Below, in pieces: positions 1 to 64,000 of a DNA stretch of 64,000 nucleotides; the first letter of the stretch is position 1; every line of letters begins with the position of its first letter. The translations under genes and the position numbers were made by a program. The notes beneath the pieces were generated by a model, which saw only the letters and a program-made list of their open reading frames with translations, searched no databases and was not told the origin of the DNA. This DNA is from Comamonas granuli NBRC 101663 (GTDB taxonomy: Bacteria; Pseudomonadota; Gammaproteobacteria; Burkholderiales; Burkholderiaceae_C). The stretch covers positions 62,001 to 126,000 of the forward strand of contig NZ_BBJX01000002.1 in the NCBI RefSeq assembly GCF_000739995.1. The letters are read 5' to 3'.

Positions 1-391
1 CCCCGACACCTACGAGAAGTTCGAGGAAGTGATCCTGATCCACGGCGTGCGCCAGGTGGCCGAGCTGGCCTACCACGACTACCTCACCCAGGAGCTGCCG
101 CAGCACGAGTTCCTGGGCGAGCTGGTGCAAAAGCAGCTCAAGTACTACCCCACGGTCACGCGCGAGCCCTTCCGCCACCAGGGCCGCATCCCCGCCCTGA
201 TCGAGAGCGGCAAGCTGGCCGCCGACCTGGGCGTGCCCGCGCTCAACCCGCTGGAGGACCGCGTGATGCTGTGCGGCAGCCCGGAGATGCTGGCCTCGCT
301 CAAGACGCTGCTGGAAAAGCGCGACTTCGAGGAAGGCAATACCACGCGCCCCGGCGACTTCGTGATCGAGCGCGCCTTCGTCGAGAAATGA
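1..391 (+). CDS. fpr: Ferredoxin/flavodoxin--NADP+ reductase, C-terminal part (gene enters from the left edge)
   Basis: The visible reading frame starts at base 2 (PDTYEKFEEVILIHGVR) and runs 129 residues to a TGA at 389-391. The segment ILIHGVRQVAELAY, a later stretch with LNPLEDRVMLCGSPEM and the end FVIERAFVEK are typical of the NADP-binding half of bacterial Fpr-type reductases, which pass electrons between NADPH and ferredoxin or flavodoxin using FAD. The N-terminal FAD-binding half lies outside the window. The stop codon overlaps the ATG of the next gene (ATGA at 388-391), so the two are translationally coupled. The family call is firm; the exact electron partner is not known. Confidence 0.85.
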   Translation, partial: PDTYEKFEEVILIHGVRQVAELAYHDYLTQELPQHEFLGELVQKQLKYYPTVTREPFRHQGRIPALIESGKLAADLGVPALNPLEDRVMLCGSPEMLASLKTLLEKRDFEEGNTTRPGDFVIERAFVEK

Positions 392-1176
392 GCCGCCTGC
401 GCCCCGCCCTGCTCCGCCCGGCGCTGGCGCTGCTGGCCGCGGCCAGCGCCGCGCTGCCTGCCCTGGCCCTGCAGCCGCTGGTCACCGACGACACCGGCAC
501 CCAGGGTGCGGGCGGCCAGCAACTGGAGCTGTCCTGGAGCCGCGGGCGCCTGCACACGGGCGCCGGGCGCACGGCGGTGCACACCCTGGCGCCGACCTAC
601 ACCTACGGCCTGGCCGAGGCGCTGGACGCCTACGCCAGCCTGCCCTACCAAAGCCTGCGCGGCGACGGCAGCCGCGCCCGCGGCTGGGGCAACGCAGTGC
701 TGGGCGCCAAGTGGCGCTTCTGCGAGAGCCCGGCCCGCCGGACCAGCCTGGCCCTCAAGCCCGAGCTGCTGCTGCCGGTCAGCCCGGCGCGCGAGGCCGC
801 CGGCCTGGGCGCGGGCAAGGTGTCGGCGCAGCTCACGGCCATTCTGAGCCAGGAGATGCCCTTCGGCGCCCTGCACGCCAACCTGGGCTGGGGCCGCGAG
901 CGCAGCCACAACGCCGCGGACCAGGCAACGCTGCGGCGCGTCTCGATCGCCCCCGTGTGGTCGCTCTCGAGCACGTTCCAGCTCGTCGCCGACCTGGGCC
1001 TGGAGAGCCGCCAGGCGGACGGCAACGGCGTGCGCACGCATTTCGTGGAGCTGGGCGCCATCTACAGCCCCGGCCCGGACCTGGACTTCGCTGTGGGGGC
1101 CCTGCGCACGCAGGACAACGCCGCGCCGCGCAGCCAGGGCACGACGCTCACCGCCGGTGTGACCTGGCGCTTTTGA
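388..1176 (+). CDS. Predicted exported beta-barrel-type protein (phenol-degradation MetA-like family)
   Basis: A 262-residue protein. Residues 1-27 form a signal peptide (RPALLRPALALLAAASAALPALA). The mature part has alternating polar/hydrophobic strands, the segment LAPTYTYGLAEALDAYASLP and a C-terminal phenylalanine (GVTWRF), all features of outer-membrane beta-strand proteins. The pattern recalls the MetA-like family first seen next to phenol degradation genes; members are widespread and their function is generally unknown. ATG was chosen because it overlaps the fpr stop. It is followed, with a one-base overlap (TGATG), by the shikimate kinase gene, suggesting one transcript. Family assignment is by pattern only. 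Confidence 0.6.
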   Translation: MSRLRPALLRPALALLAAASAALPALALQPLVTDDTGTQGAGGQQLELSWSRGRLHTGAGRTAVHTLAPTYTYGLAEALDAYASLPYQSLRGDGSRARGWGNAVLGAKWRFCESPARRTSLALKPELLLPVSPAREAAGLGAGKVSAQLTAILSQEMPFGALHANLGWGRERSHNAADQATLRRVSIAPVWSLSSTFQLVADLGLESRQADGNGVRTHFVELGAIYSPGPDLDFAVGALRTQDNAAPRSQGTTLTAGVTWRF

Positions 1177-1739
1177 TGCACACCGCCATGCCTACAACCT
1201 TCCCCACGCGCTGCGCGCTCGTCGGCATGCCCGGCTCGGGCAAATCCACCGTCGGGCGGCAACTGGCCCAGCGGCTCAAGGTGCCCTTCGTGGACCTGGA
1301 CCAGCGGCTCGAGGAGTCCCTGGGCACCAGCATCCGCGCCTTTTTTGCTGCCGAAGGCGAGGAGCGTTTTCGCGCACTGGAAGCCGAGATGCTCGCCCAG
1401 GTGGCGCAGGAGGGCGGCGGCATGGTGCTCTCCACCGGCGGCGGTACCGTGCTGCGTCCCGAGAACCGCGCCGCGCTGCGCCGCTTCGGCACGGTGCTGT
1501 ACCTGCGCGCCTCGCCCGACGACATCTTCCGCCGCATCCGCCACGACAAGACGCGCCCGCTGCTGCAGGTGGCCAACCCGCTGGAGCGCCTGCGCGAACT
1601 CTACGCCCAGCGTGACCCGCTGTACCGCGAGGCGGCGCATTTCACCATCGAGACGCACCGCCCCACGGTGGCCACGCTGGTGCACATGATCGTCATGCAA
1701 CTGGAGCTGGCGGCCCCCCATCCGCCCGAGGCGGGCTGA
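1176..1739 (+). CDS. aroK: Shikimate kinase
   Basis: 187 residues, the usual length. It phosphorylates shikimate with ATP in aromatic amino acid synthesis. Visible motifs: P-loop GMPGSGKST (about residues 17-25), substrate-binding DLDQRLEE, the GGG turn in STGGGTVL (about residue 88) and the lid segment RHDKTRPLL. The start ATG overlaps the preceding stop as TGATG; a second ATG lies four codons in. Its 3' end overlaps the convergent GGDEF-EAL gene by 47 bp. In many proteobacteria aroK sits with aroB next to pilus genes; here it follows fpr and a beta-barrel gene, so it may be a relocated or second copy. The enzymatic call is firm. Confidence 0.92.
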
Positions 1740-3807
1740 CGACCGCCCCGGCCCGGCGCTGGCGTTCCAGCCAGTCCAGCAGGGCCGCCAGCGGCATGGG
1801 GCGTGCGTACAGGTAGCCCTGGGCGGCGGCGCAGCCCTCGGCCTCCAGCAGCGCCCACTGCGGCGCGATCTCCACCCCTTCGGCCAGCGTCTGCAGGCCC
1901 AGGCTGCGCCCCATGGCGATCACCGCGCGGCAGATGGCCGCGTCGTTCGGGTCGGTGAGGATGTCGCGCACAAAGGACTTGTCGATCTTGATCTGGTCGA
2001 TGGGCAGGCGCTTGACGTAGTTGAGCGAGGAATACCCCGTGCCGAAGTCGTCGAGCGAAAAGCCCACGCCCAGGGCCTTGAGCTCGTTCATGGTGGCAAT
2101 CGTCTGTTCGATCTGCGTGAGCAGCATGCTCTCGGTGATCTCCAGCGTGAGCAGCGCCGGCGGCACGGCGCTGGCCTGCAGCAGCGCGCGCAGCTTGTCC
2201 ACGAAGCCGTCCTGGTGGAACTCGCGCGCACTCACGTTCACGGCCATGGACAGGCCGGCGGTGCGCGCGTCCGCCTGCCACGCCCCCAGGGTGCGGCAGG
2301 CCTGGGCCAGCACCCACTGGCCCATGGGCACGATGAGGCCGGTTTCCTCGGCCAGCGGGATGAACTCCTGCGGCGGCACCAGGCCGCGCTGCGGGTGCTG
2401 CCAGCGCAGCAGCGCCTCCACGCCCATGCAGCGCCCGCTGGCATCGACCTGGGGCTGGAAATGCAGCTCCAGCTCGCCGTGCGGCACGGCAGTACGCAGC
2501 TCGGCCTCCAGCCGGGCGCGCGCGCTGATGCGCGCCTGGATCAGCGGGTCGAAGAAGCGCACCGTATTGCGCCCCGCGGCCTTGGCCTGGTACATGGCCA
2601 GGTCGGCGCGCTTGAGCACCTCCTGCGCGCTGACGCTGTGGCCGAGGAACATGGTGACGCCCACGCTGGCGCTGCCCTGGTAGAGCACGGAGTCGATGGC
2701 GCAGGGCTGGGCCATTTGCTCGAGCACCTGGGCGGCGATGCGGTCGGCCTGGGCGACGGCGGCCTCCAGCGTCTCGTCGAGCTGCTGCACGAGCAGCACG
2801 AATTCATCACCCCCCATGCGCGCCACGGTGTCGCCCGCACGCACGCAGGTGCCCAGGCGGCGCGCCATTTCGGTGAGCAGCCGGTCGCCCATGTCGTGGC
2901 CCTGGGTGTCGTTGAGGTTCTTGAAGTGGTCCAGGTCCAGGTAGAGCAAGGCGCGGTAGCGCCCGCTGCGCGCGCTCGCCGCCATGCTTTGCTCCAGCCG
3001 GTCGCTCAGCAGGCGGCGGTTGGGCAGACCGGTGAGCGGGTCGAAGAAGGCCAGTTGCCAGGCCTGCAGTTCCGCCTGCTTGCGCGCGGTGATGTCGCGC
3101 CACACGCAGTACAGCGCGTCGTGCCCCTGCAGCTCGATGCGCGCGAGCGTGACCTCGACGGGAAAGCACGCGCCATTGGCACGCCGGTGCTCCCACTCAA
3201 AGCGCACCACCCCATCGCGCAGGGCGCGCTGCATCATTTCTTCGGCCTTCTCGAACGAGGGGCGGCCATCGGGCTGGAATTCGGGCGAGAGGCGCGCGGG
3301 ATGGCGCAGGATGTCGTCGCGCCGCGTGTAGCCCAGCACCTGCACGGCAGCGTGGTTGCAGTCGGTGAACTGCCCGTTCTCGATGAGCCAGCACGGATCG
3401 GGCGAATGGTCGAACAGGTCGCGAAAGCGCTTTTCGCTGTGCCGCAGCGCCTGGGCCTGGTCCTGCGGCGCGCCCTGCGCCCAGCGGCGCGCCGCCAGCA
3501 CATGGGACAGTGCCAGGGCAAACCGCGCCAACAGAGGGTCGCAGCCGGCAAAGGCCTGCGGGTCGTGCAGCTCCAGGCACAGGGCACCGAGCGCCTGGCC
3601 GTCCAGGGCCAGGTCGAAGACCCGAGCCGGCGCCAGCGGGCCCGCGGCCGGTGCGGCGCGCCAGTGCACGCGGCGCACGCCGGGCAGGCGGGCCAGGACC
3701 GCCTCGAGGTGCGGCCCCAGGGCAGGCTCCGGCAGGGCGGCGGCCTCGGCCAGCAGCGCCCACAGGTGCTGCGCCCAGGTGTCGCCGTGCTCCGGGTCCA
3801 TGGCCAT
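1693..3807 (-). CDS. PAS-GGDEF-EAL cyclic-di-GMP signalling protein
   Basis: 704 residues, predicted soluble. After a poorly conserved N-terminal region of about 120 residues comes a PAS domain ([20 protein letters not shown]; end [14 protein letters not shown]), then a GGDEF domain with intact [11 protein letters not shown] and then an EAL domain with [26 protein letters not shown] and [17 protein letters not shown] domains make cyclic-di-GMP and EAL domains break it down; both key motifs are intact, so net activity cannot be told from sequence. No transmembrane segment is seen. Start: ATG at 3807 has AGGAG seven bases upstream; a second ATG two codons later is possible. It is transcribed toward aroK and the two 3' ends overlap. 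Confidence 0.9.
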
Positions 3808-3911
3808 GCCTTCGCTCCTGCGCTGAAGATGCCAAAAAGTGTCGTGCCAGGTGGCCGCGGCGTCAAGCCGGCCGGTGCGGGCCGCCGCCGCCCGCCCGGC
3901 AGCGCCGGCGC

Positions 3912-6653
<2,742 letters not shown>

Positions 6654-6687
6654 GGGACTCACCTGTGCTGCGGGTTGGAGAGAAGAC

Positions 6688-6760
6688 AGGTGAGCGCCGT
6701 TGACAAGATCAGCCCAAGCCTGACGGGCCACGCACGGGCCCGCTGCAACGCTCCTTGGGA
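6688..6760 (-). promoter_or_regulatory. S-adenosylhomocysteine (SAH) riboswitch upstream of metH2
   Basis: Read on the minus strand, the leader holds the SAH riboswitch core in order: CCCAAGGAGCG (6759-6749), a CGGGCC/GGCCCG hairpin, AGGCTTGGG (closing the first helix with CCCAAG), and CAACGGCGCTCACC (6702-6689), whose CGCTC can pair with the early GAGCG to form the pseudoknot. This matches the known consensus of SAH riboswitches, which turn on SAH-recycling genes such as ahcY and metH when SAH accumulates. It ends about 35 bases before the metH2 start codon. The call rests on motif order and pairing read by eye; no covariance model was run. Confidence 0.85.
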
Positions 6761-6945
6761 AGGCGGCAATTTTACTGCCCTTCCCTCGGGCGCCCGGCAC
6801 CTGCGGCCCTGCCCCTGCCGCTGACCGGGATTCCCCCACCCCGGCAGCCCTGCGCACACCGGGAAAATGGTATCTTTTTGTACGCCATCGCACACGGGCA
6901 GCGACCCCACCGTCGCAGCATGGGCGCACCACCAGGAGACAACCG

Positions 6946-7362
6946 ATGAATCTCGACCGGTTCAAGCAGCAGCATGTGGAGATCCTGCAGACCATTGCAC
7001 AGATGCGCAAGCATGTGCACGCCGGCATCCCGGAAAACGCCGATGCCATCGCGCAGGGCATCATGGCCCTGCGCACCAAGGTGAACCTGCACCTGTCGGT
7101 CGAAGACCGGGTGCTGTATCCGCAGATCCACAAGCTGGAGGACGAGCGCCTGGTGCGCCTGGCCAAGACCTACCAGGACGAGATGCAGGGCCTGACCAGT
7201 GCCTTCGTGGATTTCTGCACCCGCTGGACCTTTGCCAACGCGATTGCGGCCCAGCCCGAGAAATTCCGCCAGGACGCCAACACCGTGATGAAGGCACTGC
7301 ACGAGCGCGTGCAGCGCGAGAACACCGAGTTCTATCCCCGGCTGGAACAGTCCGTCAGCTAG
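6946..7362 (+). CDS. Hemerythrin HHE-domain protein
   Basis: 138 residues forming one four-helix hemerythrin-like domain. Candidate di-iron ligands are in FKQQHVEIL (His near residue 10), [11 protein letters not shown] (His/Glu near 50) and [13 protein letters not shown] (His/Glu near 120). Such proteins bind O2 or NO, or protect iron centres. AGGAG sits before the ATG. A clear paralogue is encoded next to norB at 34546-34956: both start MN-DKFK/DRFK-QH and end REN-EFYPR. The 3' end overlaps the convergent transporter gene by 8 bp. No Anr, NorR or other recognisable operator was found in its 290 bp upstream region. Confidence 0.85.
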
Positions 7363-7819
7363 CGGCCGGCGCGCCCAGCGCCGATGCGGGCAGGCCGAAC
7401 ACCTTGTCGAAGCCCCAGTTGAAGACAAAGGTGTAGCACAGGAAGAAGGCGATCAGGCCCAGGTCCATGACCAGCGCCTCCCACAGGCTGATGCCGAACC
7501 ACCACGCGAACATGGGCACCAGCGTGACGACCAGCCCGCCCTCGAAGCCCACGGCATGCGCCACGCGGCGGCGCAGGCTGCGCCCGCGCACGCGCTGACG
7601 CGCCTCCCAGCGCTCGAACAGGGTGTTGAAGAACACGTTCCAGGCGATGGCCACGGCCGACGAGGCCACGGCCATGATGCCCGAATGCTCCAGGCCCTGG
7701 CCCGTGTAGCCCGCCAGCCCCCAGGTGACCACGGCGATGGCGATGAGTTCGTAGATGGAGACGTAGACCACGCGGCGGCGCAGGCCCTGCAGTCCGGGGA
7801 TGGGCGGTGGAGAAGACAT
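7355..7819 (-). CDS. PACE-family multidrug efflux transporter (AceI-like, tandem BTP domains)
   Basis: 154 residues with four predicted transmembrane helices arranged as two bacterial transmembrane pair repeats. The first helix holds the glutamate expected in PACE transporters (RVVYVSIYELIAIAVVTWG), and the second repeat carries FEGGLVVTLVPMFAWWFG; conserved WNVFFNTLFERWE and CYTFVFNWGFDKVF follow each pair. Family members are proton-driven exporters of biocides such as chlorhexidine and of polyamines; the natural substrate here is unknown. No strong ribosome binding site is visible before the ATG at 7819. It is convergent with the hemerythrin gene. Confidence 0.88.
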   Translation of the reverse strand: MSSPPPIPGLQGLRRRVVYVSIYELIAIAVVTWGLAGYTGQGLEHSGIMAVASSAVAIAWNVFFNTLFERWEARQRVRGRSLRRRVAHAVGFEGGLVVTLVPMFAWWFGISLWEALVMDLGLIAFFLCYTFVFNWGFDKVFGLPASALGAPAAS

Positions 7820-7962
7820 GGGAGCGCAATGGTAGCCGAGCCGCGCAGAGACCGTCGCGGTTATGCAAAGCGCGCATTACCCCACAAATCACCGGCCTTG
7901 GACAAGCGCAAACGGTGGGCATATTCTCTGCGGCTTGACTTGATCCCACGAGGAAACCCGCC

Positions 7963-9270
7963 ATGTCGCATCCCAGCGGAACGCCCGGCAACATCACCCA
8001 CCCCCTCCCCTCCTACCTCGACCCCCAGCACCTCGGTCCCTGGGGCATCTACCTGCAGCAGGTGGACCGCGTCACGCCCTACCTGGGCAGCCTGGCACGC
8101 TGGGTCGAGACCCTGAAGCGCCCCAAGCGCGCCCTGATCGTGGACGTGCCCATCGAGATGGACGACGGCACCATCGCGCACTTCGAGGGCTACCGCGTAC
8201 AGCACAACCTGAGCCGCGGCCCCGGCAAGGGCGGCGTGCGCTTTCACCAGGACGTGACGCTGTCGGAGGTGATGGCCCTGTCGGCCTGGATGTCGATCAA
8301 GAACGCCGCCGTGAACGTGCCCTATGGCGGCGCCAAGGGCGGCATCCGCGTCGATCCCAAGAAGCTCTCGCGCGCCGAGCTCGAACGCCTCACGCGCCGC
8401 TACACCAGCGAGATCGGCCTGCTCATCGGCCCCACCAAGGACATTCCGGCGCCCGATGTGAACACCAACGGCCAGATCATGGCCTGGATGATGGACACCT
8501 ACTCCATGAACGTGGGCGCCACCGCCACGGGCGTGGTCACCGGCAAGCCGGTGGACCTGGGCGGCTCCCTGGGCCGCGTGGAGGCCACGGGCCGCGGCGT
8601 GTTCACCGTGGGCTGCGAAGCGGCAGAGCGCATTGGCATGCAGATCGCCGGCGCGCGCGTGGCCGTGCAGGGCTTTGGCAACGTGGGCGGCACGGCCGGC
8701 CGCCTGTTCGCCGACGCCGGTGCCAAGGTCGTGGCCGTGCAGGACCACACGGGCAGCATCTACAACGCCCGGGGCCTGGACGCCGCCGCCCTGCAGGCGC
8801 ATGTGCAGCAAACCGGCGGCGTGGCCGGCTTTGCCGGGGCCGAGGCCATGGCGAACGGCGATTTCTGGGGCGTGGACTGCGACATCCTCATCCCCGCCGC
8901 GCTGGAAGGCCAGCTCACCCAGGACAACGCCGGCAAGGTCAAGGCGCGGATGGTGATCGAGGGCGCCAACGGCCCCACCACCCCCGAGGCCGACGACATC
9001 CTCAACGACAAGGGCGTGCTGGTGCTGCCCGACGTGATCGCCAACGCCGGCGGCGTGACGGTGAGCTACTTCGAATGGGTGCAGGACTTCTCCAGCTTCT
9101 TCTGGACCGAGGACGAGATCAACGCCCGCCTGGTGCGCATCATGAAGGAGGCGTTTGCCGCCGTCTGGCAGGTGGCGCAGGAGAACAAGGTCTCGCTGCG
9201 CACGGCCACCTTCATCGTCGCCTGCAAGCGCATCCTGCACGCGCGCGAAATGCGCGGCCTGTACCCCTGA
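7963..9270 (+). CDS. gdhA: Glutamate dehydrogenase (Glu/Leu/Phe/Val dehydrogenase family)
   Basis: 435 residues. It interconverts glutamate and 2-oxoglutarate plus ammonia. The N-terminal substrate domain carries [10 protein letters not shown], the catalytic lysine region [15 protein letters not shown] (about residues 111-125) and [14 protein letters not shown]; the C-terminal Rossmann domain starts near [21 protein letters not shown] lies before the ATG. The coenzyme preference (NAD or NADP) cannot be fixed by eye. A strong intrinsic terminator follows. Nearby glutamate-producing hut genes make a catabolic role reasonable, but the gene has its own transcript. Confidence 0.93.
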
Positions 9271-9330
9271 TGGCCCCCTGACCCGCGTTTCGGAGCCCGG
9301 CCCACCCCGCCGGGCCTCCTGCGAAGAAGG

Positions 9331-9363
9331 CCCCTGGCGTCCGATCGGCGCCAGGGGTTTTTT
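9331..9363 (+). terminator. Intrinsic terminator after gdhA
   Basis: CCCCTGGCG (9331-9339) pairs with CGCCAGGGG (9349-9357) and is followed by six T. The minus-strand hypothetical gene stops at its edge, so the hairpin may serve both directions, although only the + side has a T run. Confidence 0.9.
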
Positions 9364-10481
9364 CATGGCAGCCCGCCCCGCGCCGCCACCGGCGTGACCG
9401 TGCGCAAGGCCAGGCAAAAAGGCTGCTCGCAGGCTGCGCGCCCCGCGTAGGGGCAGCCGGGGGTGTGGCACAGCGCGGCCTCGCGGTCGCGGGCGGCGTC
9501 GGTGTCGCGCGGGGCCTGGCCGCTGGCCTGGAGCTGGGCCATGTGCAGCCAGGGGTCTTGCCGGGGCTGCAGCAGCTCGCGGCCATAGACGGTGGCCGCC
9601 GCCGCGCCCTGGCCCGGGGGCTGCAGGTCGAGCTGGAGCAGCGCGCTGGTGCGCGGCGCCTGGGGCCCTTGCGGCTGCAGCACCAGCGCCCAGGTGCCGG
9701 AGGCCAGGGCCGCCGGCGGGCCGGTGAACGCGCCCGCCAGTGGCGGCGGGGCCGCGGTTGCAGCCGCTGGGGCGGGCAGCGCCTGGAGCCAGGGCGCCGG
9801 CACGCGCAGCGCGAGCGAGAAGGCGCGCGCGCCCGCGGCGGTCTGCACCACGCCCTGGCCCACCAGCCAGGTCTGCAGGGGCGGCAGGCCGGGGGCATCC
9901 GGCGCGCCATCGACCAGGGGCAGCAGCGCCGCAGGCCAGGGCTGTGCGGCCCCCATGCGCTGCGGCTGCACGGATGCCGTGAGCTGCTGCACCAGCGCGG
10001 AGAGCAGTTGGCGCAGCGGTGCGCCCACGCCCGCGGCAGGCCAGGGCGCGCGCACGGGAACGGCGCCGGCCATGCCGGATGCGCCCGGCTGCGGCGCCGG
10101 CCTGCCGGGCACCGCGGGCACCGCGGGCACCGCGGGCACCGCGGGCACCGCGGGCACCGCGGGCGCAGGGGGCCGGGGCGCCGCCGGCGCATGGCCCTGG
10201 GACGCCCCGGGAGCGGCGCCCAGGTGGCTGCGCGCCTGGGGGGAGAGGTGCAGCGCGTCCTGCGCGGGAGGCGGGGGCGCTGCGGCGGGCCCGGGGGCCG
10301 CAGGGGACGGCAGGGGCATGGCGGCGGCAGGGGCGCCGGGCGGCAGGCCCGGGCTGGCGGGCGGCGGAGCGGGCGCGCGTTCGCCGCCCAGCAGCATGCC
10401 CTGGCGCTGCAGCGCGGCCTCCGCCAGCGCGAGGGCCAGGGCGGGCGGCGCGCCCCGGGGTGGGTCGAGGTTCACGGACAT
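9363..10481 (-). CDS. Proline/alanine-rich hypothetical protein with a C-terminal cysteine cluster
   Basis: 372 residues, function not recognised. Residues 1-150 are low-complexity Pro/Ala/Gly, with LHLSPQARSHL in the middle and a PAV tripeptide repeated six times, encoded by a perfect 9-bp tandem repeat. The C-terminal half is more globular (PLQTWLVGQGVVQ, FSLALRVPAPWL, LLQLDLQP) and ends with four cysteines spaced C-x4-C-x7-C-x4-C (LCHTPGCPYAGRAACEQPFC), which could bind a metal. The proline-rich front with an LSPQA motif faintly recalls flagellar hook-length proteins, but no flagellar genes are near. The start ATG at 10481 (MSVNLDPP) was chosen over one 17 codons earlier as the more compact option. 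Confidence 0.6.
   Translation of the reverse strand: MSVNLDPPRGAPPALALALAEAALQRQGMLLGGERAPAPPPASPGLPPGAPAAAMPLPSPAAPGPAAAPPPPAQDALHLSPQARSHLGAAPGASQGHAPAAPRPPAPAVPAVPAVPAVPAVPAVPGRPAPQPGASGMAGAVPVRAPWPAAGVGAPLRQLLSALVQQLTASVQPQRMGAAQPWPAALLPLVDGAPDAPGLPPLQTWLVGQGVVQTAAGARAFSLALRVPAPWLQALPAPAAATAAPPPLAGAFTGPPAALASGTWALVLQPQGPQAPRTSALLQLDLQPPGQGAAAATVYGRELLQPRQDPWLHMAQLQASGQAPRDTDAARDREAALCHTPGCPYAGRAACEQPFCLALRTVTPVAARGGLP
10107..10160. repeat. 9-bp tandem repeat, six perfect units (GGGCACCGC on + strand)
   Basis: Six exact head-to-tail copies of GGGCACCGC lie inside the hypothetical gene and encode Ala-Val-Pro repeats in frame. Unit length is a multiple of three, so copy-number change would lengthen or shorten the protein without a frameshift. 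Confidence 0.97.
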
Positions 10482-10580
10482 GCCGGCATGCGGGTGCGGG
10501 CCGCGTGCACGGGGGGTGCGCGGCATCCGCATTCTGCAACGTTTGCCCGCGCCGGGCCGGTGGCGCCCCCAAGCCGCTAC

Positions 10581-10640
10581 TTGCTATTCATTCAATAGCT
10601 GCTTGCGCTTGCCTGCCATGCCCTGCAGGCCCATTTCACC
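10581..10640 (+). repeat. Dispersed two-hairpin intergenic repeat, copy A
   Basis: Starts with GCTATTCATTCAATAGC (hairpin 1), continues GCTTGCGCTTGCC and ends CTGCAGGCCCATTTCACC. Lies between the metH1 stop (10657) and the start of the next minus-strand gene (10481). One of six copies in the window sharing the same order of elements. Confidence 0.85.
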
Positions 10641-10656
10641 CCATGCGGCGGCGGCT

Positions 10657-11721
<1,065 letters not shown>

Positions 11722-11780
11722 GGGGTGGGATTGTAGGAAAGCCCCCCAAGACGCAAGCGCAGCGGGGTCTTGCGCCCTTG

Positions 11781-13049
11781 CTAGGGCAAGGGGGCGCCCG
11801 TGCCGTGCGCGATGCGCCCCTGGCGCACCACGGTGCAGGCCGGCCGCTGGCCCAGCCAGTAGGCCAGCTCCGCCAGCTCGTCCACGGGCCACAGCACGAA
11901 GTCGGCCGCGCGGCCCGCGGCCAGCAGGCCATGCGTGTCCTGCAGGCCCAGCGCCCGCGCTGCATGCCGGGTGATGCCGGCCAGCGCCTCGGGCACCGTC
12001 AGGCGGAACAGGGTGCACGCCATGTTGGCCATGAGCAGCAGGCTGAGGGCGGGCGAGGTGCCCGGATTGTGGTCGGTGGACACGGCCATGGGCACGCCCG
12101 CGGCGCGCAGTTGCGCGATGGGCGGCAGGTGCGTGTCGCGCAGGGTGTAGTAGGCGCCGGGCAGCAGCACGGCCACGGTGCCCGCTGCCTGCATGGCGGC
12201 AATGCCCTGCGGGGAGAGGTGCTCGATGTGGTCGCACGACAGCGCCTGGTAGCGCGCCGCAAGCTGCGCCCCGCCCATGTCGGAGAGCTGCCCGGCGTGC
12301 AGCTTGACGGGCAGGCCCAGGCGCTGGGCGGCGGCGAAGACCTGTTCGGTCTCGGCCAGTGAGAAGGCGATGCGCTCGCAGAACGCATCCACCGCGTCCA
12401 CCAGGCCTTCTTCGGCAAGCTGGGGCAGCATCTGCTGGCACACCAGGTCGATGTAGTCCTGGCTGCGCCCGGCGTATTCCGGCGGCAGAGCGTGCGCCCC
12501 CAGGAAGGTGGTGCGCACCGTGATGCCCAGCGCGCCCCCCAGGCGGCGCGCCACGCGCAGCTGCTTGCGCTCGTGCTCCAAGGCCAGGCCGTAGCCGGAC
12601 TTGATTTCGATGGCGCACACGCCCTCGGCCATCAGGGCCTGCAGGCGTGGCAGGGCGCTGGCGTACAGCGCGTCCTCGCTGGCCGCGCGCGTGGCGCGCA
12701 CGCTGGAGACGATGCCGCCCCCGGCGCGCGCCACCTCCTCGTAGCTCGCGCCGTCCAGGCGCAGGGCGAATTCATGCGCGCGCTGGCCGCCGTACACCAG
12801 GTGGGTGTGGCAGTCGACCAGGCCGGGCGTGGCCCAGGCGCCCTGGGCGTCGTGGCGCGGCAGCGCACCATGGGCCGCGGGCAGCGCCTCCTGCGGGCCC
12901 AGCCAGGCGATGCGCCCGCCCTGCACCACCAGCGCGGCGCACGCGCCCTCGGCGACGGGCACATCGGGCGCGGCCAGGCTGCCGGCCAGGCGCAGGTTGT
13001 GCCAGATGCCGTCGGCGCTGGCGCGCCCCGGAGCTTGCATTGCCGTCAT
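11781..13049 (-). CDS. hutI: Imidazolonepropionase
   Basis: 422 residues. Third enzyme of histidine breakdown; hydrolyses imidazolonepropionate to formiminoglutamate. Amidohydrolase motifs: [15 protein letters not shown] (metal-binding His pair near residue 80), [27 protein letters not shown], and [10 protein letters not shown] with the metal aspartate. AGGAG lies five bases before the ATG and sits inside repeat copy B. It is the last gene of the hutG-hutD-hutI run. Confidence 0.96.
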
Positions 13050-13050
13050 A

Positions 13051-13115
13051 TTTGCTCCTGTATTGATAGCTGCTTACGCTTGTCCATAGAGCGCTGCAGG
13101 CCGATTTCACTCAAA
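13051..13115 (+). repeat. Dispersed two-hairpin intergenic repeat, copy B
   Basis: Fills the hutD-hutI gap completely. Its left end holds the AGGAG ribosome binding site of hutI (minus strand) and its right end (GGCCGATTTCACTCA) supplies the TGA stop codon of hutD at 13111-13113. Hairpin 2 is ACGCTTGTCCATAGAGCGC. Confidence 0.88.
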
Positions 13116-13680
13116 ACAGCGGGGCCACGCCCACCCAGGCCAGCGCGGCGTCCGCACCCGGCGCGGGGCACAGCGGCGCGCCCGGCTGGGCGGCGCTCCA
13201 CCACAGGCCCTGGCCCGGGGCAAAACATTCGCCCGCGCGCTCCCAGCGCCCGGCCAGCACCATGCACAGGCCGGCCGCGGTGCTGCCGGGCACGCAGGCG
13301 GCGCGCAGCACCCGCAGGCTGCCACGCCACTGGCCGCGCCGCAGCATGAGGTTGAAGTCCTCGGCCGCGCCGGCGCTGAGGCGGCACTGCACCGGCGCTT
13401 CGCCCGCGAAGGCGAACGGCTCCCAGGGGCGCGCGAGCCAGTGGTCCACGCTGCCGTCGCTGCTCTGCAGGTGCACGCCCCGGCCCTGCAGCAGCATGAT
13501 GTGCCGGTCCACCCCGGGAAAGGGCGAGAAGGCCCCGGGGGCCGCCAGGGTGGCCACGCTCACGCGCCAGCCGAAGTCCTCCAGCGCGGCACCGGGCGGC
13601 CAGCACACGAGTGCGCGCGTGGCGCCGCCGCCGTTCTTCCAGGGCGTGGCGGGGGTGGCGGCCAGGTCCAGGCGCTGCAC
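13111..13680 (-). CDS. hutD: HutD/Ves-family cupin protein of the histidine utilisation cluster
   Basis: 189 residues. Recognised by TPWKNGGGATRALVCWP near the N-terminus, WRVSVATLAAPGAFSPFPGVDRHIMLLQG, and a double cupin-like fold. HutD is a non-enzymatic member of many hut operons thought to limit pathway flux, possibly by sensing formylglutamate or urocanate. No ATG is available near the expected start; GTG at 13680 (VQRLDLAATPATPW), preceded by TTGAGG and lying five bases after the hutG stop, is the best choice. Confidence 0.85.
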   Translation of the reverse strand: MQRLDLAATPATPWKNGGGATRALVCWPPGAALEDFGWRVSVATLAAPGAFSPFPGVDRHIMLLQGRGVHLQSSDGSVDHWLARPWEPFAFAGEAPVQCRLSAGAAEDFNLMLRRGQWRGSLRVLRAACVPGSTAAGLCMVLAGRWERAGECFAPGQGLWWSAAQPGAPLCPAPGADAALAWVGVAPLF

Positions 13681-13685
13681 GGGCC

Positions 13686-14621
13686 TCAAGCGCCGCGTGC
13701 CAGGCGGGCGGCCAGGCGGGCCACCACCTTGGCGGTCAGGCCATCGCGGTCGAAGGTGGGGTTGAATTCGGCCAGGTCCGCGGCCACCAGCTTGCCGCTG
13801 GCGAGCACGGCGTCGGCCACGGCCTGCACGCACCACAGCGGCACGCCCAGCGGCGCGGGCGCCGATACGCCGGGGGCGACGGCGCCGGGCAGCACGTCGA
13901 TGTCGATGGTGAGGTACACGGCGTCGCAGGCCTGCAGGTCCTGCGCCAGCGCCGCCAGGGCCTGCGCCAGGCCGGCTTCGGTCTGCAGGGCGTCGTCCAG
14001 CCAGTAGCGCACGCCCAGCGCATCGGCGCGCTCGAACAGGGCCTGGGTATTGGCATAGCGGCTGATGCCCAGCACGCGGTAGTCGAACGGCCGGCCCTGG
14101 GCGGCGCACCATTCCTGGATCTGGCGGAACGGCGTGCCCGAGTTGCCCTCCCGCGCCTGGCGCAGGTCGAAATGTGCGTCCAGGTTGACGATGAGGATGC
14201 GGCGCGCGTCCGGCCGCGCCTGCGCCACGCCCTGGAAGCTCCCCCAGGCGACCTCGTGCCCGCCGCCCAGCACCAGCGGCAGACAGCCTTGCGCCAGGGC
14301 CTGGGCCACCTGCTGCGCCAGCGCCTGCTGCGCGGCGTCCAGGTCGCCGGCGGTGCAGGCGATGTCGCCCGCGTCCCACAGCGCCGGCTCGCCCAGCAGG
14401 GGCAGGTTGGCCAGGGCCTTGCGCGCGGCTTCGGGGCCCAGCGCAGCGCCGACCCGGCCGCCGTTGCGGCGCACGCCCTCGTCCACGGCAAAGCCGATCA
14501 GGGCCACGCCGCCCCGGCTGGCGCAGGTGAAGGGCTGCACCTGCTGGTGCCAGCGCCGGCTGGGGCCGGTTTCCTCGGCGTCGATGCGGCCTTGCCAGGC
14601 CGCTGCTTGTGTCGTCGTCAT
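13686..14621 (-). CDS. hutG: Formimidoylglutamase (ureohydrolase family)
   Basis: 311 residues. Splits N-formimidoyl-L-glutamate into glutamate and formamide, the final step of the four-enzyme hut route. Binuclear manganese ligands are in LVLGGGHEVAWGS, NLDAHFDLR and LTIDIDVLPGAVAPG. AAGGA occurs 12 bases before the ATG. Following hutD and hutI are tightly spaced, indicating one operon. No hutF-type deiminase gene is seen, consistent with the direct route. Confidence 0.94.
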   Translation of the reverse strand: MTTTQAAAWQGRIDAEETGPSRRWHQQVQPFTCASRGGVALIGFAVDEGVRRNGGRVGAALGPEAARKALANLPLLGEPALWDAGDIACTAGDLDAAQQALAQQVAQALAQGCLPLVLGGGHEVAWGSFQGVAQARPDARRILIVNLDAHFDLRQAREGNSGTPFRQIQEWCAAQGRPFDYRVLGISRYANTQALFERADALGVRYWLDDALQTEAGLAQALAALAQDLQACDAVYLTIDIDVLPGAVAPGVSAPAPLGVPLWCVQAVADAVLASGKLVAADLAEFNPTFDRDGLTAKVVARLAARLARGA

Positions 14622-14647
14622 GGCGTATTCGTGTCCTTGGCGCAGGC

Positions 14648-15426
<779 letters not shown>

Positions 15427-15430
<4 letters not shown>

Positions 15431-16095
15431 TGGACCATCCCCCCTGCGCGCAGGCGCAGCTCGATGTGGCGCAGCGCCAGGGTGGTGGCGCCCGTCAGAA
15501 TGAAATACACCACGGCAATCGCCAGGTAGACCTCCAGCGAGCGGTAGGACACGCTGATGATCTTCTGCCCCTCGTGCATGAGGTCGTGGATGGTGAGCAG
15601 CGAGACCAGGGCCGAGTTCTTGATCAGGGCAATGAACTCGTTGCCCAGCGGCGGAATCATGCGCACGATGGCCTGGGGCAGCACCACGGTGCGCATGGCC
15701 ATGCCCGAGGACATGCCGATGGAGCGCGCTGCCTCCATCTGGCCCTTGTCGATGGACTGGATGGCGCCGCGCACGATTTCGGACACATAGGCGCCGGAAT
15801 AAATGCCCAGGCCGATCACGCCGCACACGAAGGCGGGCAACAGAATGCCCAGTTGCGGCAGGCCGAAGAACAGCAGGAACAACTGCACCAGCAGCGGCGT
15901 ACCGCGGATGGCCGCCACATAGGCCGTGCACACGCCGTAGACGAGCCGGTTGCGCGGGTTCAGGCGGCCGATGCCTGCCAGCAGACCGAGCACGCAACCC
16001 ATGAGCAGCGAGACGGCGGTGACTTCAACCGTCACCACGGCGCCCTGCAGCAACTGGGGCCATCCGGCCCAGACGGGGGAAAAATCGAGTTCCAT
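15427..16095 (-). CDS. Amino-acid ABC transporter permease
   Basis: 222 residues with about five transmembrane helices. The His/Glu/Gln/Arg permease segment [14 protein letters not shown] opens the domain and the EAA-type loop [22 protein letters not shown] contacts the ATPase. A single permease probably works as a homodimer. It overlaps the ATPase gene and follows the binding-protein gene by 20 bp. Confidence 0.92.
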
Positions 16096-16115
16096 GGATC
16101 AGTCCATCCCAGGCA

Positions 16116-16874
16116 TCACTTGGTGGCGGCGCTGCCGCTGAACCACTTTTTCACGATGGCGGCATAGGTGCCATCGGCCTTGAGCTTGGCAATCGCCGCG
16201 TTGACCGCCTTGGTCAGCTCGGGCGTGTCCTTGCGCAGGGCCATGCCGTATTCCTCGGTGGTGAGCTGCTCCTCCAGCACGCGCAGGCCGGGGCGCGTGC
16301 GCACGTACTGGTAGGCCGCGGGCTTGCCCGTCACGGCGGCGTCGGCACGGCCGATGTCCACCAGGTTGAACATCTCCTGGTTCTTCTCGACTTCGACGCG
16401 CTGCACCTTGGGGTAGTTCTGCGTCAGAAAGCCCACCGATTTGGTGCCCACCTGCACGGAGACTTTCTTGCCGTCCAGGTCGGCCAGCTTCTTGATGGTG
16501 GTGTTGTTGTCCTTGACCATCACCACCAGGCCGCCGGCGTAGTAGGGCTCGGTGAAGTCGACGACCTTGCGGCGCTCGTCGGTGATGTAGATGGCCGAGA
16601 CGGCCATGTCGAAGCGCTTGGACATCAGGCCCGGGATCAGGCCCTTGAAGTCGATGTCCACCCACTCGACCTGCTTGCCCATGGCCTTGCCGATGGCCTC
16701 GACGAGTTCGATGTCAAAGCCCGTGCGCTTGTTGTTCTCGACGAACTCCATGGGCGGGAAGGTGGCGTCCGTGCCGACGCGCAGCACGTTGTCCTGGGCG
16801 TGCGCGCCCAGCGTGCTCAGCGCCAGCGCGGCCAGGGTGGAAATCAGAAAGGGACGGCGGTGGGTGGTGGTCAT
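16116..16874 (-). CDS. Amino-acid ABC transporter periplasmic binding protein
   Basis: 252 residues. A signal peptide ends near ALSTLGAHA; the mature protein begins QDNVLRVGTDATFPPMEF and has the PAAT pattern GFDIELVEAIGKAMG, FDMAVSAIYITDERR, VVDFTEPYYAGG and a terminal KKWF. It feeds the adjacent permease. GGAGA lies before the ATG. Position inside the hut cluster suggests histidine or urocanate; the binding residues do not prove this. Confidence 0.9.
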   Translation of the reverse strand: MTTTHRRPFLISTLAALALSTLGAHAQDNVLRVGTDATFPPMEFVENNKRTGFDIELVEAIGKAMGKQVEWVDIDFKGLIPGLMSKRFDMAVSAIYITDERRKVVDFTEPYYAGGLVVMVKDNNTTIKKLADLDGKKVSVQVGTKSVGFLTQNYPKVQRVEVEKNQEMFNLVDIGRADAAVTGKPAAYQYVRTRPGLRVLEEQLTTEEYGMALRKDTPELTKAVNAAIAKLKADGTYAAIVKKWFSGSAATK

Positions 16875-16957
16875 GGCAAGGTCTCCGTGGGGGGGGGTCA
16901 GGGGTTCAGGGAAGTCACACTTTGGGGGGTGCGGTGGCGGGGCATGGGGCGGCGGCG

Positions 16958-17707
16958 TCAGGACGGCGCCCACTGGCGCGCGATGCGGGCGGCAGCGACC
17001 ACCACCATGCGGATCAGCTCGGGCTCCTGCCCTTGCGCCCGCAGGATGGGGGCCATCAGCGTGATGGCGCCGACGGCGCGGCGCGACGCATCGAACAGCG
17101 GCACGCTGCAGCCCCATACGCCGGCATCGACCTCACCGGCGCTCACGGCAAAGCCCGCGCGGCGGATGGCGTCGAGTTCGTCCTGCGCCGCCTGGCGCTC
17201 GGCCGTGCCCGGGCCCCATTCGCGGTCGAGCACCGCCGCGCGGGCGGCCTCGGGCAGGTGGGCGAGCACGCACTTGGCCGAGGCCCCGGCGCGCAGGGGC
17301 ACGCTGCGCCCTTTCTCGAACGAGCAGCGCAGCGAGTGCTGGCTCTCCACCATGTCCAGGCAGATGGCCTTGTCGTTCACGGCGACGATCAGGCCCACGC
17401 TCTCGTGCGATTGCTGCGCCAGCTCGACCATGCCGGGGCGCGCCTGGCGCACCAGATGGGACGCCAGATCGAAGCCCAGAGCGAGCTGCAGGCTCAGCGG
17501 ACCGGGCGCGTAGTGGCCGTCGCTCTCCAGCACGAAACCCCAGCGCTTGAGCCGCGCCAACTGGCGGTACAGCGTGCTGCGCGCCAGGCCCGTGCGCTCC
17601 ATGAGCTCGGCCACGGCCAGCGCCTGGCCGTGCTGGGCCAGCACGGCCAGCACCTGCAACACACGGTCGGAGGTGGGAACGGCGGGAGGGGGCGCAGTCT
17701 TTGACAT
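16958..17707 (-). CDS. IclR-family transcriptional regulator
   Basis: 249 residues. N-terminal winged helix-turn-helix (VLQVLAVLAQHGQALAVAEL ... TGLARSTLYRQLARL, residues 16-53) and C-terminal ligand domain with MVESQHSLR, LRAGASAKCVLAHLP and GCSVPLFDASRRAVGAITLMAP. It sits between hutU and the transporter genes, all on the minus strand, so it probably tunes the transporter or the distal hut genes in addition to HutC. A 15-bp palindrome upstream is a candidate autoregulatory site. Confidence 0.9.
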   Translation of the reverse strand: MSKTAPPPAVPTSDRVLQVLAVLAQHGQALAVAELMERTGLARSTLYRQLARLKRWGFVLESDGHYAPGPLSLQLALGFDLASHLVRQARPGMVELAQQSHESVGLIVAVNDKAICLDMVESQHSLRCSFEKGRSVPLRAGASAKCVLAHLPEAARAAVLDREWGPGTAERQAAQDELDAIRRAGFAVSAGEVDAGVWGCSVPLFDASRRAVGAITLMAPILRAQGQEPELIRMVVVAAARIARQWAPS

Positions 17708-17751
17708 GGCGGCAGTATCAAAGAATGCGGTCCCAATTTCCAGATTCTTTT

Positions 17752-17766
17752 TCCCATTGAATGGGA
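17752..17766. promoter_or_regulatory. Palindrome, candidate IclR-regulator operator
   Basis: TCCCATT-G-AATGGGA is a perfect inverted repeat 45-59 bp upstream of the iclR-type gene start. IclR regulators usually bind such short palindromes near their own promoters. The link is by position only. Confidence 0.5.
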
Positions 17767-17805
17767 CTGCGCCCGCCTATTTGACAACCCTAGGGAAAAC
17801 CCTGA

Positions 17806-19503
<1,698 letters not shown>

Positions 19504-19536
19504 GGCAAGTCTCCGGGGGTGTGCAACCAAGGGGGT

Positions 19537-21072
19537 TCAGGCGGTGTGGCTGGGCAGGCAGGCCAGCAGCGGCGCGGGCCAGGTGCTTTGCTGGGCCCAG
19601 GCGCGCATGGCTTCGATGTCGGGCGCCAGGTAGCGGTCCTGCTCCAGGAAGGCGACGCGGCGGCGGATGGCGGCGAACTGTTCTTCCACCAGCGAGGACG
19701 ATGGCAGCGAACGGTCGAATTCCATGCCCTGCGCGGCCGACATGGCCTCGATGCCCACCATCACCGCCGCGTTGCGCACCATATCGAGCAGGCGGCGCGC
19801 GCCGTAGGTGGCCATGGAGACATGGTCCTCCTGGTTGGCCGAGGTGGGCAGGCTGGTCACGCTGCTGGGGTTGGCCAGACACTGGTTCTCGGCGGCCAGG
19901 GCGGCGGCCGTGACCTGGGCGATCATGAAGCCCGAGTTCACGCCGCTCTCAAGGATCAGGAAGGCCGGCAGGCCCGACAGGCCGGGGTCGAGCAGCAGCG
20001 ACAGGCGGCGCTCCGAAATCGCCCCGATCTCGGCCACGGCCAGCGCGATGATGTCGGCCGCGAAGGCCACGGGCTCGGCGTGGAAGTTGCCGCCCGAGAT
20101 GACCTCCCCGGTGTCGGTGAAGACCAGTGGGTTGTCCGACGCCGCATTGGCCTCGGTGCGCAGCACGCGCGCGGCGTGCTGCAGGTTGTCCAGGCAGGCG
20201 CCCATGACCTGGGGGATGCAGCGGATCGAATACGGGTCCTGCACGCGGCCGCAGTGCGGGTGCGAGGGGTCGATCTGGCTGCCGTCGAGCAGCGCGCGCA
20301 CGGCGGCGGCCACGGCGATCTGCCCGGCCTGGCCGCGCGCTGCGTGGATGCGCGCGTCGAACGGCTTGACCGAGCCCTTGATGGCTTCGAGCGAGAGCGC
20401 GCCGGCGACCAGCGCGGCGCAGAACACGTCTTCCGCACCGAACAGGCCGGCCAGCGCCAGCGCCGTGGACACCTGCGTGCCGTTGAGCAGCGCCAGCCCT
20501 TCCTTGGGGCCGAGCACGAAGGGCTGCAGGCCCACGGCGGCCATGGCTTCGCGCCCCGGCACCACCTTGCCATTCACCGTGGCCTGGCCCTCGCCGATGA
20601 GCACGCAGGCCAGGTGCGCCAGCGGCGCCAGGTCACCCGAGGCGCCCACCGAGCCCTTGGCCGGGATGACCGGCAGCACGTTGGCGTTGGCGAGCGCCAG
20701 CAGCGCATCGACGATCTCGGGGCGGATGCCCGAATGCCCACGCGCCAGGCTCACGGCCTTGGTCGCCAGCACCAGGCGCACCACGCCGTCGGGCAGCGCC
20801 TCGCCCGTGCCCACGCTGTGCGACAGCACCAGGTTGCGCTGCAGCTCGGCCAGGCGCTCGTGGGCAATCTTCGTGCTCGCCAGCTTGCCGAAGCCGGTGT
20901 TGATGCCGTAGACCACCTGGTCTTCAGCGACGATGCGCTGCACCGTGGCCTGCGCGGCGCGCATGCCGGCCTGCGCCGAGGCGTCGAGCGCCAGCGGCAC
21001 GGCGCCTGCGTGAATGCGGCGCAGCTGCGCCAGCGTGACATGGCCGGGGTCGAGGGTGAGAGGGGTGGTCAT
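19537..21072 (-). CDS. hutH: Histidine ammonia-lyase
   Basis: 511 residues. First enzyme of histidine degradation; removes ammonia to give urocanate. The self-forming MIO prosthetic group comes from the Ala-Ser-Gly in [14 protein letters not shown] (about residues 140-153); [12 protein letters not shown] holds the catalytic tyrosine and QDPYSIRC the substrate-binding part. Start ATG at 21072 ([10 protein letters not shown]); the upstream extension in the same frame would run through the HutC-type operator and is less likely. Followed directly by hutU. Confidence 0.96.
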
Positions 21073-21081
21073 GGTGCCAGT

Positions 21082-21095
21082 CCTGTCTATACAAG
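21082..21095. promoter_or_regulatory. HutC-type operator before hutH
   Basis: CCTGTCTATACAAG, 10-23 bp upstream of the hutH start, matches the HutC palindrome (TTGTATATACAA type) with one internal mismatch. It resembles the second copy before hutC, so both promoters are probably repressed together until urocanate appears. Confidence 0.75.
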
Positions 21096-21128
21096 TAGGT
21101 GTCAAAGAAAAAAGGCCAACGATCAGGC

Positions 21129-21920
21129 TTAACCAGCCACCGGGTGGCCGTCGGTGCGGAAGCGGCTGCCGAGCCGGTAGCGCGAGGCCGGGTGCAGGCA
21201 GCGCACCACGGTCACGGGCACGCCGCGCGACCAGGTGCGGCGCGTGAGCAGCAGGCAGGGCTCGTGCGCCGGCATCTCCAGCAGCGCGGCCTGCTCGGGG
21301 GTGGGCAGCACGGCATCCACCACATGCTCCACCTGGTCGAAGGGCACGCTGCGCAGCAGGTATTCGGAGGGCGGCACGGCGGCGAAGTCCTGCGCCAGAA
21401 AGTCGGGCGCCATGGCCGGGTTCACATGGCGGTCTTCAAGCTGCACCGGCACGCCGTTCTCGCGGTGCACGCACTGCGTGTGGAACACGGAAGCTCCCGT
21501 GCCCAGGTCCAGCGCAGCAGCCACCTCCAGCGTGGCGGCGGCGCGCCGGGCGGCGAGCACGTCGCAGCGGTAGTCGTGCCCGCGCTGGCGGATCTCGCTG
21601 GCCAGGTTGGCGATCTGCAGCAGCGTGGACTGGGGCTTGTCCTCGGCGACGAAGCTGCCCACGCCGGCCACGCGCACGATGCGGCCTTGCTCGACCAACT
21701 CACGCAGCGCGCGGTTCACCGTCATGCGCGAGATGCCGAACTGTGCCACCAGCTCGTGCTCGGAGGGCAGCCGGTCGCCCGCGCGCCAGCTGCCGTCCTG
21801 GATGCGGCGCACGATGAAGTCTTTCACCTGCTCGTACAGCGCCAGGGCGGGCACGGCCGCCGGGCTGGAAGCCGGGCGGCGGGAAGGGCTGGCGGAGCGG
21901 GGCGAAGTGGTGCGGGTCAT
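21129..21920 (-). CDS. hutC: Histidine utilisation repressor, GntR family
   Basis: 263 residues. GntR winged helix ([41 protein letters not shown], about residues 28-85) followed by a UTRA ligand domain ([44 protein letters not shown]). HutC repressors release DNA when urocanate binds. ATG at 21920 was chosen; the longer frame start would overlap the operator. First gene of the hut run, with hutH 56 bp downstream behind its own operator. Confidence 0.95.
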
Positions 21921-21931
21921 GGTGCGATGAA

Positions 21932-21945
21932 CTTGTATATACAGG
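21932..21945. promoter_or_regulatory. HutC-type operator before hutC
   Basis: CTTGTATATACAGG contains the perfect palindrome TGTATATACA (21934-21943), 12 bp upstream of the hutC ATG. It implies autoregulation. Confidence 0.78.
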
Positions 21946-21999
21946 CTAACCGAAATCCCCCGCAAGGGTCAACCCCCGGGTTGCCCGGGGACGGTGGAC

Positions 22000-23346
22000 T
22001 CAGCCCGCGGCCGTGCCGGGCGGCACCGGCAGCACCACCCGCGCCTCCAGCCCCGGCTGGGCGTTGCGCAGTTCCAGGCTGCCGCCATGCGCCTGCGCCA
22101 CCAGGCGGCACAGGTACAGACCCAGGCCCACGCCGCCGGTGGCGCGCTGGCGCGCGCTGTCGGGGCGGTAGAAGGCCTGCGCGAGCTGGGCCAGGTGCTC
22201 CGGCGGCACGCCGGGGCCATGGTCGCGCACGGTGATTTCAAGCTGTTCGTCCTGCCAGCGCAGGTGCAGCTCGGGCGGCGGTGTGCCGGGCTCGCTGTGG
22301 CGCAGGCTGTTGTCGAGCAGGTTGCGCAGCAGCAGGCGCATGCGCGCGCGGTCCAGCGGCAATGCCGGCAGCGTGGGCGGCGCCTGCACGCGGATGGCGC
22401 CGGCGCCGGGGTGGCGGTCGCCCAGTTCGACGATGACATCGCGCGCCAGCGCGGCCAGGTCCACGGGCTCGCGGTGCAGCGCGGCATGGGGGGCGGCGAG
22501 GCGCTCGCTCTCCAGCAGGTCGGTGATGACGCGCGCCATCTCGCCCAGGTCGCGCAGCAGCGCCTGGCGCTGCGGCTCGGTCTCGGGGACTTCGGGCAGC
22601 AGCTCGGCGTTGAGGCGCGCGCGCGTCAGCGGGCTGCGCAGCTCGTGGCTCAGGGCCAGCAGCAGGGCGCGCTTGGCATCCAGCATCTGGCGGATGTCGC
22701 TGCCCATGGTGTTGATGGTGGCGGCGAGCTGGCCCAGTTCGTCGGGCCTGTGCGCGTGGCGCACGGGGATGGGCGGGTCGAACGCGCCCGCGCCGAAGCG
22801 CAGGGCACCGGCGCGGATGTCGTCGAGCGGGCGCAGCAGGCGGCGCACGTAGAGGTAGGCCAGCGCCGTGAGCGCCAGCAGCACGCCCAGCGTGAACCAG
22901 GCCATGCGCGGGCGGCGCTCCCAGGCGAGCACGCTGAGGCCGAATTCGAGCCGGTGCCCGTCGGCCGTGCGGCGTTCGAGCAGGCCCTGCATTTCGTCAC
23001 GGCCGCGCCAGCGCTCCAGGTGCGGGCGCGGGGCCAGGTCCGGGTGCGATTGCCATTGCACCTGCGGGCCGGTGATGCGCAGGGTGATGGGCAGGCGCTG
23101 GGTGAGCGCGCGGGCGCGCTCCTCGCTGGGCGGGCTGCCGACCTCCTGTGCCAGGCGGTCCACGTAGTCGGCCAGCAGCGGGCGGGCGGCCGCGCGCCAG
23201 CCCGTGGCCACCACGGTCTGCACGCCGCCGATGAAGGTGACCGCCAGGCCCAGGGCCAGCAACAGGAACACGGTGACCAGTCGCCAGCGCAGCGAGCGCC
23301 GCAGCGTCGCCCAGGCGCGGCGGTGCGGCGCCTGGGTGCGGTTCAC
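22000..23346 (-). CDS. Two-component sensor histidine kinase (CpxA/OmpR-partner type)
   Basis: 448 residues. Transmembrane helix 1 about residues 21-48, a periplasmic sensor of roughly 100 residues, helix 2 about 148-167, HAMP linker (YVRRLLRPLDDIRAGALRFG), His box LALSHELRSPLTRARLN with the phosphorylated His, N box RNLLDNSLRHS and G boxes DHGPGVPPEH and GGVGLGLYLC. The GTG start overlaps the regulator stop (GTGA), so expression is coupled. With a Spy-like lipoprotein gene at the head of the operon, an envelope or metal stress signal is likely, as in CpxA; this is inference. Confidence 0.9.
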   Translation of the reverse strand: MNRTQAPHRRAWATLRRSLRWRLVTVFLLLALGLAVTFIGGVQTVVATGWRAAARPLLADYVDRLAQEVGSPPSEERARALTQRLPITLRITGPQVQWQSHPDLAPRPHLERWRGRDEMQGLLERRTADGHRLEFGLSVLAWERRPRMAWFTLGVLLALTALAYLYVRRLLRPLDDIRAGALRFGAGAFDPPIPVRHAHRPDELGQLAATINTMGSDIRQMLDAKRALLLALSHELRSPLTRARLNAELLPEVPETEPQRQALLRDLGEMARVITDLLESERLAAPHAALHREPVDLAALARDVIVELGDRHPGAGAIRVQAPPTLPALPLDRARMRLLLRNLLDNSLRHSEPGTPPPELHLRWQDEQLEITVRDHGPGVPPEHLAQLAQAFYRPDSARQRATGGVGLGLYLCRLVAQAHGGSLELRNAQPGLEARVVLPVPPGTAAG

Positions 23347-24023
23347 GGCTGCTCCCGGCGCAGGGCGAAGGAGTAGCCGGCGTTGCGCAGGGTCTTGATG
23401 CAGTCCAGCGGTTCGAGCTTCTTGCGCAGGCGGCTGACCACGATGTCCACGGCGCGCGTGTAGAGCTCGGCCTCGTGGCCGCGCAGCTGGTTAAGGATGT
23501 CGTCGCGACTGAGCACGCGCCCGCTCTCGCGCGCCAGCAGGTGCAGCAGCTCGAATTCGGTGCCGGTGAGCTCCACCGGGCGGCCCTGGCATTGCACGCT
23601 GCGGCGCACCGGGTCGATGCGCAGGCCCTCGAACACCAGCGGCCCCGCCGCCACGGCCACGGGACGGCGGCGGCGCAGCACGGTCTGCACGCGCGCGACG
23701 AGCTCGCGCGGCTCGAAGGGCTTGGGCAGGTAGTCGTCGGCGCCGAGTTCGAGGCCGACGACGCGGTCCGTCACCTCGCCGCGCGCGGTGAGCATGAGCA
23801 GGGGGATGTCGCTGCGCTGGCGTATGGCGCGGCACAGGGCAAAGCCGTCCATCTCGGGCAGCATGACGTCGAGGATGGCGGCGTCGAAACCGCCCTGGGC
23901 CAGCCGCTCCAGCCCATCACTGGGGCGCAGCGCCTGCTCCAGCACCAGCTCGTAGCGCCGGAAGTACGCCGCCAGCGGCGCGCCGAGCTGTTCGTCGTCG
24001 TCGATGAGCAGGATGCGGTGCAT
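23343..24023 (-). CDS. Two-component response regulator, OmpR family
   Basis: 226 residues. Receiver domain with acidic pocket DDDEQLG, phosphorylation site AILDVMLPEMDG (Asp near residue 51), TAR and KPFEPREL; C-terminal winged helix with LTGTEFELLHLLARESGRVLS and DIVVSRLRKKLE. The ATG at 24023 (MHRILLIDDD) gives the usual N-terminus; a GTG six codons earlier at 24041 with AGAGG in front is an alternative. Partner of the downstream kinase. Confidence 0.92.
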   Translation of the reverse strand: MHRILLIDDDEQLGAPLAAYFRRYELVLEQALRPSDGLERLAQGGFDAAILDVMLPEMDGFALCRAIRQRSDIPLLMLTARGEVTDRVVGLELGADDYLPKPFEPRELVARVQTVLRRRRPVAVAAGPLVFEGLRIDPVRRSVQCQGRPVELTGTEFELLHLLARESGRVLSRDDILNQLRGHEAELYTRAVDIVVSRLRKKLEPLDCIKTLRNAGYSFALRREQP

Positions 24024-24053
24024 GGGTGCATTCTCGCGCACGGCCTCTGGCCC

Positions 24054-24347
24054 TCACGCCCTGCGGGCCTGCGCGCGGTGGCGCAGGATCATCTGCCGCA
24101 GGCGCCGCTGGGCCGGAGCGTGCAGGGCGTCGAAGCGGTCGGCCGCCTCCAGCAGCGCGGGCAGCGTGTGCGCCGCCTGCTGGGGCCGGCGCGCCACCAG
24201 ACCCAGGGCGTGCTCGCGGTCGAAGCGCGGGCCCCAGACCAGCGTCAGCAGTTCGTCGTGCGGGCTGGACTCGTCCGCCAGCAGCGCCGGGCCATGGGCC
24301 CGCCATGCGCGCGCCAGCCGGTGCAGGGGATCATGCGGGGCGGTCAT
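24054..24347 (-). CDS. Small protein paralogous to the adjacent Spy-like lipoprotein, without export signal
   Basis: 97 residues, no signal peptide. Its middle (LVWGPRFDREHALGLVARR) and end (FDALHAPAQRRLRQMILRHR) line up with [19 protein letters not shown] and [20 protein letters not shown] of the upstream lipoprotein, so it looks like a shortened cytoplasmic duplicate of the same helical domain. GGGAG lies before the ATG; it is 15 bp after the lipoprotein stop and about 30 bp before the response regulator, so it belongs to the operon. No function is assigned; it might act on the regulator or kinase from inside the cell. Confidence 0.7.
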   Translation of the reverse strand: MTAPHDPLHRLARAWRAHGPALLADESSPHDELLTLVWGPRFDREHALGLVARRPQQAAHTLPALLEAADRFDALHAPAQRRLRQMILRHRAQARRA

Positions 24348-24362
24348 GGCGCGGCTCCCGCT

Positions 24363-24836
24363 TCAGCCGTGGCGGCCCATCCAGCCGCGGCGCCGCTCCA
24401 TGAAGTCGCGCAGCTTCTGCTGCTGCTCGGGGTGGAGGCTGTCGTAGAAGTCGGCCATGGCGGCGATCACGCCCGGCCCGCCCGCCTGCACGGCGCGCAG
24501 CCTGTCGTCGAGCAGCGCCTGGGCGCGGGTGCGGTCAAACCGGGGGCCGGCCACCAGGGCGCGCATATCGGCACGCGGGTCGCCCGCCGGGCCCGCCATG
24601 GCGGCGCGCTGGGCCTGCAAGGCGTCGGCCAGCGCGGCGAGTTTCTGCTTCTGCGCCTCGTTCAGGTCGAGCTGGCGGCCGATGCGCTCCATCACCTTGC
24701 CGCGCACCTCGGCCATGCGCTCGGCGTCCATGGGGCCGTGGCGGTGGTCATACCTGCCCGCGCAGGCGGTGAGTCCGCCGGCGAGGACGAAAGCGCCCAG
24801 CAGGGCGGCGAGGGTTTTCTTGATCCAGGGTTGCAT
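24363..24836 (-). CDS. Spy/CpxP-like periplasmic lipoprotein (LTXXQ-type helical protein)
   Basis: 157 residues. A signal peptide with lipobox GGLTAC (Cys near residue 24) marks a lipoprotein. The mature part is helical: [30 protein letters not shown] and [19 protein letters not shown], the pattern of Spy, CpxP and heavy-metal sensors of the LTXXQ group, which act as periplasmic chaperones or as brakes on a sensor kinase. AAGGA sits seven bases before the ATG. First gene of a four-gene operon with a small paralogue, a regulator and a kinase. Confidence 0.82.
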
Positions 24837-24989
24837 GGTGCAGGTCCTTTGTCGGAACGGCGTGGAACATGGCCCCCATGGTGCGGCGCGCACGCCATGG
24901 CGTCTTCTCCGCGCGGTTTCGGTTTATTTCGGTTTGTTTCAGGCGCGGGCGATTGCCGATAATCACGCCCGGTGCAGCGCCCGCACCGT

Positions 24990-25050
24990 TTCAAGCAAAA
25001 TCGGCCTCCAGCGCTTATGCAACAAGCGCTGACAGCTATCAAATCAGCAG
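24990..25050 (-). repeat. Dispersed two-hairpin intergenic repeat, copy C
   Basis: On the minus strand: GCTGATTTGATAGCTGTC, then AGCGCTTGTTGCATAAGCGCT (hairpin 2, read in parts), then GGAGGCCGATTTTGCTTGA. It ends five bases before the recQ start codon, so recQ mRNA probably begins with or contains it. Confidence 0.88.
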
Positions 25051-25054
25051 CATC

Positions 25055-26917
<1,863 letters not shown>

Positions 26918-26959
26918 CGCACGCGCGCCAGGCGCCATGCGGCACCTGGCGCTGCAGCC

Positions 26960-28627
26960 TCAGGCCCGGGCGTGCGCCGCGGATGCGGCGCGCGCGCGCA
27001 GCGCGTGGATGCCCGCGGAAAAGCGCTTGAGCGTGGGCGTGCTGTCGCCCGGCGGGATCATCATCTCGATGAGCTGGAAGCGCCCGCGCTCGGCGAAGGC
27101 GGCGTCCAGCGCAGCCTGGAACTCGGCCCGCGTGTGCACGCGGTGGCCGCGCCCGCCCAGGGCGTCGGCCGCCTGTGCCAGGTGCCAGTCGCCCAGCGCG
27201 GCGCAGCGCGACTCCGTCTGGAAGGCGCGGATCATCTCCCAGGTCTGGTTGTTGAGCACGATGACGATGGGGTCCAGGCCCAGGCGCGGGCAGTTGCCCA
27301 GCTCCCAGCCCGTCATCTGAAAGGCGCCGTCGCCCACCAGCACCACGGTGCGCTCGCCCAGCGCCACCTGCGCGCCCATGCCCGCCGGCACGCCAAAGCC
27401 CATGGTGGCGTAGTAGCCCGGCGCCACCAGCAGCGTGGGCAGCAGCTCCATGGCCGCGAACAGGCAGTCGCCCATGTCCGAGACGATGGGCATGGGCCCG
27501 TGCGCGCGGATGCGGTCGTTCAACGCCCGGCTGAGGTCGCCCGCGCACAGCGGGGCGTCGTCGGCCAGGAGGCCGGTGGGCGGCGGCGGTGCGGCCGGTG
27601 CGGGTTCGGCCGCCACCACGCGCCCTGGCGGCACGCGCTCGAGCAGGGCCTCCACCAGCGCCGCCAGCGGAATGTTGGGGTACAGGTGGTGGCCCACGCG
27701 CACCTCGCGGTGGGCGGCGATCAGGGCGCGGCGAAAGTCCATGCGCTGGGCCGAGACGCCGAAGTTCACGTCCGAGAGGATGGCGCCCAGCATCACCGGC
27801 AGGTCAGAGTCGTCCAGCAGCGCCGTGGTCGCGGCGTCGCCCGCCACGCCCAGGTAGGTGCCGCGCAACTGCACGCCGCGGCGCAGCGCATCGTCCGCCA
27901 GCAGGCCGCGCCCCATGAAGGTGGTGAGCACCGGAATCTGCAGGCGGCGCGCCAGCTCGGCCACCTTGTCCTCGATGCCGAAGCGGCGCACTTCCACGTC
28001 CAGCACCAGCACGGGCCGGCGGGCCGCGCGCAGGCGCGCCAGCCATTCGTCGGCGCATTCCTGCACTGCCTCGTTGCTGTAGGCGCTGGGCGGCAGCACG
28101 GGCACCTCGGCCATGGGGGCGAGGGCCATGTCGCGCGGCACTTCGATGAGCACGGGCTGGGAATACTCGCGGCAGCTGCGCAGCACGCGGGCGATGTCCG
28201 CGGGCGCGGTGGCCGGGTCCGAGAGGCGCACCTGGTCGCAGGTGATTTCCTGGTAGATGCGCCACTGCGAATCCACATGCCGCACCTGGTGGTGCAAGAG
28301 CAGGCCGGCGTGCGCCTCCACCGCGCCGGGGCAGCCCGCCAGCACCACCAGCGGCGAGCGCTCGGCGTAGGCGCTGGCCACGGCGTTGACCGTGTTGAGC
28401 GCGCCCGCGCCGTAGGTGACGGCCACCACGCCGATGCCGCCGTGCATGCGCGCGGCGGCATCGGCCGCAAAGCCCAGGCCGGGCTCGTGGCTCAGCGTCA
28501 CCAGGGGCAGGATGCCGCTCTCTTCGATCTGTGCGAACAGCGGCAGGATGAAGTCCCCGGGGATGCCGAAGATCTCGCGCGCGCCATGGTTCTTGAGCGC
28601 GCGCAGCAGCGAGAGACCGAGCGTCAT
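26960..28627 (-). CDS. Thiamine-diphosphate-dependent decarboxylase (indolepyruvate/phenylpyruvate type)
   Basis: 555 residues. ThDP-enzyme layout: N-terminal pyrimidine domain with catalytic Glu in LVTLSHEPGLGFAADAAAR, central domain, and C-terminal ThDP/Mg domain VVLVGDGAFQMTGWELGN followed by VIVLNNQTWEM. It resembles decarboxylases of aromatic 2-oxo acids more than acetolactate synthases (no FAD-binding region is obvious). Four bases separate its ATG from the stop of tyrosine phenol-lyase, so it is the second gene of that operon; a 4-hydroxyphenylpyruvate or other aromatic 2-oxo acid substrate is inferred from this partner. Confidence 0.8.
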   Translation of the reverse strand: MTLGLSLLRALKNHGAREIFGIPGDFILPLFAQIEESGILPLVTLSHEPGLGFAADAAARMHGGIGVVAVTYGAGALNTVNAVASAYAERSPLVVLAGCPGAVEAHAGLLLHHQVRHVDSQWRIYQEITCDQVRLSDPATAPADIARVLRSCREYSQPVLIEVPRDMALAPMAEVPVLPPSAYSNEAVQECADEWLARLRAARRPVLVLDVEVRRFGIEDKVAELARRLQIPVLTTFMGRGLLADDALRRGVQLRGTYLGVAGDAATTALLDDSDLPVMLGAILSDVNFGVSAQRMDFRRALIAAHREVRVGHHLYPNIPLAALVEALLERVPPGRVVAAEPAPAAPPPPTGLLADDAPLCAGDLSRALNDRIRAHGPMPIVSDMGDCLFAAMELLPTLLVAPGYYATMGFGVPAGMGAQVALGERTVVLVGDGAFQMTGWELGNCPRLGLDPIVIVLNNQTWEMIRAFQTESRCAALGDWHLAQAADALGGRGHRVHTRAEFQAALDAAFAERGRFQLIEMMIPPGDSTPTLKRFSAGIHALRARAASAAHARA

Positions 28628-28631
28628 GGGT

Positions 28632-30140
<1,509 letters not shown>

Positions 30141-30255
30141 AAATCATCCGCGCATCGCCATGCACACGCTGCGAGACATGCACTGTATTTCCTAGTACTT
30201 AAAATTTATTTTTTATATTTTCATTTTTACGCAATTTTCATGCGAAGCAATACAA

Positions 30256-30286
30256 GCCGCCGCACCCCGGCTGGGTGTGCGGCGGC
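30256..30286 (-). terminator. GC-rich hairpin after the binding-protein gene
   Basis: GCCGCCGCACCCC (30256-30268) pairs with GGGTGTGCGGCGGC (30273-30286). It lies 60 bp beyond the stop of the minus-strand gene at 30346. The following bases (TTGTATTGCTT on the minus strand) are only moderately T-rich. Confidence 0.6.
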
Positions 30287-30345
30287 GGGTGGGGCACCCC
30301 AGGCAGCGCCCTGGGCAGGGGGCCTGCGGCGCCGGGGCCATGGGC

Positions 30346-31263
30346 TCAGGGCTGCTGGTAGAACTCCAGCGGCTTGTCGTTGGGTTGGGCAAAGAGCTGG
30401 CGCAGCGTGCCGCCCAGCGGCAGGTTCAGGCTCACGTTCTTGGGCGGAATGGGGCTCACGAACCACTTGGCGTAGAGCTTCTCCATCTCGCCCGACTGCA
30501 TGAGGCGCGTGATCACGCCATCCACCGCGGCCTTGAAGGCGGGATCGTCCTTGCGGAACAGCAGCGCAATGGGCTCGGCGCCCAGCGGTTCGCCCACGAT
30601 GCGGTAGCCCTCGGGGTCCTTGGAGTTGGCGATGATGCCCGCGAGCAGGTTGTCGTCGAGCACAAAGGCCTCGGCGCGGCCCGATTCGAGCAGCATGAAG
30701 CTCTCATGGTGGTCCTTGCCCAGCACCGTCTTGATGGGCGTGCCCACCGCGCGCTCCTGCTTGCGCAGCAGTTGCACGGCCGTGGTGCCGGTGGAGGCGG
30801 CCACGGTGCGCCCGCCGAGCTGGCTGATGGACTTGAGGTCCGCGTCCTTGCGCACGGCCATGCGCACCTCGCTAACGTAGGTGGTCACGGCAAAGGCCAC
30901 CTGCTGCTGGCGCGCCAGGTTGTTGGTGGTCGGGCCGCAGCCGATGTCCACCGTGCCGTTGCTCACCAGGGGCATGGTGCTCTGTGCCGTGATGGCCATG
31001 TATTCGAGCTTGGCCGCGGGCACGATCTCCTTGAGCACGCGCTCGCACAGCTCCACGTGGTAGCCCACGAACTTGTCGTTCGCGCCCAGCGCATAGGCCA
31101 TGGGCGGCGAGGCCTCGCGCACGCCCAGCACCACCTTGCCGCTGGACTTGATCTTGTCCAGCGTGGGCGATGGGGCCTGTGCATGGGCCGCAGGCAGGGC
31201 CAGGGCGCAGGCGATGGCGGCCGCGGCGGTGATCCAGGCCAGGGGGGTGTAGGGGCGTGCCAT
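30346..31263 (-). CDS. Orphan amino-acid ABC transporter binding protein (GltI-like)
   Basis: 305 residues. Signal peptide ending ALALPAAHAQA; mature part with TLDKIKSSGKVVLGVREASPPMAY, GYHVELCERVLKEIV, VDIGCGPTTNNLARQQQVAFA and KDPEGYRIVGEPLGAEPIALLFRKDD (read in parts), the glutamate/aspartate GltI pattern. No permease or ATPase gene adjoins it, so it must use a transporter encoded elsewhere. GAGGAGA precedes the ATG at 31263. It lies just upstream of tpl on the same strand, but with a hairpin and 277 bp between them; tyrosine as ligand is only a guess. Confidence 0.85.
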   Translation of the reverse strand: MARPYTPLAWITAAAAIACALALPAAHAQAPSPTLDKIKSSGKVVLGVREASPPMAYALGANDKFVGYHVELCERVLKEIVPAAKLEYMAITAQSTMPLVSNGTVDIGCGPTTNNLARQQQVAFAVTTYVSEVRMAVRKDADLKSISQLGGRTVAASTGTTAVQLLRKQERAVGTPIKTVLGKDHHESFMLLESGRAEAFVLDDNLLAGIIANSKDPEGYRIVGEPLGAEPIALLFRKDDPAFKAAVDGVITRLMQSGEMEKLYAKWFVSPIPPKNVSLNLPLGGTLRQLFAQPNDKPLEFYQQP

Positions 31264-31434
31264 GGGGGGTTGTCTCCTCAGGTGTTGTGAATGGCGTTCT
31301 CGCGGGCCGGGCGCGCGCCCGGCCACGAGCTGGCACTATCCACGGACGCGGCATGGGCGCATAGCGCCATTTAGGAACGACCTCGTGACTAATCCGAACG
31401 ATGCACGCCGCGGCCGCCGGTGGCAGCGCGGCCT

Positions 31435-32115
31435 TCAGGCGCGCAGCGCGAAGTGCTGGAACAGCGGCTGCAGGCGGTGCTGGTGCGCGTGCAGCGCGGC
31501 CTGCGCGCGCGCGGCGCTGCCCGGCGCGCGCGCATCCGCACAGGCCTGCAGCACCCAGTGGCGCACGCCCAGGGCGGCCAGCTCCTCGCCCAGGGACAGC
31601 AATTCCTCTGCGGGGAACAGCCCGGGGTGCCAGGTGGTCCGGCACTCGTGCGTCACGCCGCTGGCCAGCAGCCGCGCGAGCGACTGGCGCACGCGCGCAC
31701 CGGCGCCGCGCGCGGCGGCGATGGCGTCCAGGCGCGCCCACGGCGCCTTGATGTCCAGCCCCACCCAGTTCAGCAGCGGCAGCACGGCCGCCAGGCGCTC
31801 GGGGTACATGCCGCCGGTGTGCAGCGCGGTGGCGTAGCCCAGGGCGCGCACGGCGGCCAGCGCCTCGGGCAGCGCCGCCTGCGCCAGCGGCTCGCCGCCC
31901 GAGAACACCACGCCGTCGAGCAGGCCCCGGCGCTTGTGCAGAAAGGCCCACACCGCCTCCGAGCCCAGGGCGCCGGGCGCGCTGGCGTCGAGCAGTTCCG
32001 GGTTGTGGCAGTAGCCGCAGCGCCAGGGGCAGCCCTGGCAGAACACCACGGCCGCGAGGCGGCCGGGAAAGTCGATGCTGGTCAGCGGCGTGAGGCCGCC
32101 GATGCGCAATGCCAT
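31435..32115 (-). CDS. nrdG: Anaerobic ribonucleotide reductase activating protein (radical SAM)
   Basis: 226 residues. Uses S-adenosylmethionine and a [4Fe-4S] cluster to put the glycyl radical on NrdD. Radical-SAM cysteines in CQGCPWRCGYCHN (CxxxCxxC near residues 30-37), GVVFSGGEPL, and GLDIKAPW. The start codon follows TGAGG and lies nine bases after the small glycyl-radical ORF, so they are co-translated. It is longer than E. coli NrdG (154) and resembles the NrdG2 / pyruvate-formate-lyase-activase type. Confidence 0.9.
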   Translation of the reverse strand: MALRIGGLTPLTSIDFPGRLAAVVFCQGCPWRCGYCHNPELLDASAPGALGSEAVWAFLHKRRGLLDGVVFSGGEPLAQAALPEALAAVRALGYATALHTGGMYPERLAAVLPLLNWVGLDIKAPWARLDAIAAARGAGARVRQSLARLLASGVTHECRTTWHPGLFPAEELLSLGEELAALGVRHWVLQACADARAPGSAARAQAALHAHQHRLQPLFQHFALRA

Positions 32116-32124
32116 GGCCGCGCC

Positions 32125-32307
32125 TCAGCGGGCCTCGGCGAAGAACTGACGCTCGTTGTGCTCGCCCTGCTTGCCGATGTTGAAGCTGGCCACGGGGCGG
32201 TGGTAGCCCATGACGCGGGTCCAGACCTCGCAAGGCTGGCGTTCGGCGTCGCTGAGCTGCACGTCAGCAAAGGCCGCGGCGCTTGGTTCGGGGGTGTGGT
32301 GGTTCAT
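32125..32307 (-). CDS. Stand-alone glycyl-radical domain of class III ribonucleotide reductase
   Basis: 60 residues. CEVWTRVMGYHRPVASFNIG-KQGEH matches the C-terminal radical loop of NrdD (E. coli RVCGYLG...RPFNAGKQEEV), making Gly34 in RVMGY the candidate radical site. The large NrdD protein upstream ends just before this region. The ORF has its own AGGAG ribosome binding site and ATG, in a different frame from nrdD, so this is a separate gene rather than a simple stop-codon readthrough. Together with nrdD and nrdG it should give deoxynucleotide synthesis without oxygen. The family match is by eye. Confidence 0.8.
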   Translation of the reverse strand: MNHHTPEPSAAAFADVQLSDAERQPCEVWTRVMGYHRPVASFNIGKQGEHNERQFFAEAR

Positions 32308-32330
32308 GCGGAACTCCTGGGGGGTGAATG

Positions 32331-32396
32331 AATTGCTATGGATTAAATAGCTGCTGGCGCTTATCCATCAAGCGCCAGAGCCACTTTTTGCTTCAA
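32331..32396 (+). repeat. Dispersed two-hairpin intergenic repeat, copy D
   Basis: GCTATGGATTAAATAGC forms hairpin 1 and TGGCGCTTATCCATCAAGCG plus CCA a perfect hairpin 2. It fills the junction between the nrdD catalytic gene and the glycyl-radical ORF; its right end contains the nrdD stop codon (TCA at 32393-32395 on the + strand). Confidence 0.9.
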
Positions 32397-34411
32397 GCCG
32401 CGAGTCGCTCGCGCTTGGCCTGCAAACGCTCGGCGTCGCACTTCGGGCAGAACGGGTGCTCGCCCTCCAGGTAGCCGTGCGTGGGGCAGATCGAGAACGT
32501 AGGCGTGACCGTGATGTAGGGCAGGCGGAAGTTCGTCAGTGCCCGCCGCACCAGCTCGCGGCAGGCCGCGCCGCTGGACAGGCGCTCGCCCATGTAGAGG
32601 TGCAGCACGGTGCCGCCGGTGTACTTGGACTGCAGCTCCTCCTGGCGCTCCAGCGCCTCGAAGGGGTCGTCGGTGAAACCCACGGGCAGCTGCGAGGAGT
32701 TGGTGTAGTAAGGCTGGCTCGCGGTGCCGGCCTGCACGATGGCGCTCCAGCGCTTCTTGTCCTCCTTGGCAAAGCGGTAGGTCGTGCCCTCGGCGGGCGT
32801 GGCCTCCAGGTTGTAGAGGTGGCCGGTTTCTTCCTGGAAATCGACGATGCGCGCGCGCACATGGTCGAGCAGGCGCACGGCGAGCTGGTGGCCGCGCGCG
32901 CTGGTGATGTCGTGCGCGTCGCCGGTGAAGTTGCGCACCATCTCGTTGATGCCGTTGACGCCCAGCGTGCTGAAGTGGTTGCGCAGCGTGCCGAGGTAGC
33001 GCTTGCTGTAGGGGAACAGGCCCTGGTCCATGAGGCGCTGGATGAGTTTGCGCTTGGTCTCCAGGCTTTGTTTGCCGAGTTCGAGCAGACGGTCGAGCGC
33101 GGCCAGCAGCGCGGGTTCGTCGCCCGCGTGCAGAAAGCCCAGGCGCGCGCAGTTGACGGTGACCACGCCGATGCTGCCGGTCTGCTCGGCGCTGCCGAAC
33201 AGGCCATTGCCGCGCTTGAGCAGCTCGCGCAAATCGAGCTGCAGGCGGCAGCACATGGAGCGCACCATGTTCGGCTCCAGCTCCGAGTTCACAAAGTTCT
33301 GAAAGTACGGCAGGCCGTACTTGGCGGTCATCTCGAACAGCGCGGCGGCGTTGTCGCTCTCCCACGGGAAATCCTTGGTGATGTTGTACGTGGGGATGGG
33401 GAAGGTGAACACGCGGCCCTTGGCGTCGCCCGTGGTCATCACGTCGATGTAGGCGCGGTTGATGAGATCCATCTCGGCCTGCAGCTCGCCGTAGCAAAAG
33501 GGCATTTCCACGCCGCCGATCACGGGCACCTGCGCGCGCAGGTCTTCGGGGCAGGTCCAGTCGAAGGTGAGGTTGGTGAACGGCGTCTGCGTGCCCCAGC
33601 GCGAGGGCACGTTGAGGTTGTAGACCAGCTCCTGGATGCACTGGCGCACGGCCGCGTAGTCCATGCCGTCCTTGCGTACGAAAGGCGCCATGTAGGTGTC
33701 GAACGATGAGAACGCCTGCGCGCCCGCCCACTCGTTCTGCAGCGTGCCGAGGAAGTTGACGATCTGCCCCACGGCGGAGCTCATGTGCTTGGGGGGCCCC
33801 GCCTCCACCTTGCCGGGCACGCCGTTGAGGCCCTCGTGCAAGAGTGTGCGCAGCGACCAGCCCGCGCAGTAGCCGCTGAGCATGTCGAGGTCGTGGATGT
33901 GCAGGTCGCCGCTGCGGTGCGCCTCGCCGATCTCGGGCGTGTAGACATGCGAGAGCCAGTAGTTGGCCGTGACCTTGCCCGCCACGTTGAGGATCAGCCC
34001 GCCGAGCGAATAGCCCTGGTTGGCGTTGGCGTTGACGCGCCAGTCGGCGCGCGTGAGGTACTCGTTGATGGACGACTCCACGTTCACCAGCGTCTGGTGG
34101 TCGGCGCGCAGCGTGGCGTGGCGGTCGCGGTAGGCGATGTAGGCGCGCGCGGTCTGCAGGTGGTTGGCGGCGATCAGCGTGTGCTCCACCACGTCCTGGA
34201 TCTGCTCGATGCCGGGCGCCTCGCCGTGGAAGCGGTGGATCAGCACCTTGCCCACCTGGGCGGCCAGGAGCTGCGCCTCGTCGGCGCCGAACTCGCCTGT
34301 GGCCTGGCCGGCGCGGGCAATGGCCGACTGGATGCGCCCGGCGTCGAAGGGCGTGCGCGCGCCGCTGCGCTGCAGGACCTCGCGCGGCAAGGGGGTGACG
34401 GGGGATTCCAT
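32393..34411 (-). CDS. nrdD: Anaerobic ribonucleoside-triphosphate reductase, catalytic part
   Basis: 672 residues. N-terminal ATP-cone (about residues 10-95) followed by the ten-stranded barrel. Active-site cysteines are in LSGYCAGWSLRTLLHEG and MVRSMCCRLQLDL; a zinc site at the C-terminus is CPTHGYLEGEHPFCPKC. The chain ends there; the radical glycine loop found at the C-terminus of E. coli NrdD is absent and is encoded by the next ORF. ATG at 34411 follows GGAGGTA. Two NrdR boxes and an Anr-like site overlap the promoter region. Confidence 0.92.
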   Translation of the reverse strand: MESPVTPLPREVLQRSGARTPFDAGRIQSAIARAGQATGEFGADEAQLLAAQVGKVLIHRFHGEAPGIEQIQDVVEHTLIAANHLQTARAYIAYRDRHATLRADHQTLVNVESSINEYLTRADWRVNANANQGYSLGGLILNVAGKVTANYWLSHVYTPEIGEAHRSGDLHIHDLDMLSGYCAGWSLRTLLHEGLNGVPGKVEAGPPKHMSSAVGQIVNFLGTLQNEWAGAQAFSSFDTYMAPFVRKDGMDYAAVRQCIQELVYNLNVPSRWGTQTPFTNLTFDWTCPEDLRAQVPVIGGVEMPFCYGELQAEMDLINRAYIDVMTTGDAKGRVFTFPIPTYNITKDFPWESDNAAALFEMTAKYGLPYFQNFVNSELEPNMVRSMCCRLQLDLRELLKRGNGLFGSAEQTGSIGVVTVNCARLGFLHAGDEPALLAALDRLLELGKQSLETKRKLIQRLMDQGLFPYSKRYLGTLRNHFSTLGVNGINEMVRNFTGDAHDITSARGHQLAVRLLDHVRARIVDFQEETGHLYNLEATPAEGTTYRFAKEDKKRWSAIVQAGTASQPYYTNSSQLPVGFTDDPFEALERQEELQSKYTGGTVLHLYMGERLSSGAACRELVRRALTNFRLPYITVTPTFSICPTHGYLEGEHPFCPKCDAERLQAKRERLAA

Positions 34412-34431
34412 GGCTACCTCCGGGACTAAAT

Positions 34432-34477
34432 CACTAAATATAGTGTTTATGATGCATTGCAAGCACTATAGGTAGTT
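34432..34477. promoter_or_regulatory. Pair of NrdR boxes upstream of nrdD
   Basis: CACTAAATATAGTG (34432-34445, perfect dyad CACTA/TAGTG) and CACTATAGGTAGTT (34464-34477) resemble the NrdR consensus (ACACTATATATAGTGT). Their centres are 32 bp apart, the three-turn spacing typical of NrdR box pairs. They begin 21 bp upstream of the nrdD ATG, so NrdR bound with ATP or dATP would block transcription. Confidence 0.85.
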
Positions 34478-34490
34478 TGATCAAAAACAA
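34477..34490. promoter_or_regulatory. Probable Anr/FNR half-degenerate site before nrdD
   Basis: TTGATCAAAAACAA fits TTGAT-N4-ATCAA at nine of ten defined positions and adjoins the second NrdR box. It would make nrdD both oxygen- and dNTP-controlled. Confidence 0.5.
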
Positions 34491-34516
34491 AAAGACCCGC
34501 CAACGGGGGTGGCGGG
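34483..34516 (-). terminator. Intrinsic terminator after the norB-hemerythrin operon
   Basis: On the minus strand CCCGCCA (34516-34510) and TGGCGGG (34502-34496) form a stem, followed by TCTTTTTGTTTTTG. It separates the nor operon from nrdD, which is on the same strand. Confidence 0.88.
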
Positions 34517-34545
34517 CCAGAGCCGGGGCCGGCGCGGCTGGGAGG

Positions 34546-34956
34546 CTACAGCGCCTCGATGCGCGGATAGAACTCGTGGTTTTCGCGCTGCATGCGCTCA
34601 TGCACCAGGCGCAGCACGCGGTTGGCGTCGTCGCGGAAGCCCTGCTCGTCGCGGCGCAGGCTCTCGGCCAGGTTCCAGCGGCGCGCAAAGGCCTCGTAGG
34701 CCTGGGCGATGGGGCCCATGTCGCGCTGGTATTCCTGGCCCATGCGCGCCAGAACGGGGTTGTTGCCACGCTGCAACGCAGGGTACAGCGCCTGGTCTTC
34801 CACGGCCAGGTGCAGCTTGATGGTGGAGCTCATGGCCACGATGAGCCGGGCGATCTCGGCGGCGTTGTGCGCCACCCCCGCATGCGCGAGGCTGCGCAGG
34901 GCGGCGATGCTGCCCAGGATGCTCACGTGCTGGTGTTTGAATTTGTCGATGTTCAT
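34546..34956 (-). CDS. Hemerythrin HHE-domain protein linked to nitric oxide reductase
   Basis: 136 residues, one hemerythrin domain with ligand candidates in FKHQHVSILG, HLAVEDQALYP and HERMQRENHEFYP. It is a paralogue of the protein at 6946-7362. It lies 53 bp after norB on the same strand, with CGGAGAAA before the ATG, and a terminator follows, so it belongs to the NO-responsive operon. In Ralstonia a di-iron protein, NorA, is co-transcribed with NorB and binds NO; a similar NO-buffering role is inferred here, though this protein is shorter than NorA. Confidence 0.85.
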   Translation of the reverse strand: MNIDKFKHQHVSILGSIAALRSLAHAGVAHNAAEIARLIVAMSSTIKLHLAVEDQALYPALQRGNNPVLARMGQEYQRDMGPIAQAYEAFARRWNLAESLRRDEQGFRDDANRVLRLVHERMQRENHEFYPRIEAL

Positions 34957-35009
34957 GGGTTTCTCCGTTGCAAAGACGGCGCGGGCGGCCGGCCCCCCGC
35001 GCCCAAGGA

Positions 35010-37310
35010 TCAGCGCCGCGCGCCGGCCAGCGGGGCTCCCGTGGGTTCGGCCGGGGTGCGCGTGCCGAACACGCCGATCACCACCTGCCAGGCCATGGCG
35101 AGCGCGCCGACGATGAAGACCACGTCGCCGAAGGTGCGCACCCAGCGCAGCTGCTGCAGCAGCGGCTGCTGCATGAAGGCTTCGCTGCGCGCATGCCACA
35201 ACCCCTCGGTGAAGCTGGCGTGGAACTGGATCAGGCCTATGGGCAGCAGGCTGGTGGCGATCATCAGCACCAGGCCGGCGTTGAGCCACCAGAAGCCCGT
35301 CTTCATGAGGCGCTCGTTGAACTCCAGCTCCGGACGGATGTAGCGCAGCACCAGCAGCGTGAAGCCCAGCGCCAGGAAGCCGTACACCCCGAACAGCGCA
35401 GCGTGCGCGTGCACCGGCGTGGTGTTCAGGCCCTGGATGTAGTAGAGCGAGATCGGCGGGTTGATCATGAAGCCGAACACGCCTGCGCCCAGCATGTTCC
35501 AGAACGCCACGGCGACGAAGCACATGAGCGGCCACTTGAGCCGGGCCATCCACGGCGCGCGCTGCTGCAGGCTCCAGTGCTCCCAGGCCTCATGGCCCAG
35601 CACGACCAGCGGCACCACCTCCAGCGCGCTGAAGGCCGCGCCCACGGCCATGACCGGCGTGGTCGTGCCCGAGAAGTACAGGTGGTGGAAGGTGCCGGGC
35701 ACGCCACCCAGCATGAACAGCGAGGCCGAGGCCAGGCTCGCCGCCGTGGCCATGCGCGGCGACACCAGCCCCAGCGTGGAGAAGATGAAGGCCAGCGCCG
35801 TGGTGGCAAAGACTTCAAAGAAGCCCTCCACCCACAGGTGCACCACCCACCAGCGCCAGTACTCCATCACCGACAGGTGGGTGCGCTCGCCGTAGAAGAA
35901 GCCCGCGCCGTAGAACAGGCCGATGGCCACCACCGAAGCGGTGAGCAGCGCCAGCAGGTTCTTGTCGCCGCCGGGCCGGCGCAGCGCCGGCACGATGCCG
36001 CGCAGCATGAGCACGAGCCAGAACGCGATGCCGGCAAACTTGCCGATCTGCCACAGGCGCCCCAGGTCCACGAACTCATAGCCCTGGTGGCCCAGCCAGA
36101 AGTTCCATTCGGGCGGCATGATCTGGGCAATGGCCAGGTAGTTGCCCACGAACGAGCCCACCACCACCACGACCAGCGCCCAGAACAGCACGTCCACGCC
36201 CAGCTTCTGGTAGCGGGGGTCCTTGCCGCCGTGGATCAGTGGCGCGAGGAACAGGCCTGCGGCCAGAAAGCCCGTGGCGATCCAGAACAGCGCGCTCTGG
36301 ATGTGCCAGGTGCGCACCAGTGCGTAGGGGAACCACTGCGAAACGTCCAGGCCGTAGAACTTCTGCCCCTCCACCGTGTAGTGCGCGGTAAAGCCCCCCA
36401 GCAGGACCTGGAAGGAGAACAGCGCCACCACCAGGAACAGGTACTTGCCCAGGGCGCGCTGCGAGGGCGTGAGCGCGATGCGCGCCAGCGGGTCGTGCGG
36501 CGGGGCGGCGGGGTCCTGCTCGTCGTGCTTGCGCAGGAAGGCCCAGGCCCAGATCAGAAAGCCCACGCCGGCCATCATGACGACCACGCTGGCGACGGAC
36601 CAGATCATGTTCTCCGCCGTGGGCTGGTTGCCCACCAGCGGCTCGTGCGGCCAGTTGTTGGTGTAGGTGGCGCCGGTGGCGCCGCCGTCCTGGGCGGGGC
36701 GCTCGGTGGCGGCGGCCCAGGCCGTCCAGAAGAAGAAGCCCGCCATCTGTGCGCGCCGCTCGGCGCTGGGCAGGGTGTTCTCCTTCATGGCGTAGTGCTC
36801 GCGCGTCTTCTGGTACTGCGGCGCGTCGCTGAACAGCGCGCTGTAGTACGCCGCATTGCGCGCCATGGCCTGCGCGCGCAGGGCGGACACCGTCACCGCG
36901 CCCGTGGCCGGGTCGTAGGTGTTGGTGCGGTACTCCGTCTTCAGGCGCGCGCGCAGCACGGCCTGGGCATCGGCGTCGAGCTGGTCGAAGGGCTTGCCGT
37001 GCTGCTGCTGCGCGGCCAGGTCCAGCCAGGCCAGCAGCTCGCGGTGCAGCCAGTCGGCCGTCCAGTCGGGCGCCTGGTAGGCGCCGTGGCCCCAGATGGA
37101 GCCGAGCTGCATGCCGCCCACCGACTGCCAGGCGGTCTGGCCGTCCAGAATGCTCTCTTGCGTGTAGAGCACGCGGCCGTCCTCGGTCTGCACGGTGTGC
37201 GGAATGGGCGGCGCGGTGCGGTAGACCTCGCTGCCGTAGTAACCCAGCAGGCTGAAGCAGACGATGAGCACGCCGATCAGCGTGAACCAGAGCTTGCGGT
37301 AGTTACCCAT
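35010..37310 (-). CDS. norB: Quinol-dependent nitric oxide reductase (qNOR)
   Basis: 766 residues. Reduces NO to N2O at the membrane, taking electrons from quinol. The N-terminal extension with a cytochrome-c-like fold but no CxxCH, followed by about 12 further transmembrane helices, is the qNOR (NorZ) layout. Metal ligands lie in WHIQSALFWIATG, WWVVHLWVEGFFEVF (with the conserved Glu), PGTFHHLYFSG and PVHAHAALFGVYGF. GGAGGTG precedes the ATG at 37310 (MGNYRKLWF). A sigma-54 promoter and NorR sites are upstream. No norC gene is present, as expected for this type. Confidence 0.95.
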   Translation of the reverse strand: MGNYRKLWFTLIGVLIVCFSLLGYYGSEVYRTAPPIPHTVQTEDGRVLYTQESILDGQTAWQSVGGMQLGSIWGHGAYQAPDWTADWLHRELLAWLDLAAQQQHGKPFDQLDADAQAVLRARLKTEYRTNTYDPATGAVTVSALRAQAMARNAAYYSALFSDAPQYQKTREHYAMKENTLPSAERRAQMAGFFFWTAWAAATERPAQDGGATGATYTNNWPHEPLVGNQPTAENMIWSVASVVVMMAGVGFLIWAWAFLRKHDEQDPAAPPHDPLARIALTPSQRALGKYLFLVVALFSFQVLLGGFTAHYTVEGQKFYGLDVSQWFPYALVRTWHIQSALFWIATGFLAAGLFLAPLIHGGKDPRYQKLGVDVLFWALVVVVVGSFVGNYLAIAQIMPPEWNFWLGHQGYEFVDLGRLWQIGKFAGIAFWLVLMLRGIVPALRRPGGDKNLLALLTASVVAIGLFYGAGFFYGERTHLSVMEYWRWWVVHLWVEGFFEVFATTALAFIFSTLGLVSPRMATAASLASASLFMLGGVPGTFHHLYFSGTTTPVMAVGAAFSALEVVPLVVLGHEAWEHWSLQQRAPWMARLKWPLMCFVAVAFWNMLGAGVFGFMINPPISLYYIQGLNTTPVHAHAALFGVYGFLALGFTLLVLRYIRPELEFNERLMKTGFWWLNAGLVLMIATSLLPIGLIQFHASFTEGLWHARSEAFMQQPLLQQLRWVRTFGDVVFIVGALAMAWQVVIGVFGTRTPAEPTGAPLAGARR

Positions 37311-37448
37311 GGCGCACCTCCGGGTGGCGCATGTGCTGTGCACGCACGCGCGATGCCTGGGCGGCCTGCCCTCTCTGGGGCCTGTGGATGTTCACGATCG
37401 ATGTTTTCATGGGGTGGGTGTGCCAGAGTGAATGACGCTACTGCTCTT

Positions 37449-37463
37449 GCACGCTCCGGGCCA
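37449..37463 (-). promoter_or_regulatory. Sigma-54 promoter of norB
   Basis: Read on the minus strand, TGGCCCGGAGCGTGC has the required GG and GC spaced by ten bases (-24/-12 elements). It lies about 140 bp before the norB start and 40-80 bp from two NorR sites. Confidence 0.75.
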
Positions 37464-37503
37464 GGTTGGCAGGCCCTGCAAATCAAGGGTTTACCCGTGT
37501 CAT

Positions 37504-37541
37504 GGTATGGTTTACCCTAAAACCATTTGGTTTTATTTACC
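37504..37541. promoter_or_regulatory. Two NorR enhancer sites between norB and norR
   Basis: GGTATGGTTTACC (37504-37516) and GGTTTTATTTACC (37529-37541) both fit GGT-N7-ACC exactly and start 25 bp apart. A degenerate third half-site (TCA-N7-ACC) is at 37483-37495. They also overlap the start region of norR, so autoregulation is possible. Confidence 0.8.
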
Positions 37542-37552
37542 TGAGTCGGGTC

Positions 37553-39142
37553 ATGAACACCCTTTTTGACGCTCCCTGGCTGGTGGACCTGGCCACCCAA
37601 ATGCCCCCCCAGCAGCGCCTGCAACGCCTCATCGGCGGCCTGCGCGCGCATTTCTGCTGCGGCGCCGTGGCGCTGCTGCGGCTGGAGGAAGGGCATCTGC
37701 GCCCCATGGCGGTCGATGGCCTGGTCAGCGAGGCGCTCGGGCGGCGCTTTGCCGTGCACCAGCACCCGCGGCTGGCGGCCATCCTGGCGCGCGCCGGCGA
37801 GATCACCTGCTTTGACCACGACAGCAGCCTGCCCGACCCCTACGACGGCCTGCTCGACACCCTGGTGGGCGAGCCGCTGCCCGTGCACGACTGCATGGGC
37901 GTGGCGGTGCAGGTAGACGGACGGCCCTGGGGCGTGCTCACGCTGGACGCGCTGCAGACCGGCACCTTCGACGCCCGCGCCCGCGCCGAACTGGCGCGCT
38001 GCACCGTGCACGTGCAGGCGGCCGTGCGCGTGACGCGGCTGGAGCAGCAGGTGCAGGCGCTCAGCCGCGCCTCCAGCCAGCTCCCGGGCGAATCCGCCGA
38101 CGAGCAGGACCTGCGCACCGCGCTGGACGACAGCGAGATCCTGGGCCAGAGCGAGGCCCTGCTGCGCCTGCAGCACGAGGTCAAGGTGGTCGCGGGCTCG
38201 GACCTGCCCGTGCTGCTGCTGGGCGAGACGGGCGTGGGCAAGGAGCTGTTCGCGCGCTTCCTGCACCGCCACTCGCCGCGCCGCCACAAGCCGCTGGTGC
38301 ACGTGAACTGCGCGGCGCTGCCCGAGTCGCTGGCCGAGAGCGAGCTCTTCGGCCACCGCCGCGGCGCCTTCTCCGGTGCGGTGACCGACCGGCCCGGGCG
38401 CTTCGAGGCGGCCGAGGGCGGCACGCTGTTCCTCGACGAAGTGGGCGAGCTGCCCCTGAGCGTGCAGGCCAAGCTGCTGCGCACGCTGCAGAACGGCGAG
38501 ATCCAGCGCCTGGGCGCCGACGAGCCGCGCCGCGTGAACGTGCGCGTGGTGGCCGCCACCAACCGCAGCCTGCGCGACCACGTGCGCGACGGGAGCTTTC
38601 GCGCCGACCTGTACCACCGCCTTTCGGTCTACCCCGTGCCCATCCCGCCGCTGCGCGAGCGCGGCGACGACGTGCTGCTGCTGGCCGGGCGCTTTCTGGA
38701 GCTCAACCGCGCCCGCCTGGGCCTGCGCAGCCTGCGCCTGTCGGCCGACGCGCAGGCCGCGCTGCGCCGCTACCACTGGCCAGGCAATATCCGCGAACTG
38801 GAGCACGTGATCAGCCGCGCCGCCCTCAAGGCCCTGAGCCGGGGCGCGCGCCAGCACCACATCGTCACGCTCGAAGCCGCGCTGCTCGACCTCGATGCCC
38901 TGCAGGCCGGCGCCGCGCCGGCCCCCGCGCCCGCAGCGCCCGCAGCGCCCGCCCTGGCGCCAGACGGCGCCGGCACCGCCGCGCCCCGGACGCTGCGCGA
39001 TGCGCTCGACGCCTGCCAGCGCCACAGCATCCAGGCGGCGCTGGAGCGCCACGCCGGCCACTGGAGCCGCGCCGCACGCGAGCTCGGCATCGACCCGAGC
39101 AACCTGCACAAGCTCGCCCGGCGCCTGGGGCTCAAGGCCTGA
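37553..39142 (+). CDS. norR: NO-responsive sigma-54 activator NorR
   Basis: 529 residues. N-terminal GAF domain (residues about 20-165) that senses NO through iron; AAA+ domain with Walker A LLGETGVGKELFARFLH, Walker B GGTLFLDEVGELP and the sigma-54 contact loop, which reads GAFSGA instead of the usual GAFTGA; a Pro/Ala-rich linker; and a C-terminal Fis-type helix-turn-helix (GHWSRAARELGIDPSNLHKLARR). ATG at 37553 was chosen; an in-frame start farther upstream would span the NorR sites. Divergent from its target norB. Confidence 0.95.
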   Translation: MNTLFDAPWLVDLATQMPPQQRLQRLIGGLRAHFCCGAVALLRLEEGHLRPMAVDGLVSEALGRRFAVHQHPRLAAILARAGEITCFDHDSSLPDPYDGLLDTLVGEPLPVHDCMGVAVQVDGRPWGVLTLDALQTGTFDARARAELARCTVHVQAAVRVTRLEQQVQALSRASSQLPGESADEQDLRTALDDSEILGQSEALLRLQHEVKVVAGSDLPVLLLGETGVGKELFARFLHRHSPRRHKPLVHVNCAALPESLAESELFGHRRGAFSGAVTDRPGRFEAAEGGTLFLDEVGELPLSVQAKLLRTLQNGEIQRLGADEPRRVNVRVVAATNRSLRDHVRDGSFRADLYHRLSVYPVPIPPLRERGDDVLLLAGRFLELNRARLGLRSLRLSADAQAALRRYHWPGNIRELEHVISRAALKALSRGARQHHIVTLEAALLDLDALQAGAAPAPAPAAPAAPALAPDGAGTAAPRTLRDALDACQRHSIQAALERHAGHWSRAARELGIDPSNLHKLARRLGLKA

Positions 39143-39161
39143 GCAGAGCCACGGACTCCTT

Positions 39162-39222
39162 CTGAGCTATATTTTCGATAGCTTGCCGCGCTCGTATTCA
39201 CTGCCCTGCAGGCCTATTTAAC
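39162..39222 (+). repeat. Dispersed two-hairpin intergenic repeat, copy E
   Basis: GCTATATTTTCGATAGC (hairpin 1), a degraded hairpin 2 and CTGCAGGCCTATTTAAC. Sits between norR and the ATPase gene; its orientation relative to the flanking genes is opposite to the other five copies. Confidence 0.85.
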
Positions 39223-39243
39223 TATGAACCAGAGGACCGCGCG

Positions 39244-40527
39244 ATGATCGACCAGCTCCACCTGCGCCGCATCAAGGCCTGGCACGACAGCGGGCCCGTG
39301 CAGCTGGCGCCGGTGACCATGCTGCTGGGCAGCAACTCCTCGGGCAAGTCCACGCTGCTGCAAAGCCTGCTGCTGCTGCGCCAGACGGCCCTGGCGCCCG
39401 ACCGCAGCGTGCACCTGAACCTGGGCACGGACGAGGGGCGCGACGCGGTGCACATCGGCCGTTTTGCCACCCTGCTGGCGCAGGGCCTGCCGGCCCCGCA
39501 GCACTGCAGCATCGCGCTGCAGTGGCAGCGGCCCGAGGGCGAGCGCGGCGCGCGCGGGCGCTACGCCTGCACCTGGGGCGCCACCGCCCAAGGCGCGCCG
39601 GTGGTGCAAACCCTGGAGCTGGCCAGCGTGGCGCGCAGCTTTCGGCTCGTGCGGCGCGCGCACGGCGCCTACGCCCTGTATGTGGACGGCGCCACCCGCC
39701 CGCGCGGCGTGGGCCCCGAGTTGGCGCCCGAACGCGCCATCGCCCTGCCGCCGCAGGCGCTGGCGCTGCTGGGCGCCGACGCGCAGCACCTGCAGGACCT
39801 GAGCCTGGCGCTGTACCGCACGCTCGAATCCCTCATCCACCTCGGGCCGCTGCGCCGCCTGCCCGCGCGCGAGCTCGCCTGGAGCGGCGCCGCCCCGGGC
39901 GAACTGGGGCCGGACGGCCAGCACGCCGGCGCCGCGCTGCTCGCCAGCGCCCTGGTGCGCTCGCCGCAGCAGGGCAGCGTGCTGCGCAGTGTGGCGCACT
40001 GGCTGGAGCGCATGGGCATGGCCGAGCAGCTCAGCGTGCAACCCGTGGGCCGCACGGGCCGCTACGAACTGCGCGTGCACCACGACGGCGTGGCCGCCAA
40101 CCTGCGCGACGTGGGCGTGGGCGTGGCCCAGGTGCTGCCCGTGCTGGCCGTGGCCTACAGCGCCGCGCCGGGCAGCACCGTGCTGGTGGAAGAGCCCGAG
40201 CTGCACCTGCACCCCCTGGCCCAGGCCGTGCTCGCCGAAATGTTTGCCGAGGTCAGCCAGCAGCGCCAGGTGCAGTTCGTGGTGGAGACGCACTCCGAGC
40301 ACCTGTTCCGCCGCATGCAGACCCTGATCGCGCGGCGCCAGGTGAGCACCGCGCAGTGCCGCATGCTGTTCGTCGAGCGGCGCGGCGCCCAGGCCGTGCT
40401 CACGCCGCTGGACGTGGACGCGTTCGGCGCCGTGCGCAACTGGCCGCCGCGCTTTTTTGGCGACGCCATGGGCGAGGCGCGCGAGCAGGCCCGGGCGCGC
40501 TTGCAACGCCTGCGCGAAGAAGCATGA
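39244..40527 (+). CDS. AAA ATPase with DUF3696 (SMC/OLD-like), first gene of an ATPase-PIN-RNA ligase set
   Basis: 427 residues. Walker A LLGSNSSGKSTLLQSL (residues 29-37), a variable insertion of about 250 residues, Walker B STVLVEEPELHLHP (about 312-325) and a histidine switch VVETHSEHLFRR; the C-terminus VDAFGAVRNWPPRFFGDAMGE is the DUF3696 signature. Related ATPases of the AAA15/21 group act as sensors or gates for nucleases in several phage defence systems. AGAGGA precedes the ATG. The next two + strand genes encode a PIN-like nuclease and an RNA-ligase-family protein; 177 bp with a repeat separate it from them. Confidence 0.85.
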   Translation: MIDQLHLRRIKAWHDSGPVQLAPVTMLLGSNSSGKSTLLQSLLLLRQTALAPDRSVHLNLGTDEGRDAVHIGRFATLLAQGLPAPQHCSIALQWQRPEGERGARGRYACTWGATAQGAPVVQTLELASVARSFRLVRRAHGAYALYVDGATRPRGVGPELAPERAIALPPQALALLGADAQHLQDLSLALYRTLESLIHLGPLRRLPARELAWSGAAPGELGPDGQHAGAALLASALVRSPQQGSVLRSVAHWLERMGMAEQLSVQPVGRTGRYELRVHHDGVAANLRDVGVGVAQVLPVLAVAYSAAPGSTVLVEEPELHLHPLAQAVLAEMFAEVSQQRQVQFVVETHSEHLFRRMQTLIARRQVSTAQCRMLFVERRGAQAVLTPLDVDAFGAVRNWPPRFFGDAMGEAREQARARLQRLREEA

Positions 40528-40529
40528 CA

Positions 40530-40665
40530 ACCCCCTGGGGCGCTTCGCGCCTTCCCCCTTCTCGGGCAGCGCTGCGCGCTGCGCAAGGGGGACGCCACCA
40601 GCGCCTGAACCTTGAGGTACTGGCGGCCCTTGCGCGGTGGCCGCTGGCCTGGCCGCGCCATCTGC
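40530..40665. repeat. Comamonadaceae-type intergenic repeat with CCCCCTT/AAGGGGG hairpin
   Basis: TTCCCCCTT (40552-40560) and AAGGGGGA (40585-40592) enclose a second hairpin of alternating GC (GCGCTGCGCGCTGCGC), followed by GGCGGCCCTTGCGCGG and repeated TGGCC motifs. I recognise this layout as a common intergenic repeat in this family; only one copy is in the window. Confidence 0.55.
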
Positions 40666-40704
40666 ATGCAACACAGACACCCTGCACCGAAAGGAACCAT
40701 TGAG

Positions 40705-41250
40705 ATGCAGGCCCGCCTGGTGGATACCAATGTGCTCATCGTCGCCAGCGCGGCCGACGCGGGCTCGCCCTTTCACGCCGAGGCCACACCCGTGGAGGAA
40801 GTCGCCCTGCGCGCGCAGGTGCTGGACTGGCTCGAAGCCTTCGAGGCCGACCCCGCGCGCCACGCCGTGCTTGACGTGGACTGGCTGGTGTGCGGCGAAT
40901 ACCGCCACAAGCTCACCGAGCAGGACTACGGCTGGCTGGCCATGATGCACAAGATGGACCGTGGCGAGGTCGTGTGGGTGGACGTGCTGCTCGACAGGAA
41001 CGGCAACGCCGTGCTGCCGCCCGAGCTCGCCGCGGCAGTGACCGACCTGGCCGACCGCAAGATGGTGGCCGCCGCGCTGGCGGCGCTCGACGCCGGCCAC
41101 CCCTGCCGGCTCGTCAACGCCAGCGACACCGACTGGATCGACTGCGAAAGCGCGCTGCGCGCCGTGGGCCTGGAAGTCGAGCACCTGCTGCCCGCATGGC
41201 TGCTCGCGCGCTGGCGCCGCAAACACCCGCCCGAACGGCGCGCAAAATAG
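40705..41250 (+). CDS. PIN-like nuclease domain protein
   Basis: 181 residues. The four acidic positions of a PIN active site can be placed: Asp7 in LVDTNVLIV, Glu65 in VCGEYRHKL, Asp117 in DLADRKMVAAAL and Asp141/143 in NASDTDW. PIN domains are metal-dependent ribonucleases (VapC toxins cut tRNA or rRNA) that leave 5'-phosphate and 3'-hydroxyl ends. No VapB-type antitoxin adjoins it. AAGGA lies nine bases before the ATG at 40705. The RNA-ligase gene starts seven bases after its stop, so the two are certainly co-transcribed. Confidence 0.78.
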   Translation: MQARLVDTNVLIVASAADAGSPFHAEATPVEEVALRAQVLDWLEAFEADPARHAVLDVDWLVCGEYRHKLTEQDYGWLAMMHKMDRGEVVWVDVLLDRNGNAVLPPELAAAVTDLADRKMVAAALAALDAGHPCRLVNASDTDWIDCESALRAVGLEVEHLLPAWLLARWRRKHPPERRAK

Positions 41251-41257
41251 CCTGTCT

Positions 41258-41956
41258 ATGCCCGAATTCTTCCGCTTCCCCCACACCCCCCACATCGCCT
41301 GGCTGGCCACGGGCGCGCCGCGCGACGACAAGGTGCTCTCCGCCGCCGAGGCCGACGAGCTCCTCAGCGGCCCCGTGGTGCTCGAGGAAAAGCTCGACGG
41401 CGCCAACCTGGGCTTTTCCGTCTCGCCCGACGGTGTGCTGCGCGCCCAGAACCGCGGCCAGTACCTGCCCCAGCCCTTCCACGGCCAGTTCGCCCGCCTG
41501 GGCCCGTGGCTCGCCGCGCACGAGGACAAGCTGTTCGATGGCCTGGGCGCGCACCTGGTGGCGTTTGGCGAATGGTGCGCGGCGCGCCACTCGCTGGACT
41601 ACGCCGCCCTGCCCGACTGGTGGCTGCTGTTCGACGTGTACGACCGCCAGGAGCAGCGCTTCTGGAGCACCGCACGGCGCAACGCCTGGGCGGCCGAACG
41701 GGGCCTGGTCACGGTGCCGCGCCTGCACGCGGGCGAGGCCACGCTGGACCAGTTGCGCGACTGGGTGCACAGCCGCCACAGCCAGTTCCGCCAGGGCCCG
41801 CTGGAGGGCATCGTCATCCGCCGCGAGAACGCCGATTGGCTGCAGGCCCGCGCCAAGCTGGTGCGTGCGGATTTCACGCAGACCATCGAGGCGCACTGGC
41901 GCACGCGCGCGCTGGAGTGGAACCGGGTGTTATTGCCCCAGAAGGCTGAGGAGTAA
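41258..41956 (+). CDS. RNA-ligase-family (Rnl2-like) nucleotidyltransferase
   Basis: 232 residues. All covalent nucleotidyltransferase motifs are visible: motif I EEKLDGANLGFSV with the AMP-accepting Lys45, FGEWCAARHS (motif III), LEGIVIRRE (motif IV, near residue 187) and RAKLVRADF (motif V, near 200). The small size without an extra C-terminal domain fits the RNA-ligase family, which joins 3'-OH to 5'-phosphate RNA ends using ATP. It begins seven bases after the PIN gene. Its last 27 bp overlap the convergent livF gene. Confidence 0.85.
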   Translation: MPEFFRFPHTPHIAWLATGAPRDDKVLSAAEADELLSGPVVLEEKLDGANLGFSVSPDGVLRAQNRGQYLPQPFHGQFARLGPWLAAHEDKLFDGLGAHLVAFGEWCAARHSLDYAALPDWWLLFDVYDRQEQRFWSTARRNAWAAERGLVTVPRLHAGEATLDQLRDWVHSRHSQFRQGPLEGIVIRRENADWLQARAKLVRADFTQTIEAHWRTRALEWNRVLLPQKAEE

Positions 41957-42649
41957 ATGGGGGTCGCGCACCACCTCGTCGGAGGTGTATGAATCCGAAA
42001 CGGCCCCCGACTCGACGACATACGCCCGGCTGGAGCACTTGAGCGTCGAATAGACGTTCTGCTCCGCGATCAGGATGGAGCAGCCCTGGTTCACGATGGC
42101 CAGGATGGTCTCAAAGAGCTTGTCGGTCATGATGGGAGAGAGCCCGAGCGAGGGCTCATCCAGCAAGAGCAATTTGGGCGCACCCATCAGGGCGCGCGCA
42201 ATGGCGACCATCTGCTGCTCGCCCCCGCTCAAGGTCCCGACCTCCTGCTGACGGCGCTCACGCAGGATGGGAAACAGCGCCTCCAGCTTGGACAGTTCCT
42301 CCTGCAATTGGTGCTTGGACAGCCGGCGCTGGAACGCACCCAGGGTGATGTTGTCCAGCACGCTCATGCGCGGGAATATCTGCCTTCCTTCAGGGCACAG
42401 GATCAGGCCATTGCGAACGGCGGTCGCGGTATCCCAGGCACTGCAGTTTTCTCCGTTGAATTCCACCTCTCCCGAGGTCATGGCCTGGACGCCGGAAATG
42501 GTCTTGAGCAAGGACGATTTGCCTGCTCCATTGGTGCCAATGAGTGCCACGCACTCCCCCCGTTCCACGCGCAGCGATGCGTTCGACACGGCCACCTTTT
42601 TCCCGTAGGAAACGGAAAGTCCGGACACGCTCAGTAGTGCTTGACTCAT
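41930..42649 (-). CDS. livF: Branched-chain-type ABC transporter ATP-binding protein LivF
   Basis: 239 residues. Walker A LIGTNGAGKSSLLK, Q-loop LILCPEGRQIFPRMSV, signature TLSGGEQQMVAIARAL, Walker B PKLLLLDEPSLGLSP. The ATG is one base after the livG stop; a GTG nine codons earlier inside livG is an alternative. Last gene of the transporter block and the 5' border of a lower-GC island. The 3' end overlaps the ligase gene. Confidence 0.92.
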   Translation of the reverse strand: MSQALLSVSGLSVSYGKKVAVSNASLRVERGECVALIGTNGAGKSSLLKTISGVQAMTSGEVEFNGENCSAWDTATAVRNGLILCPEGRQIFPRMSVLDNITLGAFQRRLSKHQLQEELSKLEALFPILRERRQQEVGTLSGGEQQMVAIARALMGAPKLLLLDEPSLGLSPIMTDKLFETILAIVNQGCSILIAEQNVYSTLKCSSRAYVVESGAVSDSYTSDEVVRDPHLLLSLLGQ

Positions 42650-42650
42650 T

Positions 42651-43397
42651 TCAGTTATGCCCGAGATAGACTTCACGAACCAGAGGGTTGCTCAGCAAGC
42701 TCTCCGGGTTGCCGCTGGCGACATACTTGCCGGCGGCGATGACCGTGATGTCATTGCAGATGTCCATCACCAGGCTCATCTTGTGATCGATGAGCACCAG
42801 AGTGATGCCTTTGGCTTTCAGGCTGCGCAGGAATTCCTTCAAAAGGTTCACCTCGGCCTCGATCAAACCGCCCGACGGCTCATCCAGCAAAAGCAGCTTG
42901 GGCTGATTCACCAGCGCCATGCCAATGCTCAGTTTCTGGAGCTCCAGGTTGTTCAGGTCGGCGGGATATTTGTCCCGCAGCGGGGCCAGCCCCGTGAGCT
43001 CCAGCACCGACGCCACTTGCCGCGCCTCCGCATCGGTCAGCCGGGATCGAATCCAGGACTTGAGCGATGAGGCCGGACCGTACGCGGCCGCCTGCAGGTT
43101 CTCCTCCACGGTGTGATGCGCGAACGACTGGGAGGATTGAAACGTTCTCCCAATGCCCAGGCGGCACTTGCGAAATGCACCGAGGGTGGAAACATCCTGG
43201 CCCTGGTAGTACACCTTGCCGGCGCTGGGCCGGATGACACCGGCGATCGCATTGAACAAAGTGCTCTTGCCGGCGCCGTTCGGGCCGATCACCCCATAGA
43301 TGTCGCCGGTGTGCACCGAGAAACTGACCTCAGACACCGCACGCAGGCCGCCAAAGGACTTGCTCAGGCTCTCGACTTTCAAAAGAACTTCGCTCAT
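42651..43397 (-). CDS. livG: Branched-chain-type ABC transporter ATP-binding protein LivG
   Basis: 248 residues. Walker A VIGPNGAGKSTLFNAIAGV, Q-loop GIGRTFQSSQSFAHHTVEEN, signature NNLELQKLSIGMALV (a degenerate LSGGQ, as the family LivG usually has LSYGQQR), Walker B PKLLLLDEPSGGL. The altered signature is unusual and might lower ATP turnover or reflect a divergent subfamily. The ATG overlaps the livM stop by four bases. Confidence 0.9.
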   Translation of the reverse strand: MSEVLLKVESLSKSFGGLRAVSEVSFSVHTGDIYGVIGPNGAGKSTLFNAIAGVIRPSAGKVYYQGQDVSTLGAFRKCRLGIGRTFQSSQSFAHHTVEENLQAAAYGPASSLKSWIRSRLTDAEARQVASVLELTGLAPLRDKYPADLNNLELQKLSIGMALVNQPKLLLLDEPSGGLIEAEVNLLKEFLRSLKAKGITLVLIDHKMSLVMDICNDITVIAAGKYVASGNPESLLSNPLVREVYLGHN

Positions 43398-44338
43398 GCA
43401 CGCCACTTTCGAATCTGGCCTGTCCAATCGACAAGCTTTCCATAGATGCCCGACGGAGCACGCTGGACCACGACAATCAGAATGGCACCCATGATCACCA
43501 GCCGGTACTGCTCCGCATCGCGCAGGATCTCGGGGAGGATGGCAAAAATGAAGGCACCGATGATGATCCCGCCGATGCTGGTGCGCCCCCCGATGATCAG
43601 CGCCATCAGCGCAGTGAATCCAAGCTCATAGCCGGTCACGGCCGGGTTGATGTAGGTGAGAAACACCGCATGGAACGAACCCGCGATCGCGGCAATGGAC
43701 GCGCTGACCACGAATGCCAAAAGCTTGGCGGTCGAGATGTCGATGCCAATGGCGTCCGCCAGCAAGGGGTTGTCCCGGATGGCCCGCAGGCGGCGGCCGA
43801 AGGCGGAGCGCATCAGCCAGAAGTAGACGGCGGCGATGATCAGGGCGGCAGTGGCAATCAGAAAATAGAAAGCCAGGGCTTGCTGCTCCGGGAACCCATC
43901 GAGCACGCCCGGTTTGGCGATATTGGAGATCCCGAGTTCGCCGTGGGTAATGGCCAGATTCTTGGACGCGATGTGAATGAGCAGCGCAAACGCCATCGTG
44001 GCAATCACGAAGTAATGCCCCGCCAGCTTCAGTGTGAGCACGCCGATCAAGAGTCCAAAAAGGGCCGCCAGCGCAATGCCCACGGGAATGCTCCACCAGA
44101 AATTGAACCCGTGGTCCACCGTCAGTACCGCGGTGGCATAGGCACCGACGCCGAACAAGGCACCATGCGCCACCGATACCAGACCGGCATGCCCGACGGC
44201 GATATCGACCCCGATGAACAGAATGACAAAAATCAGCAGTTGGGTGGCCAGTTGGAGGTGGTAGTCCGATCCGGAAAAGAACGGCACCAGCACAAAGAAG
44301 ACGACCAGCCACACGAGCAAGGATTTGCGCTCCATCAT
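43394..44338 (-). CDS. livM: Branched-chain-type ABC transporter permease LivM
   Basis: 314 residues with eight or more transmembrane helices. Typical segments: VGHAGLVSVAHGALFGVGAYA, GHYFVIATMAFALLIH, FGRRLRAIRDNPLLADAIGID and GGRTSIGGIIIGAFIFAILPEIL. Start at 44338 overlaps the livH stop; the neighbouring ATG at 44335 is equally possible. Forms the channel with LivH. Confidence 0.92.
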   Translation of the reverse strand: MMERKSLLVWLVVFFVLVPFFSGSDYHLQLATQLLIFVILFIGVDIAVGHAGLVSVAHGALFGVGAYATAVLTVDHGFNFWWSIPVGIALAALFGLLIGVLTLKLAGHYFVIATMAFALLIHIASKNLAITHGELGISNIAKPGVLDGFPEQQALAFYFLIATAALIIAAVYFWLMRSAFGRRLRAIRDNPLLADAIGIDISTAKLLAFVVSASIAAIAGSFHAVFLTYINPAVTGYELGFTALMALIIGGRTSIGGIIIGAFIFAILPEILRDAEQYRLVIMGAILIVVVQRAPSGIYGKLVDWTGQIRKWRA

Positions 44339-45201
44339 CCGACCCTCCCGGCCTTGCCAAACACCCCGCTGGGCTTGAATATCAAAATCGCGATCAGGAA
44401 AATGATCGAGTAGGCATCGCGGATGTGGGGCGAGAAATACGCAGATCCGAAGGACTCTGTGATGCCGACGAAGAGCCCGGCCACCAGGGCGCCATTGATG
44501 GAACCCATACCGGCCATCACCACGATGATGAAGGCCTTGAGGACCAGGAAATCCCCCATCGTGGGATAGACCTGAGAGATGGGCGCCAGCAGCCCGCCAG
44601 CCACCGCCGACAGACCACTGCCCACCGCCATCGTCAGCATCGCGATCTTGCGCGGCGAGATACCCACCACGAGCGCGCCGAACGGGTTCTGTCCGGCCGC
44701 ACGGATCGCGCGCCCCAGGCGCGTCTTCGTCAGGAAGACGTTCAGGCCAATGACCGCCAGCAGGACGCCGGCGATGATGATCAGGCGCTGATAGGTGACC
44801 CGGGCCCCCATGATTTCCACCGCACCGGCGACCGGCGGCTCCACCACCATCGGGTTGGGTCCGAAGGCCAGCAAGGCAATGCCTTGCAGTATCAGCAGCA
44901 AGCCGAAGGCTGCGATGAACAGCGTGGCATGGGGCTTGTCGCGAAGCGGTTCGAAAACCAGATGCTGCACGATTGCGCCCAGCCCCATGCCGACCAGAAC
45001 CGACAACGCCAGGGCCGTAAAGTACGAAAACTCGTTCGATGTCAGGTAGGCCAGCGCATAGGCCGAGATCATCGCATGCGCGCCAAAGGCGAATTGCGGT
45101 ATTTCCAGGACCCCGAATACCAGCGCCAGTGACACTGCCACAAGTCCGTAGACACACCCTGCCATCAATCCATTGGCAAGAATTTGGGCGAAATCGTGCA
45201 T
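44335..45201 (-). CDS. livH: Branched-chain-type ABC transporter permease LivH
   Basis: 288 residues, eight predicted helices. Family pattern: LANGLMAGCVYGLVAVSLAL, TRLGRAIRAAGQNPFGALVVGI, VMAGMGSINGALVAGLFVGI. It lies 11 bp after the binding-protein gene and overlaps livM. Confidence 0.92.
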   Translation of the reverse strand: MHDFAQILANGLMAGCVYGLVAVSLALVFGVLEIPQFAFGAHAMISAYALAYLTSNEFSYFTALALSVLVGMGLGAIVQHLVFEPLRDKPHATLFIAAFGLLLILQGIALLAFGPNPMVVEPPVAGAVEIMGARVTYQRLIIIAGVLLAVIGLNVFLTKTRLGRAIRAAGQNPFGALVVGISPRKIAMLTMAVGSGLSAVAGGLLAPISQVYPTMGDFLVLKAFIIVVMAGMGSINGALVAGLFVGITESFGSAYFSPHIRDAYSIIFLIAILIFKPSGVFGKAGRVG

Positions 45202-45212
45202 GACCTTAAGCT

Positions 45213-46355
45213 TTAGTTGAGGTTGTCCATCTTTCCGGCGTCAAGGAAGCGGCGCGGAAAGACATTGGCCACGGTTTCGCCGTTGGCTTGAAGGCTGCTG
45301 ATGCCAAGCAGGTTCCAGTCACCTGCCAGGACTTCGCCCAAGGACTGGCGAATCTTGGCGGCGTCGGTGGTGGTGCCGGCTTTTTCCATGGCCTTGAGCA
45401 CCCACATCGTCTGGCCATACCCGTCGGCGCTGATCACCGTCGGATCGGTTTTGCTGACCTTGGCGTACTGCTCCTTGAAGCGCTTCACGGGTGCGCTGTC
45501 GAGGTTCCACTGCGAACCCAGGAAGTAGGAGTTCTTGTACTGGTCGGCCTTGACGAACTTGCCCAGTTCATCCGGATCGCAGGCCAGGTCGATGATGAAG
45601 TCGCCGGTGAACCCCAGTTCGCGCGCTTGCTTGATGATGGGCGCGATCGCCGGGCAGGCGCCGGGCAGCCCGATGAGGTCCGGCTTGTCGCGCAGCAACG
45701 AGGTGATCTGCGGATAGAAGTCGGTCGTGCCAATCACCCAGGTGGACAGGGCCCCGACCTGCCCCCCGGCCTTCTTCCAACCCTCGGAGAAAGTTTCGAC
45801 CCAGGCCTTGCCGAACTCGTCCTCGCTTTGCATGAAGCCCACTTTGCTGCTCTTGCGACCTTCGTTCTTGAAGACTTGCGCAAACTTGGCGGTCAGGCCG
45901 GGCATGTAGCTGTAGGTGTTGTACCAATAGCGCACCACCAGGGGGTTGTTCGCCTGCACCAGCTTGTTCGATGCAGAGGAAGTGACGACGACGAATGGAG
46001 GATTGGAGGTGGCGTTGAAGCCGATAATGGGGAAGGTCTCGATGCTGGTCGCCATGACCATGGCGGCCACCTTGTTCTGCGATGACAGCCGGCGCCCGCA
46101 GGCCGCCGACTTGGCCGAATCGGCCTGGGTGTCGCAGAACACGGCTTCGACTTTGTGGTTCTTGCCACCCACCGTGATGCCGCCCGCGGCATTGACTTCC
46201 TGGAGCGCCGTATTCACTCCGTTGACGAAGTTGGTCCCAAACTGGGCCATGGTGCCGGATTGGATGGCGGGCACGCCGATTTGCACGGTTTGGGCCATGG
46301 CCAGCGCCGGGGCGCAGGACAGCAGTGCGGCTTGAATAATCGTCTTGAGTTTCAT
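45213..46355 (-). CDS. Branched-chain-type ABC transporter binding protein (LivK family)
   Basis: 380 residues. A signal peptide ends APALAMAQ; the mature protein has the type I periplasmic fold (VQIGVPAIQSGTMAQFGTNF, VNTALQEVNAAGGITVGGKN, VAAMVMATSIETFPIIGF). In this family substrates range from leucine to aromatic acids and amides; the linked acyl-CoA ligase and enoyl-CoA hydratase point to a carboxylic acid rather than an amino acid. CCGGAGAAA precedes the ATG. Confidence 0.9.
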   Translation of the reverse strand: MKLKTIIQAALLSCAPALAMAQTVQIGVPAIQSGTMAQFGTNFVNGVNTALQEVNAAGGITVGGKNHKVEAVFCDTQADSAKSAACGRRLSSQNKVAAMVMATSIETFPIIGFNATSNPPFVVVTSSASNKLVQANNPLVVRYWYNTYSYMPGLTAKFAQVFKNEGRKSSKVGFMQSEDEFGKAWVETFSEGWKKAGGQVGALSTWVIGTTDFYPQITSLLRDKPDLIGLPGACPAIAPIIKQARELGFTGDFIIDLACDPDELGKFVKADQYKNSYFLGSQWNLDSAPVKRFKEQYAKVSKTDPTVISADGYGQTMWVLKAMEKAGTTTDAAKIRQSLGEVLAGDWNLLGISSLQANGETVANVFPRRFLDAGKMDNLN

Positions 46356-46372
46356 GGGTTTTCTCCGGTGTT

Positions 46373-47137
46373 TCAGGACTTGAATCGCTTCGAGTAGTTG
46401 GTTCGGACCGTCTTCGCTTCTTCTTCCACGTCCACGAACAGCATCGTGAACAGGTCGCTGGCCGGGTTGGGCATCAGACCGCGCTCGGCTTCACGGATCG
46501 TCGAGAGCGAGCTCAGCAGCAGCGAACTGGGGCGCTTCACCACATCGGCGACGATCTCGTCCACAAAGGGCATCAGCTTGTCTTCTTCGAGTACGCGGGT
46601 CACGAAGCCTTCCATGTACGGGCTGGATGCCGTCACCTTGTTGCAGGTCAGCACCATCTCCGCCGTGCGCGTGATGCCGATATAGCGGGCGATCGTGGCC
46701 ACGCCGCCCAAAGAGAACGGGATGCCCATGTCCAGTTCCGGCACATAGAAAATGGTGTCCGGCGTGGCGTAACGCAGATTGCAGACCGCAGCCAGCAGAA
46801 AACCGGCACCGACCACGTAGCCCCGCAGCGCGCAGACGGTGACCACGGGCAGCTCATTGATGCGCGCGAATGCGTTTTGCATGCGCTTGTTGGCGATCCA
46901 GATGCTCTTGGTATCCGTGGCGCTTTGTTCGCAGGCTACGTCAAACCCGGCGCTGAAGTTCTTGCCTTCACCGCTGAACACAATGCATTTGACGTCTGGT
47001 CGGGCGGCCAATTGCTCGGCAGCCGAAGCCAGTTCCTCGCACATCTCCGGAAGCAGGGCGTTGTACTTTGCGGGTCGATTCAGGCGGATGTCGGCCCGGC
47101 CGCCATCGACGTTGACGAGAATGTGCTGGTAACTCAC
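46373..47137 (-). CDS. Enoyl-CoA hydratase/isomerase family protein
   Basis: 254 residues of the crotonase fold. Oxyanion-hole segments NFSAGFDVACEQS and ALRGYVVGAGFLLAAVCNLRYA; ELDMGIPFSLGGVATIARYIG contains the position of the catalytic acid. It probably hydrates or cleaves the CoA ester made by the adjacent ligase. The ATG overlaps the ligase stop, and the transporter gene follows 17 bp later. The exact substrate is unknown; hydroxycinnamoyl-CoA-type chemistry is one possibility. Confidence 0.87.
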   Translation of the reverse strand: MSYQHILVNVDGGRADIRLNRPAKYNALLPEMCEELASAAEQLAARPDVKCIVFSGEGKNFSAGFDVACEQSATDTKSIWIANKRMQNAFARINELPVVTVCALRGYVVGAGFLLAAVCNLRYATPDTIFYVPELDMGIPFSLGGVATIARYIGITRTAEMVLTCNKVTASSPYMEGFVTRVLEEDKLMPFVDEIVADVVKRPSSLLLSSLSTIREAERGLMPNPASDLFTMLFVDVEEEAKTVRTNYSKRFKS

Positions 47138-48732
47138 TGGGTTTCCTTATAGAGATTGGTATAGGTGCTTCGAATGACGTGTTTCTGCACCTTGCCTCCG
47201 ACGGTCTCGGGCAAGGCGTCCACAAAGACGTATTGCTTGGGCTGCTCAAAGGGCGCCAGGCGCTGCTTGGCCAGCTCCCTCAGCTCCTTGTCGTCGACGG
47301 CAGCGCCGGGTTTTCGCACCACGAAGGCGGTGACGGCCTCCCCCCAGCGGTCGTGCGGAAGGCCCACGATCGCGGTCTTGAGCACTGCCGGGTGGGCATT
47401 GAGAATGGCCTCGACGCGGATGCAGGTGACGTTTTCACCGCCGGTCTTGACGATGTCCTTGAATCGGTCGGCAAGAATGCGCTGCCCTTCTTCGCCCCAC
47501 TTGAAAGCGTCACCGCCGTGGAACCAGCCGCCGCGGAATGCATCGCGGGTGTCCTCGGGTTTCTTGTAATAGCCCGCCATGAGTGCCGGCGAGCGGTAGG
47601 CCGCCTCGCCCACAGAGAAATCACCCATCGGAATGGCCTGGCCGTCCGGCCCCGCGATTTTTGCGGCCATGAGGCCATGCGGCTGGCCAACGTAGTTTTC
47701 CTGCGGCGAGGTGCGCTGGAAGAGCTCGGGGTGCTTCTCTATCCAGAAGCGGTGCGCGCAGACGACCTCGGTCTGCCCGATGATTTCGATGAATTTGACC
47801 CCTTCGCCGAGATGACGGCGTGCCTTGGCATGGAGTTGCGGATTCATCGGCGCCCAGCCAAAGATGACGGTTTTCAGGCTCGCAGCGGAGAGATCGCCGT
47901 CTTTTTCGAACTCCGCCGTGACAGCGTCGATCGCTTGGGGTGCCCCACCCCAGAGTGAGGTCACTTTTTCTTGGTCGATCGCTTCAGCAAGCAGACGCGG
48001 ATTCATCCTGCGGCCGATGACGGCCTTGCCGCCCGACATGATGGTGTTGTAGATAATGCCGTCGCCGACGTGGTAGATGATCGGCAGGAACGAGCACATC
48101 ACGAAATCGGATTCGTAGTCGATGCCGATCATGCCGATGCCATTGAAGCTCAGGGCCGCGAACATGGTGTTGGTGTGCGACACCATGACGCCCTTGGGCG
48201 TGGAGGTGGAGCCAGACGTGAACAACAGCTCCCAGATATCGTCACCATGGATCTCCACTTCGGGCTCGGCGTCCGATGCCTCGGCGACGAACTCGGCGAA
48301 TGTGCGCATCGGGGCGTCCTTGGCGGCAAGCCTGATCTGGTGCAGGACCGGGATTTTGGTTTTCGCCGCCAGACGCATCACACGGTCGGCAAAATCCGAG
48401 TCCGTCACGAGCGCTGCCGGCTCGCACAGTTCAATCAATTGTTCCAGTACGTCGTCGCTGAGGTTGGGATTCACCGGTGCGACCGTCACCCCCGCTTTTG
48501 CCATACCGATCTTCGCAAGAATGGCCTCTGCCGAATTCTCACAAACCATCACGACAATGCGCCCCGCGCTCACGCCGGCAGACCGCATGGCATTTGCGTA
48601 TTGATTTGCCAGAATATCCGCCCGCGCGGCGGTCAGCTCCGCGTTATCAGGTGATTCGTAGGCCCCGTCCCAGGCGCGCAAGACCTTACGCATCGGATCG
48701 GCCCATTTGATTCGCTCGAACAGGTCGCCCAT
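47134..48732 (-). CDS. AMP-forming acyl-CoA synthetase
   Basis: 532 residues of the ANL superfamily. Motifs: phosphate loop [18 protein letters not shown], aromatic/acid-binding GWAPMNP, IIGQTEV, GWFHGGDAF (hinge Asp), RFKDIVKTGGENV, and the C-terminal catalytic lysine in TVGGKVQKHVIR. It activates a carboxylic acid with ATP and CoA. Placed between the TetR regulator and the enoyl-CoA hydratase on one strand. The 72-bp gap upstream contains a dyad overlapping the leader. Confidence 0.9.
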   Translation of the reverse strand: MGDLFERIKWADPMRKVLRAWDGAYESPDNAELTAARADILANQYANAMRSAGVSAGRIVVMVCENSAEAILAKIGMAKAGVTVAPVNPNLSDDVLEQLIELCEPAALVTDSDFADRVMRLAAKTKIPVLHQIRLAAKDAPMRTFAEFVAEASDAEPEVEIHGDDIWELLFTSGSTSTPKGVMVSHTNTMFAALSFNGIGMIGIDYESDFVMCSFLPIIYHVGDGIIYNTIMSGGKAVIGRRMNPRLLAEAIDQEKVTSLWGGAPQAIDAVTAEFEKDGDLSAASLKTVIFGWAPMNPQLHAKARRHLGEGVKFIEIIGQTEVVCAHRFWIEKHPELFQRTSPQENYVGQPHGLMAAKIAGPDGQAIPMGDFSVGEAAYRSPALMAGYYKKPEDTRDAFRGGWFHGGDAFKWGEEGQRILADRFKDIVKTGGENVTCIRVEAILNAHPAVLKTAIVGLPHDRWGEAVTAFVVRKPGAAVDDKELRELAKQRLAPFEQPKQYVFVDALPETVGGKVQKHVIRSTYTNLYKETQ

Positions 48733-48734
48733 GG

Positions 48735-48758
48735 ATACCCGATTTCAACGATCGGTAT
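48735..48758. promoter_or_regulatory. Inverted repeat in the leader of the acyl-CoA ligase gene
   Basis: ATACC-C-GAT and ATCGGTAT flank seven bases and end three bases before the start codon. It could be an operator or a hairpin over the ribosome binding site; it does not resemble the TetR operators upstream. Confidence 0.45.
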
Positions 48759-48804
48759 TCCGCCGTCCGCGCAAGGAATTCACATCTATTTTCACTTCTG
48801 TCTC

Positions 48805-49485
48805 CTAAATAACCTTCAATACCAGTTCGTAGATCTGGTTAACCACCTCGTCGTTATCGATGCTGCGCTCGCCCATTCGATAAAGCTCGCTTTTGGTCTC
48901 TACCATGGAGTAAATCATTTCTACCACCAGGGAGGGACGCGTTCCGTGCGTGATGCCGTGGTTGTTCTCCTGTATTTCTCGAATCGTAGACTTCATTCGC
49001 CCAATGTATTTTTTGTTGTAATCTATGAGCCTCGAGCTCCGAAAATAATGGTCACGGCGCAGTTCCAAATAGAGATTTGCGATGGCGACATCCTGGCACA
49101 AGCACCGGAGGTTGTGTGCAATGCCAAATCGGATTCGATCGTAGGGATTCGCTATTTCCGCGAGACTGACTTCATATTCGCGCAACGTTATTTCGTACCA
49201 AGCGCAAATTACCGCCTCAAGAATTTCTTTTTTTGATCGATAAAACTTGTACAAAGCCCCTTCGGCCAAACCCGCTTCTTTGGCGATCTCGCTGATCGAA
49301 CCTGCGTGGTATCCCTTCTCACGGAATACCTTGAGCGCTGCTGTCTGGATCTGCTGCTCCCGCACTGCCTTGGGCAGGCGCTGGTTTCGTTTTTGCCGCG
49401 CCTGTGCAGGCTCCGGCAGCTCGCCCGCATGGCCGTCGGCCGTCGGGCGAGCGTCTTTTGCGCGGGAGGTCGATGGCTTGGGCAT
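48805..49485 (-). CDS. TetR-family regulator of the acyl-CoA/transport operon
   Basis: 226 residues. After a charged 40-residue tail comes the helix-turn-helix REQQIQTAALKVFREKGYHA ... SISEIAKEAGLAEGALYKFYRSKKEIL; the C-terminal domain is of the kind found in fatty-acid regulators (FadR/AcrR-like). First gene of the island operon. The ATG has no Shine-Dalgarno; two operators lie immediately upstream, so a very short leader and tight autorepression are likely. An acyl-CoA is the expected inducer. Confidence 0.9.
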   Translation of the reverse strand: MPKPSTSRAKDARPTADGHAGELPEPAQARQKRNQRLPKAVREQQIQTAALKVFREKGYHAGSISEIAKEAGLAEGALYKFYRSKKEILEAVICAWYEITLREYEVSLAEIANPYDRIRFGIAHNLRCLCQDVAIANLYLELRRDHYFRSSRLIDYNKKYIGRMKSTIREIQENNHGITHGTRPSLVVEMIYSMVETKSELYRMGERSIDNDEVVNQIYELVLKVI

Positions 49486-49492
49486 GACTTAG

Positions 49493-49526
49493 TGAGCGGT
49501 GTTCATTTATTAGTGAGCGGCGCTCA
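49493..49526. promoter_or_regulatory. Two tandem TetR operators
   Basis: TGAGCGGTGTTCA (49493-49505) and TGAGCGGCGCTCA (49514-49526) are dyads whose starts are 21 bp, two helical turns, apart, with shared flanks (TTAGTGAGCGG...TCAT). They begin eight bases before the tetR start codon. Confidence 0.82.
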
Positions 49527-49857
49527 TCTTATGGGCGGGAAGCCCCTTTGGGACTAGTAAAAACCCTGATGAAACACCCCCTTCGGCCACGCTCCAGATC
49601 TGTGCGAGACAGGAGGATAGCCTTCGCCTCATCTCGATGATGAACACAAAAGAGGCATGTTCAGCATAAAATAAACACTGATAGACTCAAAAGACACGAA
49701 ACAACCAACCGATCCGCGGCGCGTGGCATGCACGCCCCACCCTCCCAAGACCGGTATCTGACCTGGGCCAGCACGCCAGCAGCCTCCTGCCAGCCCGCCC
49801 CTGACCGCGCCCGTGGAGACAGCCGGGCCCGCCGTCGGCCCCATGACCAGCGCCCTG
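49527..49857. other. Gene-free stretch between the tetR operators and the IS remnant
   Basis: No convincing coding region. The first 150 bp are AT-richer than the surroundings (AGCATAAAATAAACACTGATAG-like) and the second part is GC-rich, so this probably holds the junction where the island or the IS was inserted. No inverted repeat or target duplication was found by eye. Confidence 0.5.
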
Positions 49858-50713
49858 TCACCCCATGGCGGTGACAGTCTTTTGATCCCACACCTTCGCC
49901 CGGATGCGGGCCTTGGTGCGTTCGAGCTGGTCGATCAGCGCATCCACGGGCTTGTCCTTGTCCTTGTCCAGGGCGCGGCGCAAACCCGGGCGCATGACCA
50001 CATGCCAGCGCACGGTTTGCCGAGCATCAGGGCGCTTGTCCACCCCTGGGTAGCCTGCGTCGCCAAAGGCGTGCGTCTCCTGCCCTTGCAGCAGGCTGTG
50101 GGCTTCGATCACATCACCGACGTTGCCACTGGTGCCTCGCACCGTGTGCACTAGGCCCGAATCTGCATCCACTCCAATGTGGGCCTTCATGCCAAAGTAC
50201 CACTGGTTGCCCTTCTTGCTTTGGTGCATCTCGGGGTCGCGCTCGCCGCTTTGGTTCTTGGTGGAACTGGGTGCTGCAATGAGCGTGGCATCCACCACCG
50301 CGCCCGCTTTGAATTGCAGCCCTGTGGCTTGCAGCAGTGCATTGACGGTGGCCAGGATTTGCTCAGCCAGCTTGTGGCGCTCGAGCAAGTGACGAAAGCG
50401 CAGGATGCTCGATTCGCTGGGGATGCGCTCGTCCCAGTGGGACAGGCCTGCAAAGTCACGAATGGCTGGCACGTCGTGCAGCGCTTCTCCCATCGCCGGG
50501 TCACTGAGCTTGAACCATTGCTGCGTGAAGTGGATGCGCAGCAGGGTCTGTACTGCAAAGGGCTGCTGGCCCCGGCGCCCGCCCTCGGCGGGCATAGGGC
50601 TCTATCGGCGAGACCAGTTCAGCCCACGGAACCACCAACTCCATGGCATCCAGGAATTCGCGCTTGCGGGTGCGCTTGACGGTGTTGCTCAGGCCCAGGC
50701 TGATTCAGTGCAT
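49858..50713 (-). pseudogene. Degraded IS5-family transposase
   Basis: Minus-strand remnant. From the ATG at 50713 the third codon is TGA; the frame then reads SLGLSNTVKRTRKREFLDAM, but a one-base insertion near 50595 shifts it before GGRRGQQPFAVQTLLRIHF. The rest follows IS5 transposases: VVDATLIAAPSSTKN (first Asp), QWYFGMKAHIGVDADSGLVH, FGDAGYPGVDKRPD (second Asp). The chain stops at RIRAKVWDQKT, just where VEHPFR with the catalytic Glu is expected, so the 3' end is lost. Terminal inverted repeats were not identified. Not functional. Confidence 0.88.
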
Positions 50714-50776
50714 TGAACAAATGTTGCACTTGGACTCGAATCCGCCCTTATCTATCCAGCGCGGGCCGCTATTGTT

Positions 50777-52231
50777 TTAGACAGGCCCGTGCCGATGCTG
50801 CGGTCGCACTGTCGCACCGGGCCCGAACTGGATGCGGTTGCGTCCCTCCTCCTTGGCCAGGTACATCGCCGCGTCTGCCCGGTCGACCACAGCGCTCTGG
50901 GGCTCGTCACGCCCGTGGAATACCGCCACGCCAATGCTGGCGGTGCATTGGTGTCTGATGGCCGGAGCGGAGGGTGCTACCTGGAGCATATAGGGCTCAG
51001 CCAGGCGGGTGCGGACTTTCTCCGCGATGGCTGCGGCCTGTTCGGAGGCCTCGCCGGGCTGCGTGCTCAGTTCGCACAGCAGCACGACGAACTCGTCGCC
51101 GCCAAAACGGGCTACGGTGTCGGCTTCGCGCACGCAGGCTTTCAGGCGCTCGGCCACTTCGATCAGCAGCAGGTCGCCTACGCCGTGGCCGTGGGTGTCA
51201 TTCAGAGGCTTGAAGTTGTCGAGGTCGAGGAACAGCAGCGCGCCATGGCGGTGGCTGCGCTTGCTGGCCGACATGGCCTGCTCGAGGTGCTCTACCAGCA
51301 GGCGGCGGTTGGCCAGGTGGGTGAGGGGATCGTAAAAGGCGAGCTGGCGCACCTGCTCTTCCAGCCGCTTGCGCTCGGTGATCTCGCGCGTGATGCCGTG
51401 GTAGCCGATGATTTCGCCCTGCGCGTTGCGGTCGGGCTTGGACATGACCTCGCCCCAGATCAGGCGGCCGTCCTTGCAGCGGTGCTGCACCTGAAAGTTC
51501 AGAAACCCGACCGGCGCGCCGGACGCCTCCTCCTGTGCGCGGCGCGCGATCATGGCTTTCACTACGGCGACGCCTTCGTCGTTGAACATGTCAAACACAT
51601 GGTGGCCCAGCACTTCGTCGGCCCGAAAGCCGCGCAGACGCTCGTCCGCCGGGCTGATGTAGTTGACGATGAGCCGGGCGTCGGTGCGCCACAGCACATC
51701 CTGCGCGTCTTCCGTGAGCAGGCGGTAGAGCGCCTGGCTGTCGTGCAGCGCCCGGGTGCGTTCGGCCACCAGGGCCTGCAGGGCGCTGTTCTGCTCCTGC
51801 AGGCCTTTGAGGGGGTAGACCTCACCGTCCTGCGTACTCTGGTAGGGGATGGAATAGCTGCAGTGCACGATCAGCCACACCTCACCTTCGCGGCGGAAGA
51901 TCAGCACCAGCCGTGCCACTTCTTTCGACAGCTGGTGACCGCCGCTGGGCAGGTGGATGTGGAAGAAGGCGGTGGTCACCACCACGTCTTCGCTGAGGTC
52001 CTGCAGCGCGAGGTCGAGCATGTCGATGCGGATGCGGCCGGGCACCTGGGCAAAGTCCTGACGGGTGATGCGGACCCATTCGTCGCGGTCGTGGATCAGC
52101 CGGGTTCCGCTGCCAGGGTAGCCACTGAATTCCTGGCTGAAGCGCGTGGTCAGGCGGTCATCCCGTGCGGCGTACATCTCGATGTACTCGTCGAACAGCT
52201 CGCGAATCTTGCGCTGGCGATCTGGGTGCAT
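50777..52231 (-). CDS. NTF2-like/PAS/GGDEF diguanylate cyclase
   Basis: 484 residues. The N-terminal 140 residues (FDEYIEMYAARDDRLTTRFS, VVTTAFFHIHLP, EVWLIVHCSYSIPY) look like a SnoaL/NTF2-type sensor domain; a short coiled coil and a PAS domain (LYRLLTEDAQDVLWRTDARL; HGITREITERKRLEE) follow, then GGDEF with RFGGDEFVVLL. It should make cyclic-di-GMP in the cytoplasm in response to a small ligand. The ATG at 52231 (MHPDRQRKI) is preferred over one 15 codons upstream. No EAL domain. Confidence 0.87.
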   Translation of the reverse strand: MHPDRQRKIRELFDEYIEMYAARDDRLTTRFSQEFSGYPGSGTRLIHDRDEWVRITRQDFAQVPGRIRIDMLDLALQDLSEDVVVTTAFFHIHLPSGGHQLSKEVARLVLIFRREGEVWLIVHCSYSIPYQSTQDGEVYPLKGLQEQNSALQALVAERTRALHDSQALYRLLTEDAQDVLWRTDARLIVNYISPADERLRGFRADEVLGHHVFDMFNDEGVAVVKAMIARRAQEEASGAPVGFLNFQVQHRCKDGRLIWGEVMSKPDRNAQGEIIGYHGITREITERKRLEEQVRQLAFYDPLTHLANRRLLVEHLEQAMSASKRSHRHGALLFLDLDNFKPLNDTHGHGVGDLLLIEVAERLKACVREADTVARFGGDEFVVLLCELSTQPGEASEQAAAIAEKVRTRLAEPYMLQVAPSAPAIRHQCTASIGVAVFHGRDEPQSAVVDRADAAMYLAKEEGRNRIQFGPGATVRPQHRHGPV

Positions 52232-52413
52232 GGTGCTGAAAATCCTGGTGGCTGGGAGTATCCGGACAGCGCCCATGACCGTTGCAAGGCACGCAGCACG
52301 ATACGCCTTGTTACTCTACACCGCCACCGGGCAGAACGGAGGACGCACAGCGCGGCGGCGCATCACGCAAGAATGCCCCCCGCCATGGGGCATTTGTTGC
52401 CACAATGCCGGAC

Positions 52414-53613
52414 ATGATCACCCTTCAAGACATCCAGGAGGCCGCATCCCGCCTACAAGGCCAGGTGCTGGAGACCCCCTGCGTGGAATCCCGCACGCTC
52501 TCGCAAATCGTGGGCGCGCAGGTGTTCCTCAAGTTCGAGAACCTGCAATTCACGGCCTCGTTCAAGGAGCGTGGCGCCTGCAACAAGCTGGCGCAGCTCA
52601 CCCCCGAGGAGCGCGCGCGCGGCGTGGTGGCCATGAGCGCGGGCAACCATGCCCAGGGCGTGGCCTACCACGCGCAGCGCCTGGGCCTGCGCGCCGTGAT
52701 CGTCATGCCGCGCTTCACGCCCGGAGTGAAGGTCGAGCGCACGCGCGGCTTTGGCGCCGAGGTGGTGCTGCACGGCGACACGCTGGAGGAGGCGCGCGCG
52801 CATGCCTACCAGCTCGCCGATGCGCAGGGCCTGACCTTTGTGCACCCCTATGACGACGAGGCCATCGCCGCGGGCCAGGGCACGCTGGCGCTGGAGATGC
52901 TGCGCGCGCAGCCGGACCTCGACAGCCTGGTCATCTCCGTGGGCGGCGGCGGCTTGATCGCCGGGGTGGCCACGGCGGCCAAGGCGCTCAAGCCTGGCAT
53001 CGAGGTGGTGGGCGTGCAGACGCTGCGCTTTCCTTCCATGGTCAACGCCGTGCAGGGCACGCAGCACCCCATGGGCAGTTCCACCATTGCCGAGGGCATA
53101 GCCGTGGGCACGCCCGGCCGGATCACGCAGGAGGTGGTGGCCCGCCTCGTGGACGAGCTGCTGCTCGTGGACGAGGGCGATATCGAGCAGGCGCTGCTGA
53201 TGCTGCTGGAGATCGAAAAAACCCTGGTCGAGGGCGCAGGCGCGGCCGGGCTGGCGGCGCTGATCCGCCACCCCGAACGCTTTCACGGGAAGAAGGTGGG
53301 CCTGGTGCTCAGCGGCGGCAACATCGACCCGCTGCTCCTGGCGGCCATCATCGAGCGCGGCATGGTGCGCTCCGGGCGGCTGGCGCGCATCCGCGTGAGC
53401 GCGCGCGATGTGCCCGGCGCGCTGGCGCGCATCACGGCCACGCTGGCCGACGCGGGTGCCAACATCGAGGAGGTGCACCACCAGCGCGCCTTCACCATGC
53501 TGGCGGCGCAGAATGTGGAGATCGAGCTCGTGCTGCAGACGCGCGGCCATGCGCATGTGCAGGAGCTGCTGGGCCACCTGCACGGCGCGGGCATGAGCGC
53601 CTCGCGCATGTAG
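52414..53613 (+). CDS. ilvA: Threonine ammonia-lyase (biodegradative type with ACT domain)
   Basis: 399 residues. PLP lysine in FTASFKERGACNK (near residue 49), glycine-rich phosphate loop SVGGGGLIAGV, and a C-terminal ACT-like domain (IRVSARDVPGALARITATLADAGANIEEV). Converts threonine to 2-oxobutyrate and ammonia. Length and single ACT domain match the short TdcB/IlvA1-like group. An ATG three codons earlier at 52405 is a second candidate; neither has a clear ribosome binding site. Confidence 0.9.
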   Translation: MITLQDIQEAASRLQGQVLETPCVESRTLSQIVGAQVFLKFENLQFTASFKERGACNKLAQLTPEERARGVVAMSAGNHAQGVAYHAQRLGLRAVIVMPRFTPGVKVERTRGFGAEVVLHGDTLEEARAHAYQLADAQGLTFVHPYDDEAIAAGQGTLALEMLRAQPDLDSLVISVGGGGLIAGVATAAKALKPGIEVVGVQTLRFPSMVNAVQGTQHPMGSSTIAEGIAVGTPGRITQEVVARLVDELLLVDEGDIEQALLMLLEIEKTLVEGAGAAGLAALIRHPERFHGKKVGLVLSGGNIDPLLLAAIIERGMVRSGRLARIRVSARDVPGALARITATLADAGANIEEVHHQRAFTMLAAQNVEIELVLQTRGHAHVQELLGHLHGAGMSASRM

Positions 53614-53699
53614 GGCGGCGCCACCCGATTGCCCCGGCCGCTGCACGGCGCGCGCGGTGGCGCTAGAATTTTCGCCACATCAACCGACGGAGACCTGCC

Positions 53700-53843
53700 A
53701 TGTCGCACCCCAGCACCGCCGCAGCCGCCAGCGCCACCCCCGATCCGGTGGAAGAGGTGGTTCCCTACATTCCCGTGGTGCTGCCCGTGGTCGGCGCCAT
53801 CATGATCTTCCTGCTGGCGATGATTGCCGTGACCATGGCCTGA
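53700..53843 (+). CDS. 47-residue single-span membrane protein
   Basis: Starts [20 protein letters not shown] and ends with one hydrophobic helix ([22 protein letters not shown]). CGGAGA lies before the ATG and an intrinsic terminator follows, which supports a real, separately transcribed gene. The function is unknown. Located between ilvA and queC on the same strand. Confidence 0.7.
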
Positions 53844-53868
53844 GGCCGGTCCGCGCTCCCGTCCTGCA

Positions 53869-53898
53869 AGCCCCGCCCGGCGGGGCTTTGCTGTTTTT
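53869..53898 (+). terminator. Intrinsic terminator after the 47-residue gene
   Basis: AGCCCCG (53869-53875) pairs with CGGGGCT (53881-53887), followed by TTGCTGTTTTTG. Confidence 0.8.
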
Positions 53899-53922
53899 GT
53901 CCGTTCCCTGAAGGTGCCCTCC

Positions 53923-54645
53923 ATGCGCAATGGCCATGCCCTCGTCCTGTTCTCCGGCGGCCAGGACTCCACGGCCTGCCTGGCCTGGGCGCTGACGCAC
54001 TTCGGCCGGGTGGAAACCGTGGGGTTCGACTACGGCCAGCGCCACCGCGTCGAACTGCAGGCGCGCCAGGAGGTGCTGGCGGCCCTGCGCGCGCAATTTC
54101 CCGCCTGGGCGCCGCGCCTGGGCGCGGACCACCTGCTCGACCTGTCGGTGCTGGGCCAGATCAGCGACACGGCGCTCACGCGCGCGAGCGCCATCACCCT
54201 GGACGCCGCGGGCCTGCCCAACACCTTCGTGCCCGGGCGCAACCTGCTGTTCCTGCAGATGGCGGCCGCCCTGGGCTACCGCCGCGGCCTGCACACGCTG
54301 GTCGGCGGCATGTGCGAGACGGACTTCTCCGGCTACCCCGATTGCCGCGACGACAGCATCAAGGCGCTGCAGGTGGCGCTCAGCCTGGGCATGGGCCAGC
54401 GCTTCACCATCGAGACGCCGCTCATGTGGCTGGACAAGGCCCAGACCTGGGAACTGGCGCGCACGCTTGGCGGCGCGCCGCTGGTGGACCTGACCGTGCG
54501 CCTCACGCACACCTGCTATCTGGGCGAGCGCGGCGCCCTGCACGCCTGGGGCCATGGCTGCGGGCACTGCCCGGCGTGCACCCTGCGACGCCAGGGCTTC
54601 GAGCGCTGGCGCGCAGGCGCACCGACGCCAGATATCAATGCATAA
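53923..54645 (+). CDS. queC: 7-cyano-7-deazaguanine synthase
   Basis: 240 residues. Makes the queuosine precursor preQ0 from carboxy-deazaguanine with ATP and ammonia. PP-loop [36 protein letters not shown], and the zinc site [22 protein letters not shown] (in two parts: Cys, then CGHCPAC). ATG at 53923 is preferred because GAAGGTG lies six bases upstream; a GTG three codons earlier is possible. No other queuosine genes are in the window. Confidence 0.94.
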
Positions 54646-54748
54646 CATCATGCATCTTTTGCATGATTCTACCCCCTGTCTGACAGACAAATTTTCAGCA
54701 GCTTCTTAAAATCGGCATCCCGGCTAGTGCGCGGCATTGGCGTGCCGG

Positions 54749-54878
54749 CCGCAGGTACCGCCCCGCCTGCCTGCGGCGTGAGGGGAAAGCCGTTTTTTCA
54801 AAGGCAGTGCCCGGGTGGCCATGCCGCGCAGTGGCGTGGCCAGGATGGCGTTCTGGCCCGCCCGCTTCCTTTGAAAAA
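54749..54878 (+). promoter_or_regulatory. Structured leader region of pckG
   Basis: Three nested or adjacent dyads: CCGCAGG/CCTGCGG (54749-54776); an 11-bp perfect inverted repeat TTTTTCAAAGG (54794-54804) and CCTTTGAAAAA (54868-54878); and inside it GGCCATGCC/GGCGTGGCC (54817-54841). The last arm ends 27 bp before the pckG start codon. It could be a cis-acting RNA or overlapping operators; no known riboswitch class was recognised. Confidence 0.55.
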
Positions 54879-54905
54879 CCGTTTTTCAACTTCAGGAAGC
54901 TTCCG

Positions 54906-56777
54906 ATGAACGCACCCACCATGCAGGGCTTGAATATCAACGCCCCCGCTTACGTCAAGAACGCCCGCCTGCTCGCCTGGGTGGCCGACATGGCCGCCCT
55001 GTGCAAGCCCGACCGCATCTACTGGTGCGACGGCTCGCAGGAAGAGTACGACCGCCTATGCCAGCAGCTCGTCGACGCCGGCACCTTCAAGAAGCTCAAC
55101 CCTGCCAAGCGTCCGGGCAGCTTCCTGGCCTGGTCCGACCCGTCGGACGTGGCGCGCGTGGAAGACCGCACCTTCATCTGCTCGGCCAGGAAGGAAGACG
55201 CTGGCCCCACCAACAACTGGATGGACCCGGCCCAGATGCGCGCCACGCTGCAGCCGCTGTTCGACGGCTGCATGCAGGGCCGCACCATGTACGTGGTGCC
55301 GTTCTCCATGGGCCCGCTGGGCAGCCACATCGCCCACATCGGCGTGGAGCTGACCGACAGCGCCTACGTCGCCGTGAACCAGAAACTGATGACGCGCATG
55401 GGCAAGGCCGTGTACGACGTGCTGGGCGTGGAGGGCGAATTCGTGCCCTGCATGCACACCGTGGGCGCCCCGCTGGCCGCGGGCGAGAAGGACCAGACGA
55501 GCTGGCCCTGCAACCCGACCACCAAGTACATCGTGCACTACCCCGAAACGCGCGAGATCTGGTCCTACGGCTCGGGCTATGGCGGCAACGCCCTGCTGGG
55601 CAAGAAGTGCCTGGCGCTGCGCATCGCCTCCACCATGGGCCGCGACCAGGGCTGGCTGGCCGAGCACATGCTGATCCTGGGCGTGACCAACCCCCAGGGC
55701 AAGAAGTACCACGTGGCCGCCGCCTTCCCCAGCGCCTGCGGCAAGACGAATTTCTCCATGCTCGTGCCCCCGGCCGGCTTCGACGGCTGGAAGGTCACGA
55801 CCATCGGTGACGACATCGCCTGGATCAAGCCCCATGCCGACGGCAAGATGTACGCCATCAACCCCGAGGCCGGCTACTTCGGCGTGGCCCCCGGCACCAA
55901 CACGCTGACCAACCCCAACTGCATGGCCAGCCTGGACAAGGACGTGATCTTCACCAACGTGGCCCTCACCGACGACGGTGACGTGTGGTGGGAAGGCATG
56001 GAAAAGGACCAGGGCAAGCTGCCCGAGCACCTGATCGACTGGCAGGGCAAGGACTGGACGCCGGAGATCGCCAAGCAGACCGGCGCCAAGGCCGCGCACC
56101 CCAACGCCCGCTTCACCGTGGCCGCGACCAACAACCCGGCGCTCGACCCGCAGTGGGACGACGCGAGCGGCGTGGCCATCGACGCCTTCATCTTCGGCGG
56201 CCGCCGCTCGACCACCGTGCCCCTGGTGACCGAGGCCCGCACCTGGATGGAAGGCGTGTACATGGCCGCCACCATGGGCTCGGAGACCACGGCCGCCGCC
56301 TTCGGCGCCCAGGGCGTGGTGCGCCGCGACCCGTTTGCCATGCTGCCCTTCTGCGGCTACAACATGAGCGACTACTTCCAGCACTGGCTCGACATGGAGC
56401 ACAAGCTGGAGGAATCCGGCCACAGCCTGCCGAAGATCTTCTGCGTCAACTGGTTCCGCAAGGGTGAGGATGGCAAGTTCGTCTGGCCTGGCTACGGCGA
56501 CAACATGCGCGTGCTCAAGTGGATGCTCGACCGCATCGAGGGCCAGGCCCAGGGCCAGGAGACCATGTTCGGCATCGCGCCGCGGTACGAAGAAATCAAC
56601 TGGACCGGCCTGAGCTTCACGCCGGAGCAGTTCAAGACCGTGACGAGCATCGACAAGGCGGCCTGGGCCGAGGAGTTCAAGTCGCACGACGCGCATTTCG
56701 AGCTGCTCTCCTACCACATGCCGCAGGAGCTGATCGACACCAAGGCCGCGCTGGAGCAGCGCCTGGCTGCGCTGTAA
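54906..56777 (+). CDS. pckG: Phosphoenolpyruvate carboxykinase (GTP)
   Basis: 623 residues, typical for the GTP-dependent type. Interconverts oxaloacetate + GTP and PEP + CO2 + GDP for gluconeogenesis. Catalytic features: [15 protein letters not shown] (P-loop with the reactive Cys), [13 protein letters not shown] (metal), [14 protein letters not shown], and [27 protein letters not shown] precedes the ATG at 54906 (MNAPTMQG). The gene is monocistronic with a long structured leader and a large hairpin behind it. Confidence 0.97.
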
Positions 56778-56783
56778 AGAAAA

Positions 56784-56835
56784 CCCCGGCGGGCGCCAAT
56801 CACGCACCGCACGGGCGGGATTGGCGGTGCCGGGG
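56784..56835 (+). terminator. Large hairpin after pckG
   Basis: CCCCGGC...CGCCAATC pairs with GATTGGCG..GCCGGGG with small internal bulges. There is no T run after it, so it may stabilise the mRNA end rather than act alone as a terminator. Confidence 0.6.
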
Positions 56836-56915
56836 GCCACGGTGCGGGTACCATGGCGGCCCCGGACCCCACCGGCACGGCGCGGCGCGCGGTGCCCTTC
56901 CTACGCTGCCCTCCC

Positions 56916-57914
56916 ATGACTTCCCCATCCACGGCACGGTTGGCCTGCACGCTGGCCGCACTCCTGCTGGCGCCGGCTGCACAGGCCGCGCCACCCGCCA
57001 CGACCGAGGGCACGGCCCACTTCCTCATCGTCGACGCGCAGGACGCGCCCATTGCCGGCGCCACCCTGGCTGGCGCATGCGAAGCGCGCCTGGGGCCGTT
57101 CTGGAACGCCGAAAAGCTGCTGACCCGCTGGTCCTGCACCAGCGACGCCGATGGCGTGTGCAGCGCGCGCATCGCCACGCTGGCACAGCCGGACGGCAAG
57201 CCGGTGGAATGCCGCGGCACGGAGCGCAGCACCCTCACCGAGAAGGGCGCCAGCGCAGCCCGCATCAGCTACCACGCCTTCTTCCCCAAGGGGGTGGGCA
57301 CCAGCCACACCCTGCTCAAGAAGGGCACGGCCTGGAAGGATGGCGAATACCTGTTCAAGGCCATTCCCAACCAGGCGGCCTTTGAGTCCGTGGCTCACCG
57401 CTATCGGATCGGGCACTATGCGCAGCGCATGCGCACCGGGCCCGCCCCCGGCGGCCAGGGCACGCTGCTGAGCACGCAGGCGGCGCACCACCAGGAGAGC
57501 GCCGACTTCCAGAACCTCACCTACCTGAGCGCCGTGCGCGGCGGCCCGGCCGGAGCAGCAGCGGTGCGCGTGAGCATGGTGCTGACCTATGTGGACTACA
57601 CCTTCCACCGCTACGCCACGGCACGCTTCGACGGCGCCGCAGGCCCGCAGACCGCGGCCCTGACCGCGCAGTCGGACAAGACCACCTGCAACCTGCGCGA
57701 CCTGATGGAGCGCAAGTGCACTTACCGCGAAGACCTGGAATTCACCATCGACGCCGCCCTGGCGCGCCAGCTGGCCGGCCGCTACGCGGCGCAGCCGCAT
57801 GGCAACTGGGTGCTGCGCATTGCCTCGGCCCAGGGGCACGAGCGCAGCCTGCCCGTGGCCTACGCCGAGCTGGCCGCCCTGGTGGCGGCACTGGATGCCC
57901 CGGCCCAGCGCTGA
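56916..57914 (+). CDS. Secreted or periplasmic protein of unknown function
   Basis: 332 residues. A signal peptide ends LLLAPAAQAA. The next part (HFLIVDAQDAPIAGATLAGA ... CTSDADGVCSARIA) looks like a carboxypeptidase-regulatory-type beta sandwich, with cysteines that could pair in the periplasm. The rest has no family I recognise. No clear ribosome binding site precedes the ATG; the phosphoesterase gene follows 28 bp later, so the two are probably co-transcribed. Confidence 0.65.
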   Translation: MTSPSTARLACTLAALLLAPAAQAAPPATTEGTAHFLIVDAQDAPIAGATLAGACEARLGPFWNAEKLLTRWSCTSDADGVCSARIATLAQPDGKPVECRGTERSTLTEKGASAARISYHAFFPKGVGTSHTLLKKGTAWKDGEYLFKAIPNQAAFESVAHRYRIGHYAQRMRTGPAPGGQGTLLSTQAAHHQESADFQNLTYLSAVRGGPAGAAAVRVSMVLTYVDYTFHRYATARFDGAAGPQTAALTAQSDKTTCNLRDLMERKCTYREDLEFTIDAALARQLAGRYAAQPHGNWVLRIASAQGHERSLPVAYAELAALVAALDAPAQR

Positions 57915-57942
57915 GGCGCACCAGGGCGAGCGGCCGGCGGCC

Positions 57943-58785
57943 ATGCAGATCCAGCTCCTGTCCGACCTGCACCTGGAGGCGCACCCCGAGTTCCACCCCA
58001 GCCCCGCCCAGGGTGCCGACGTGCTGGTGCTGGCGGGCGACATCGGCTCCTACCAGGGCGGCTCGCGCCTGGCAGGCCGGCATTTCGGGCTGGAACGCTT
58101 CTCCCCCTTGCCGCAATGGGCCGGCTGGCCCGTGCCGGTGGTGTATGTGCCTGGCAACCACGAATACGACGGGCTGGACTTCGACACCGCGCACGCGCGC
58201 CTGCAGCACACCTGCAAGCAGCTCGGCATCCACTGGCTGGAGCGCTCCAGCCTGGTGCTGCAGGGCGTGCGCTTCGTCGGCACGACGCTGTGGTCCGACT
58301 TCGACGCCCTGGCCCTGCAGCAGGGCGGCACGCTGGCGCAGCAACTCGAAGCGCGCGGCAAGGCCCAGCGCGCCGCCAACCACTACCTGAGCAAGACGGG
58401 CACCCTGTGGCAAGGCCAGGCCATGCTGGCCGAGCAGGTGCGCGCCCAGGGCCGGCTCTGCATGGACTGGCTGCACGCTGCGCTGCAGGCACCGCACGCC
58501 GGCCCTACGGTGGTGGTGACGCACTTCGCCCCCAGCCTGCGCAGCCGCGATCCGCGCTACGGACTCACGCCGGGCACGGCGGCGTTCTGCAATGCGCTCG
58601 ACGACTGGCTCGTCCACGCCGACCTGTGGCTGCACGGGCATGTGCACACGCCCTGCGACTACCGCGTGCACGCCACGCGCGCGGACGGCCGCCCCCATGC
58701 CTGCCGCGTGGTGGCCAACCCGCTGGGCTACCGGCGCAAGGGCGAGCAGGCGCTGTTTCGTGCACACTGCTGCATCGCCGTATGA
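57943..58785 (+). CDS. Calcineurin-like metallophosphoesterase
   Basis: 280 residues. Metal ligands in order: LLSDLHLE (Asp/His near residue 9), VLAGDIGSYQ, VPGNHEYDG, VVVTHFAPS and LWLHGHVHTPCDY. The enzyme hydrolyses phosphate esters or cyclic nucleotides; the substrate cannot be told. No signal peptide, so cytoplasmic. It follows the secreted protein gene closely. Confidence 0.9.
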   Translation: MQIQLLSDLHLEAHPEFHPSPAQGADVLVLAGDIGSYQGGSRLAGRHFGLERFSPLPQWAGWPVPVVYVPGNHEYDGLDFDTAHARLQHTCKQLGIHWLERSSLVLQGVRFVGTTLWSDFDALALQQGGTLAQQLEARGKAQRAANHYLSKTGTLWQGQAMLAEQVRAQGRLCMDWLHAALQAPHAGPTVVVTHFAPSLRSRDPRYGLTPGTAAFCNALDDWLVHADLWLHGHVHTPCDYRVHATRADGRPHACRVVANPLGYRRKGEQALFRAHCCIAV

Positions 58786-58820
58786 TGGGCGCTGCTTGTT
58801 GAACTCTCCCGGAGGCGCAC

Positions 58821-59243
58821 ATGAACATTCTGCTGGCTGTCGATGGCAGCTCCTACACCAAGAAGATGCTGGCCTACCTGGCCGCCCACGAAGAGCTGCT
58901 GGCGCCCACGCACGCCTACAGCGCCGTCACGGTGCAGGCGGCCCTGCCGCCGCGCGCCCGCGCCGCGCTGGGCAAGGAGGCCGTGGACCGCTACTACGCC
59001 GATGAAGCCGACAAGGTCTTCAAGCCGGTGAACAAATTCCTGGAGCGCCATGGCTTCAACCCCAAGTGCATCGCCAAGGTCGGCAATGCGGGCGAAGTGA
59101 TCGCCTCGGTGGCCGATGGGGGCAAGTACGACCTGCTCGTGATGGGCTCGCGCGGCCACGGCGCGCTGGCCACGCTGGTGCTGGGCTCGGTCACCACGCA
59201 GGTGCTCGCGCGCAGCAAGATCCCGGTGCTCATCGTGCGCTGA
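58821..59243 (+). CDS. Universal stress protein (UspA family)
   Basis: 140 residues. ILLAVDGSSYTKKML at the start and the ATP-binding signature VMGSRGHGALATLVLGSVTTQVLARS at the end mark a nucleotide-binding Usp. GGAGG precedes the ATG. Its role is survival under stress in general terms. Confidence 0.92.
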   Translation: MNILLAVDGSSYTKKMLAYLAAHEELLAPTHAYSAVTVQAALPPRARAALGKEAVDRYYADEADKVFKPVNKFLERHGFNPKCIAKVGNAGEVIASVADGGKYDLLVMGSRGHGALATLVLGSVTTQVLARSKIPVLIVR

Positions 59244-59253
59244 GTGCAGCGCC

Positions 59254-59310
59254 GGGGCGGTACGGACCGCCCCACCCCACCCTCCTGCCCTGCCGTTGCG
59301 GGGTTTTTTT
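59254..59310 (+). terminator. Terminator region after the usp gene
   Basis: GGGGCGGT/ACCGCCCC (59254-59273) forms a stable hairpin, and CCCTGCCGTTGCGGGG with seven T follows at 59288-59310. The pair probably ends the transcript. Confidence 0.7.
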
Positions 59311-59321
59311 GCGTCCAGAAG

Positions 59322-59335
59322 TAACCGTACGGTTA
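59322..59335. promoter_or_regulatory. 14-bp perfect palindrome upstream of the fasciclin genes
   Basis: TAACCGTACGGTTA, about 100 bp before the first fasciclin start codon; a second dyad TACC-GTTT-GGTA follows at 59362-59373. Candidate operators of an unidentified regulator. Confidence 0.6.
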
Positions 59336-59434
59336 TTGAATAACTGATGAGTTTACTTTGGTACCGTTTGGTAATACATTCGCTCCACGCCCATCCTGGC
59401 GTGCCATTTCGACCGAAACCAAGAGGAGCGACCC

Positions 59435-59890
59435 ATGAAAAAGACCCTGATTGCACTCGCACTGAGCGCCGGCGCCTCGCTGAGCGCCATGGCCCAGGAC
59501 ATCGTGGACACCGCCGTGAAGGCGGGCAATTTCAAGACCCTGGTCGCCGCCGTCCAGGCCGCGGGCCTGGTCGACACCCTCAAGGGCCCCGGCCCCTTCA
59601 CGGTGTTCGCGCCCACGGACGAAGCCTTCGCCAAGATCCCCAAGGCCACCCTGGACGGTCTGCTGGCGGACAAGGCCGCGCTCACCAAGGTGCTGACCTA
59701 CCACGTGGTGCCCGGCAAGGTGATGGCCGCCGACGTGAAGGCCGGCAAGGTCAAGACCGTGGAGGGCCGGGACCTCACCGTCTCCACCACCATGGGGGTG
59801 ATGGTGGACCAGTCCAAGGTCATCGCCACCGACGTGGCCGCCAGCAATGGCGTGATCCACGCCATCGACACGGTGCTGATGCCCAAGTAA
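59435..59890 (+). CDS. Secreted single-domain fasciclin protein
   Basis: 151 residues. Signal peptide ([20 protein letters not shown]), then one fasciclin (FAS1) domain with the H1 motif [18 protein letters not shown] and H2 motif [12 protein letters not shown], ending [18 protein letters not shown]1 proteins mediate adhesion or scaffold roles outside the cell. AGAGGAG precedes the ATG. The next gene, 28 bp on, encodes a two-domain relative. Confidence 0.92.
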
Positions 59891-59918
59891 ACCCCATCCC
59901 TTTGCGAGGAGCAGCCCC

Positions 59919-60857
59919 ATGAACATCCCCCTGAACCGCCGCAGCGTGCTGCTGGCTGCCGCCCTGGGCGCGAGCAGCACGCTGCTGCAGGCCTGCGGTG
60001 GCGGCGACGACACTCCCGAGCGCAACATCGTCGAGCTGGCGCAAAACACCCCCGACCTGAGCATCCTGGTGGAAGCCGTGACCGCAGCCGGCCTGGCCTC
60101 CACCCTGAGCACGGGCGCGCTGACCGTGTTTGCACCCACCAACGCGGCCTTCGCCGCCCTGCTGACCGAGCTGGGCATGACCAAGGAAGCGCTGCTGGCG
60201 GACAAGGCACTGCTCACGGCCGTGCTGGGCTACCACGTGCTGGGCAGTACGGTGCTGCGTGCCGATGTGCCGCTGGGCAAGGCCATCACCCCCCTGTCAG
60301 GCGGCTTCTTCAAGATCGAGTCTGCCGGCGGGCTCCAGATCACGGACGGCCGCAACCGGGTCAGCACCATCACCGCCACCGACATCCTCGCCAGCAATGG
60401 CGTGGTGCACCTGGTGGACCGCGTGCTGCTGCCCGCGAACCAGGACATCGTGGTCACGGCCGCGGCGCTGCCGGACTTCAGCATCCTCGTCGAAGCCGTG
60501 GCGGCTGCCGGCCTGGCGGGCACGCTGCAGGGCACGGGCCCCTTCACGGTCTTTGCCCCCACCAACGCCGCGTTCGCCGCCCTGCTGACCGAGCTGGGCC
60601 TGAGCAAAGCAGCCCTGCTGGCCGACACCGCGCTGCTGACCAAGGTGCTGACCTACCACGTGGTCCCCGCCCGCGTGCTCAAGGCCGAAGTGCCGGTCAA
60701 CACCGCCATCACCACCGTGCAAGGCCAGACCTTCACGGTCAGCGCCAGCCTGGCCATCACTGACCAGAACATGCGCAGCAGCAACATCGTGGCCACCGAC
60801 GTGTTCGCCAGCAACGGCGTGATCCACGTGATCGACAAGGTCCTCCTGCCCCGCTGA
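59919..60857 (+). CDS. Lipoprotein with two fasciclin domains
   Basis: 312 residues. The N-terminus NRRSVLLAAALGASS-TLLQAC carries a twin-arginine-like pair and a lipobox (LQAC). Two FAS1 repeats follow (about residues 35-165 and 175-310); the stretch VFAPTNAAFAALLTELG is identical in both, showing a recent internal duplication. Each repeat ends SNGV(V/I)H-DKVLLP-like. GAGGAG precedes the ATG. Forms an operon with the single-domain gene and ends at a strong terminator. Confidence 0.92.
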   Translation: MNIPLNRRSVLLAAALGASSTLLQACGGGDDTPERNIVELAQNTPDLSILVEAVTAAGLASTLSTGALTVFAPTNAAFAALLTELGMTKEALLADKALLTAVLGYHVLGSTVLRADVPLGKAITPLSGGFFKIESAGGLQITDGRNRVSTITATDILASNGVVHLVDRVLLPANQDIVVTAAALPDFSILVEAVAAAGLAGTLQGTGPFTVFAPTNAAFAALLTELGLSKAALLADTALLTKVLTYHVVPARVLKAEVPVNTAITTVQGQTFTVSASLAITDQNMRSSNIVATDVFASNGVIHVIDKVLLPR

Positions 60858-60891
60858 AGGGCGCAGCCGGGCCGCGGGCCCAGAGTCAGCA

Positions 60892-60915
60892 AAGCCCGGC
60901 GTGCCGGGCTTTTTC
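60892..60915 (+). terminator. Intrinsic terminator after the fasciclin genes
   Basis: AGCCCGGC-GT-GCCGGGCT followed by TTTTT. Confidence 0.9.
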
Positions 60916-60934
60916 CGTGGTGCCGTGCCGGCCG

Positions 60935-61558
60935 CTAGGGCGTGGGCCTGGCGGCCAGACCGTCGAAGCAGGTGCGCACCACCAGGTCCACGATCTCGGC
61001 GTCGGAGTACTGGCCCCCTTCCTTGAGGAAGCCCACCACCGGATCGCACGCCCGCGCGTACAGCGTGTAGAGCACGACCAGCGGCGGCAGTGCCGGGCTG
61101 ATCACGGCCTGCGCCTGGGCTTCGGTGATCCAGGCGCCGATCCGGTCGCTCACGGCGATCAGGCTGTCGAGGTATTCCTTGTTGGCCATGAGCACCGCCC
61201 GCAGCGTGGAGTTGCGGCTGGGCAGCAAGGGCATTTCGTTGGTCAGCAGCCGCTCCAGCGACCAGCGCACCAGCGCGTGCAGCTTGTCCAGCGGCGCCAT
61301 GTCCGCGGACAGGCTGTCCAGGTAGGCCTGCACGCGCTGCAGGATCTGCACCATGGCAGCGCAGCACAGCTCTTCCTTGCTCGCAAAATGCTTGTACAGG
61401 CTGGCCTTGGCGATGCCTACCGCGTTGGCCACGTCGTCCATGGTCATGGCGTCGTAGGCCTTTTCGCCGAGCAGGCGGCAGGCCGCCTGCAGGATGGCGT
61501 CCTCGCGGGCCTGGTGCATCTGCTCCTTGAACGAAAGTCTGACGGTGGGCGACGGCAT
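60935..61558 (-). CDS. TetR-family regulator
   Basis: 207 residues. Helix-turn-helix AREDAILQAACRLLGEKAYDA ... TMDDVANAVGIAKASLYKHFASKEEL (residues about 16-60). The C-terminal ligand domain is of no recognised subgroup. The ATG at 61558 (MPSPTVRLSF) is preferred over one six codons earlier. It is convergent with the fasciclin genes. An AAAACAA/TTGTTTT dyad lies 28 bp upstream. Confidence 0.87.
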   Translation of the reverse strand: MPSPTVRLSFKEQMHQAREDAILQAACRLLGEKAYDAMTMDDVANAVGIAKASLYKHFASKEELCCAAMVQILQRVQAYLDSLSADMAPLDKLHALVRWSLERLLTNEMPLLPSRNSTLRAVLMANKEYLDSLIAVSDRIGAWITEAQAQAVISPALPPLVVLYTLYARACDPVVGFLKEGGQYSDAEIVDLVVRTCFDGLAARPTP

Positions 61559-61585
61559 GGTCCCGATCTTATGCAAGCCGGTAGA

Positions 61586-61608
61586 AAAACAAATGCCTCA
61601 GTTGTTTT
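61586..61608. promoter_or_regulatory. Inverted repeat upstream of the TetR gene
   Basis: AAAACAA and TTGTTTT separated by nine bases, in the 62-bp gap between the TetR start and the stop of the LysR gene. Probable autoregulatory operator. Confidence 0.55.
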
Positions 61609-61620
61609 GCAACCACGCTG

Positions 61621-62547
61621 TCATTGCGGTGAATCACAGGGCACCAGGTCGCGCGCCGAGGCTTCGGTCAGCGCCTGGGTGAGGGCGTCCAGCACCTCGG
61701 ACTCCAGGTTCCAGCAGTGCCAGTAGAGCCGGATGGGCAGCACGTGGCCCGGTGCCACGTCCACGATCTGGCCCTGGGCCAGGGCCTCGCGCGCCAGCAA
61801 TTCGGGCAGCACCCCCACGGCCCAGCCGGCCTTGACGGCGTGCAACTGCCCCTCCGAGCTGGGCACGAACAAATGGTTGAGCGCCACCCGCTTGAGACCA
61901 TGGGCCCGGGCGACGAATTCGGCCGCCATGTCGTCCTTGCGGTTGAACGACAGGAACGGCACCTCGCGGAAGTTGTGCGCCGTCAGCCCCTGGGGCAGAT
62001 GCTTGTGCGCAAAACTGCTGGATGCCACGGCCACGTAGCGCATGATGCCCAGCGGCACCATGCGGCAGCCGCGCATGGCCTGCTTGAGCGTAGTCACGCA
62101 GCCCAGCACATGGCCCGAGCGCAGCCATTCCTGCGTGAAGTCCTGGTCGTCGACGACGATCTCCAGCGGCAGGCGCTGGCGCACGAGGTCGTGCAGCGCA
62201 TCGAGCGCCCAGGTGGCGATGCTGTCGGCATTGATGGCGATGGAGATGCGCTCGTCCTCGCGCCCGCTGCCGGGTGTGCTGGGCGCCAGCTCCTGCAGGT
62301 CGCGCTCCAGGTCGGCACGCAGCAGGCGCAACTGTTTGGTGTGCTTGAGCAGCAACTGCCCCGCCGAGGTGGGACGCAGCGGGCGGCTGCGCACGATGAG
62401 CACCGAGCCCACCTGCGCCTCCAGCGCGCGCAGGCGCTGCGAGACGGCCGACTGGGTGACGTTGAGCCGCTGGGCCGCGCGCTCGAACCCCCCTTCTTCC
62501 ACGATGGCAGCCAGGCATTCGAGGGCGGCGGGATCGTAAGTGCTCAT
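61621..62547 (-). CDS. argP: LysR-family regulator of the ArgP/IciA type
   Basis: 308 residues. HTH YDPAALECLAAIVEEGGFERAA ... LNVTQSAVSQRLRALEAQVG, and the ArgP-type features GSVLIVRSRPLRPTSAGQLLLKH and DDQDFTQEWLRSGHVLGCV in the ligand domain. ArgP normally activates an arginine/lysine exporter gene (argO/lysE) that lies next to it; none is present here. ATG at 62547 (MSTYDPAALECL). Confidence 0.88.
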   Translation of the reverse strand: MSTYDPAALECLAAIVEEGGFERAAQRLNVTQSAVSQRLRALEAQVGSVLIVRSRPLRPTSAGQLLLKHTKQLRLLRADLERDLQELAPSTPGSGREDERISIAINADSIATWALDALHDLVRQRLPLEIVVDDQDFTQEWLRSGHVLGCVTTLKQAMRGCRMVPLGIMRYVAVASSSFAHKHLPQGLTAHNFREVPFLSFNRKDDMAAEFVARAHGLKRVALNHLFVPSSEGQLHAVKAGWAVGVLPELLAREALAQGQIVDVAPGHVLPIRLYWHCWNLESEVLDALTQALTEASARDLVPCDSPQ

Positions 62548-62650
62548 GGTGGTGCGTACGCCTGCGGCGCTTCGGTCGGGGCGCAAATTATAAGCAGCAC
62601 TGATATTTTTTCAGCAATGTTAATGCCGCCATGGGCGATGGCGGCGCAAA

Positions 62651-62711
62651 GCAGCTCTATTTTCAATAGCTGACAGCGCTTACTCTGAAAGGGTCTGCGG
62701 CCATTTTCAAT
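62651..62711 (+). repeat. Dispersed two-hairpin intergenic repeat, copy F
   Basis: AGCTCTATTTTCAATAGCTG, a weak second hairpin and CTGCGGCCATTTTCAAT. The right end contains the stop codon of the M14 peptidase gene (62707-62709). Confidence 0.85.
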
Positions 62712-63639
62712 CCTCTCTGCGCATCGGGCCCGGTGCGGCCAGGTCGGTGTTGAGCAGCCGGGTGTCCATCCAGCGCAGCAGGTCCTGCCACATGCTGTGC
62801 ACCTCGGCCGCGCGCGGCGGCTTGAGCGCGTGGTCCAGCTCGATGGTGACCACCGGCATGCCCTGCTGCACGCCGCCGTAGTGCCCCAGCGAGCCGGGGA
62901 AGACGCCCACGCGGTCCAGGCGCAGGCGGCCCAGGCGCTGGGGCGGCTCGTGCGGGCCGTCGAAGTCGAGCACGCCGTAGGGCGCGTGGATGCTCACCAC
63001 CAGCTGCGGGCGGAATTGGTCCATCTGCGCGTGCAGGAACTGCGACTCGGGCTCGGACAGCGGCGCCGGGCCGGGCCAGCGGCGCGGGTCCTTGCGCGTG
63101 CGCTTTTCCCAGTACAGCGGTGCGTCGCGCTCCCAGCCCGGGGTGTCGAAATTGCGGTTCAGGTCCACGCCGCGTGCGTTCACGCGCGTGGGGCGCGGCG
63201 CCAGCAGGCCGTCCGGGTTGAGCACGGGAATGAAGCGCCAGTGCACCGGCCGCCCGGACTTTTCCGCCAGCCCGATCCACTGCAGCGCCAGCGCCGCCGA
63301 GGTCAGCTCGTCGCCATGGATGGCGCCCACGACCAGCACGCGCAGCCGGTCCGCGGCGGCGTCCGGGGCGGGCGGGACCACGTCGCGCCAGAACAGCGGC
63401 CGCCCCTGCTGCGAACGCTGCCCGCTGGGCTCGAGCCGCGCGGCGCTGCACTGGCGCTGCGTAACGCCCGGCAGGCGCTCCAGGAACAGGGCGCAGGCCG
63501 ACGGGCTGGCGCCCGCCTGCGGCGGTGCGGACGCGCCCAGCGGCACCGCCGCCAGCAGCAACAGGCCTGGCACGAGGGCCCGGGCCCGCCGCCCGGCAGG
63601 CACCCGCCAGGGCAGGGCGGGCAGCACGGTCAGCGCCAT
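62707..63639 (-). CDS. Zinc carboxypeptidase of the M14 family (murein peptide amidase MpaA-like)
   Basis: 310 residues. A hydrophobic signal ([16 protein letters not shown]) is followed by the zinc motif [15 protein letters not shown], substrate residues [14 protein letters not shown] and DLNRNFDTP, and [13 protein letters not shown] with the third zinc His; [11 protein letters not shown] contains the catalytic Glu. MpaA-type enzymes trim murein peptides, but those are cytoplasmic, so the exported location here is different. ATG at 63639 (MALTVLPAL); longer in-frame starts would cross into the divergent flavin reductase gene. Confidence 0.85.
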
Positions 63640-63778
63640 GGCCGGACGGGGCGGCGGCAGGCGCCGGGAGTGGCAAGAGGGATGGGGAACGGCATGGAGC
63701 AGATCAGGCGGACCGCGGGCAATACCCTGCGGCCCCAGGAGAGTGCAGCGAGCCGGAGATAATAGCGCCCACCACCTT

Positions 63779-64000
63779 TTGCCTTCCCAGTTGCGCCCTA
63801 ATCCGCCCCATTTTTCCGCCCGCGAGTTCCGTGACGCGCTCGGCATGTTTGCCACGGGCGTGACCATCGTCACGGCCCGCGGGCCCGACGGCGCCCCCGT
63901 GGGCCTGACGGCCAGCTCCTTCAACTCGGTGGCGCTCACGCCGCCGCTGGTGCTGTGGAGCATGGCGCACCAGACCTCGTCGCTGCCGGTGTTCAACCAG
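63779..64000 (+). CDS. Flavin reductase-family protein, N-terminal part (runs off the right edge)
   Basis: Frame reads [25 protein letters not shown] and [19 protein letters not shown], the FMN-binding start of the flavin reductase like domain (split-barrel). Family members supply reduced FMN to monooxygenases. No ATG is available before the domain; TTG at 63779 or 63791 are the start candidates, with no clear ribosome binding site. The rest of the gene is outside the window. Confidence 0.8.

What the first reader, a model, noticed from the sequence alone, without database searches (positions are those of the whole stretch)
39244..41956. ATPase + PIN nuclease + RNA ligase gene set: a possible RNA cut-and-reseal system
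Seen: three + strand genes in a row encode a DUF3696-type ATPase with intact Walker motifs, a PIN-like protein with all four acidic positions, and a small RNA-ligase-family protein with all five nucleotidyltransferase motifs; the last two are seven bases apart. Known: AAA15/21-type ATPases gate nucleases in phage defence systems (PARIS, Septu, Gabija are examples), PIN RNases leave 5'-phosphate/3'-OH ends, and Rnl2-type ligases seal exactly those ends without end-healing. Inferred: a regulated RNA-cleaving module with its own repair enzyme, either a defence device with an off switch or an RNA repair pathway. I know of no named system with this composition. A repeat of 140 bp between the first and second gene is a weak point for the three-gene operon.
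Basis: partly seen in the sequence, partly recalled or inferred. Interest (0 to 1): 0.85.

Follow-up and report, generated by a model that had tools for sequence, protein, structure and literature searches.

The report
Defence nuclease with built-in RNA ligase
A travelling three-gene bacterial module pairs a switchable RNA-cutting enzyme with an RNA-sealing enzyme; its setting points to virus defence, and it may be an immune weapon that carries its own repair kit, though no activity has been tested.

Summary
The three genes are real: an ABC-type ATPase with a DUF3696 tail, a PIN-like nuclease and an NTase-only RNA ligase. They form a conserved operon: of 80 named-genome loci found with the ligase, 79 have the PIN gene directly upstream and 64 also the ATPase, in this order. 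ATPase and PIN match PADLOC's candidate pair HEC-03; no PADLOC model matches the ligase, and ten searches found no paper on the trio. Context is defensive: 24 of 79 loci have a helicase/methylase upstream or an HNH gene downstream, one lies beside AbiJ and phage terminase/portal genes, others are on conjugative plasmids. PIN and ATPase types are matched, while the more conserved ligase is decoupled from both; in one pair of isolates PIN alone differs (29%) between 92%-identical ATPases and 94%-identical ligases. PIN plus ligase persists without the ATPase in two clades. Best reading: a PrrC-like, ATPase-gated RNase used as second-line immunity, with its own ligase to reverse cuts; PIN ends (5'-P/3'-OH, recalled) need no healing, which fits a ligase without a kinase. 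Substrate, cleavage and resealing are inferred. Against it: some ATPase-PIN pairs lack any such ligase, and the window's own neighbours are metabolic.

The parts
39244..40527 (+). ABC-type ATPase (AAA_21/AAA_15) with DUF3696 C-terminus; HEC-03B-like
   Evidence: HEC-03B 4e-76; G29, G34, K35, S36 and E316 identical in 87 of 87 aligned ATPases
40528..40704 (+). spacer holding a dispersed genomic repeat, between ATPase and PIN in this lineage
   Evidence: 41 matches in own genome; gap of 165-177 bp in 3 of 64 named-genome trio loci, the other 61 overlap or lie 40 bp or less apart
40705..41250 (+). PIN-like nuclease, HEC-03A-like; acidic residues D7, E65, D117, D141
   Evidence: (14 of 14 aligned proteins, the window's included, match HEC-03A)
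41258..41956 (+). RNA ligase, nucleotidyltransferase domain only (K45 in KLDG, E105, E183, K200)
   Evidence: PF09414 6.5e-33; AlphaFold pLDDT 90.0; all 42 Foldseek matches at E<=0.001 are ligases, 38 of them named RNA or tRNA ligase, best RNA editing ligase 1; these residues in 102 of 102
37466..39142 (+). neighbour, not part of the module: NorR-type sigma-54 regulator; the module begins 101 bp behind it
   Evidence: Pfam Sigma54_activat, GAF, HTH_8; homology to trio-less genomes G003, G015 and G023 ends at 39136-39138, to G006 at 39142

Best explanation
A mobile anti-phage module that works like the anticodon nuclease PrrC but is built from separate proteins and carries its own RNA repair. 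The ABC-type ATPase holds and activates a cognate PIN RNase (inferred from their matched evolution). On infection, perhaps when a neighbouring helicase/methylase/HNH system is overrun, PIN cuts a host RNA, most likely tRNA, and stops translation (inferred). PIN enzymes leave 5'-phosphate and 3'-OH ends (recalled knowledge of the family), so the NTase-only ligase could reseal them without a kinase or phosphatase, limiting leak damage or letting surviving cells recover (inferred). Shown here: gene content, order, coupling, conserved active-site residues, defence context, mobility, PIN-ATPase matching, and exchange of PIN (alone or with the ATPase) against a conserved ligase.
For: Linkage: PIN directly upstream of the ligase in 79 of 80 loci and ATPase in 64 of 80; in a PIN-based phylum sample 11 of 15 loci, the window's included, are full trios. 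Overlapping genes. Residues conserved. Match to PADLOC HEC-03A and HEC-03B, 14 of 14 each. Defence context: PADLOC hits among 110 neighbour proteins fall in 154 (redundant) families, e.g. HNH 6 proteins, helicase models 5, type I methyltransferase 3, against 2 families among 102 control proteins; methylase/helicase upstream or HNH downstream in 24 of 79, both in 14; AbiJ and phage portal/terminase near a trio; conjugative plasmids. Identity correlation PIN-ATPase 0.88, ligase-PIN 0.19, ligase-ATPase 0.21 over 83 loci; PIN-type changes 20 on the ligase tree, ATPase-type changes 4 on the PIN tree, the least possible for 5 types. L132/L134: ATPase 92%, ligase 94%, PIN 29%; DNA homology breaks around the PIN gene. 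PIN+ligase without ATPase in two clades, no such ATPase found in 7 of 7 genomes searched, PIN residues kept in 11 of 11. Median dN/dS: ATPase 0.36, PIN 0.24, ligase 0.13.
Against: No cleavage, ligation or phage test exists. Four of 15 sampled loci have ATPase+PIN and no ligase, three of them in genomes without a PF09414 hit (one of these is 88% complete); Acinetobacter plasmids and one viral contig show the same, so the ligase is not a strict antidote. The ATPase-less pairs lie at conserved chromosomal positions as read by eye, more like housekeeping. The PIN match is weak by family profile and by Foldseek. In the window the neighbours are metabolic. The methylase beside the module is Eco57I/N6-type, whereas HmaB is described as m5C (PMC8565338 passage), so the neighbour is not shown to be Hma. 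tRNA as substrate is by analogy only; 53 of 60 loci hold no tRNA or tmRNA gene. The loci were found with the ligase, which narrows its range in the correlation.
Confidence: 0.5

Rival explanations
1. PIN and ligase are an RNA maturation or circularisation pair (as proposed for HARP with Rnl3); the ATPase is a regulator gained on mobile elements.
For: PIN+ligase pairs without ATPase are kept in two clades with PIN residues intact, at positions that look conserved; HARP and Rnl3 co-occur and are often co-localised (PMC12153264, parts 1 and 2 of 3 read).
Against: Patchy presence (11 of 149 relatives), plasmid, phage and methylase/HNH contexts and PIN exchange do not suit a fixed housekeeping RNA; no tRNA gene is shared beside the loci (other RNAs not searched).
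Confidence: 0.18
2. The ligase is part of the attack: it adenylates, circularises or mis-joins the PIN-cut RNA so that phage repair enzymes cannot restore it.
For: The ligase is NTase-only, and the T4 Rnl2 N-domain adenylates better than it seals (recalled); a thermophilic Rnl3 is said to adenylate strongly and ligate weakly (PMC12153264). It would also allow ATPase-PIN pairs without ligase.
Against: R66, E105, E183 and K200, which I place in sealing motifs Ia, III, IV and V from recall, are invariant in 102 of 102; PIN+ligase without ATPase would then be an ungated double toxin.
Confidence: 0.14
3. A toxin-antitoxin-like stabilisation module of mobile elements: PIN toxin, ligase as repair-type antidote, ATPase as sensor, with no direct anti-phage role.
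For: Present on conjugative plasmids near AbiEii and Hok genes; PIN domains are common toxins; the chemistry is that of the best reading.
Against: In 14 of 79 loci it lies between methylase/helicase and HNH genes; the ligase is absent from several pairs.
Confidence: 0.12
4. General RNA repair: the ligase mends RNA cut by other ribotoxins and the PIN protein only trims ends.
For: An Rnl protein serves in the bacterial repair complex Pnkp1-Rnl-Hen1 (PMC4411300, search listing with the start of its abstract).
Against: No kinase, phosphatase or Hen1 family among the neighbour families shown, but only the first 25 of 148 were shown; PIN and ATPase are type-matched, unlike a passive trimmer.
Confidence: 0.06

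Closest known systems
PADLOC candidate HEC-03 (HEC-03A + HEC-03B)
   Same: The ATPase matches HEC-03B (4e-76) and the PIN protein HEC-03A (2.4e-7); 14 of 14 aligned proteins match each.
   Different: The ligase matches no PADLOC model at E<=1. PADLOC's system rule was not seen. The name is recalled as Hma-embedded candidate; the preprint behind it (Payne et al. 2024) was seen only as a reference entry.
PrrC-EcoprrI and RloC anticodon nucleases
   Same: ABC-type ATPase gating an RNase, PrrC inside an R-M operon as second-line defence (PMC3710099 and PMC2610378, passages).
   Different: Separate ATPase and nuclease proteins; PIN-like in place of HEPN; the ligase is encoded by the module, whereas against PrrC the phage supplies Pnk and Rnl1.
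PARIS (AriA-AriB)
   Same: An AriA-like AAA ATPase (2.5e-22) beside a separate nuclease.
   Different: The nuclease is PIN-like, not Toprim; a ligase is present.
HARP with Rnl3 (PMC12153264)
   Same: PIN-superfamily RNase near an RNA ligase.
   Different: No HARP family hit and only a marginal TIGR01209 hit, E 0.22; same-strand operon, usually with an ATPase; found on mobile elements.
RNA editing ligase 1 / T4 Rnl2 / Naegleria RNA ligase
   Same: Closest folds and profile matches, with the KxDG nucleophile motif.
   Different: 232 aa, no separate C-terminal or OB domain; a short conserved tail with H213, W214, N222.

Membership tests
HEC-03 (PADLOC) | adjacent HEC-03A and HEC-03B proteins | tested here: met
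   PADLOC's own thresholds and system rule were not seen, and the window PIN hit covers profile positions 83-153 of 159 only
HEC-03 (PADLOC) | shown anti-phage activity | not testable with these tools
   the held library names HEC-03 once, in a survey of the rumen
PrrC/RloC | ABC ATPase and HEPN nuclease in one chain | tested here: not met
   ATPase chain ends in DUF3696 with no HEPN hit; the nuclease is a separate PIN-like protein
PrrC/RloC | linkage to an R-M-type system (PrrC) | tested here: inconclusive
   24 of 79 relatives linked to methylase/helicase or HNH; not so in the window
PARIS | AriB Toprim nuclease | tested here: not met
   no Toprim hit in any of the three proteins
PIN domain superfamily | acidic residues on an alternating alpha/beta fold | tested here: met
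   DTN motif and four acidic positions in 102 aligned; order of strands and helices in the model, judged by eye
PIN domain superfamily | significant match to a known PIN family or structure | tested here: inconclusive
   weak matches only
RNA ligase PF09414 | full NTase domain with KxDG nucleophile | tested here: met
   114.7 bits against a cut-off of 27; K45, D47, G48 in 102 of 102; fold
T4 Rnl2 | separate C-terminal domain (recalled) | tested here: not met
   232 aa; the model ends after one tail helix at 204-213
HARP | HARP Pfam family | tested here: not met
   no such hit for the PIN protein at E<=1 or for 53 members at E<=0.05
VapBC toxin-antitoxin | small DNA-binding antitoxin gene next to the toxin | tested here: not met
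   neighbours are the 427-aa ATPase and the ligase

The most novel reading that the evidence does not exclude
A reversible bacterial immune system: an ATPase-gated PIN nuclease, a swappable cassette, halts the infected cell by cutting RNA, and a dedicated ligase encoded in the same operon reseals that RNA, so the host owns the repair step best known as a phage counter-defence.
Probability: 0.42. Interest if true: 0.9.

Novelty: new variant of a known kind. Interest (0 to 1): 0.8.

Why it matters
RNA-cutting immunity is usually read as suicide or dormancy, and RNA ligases as the phage's answer. A conserved host operon holding both the cutter and the sealer would make reversal part of immunity and gives a direct test of whether abortive defence can be undone. 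The PIN swaps against a more conserved ligase also offer a natural experiment on what phages attack in such systems and on RNase target range.

Tried and rejected
Searches that led little further: Pfam and NCBIfam for the PIN protein; PDB sequence searches (weak hits to OLD-family ATPase and to Naegleria and archaeal ligases, chance hits for PIN); profile comparison with three neighbouring PIN proteins (E 2e-4, probability 47, 32 N-terminal columns only); tRNA genes as shared substrate or insertion site (none in the window, 7 of 60 loci hold a tRNA or tmRNA gene). Rfam was not searched. Literature: ten searches showed no paper on the trio; listings were capped (for example 20 of 128), the library lacks most subscription papers and all preprints, and a 2016 survey of RNA repair systems (Burroughs and Aravind, recalled) is not held under the DOI I tried, so prior mention cannot be excluded.

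Considered and rejected: a chance neighbourhood (order and overlap conserved); a strict toxin-antitoxin pair in which PIN needs the ligase (ATPase-PIN loci without ligase exist); PrrC, PARIS or HARP membership (defining domains absent).

Results that do not fit or were left out. Ligase matches without partners: pieces of a close ligase in L061 and L193, and more distant ligases L055-L060 and L062 (28-35% identity), L194, L195; in the class search 8 of 369 genomes hit, 4 of them trios. ATPase scan of viral contigs: 17 loci, of which 3 trios (one contig already found), 1 ATPase+PIN, 13 with an ATPase relative only. L115 and L122 (PIN frame broken) were left out of trees and spacing; L064, L105, L127 and L049 are cut by contig ends; L140 has the ligase without PIN; L141 and L050 have the ATPase frame in pieces (L141 is counted among the 64). 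One search kept the best 80 of 295 relatives; the other 215 were not seen. Neighbour test: genes called by my own script; 110 of 134 picked genes from 40 of 64 loci; 12 near-duplicate loci, 12 further loci beyond a residue limit, the shortest genes and proteins over 1100 aa were dropped, the large methylase among them; PADLOC families are redundant and NorR itself matched three RtcR models. Control: 102 proteins from 8 genomes (19 of 20 stretches gave genes). The 7 ATPase-less genomes have no stated completeness.
Full report
Observation. Three + strand genes lie at 39244-40527, 40705-41250 and 41258-41956. The first is an ABC-type ATPase (AAA_21, AAA_15) with a DUF3696 end, the third an RNA ligase of PF09414. 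The middle protein hits no PIN family in Pfam itself, and 6 of 53 scanned members of its family touch PIN_3. Its model (pLDDT 95.7) has, by eye, the strand-helix order of a PIN fold, and D7, E65, D117 and D141 are conserved in 101, 102, 102 and 97 (+5 E) of 102 aligned proteins. Foldseek support is weak: no PDB match at E<=0.001, viral matches led by a DUF1308 protein and a PIN-named protein. I call it PIN-like with good but not full confidence.

Is it a system? In the own genus 11 of 26 genomes (all 11 hits among 149 relatives) hold the PIN gene, in 12 loci, each with ATPase upstream and ligase downstream, four of them partly cut by contig ends. One, G021, has a PIN of only 34% identity but the same three genes. 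A ligase search of 399 genomes of the order hit 19; the 9 loci other than the window's with a complete close ligase and flanks have all three genes (one ATPase, L050, lies in two frames), while L061 holds ligase pieces without partners. In the class, 8 of 369 genomes hit and 4 are trios. A scan of named genomes with the ligase profile found 295 relatives and kept 80: 64 have all three genes, 11 have PIN and ligase but no ATPase, 3 are cut by contig ends, 1 has a broken PIN frame and no ATPase, 1 has the ligase without PIN. A PIN-based search of 398 genomes of the phylum, not biased to the ligase, hit 15: 11 trios, the window's included, and 4 ATPase-PIN pairs without ligase. ATPase and PIN overlap in 46 of 64 loci; PIN and ligase overlap in 31 of 77 and lie within 25 bp in 45 more. 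The 177-bp gap in the window holds a repeat with 41 matches in its genome.

Context. Hosts are mainly Beta- and Gammaproteobacteria, with one alphaproteobacterial plasmid, two Thermodesulfobacteriota, one Chlorobiota record and one Actinomycetota plasmid. The trio is on conjugative plasmids of Aeromonas, near AbiEii- and Hok-type genes and a GASH gene, and of Rhodococcus. In an IMG/VR contig it lies between an AbiJ-type gene and phage portal and terminase genes. In 24 of 79 loci a helicase/Eco57I-type methylase lies within 6 kb upstream or an HNH gene within 3 kb downstream, 14 with both, sometimes 3 bp from the ATPase and overlapping the ligase. PADLOC models of 154 redundant families match among 110 neighbour proteins, and of 2 families among 102 control proteins. 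In the window the neighbours are metabolic; the trio follows norR, and homology with trio-less genomes G003, G015 and G023 stops at 39136-39138, the end of norR, so the site is variable.

How the parts evolve. Over 83 complete loci PIN and ATPase identities correlate at 0.88, while the ligase correlates at 0.19 and 0.21 with them. The loci were chosen by ligase likeness, which narrows its range, so trees were used as well. PIN types change 20 times on the ligase tree (shuffled mean 37) and ATPase types 4 times on the PIN tree, the least possible for five types; 39 of 95 inner branches of the ligase tree are weak. Nineteen pairs have ligases of 80% identity or more with PINs under 50%. The cleanest is Thauera phenylacetica against Pigmentiphaga: ligase 94%, ATPase 92%, PIN 29%; DNA homology runs to 64 bp before the ATPase end, is lost over the PIN gene, and resumes 11 bp into the ligase gene. 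The exchanged piece includes the ATPase's last residues, which suggests that this tail touches PIN (inference). Near the window, median dN/dS is 0.36 for ATPase, 0.24 for PIN and 0.13 for ligase (45 pairs of 10 loci).

What is needed for what. Two clades keep PIN and ligase without the ATPase (8 and 3 loci), and 7 of 7 such genomes searched show no such ATPase elsewhere. Their PIN residues are intact in 11 of 11. Conversely, of the four ATPase-PIN loci without ligase, three genomes have no PF09414 hit and one has a different ligase elsewhere. PIN is thus the hub; the ATPase suits the defence role, and the ligase pairs with PIN chemistry (inference).

Mechanism. The nearest working model is PrrC: an ABC ATPase-gated tRNA nuclease embedded in an R-M operon, freed when the phage blocks restriction, and undone by phage Pnk and Rnl1 (passages of PMC3710099 and PMC2610378). 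PrrC cuts need end healing by Pnk before Rnl1 seals. PIN cuts leave ligatable ends (recalled), which fits an operon with a ligase and no kinase. I propose that the ATPase senses infection, PIN cuts a host RNA, and the ligase reseals it. The ligase fold is nearest to RNA editing ligase 1 and to Naegleria, archaeal and T4 ligases, lacks a second domain, and may need a partner to hold RNA (inference). A viral contig of 80 kb carries a 47-49%-identical ligase and no PIN hit; it also lacks a Terminase_6N hit, so its use as counter-defence is only a lead.

Novelty. ATPase and PIN match PADLOC HEC-03B and HEC-03A; the ligase matches nothing there. The held literature names HEC-03 in one survey and shows no account of the trio in the ten searches run. 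The preprint that probably defined HEC-03 and a 2016 RNA-repair survey could not be read. I therefore file it as a new variant of a known kind, ATPase-gated RNase defence, with the built-in ligase as the new part.

Noticed in passing
window 37466-39142: A NorR-type regulator lies in front of the trio, same strand, in the window and in seven related genomes (about 1.9 kb away in one of them, L040); the site behind norR is variable. Whether nitric oxide signalling reaches the module is unknown.
   Followed up: partly
L140 5975-8741: Between a methylase and an HNH gene the ligase follows a different AAA_15 ATPase and a 190-aa protein without a Pfam hit; the gene behind it looks like DUF3800 by eye.
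   Followed up: partly
L146 4998-5663: An 80-kb viral contig encodes a 47-49%-identical ligase and no PIN hit; possible phage copy of the defence ligase.
   Followed up: partly
L085, L096, L101, L114, L116, L124, L131, L143; L098, L100, L111: PIN-ligase pairs without ATPase in two clades at positions that look conserved; may be domesticated RNA-processing pairs.
   Followed up: partly
L055-L060, L154 5965-7983: A longer RNA ligase family (about 280 aa), in L154 beside an AAA ATPase gene on a plasmid; a separate, unstudied pair.
   Followed up: no
L251 3639-6296: An Acinetobacter soli plasmid carries methylase, DUF3696 ATPase (annotated as two ORFs), PIN and HNH genes with no ligase between them.
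   Followed up: partly
hits H32-H46: Twelve Klebsiella phage records, P2-EC5, a Vibrio and a Pseudomonas phage carry ATPase relatives, 23-35% identical over about half the length.
   Followed up: no
window 40528-40704: Dispersed repeat family, mostly matched over 75-140 bp, 41 matches in the genome.
   Followed up: partly
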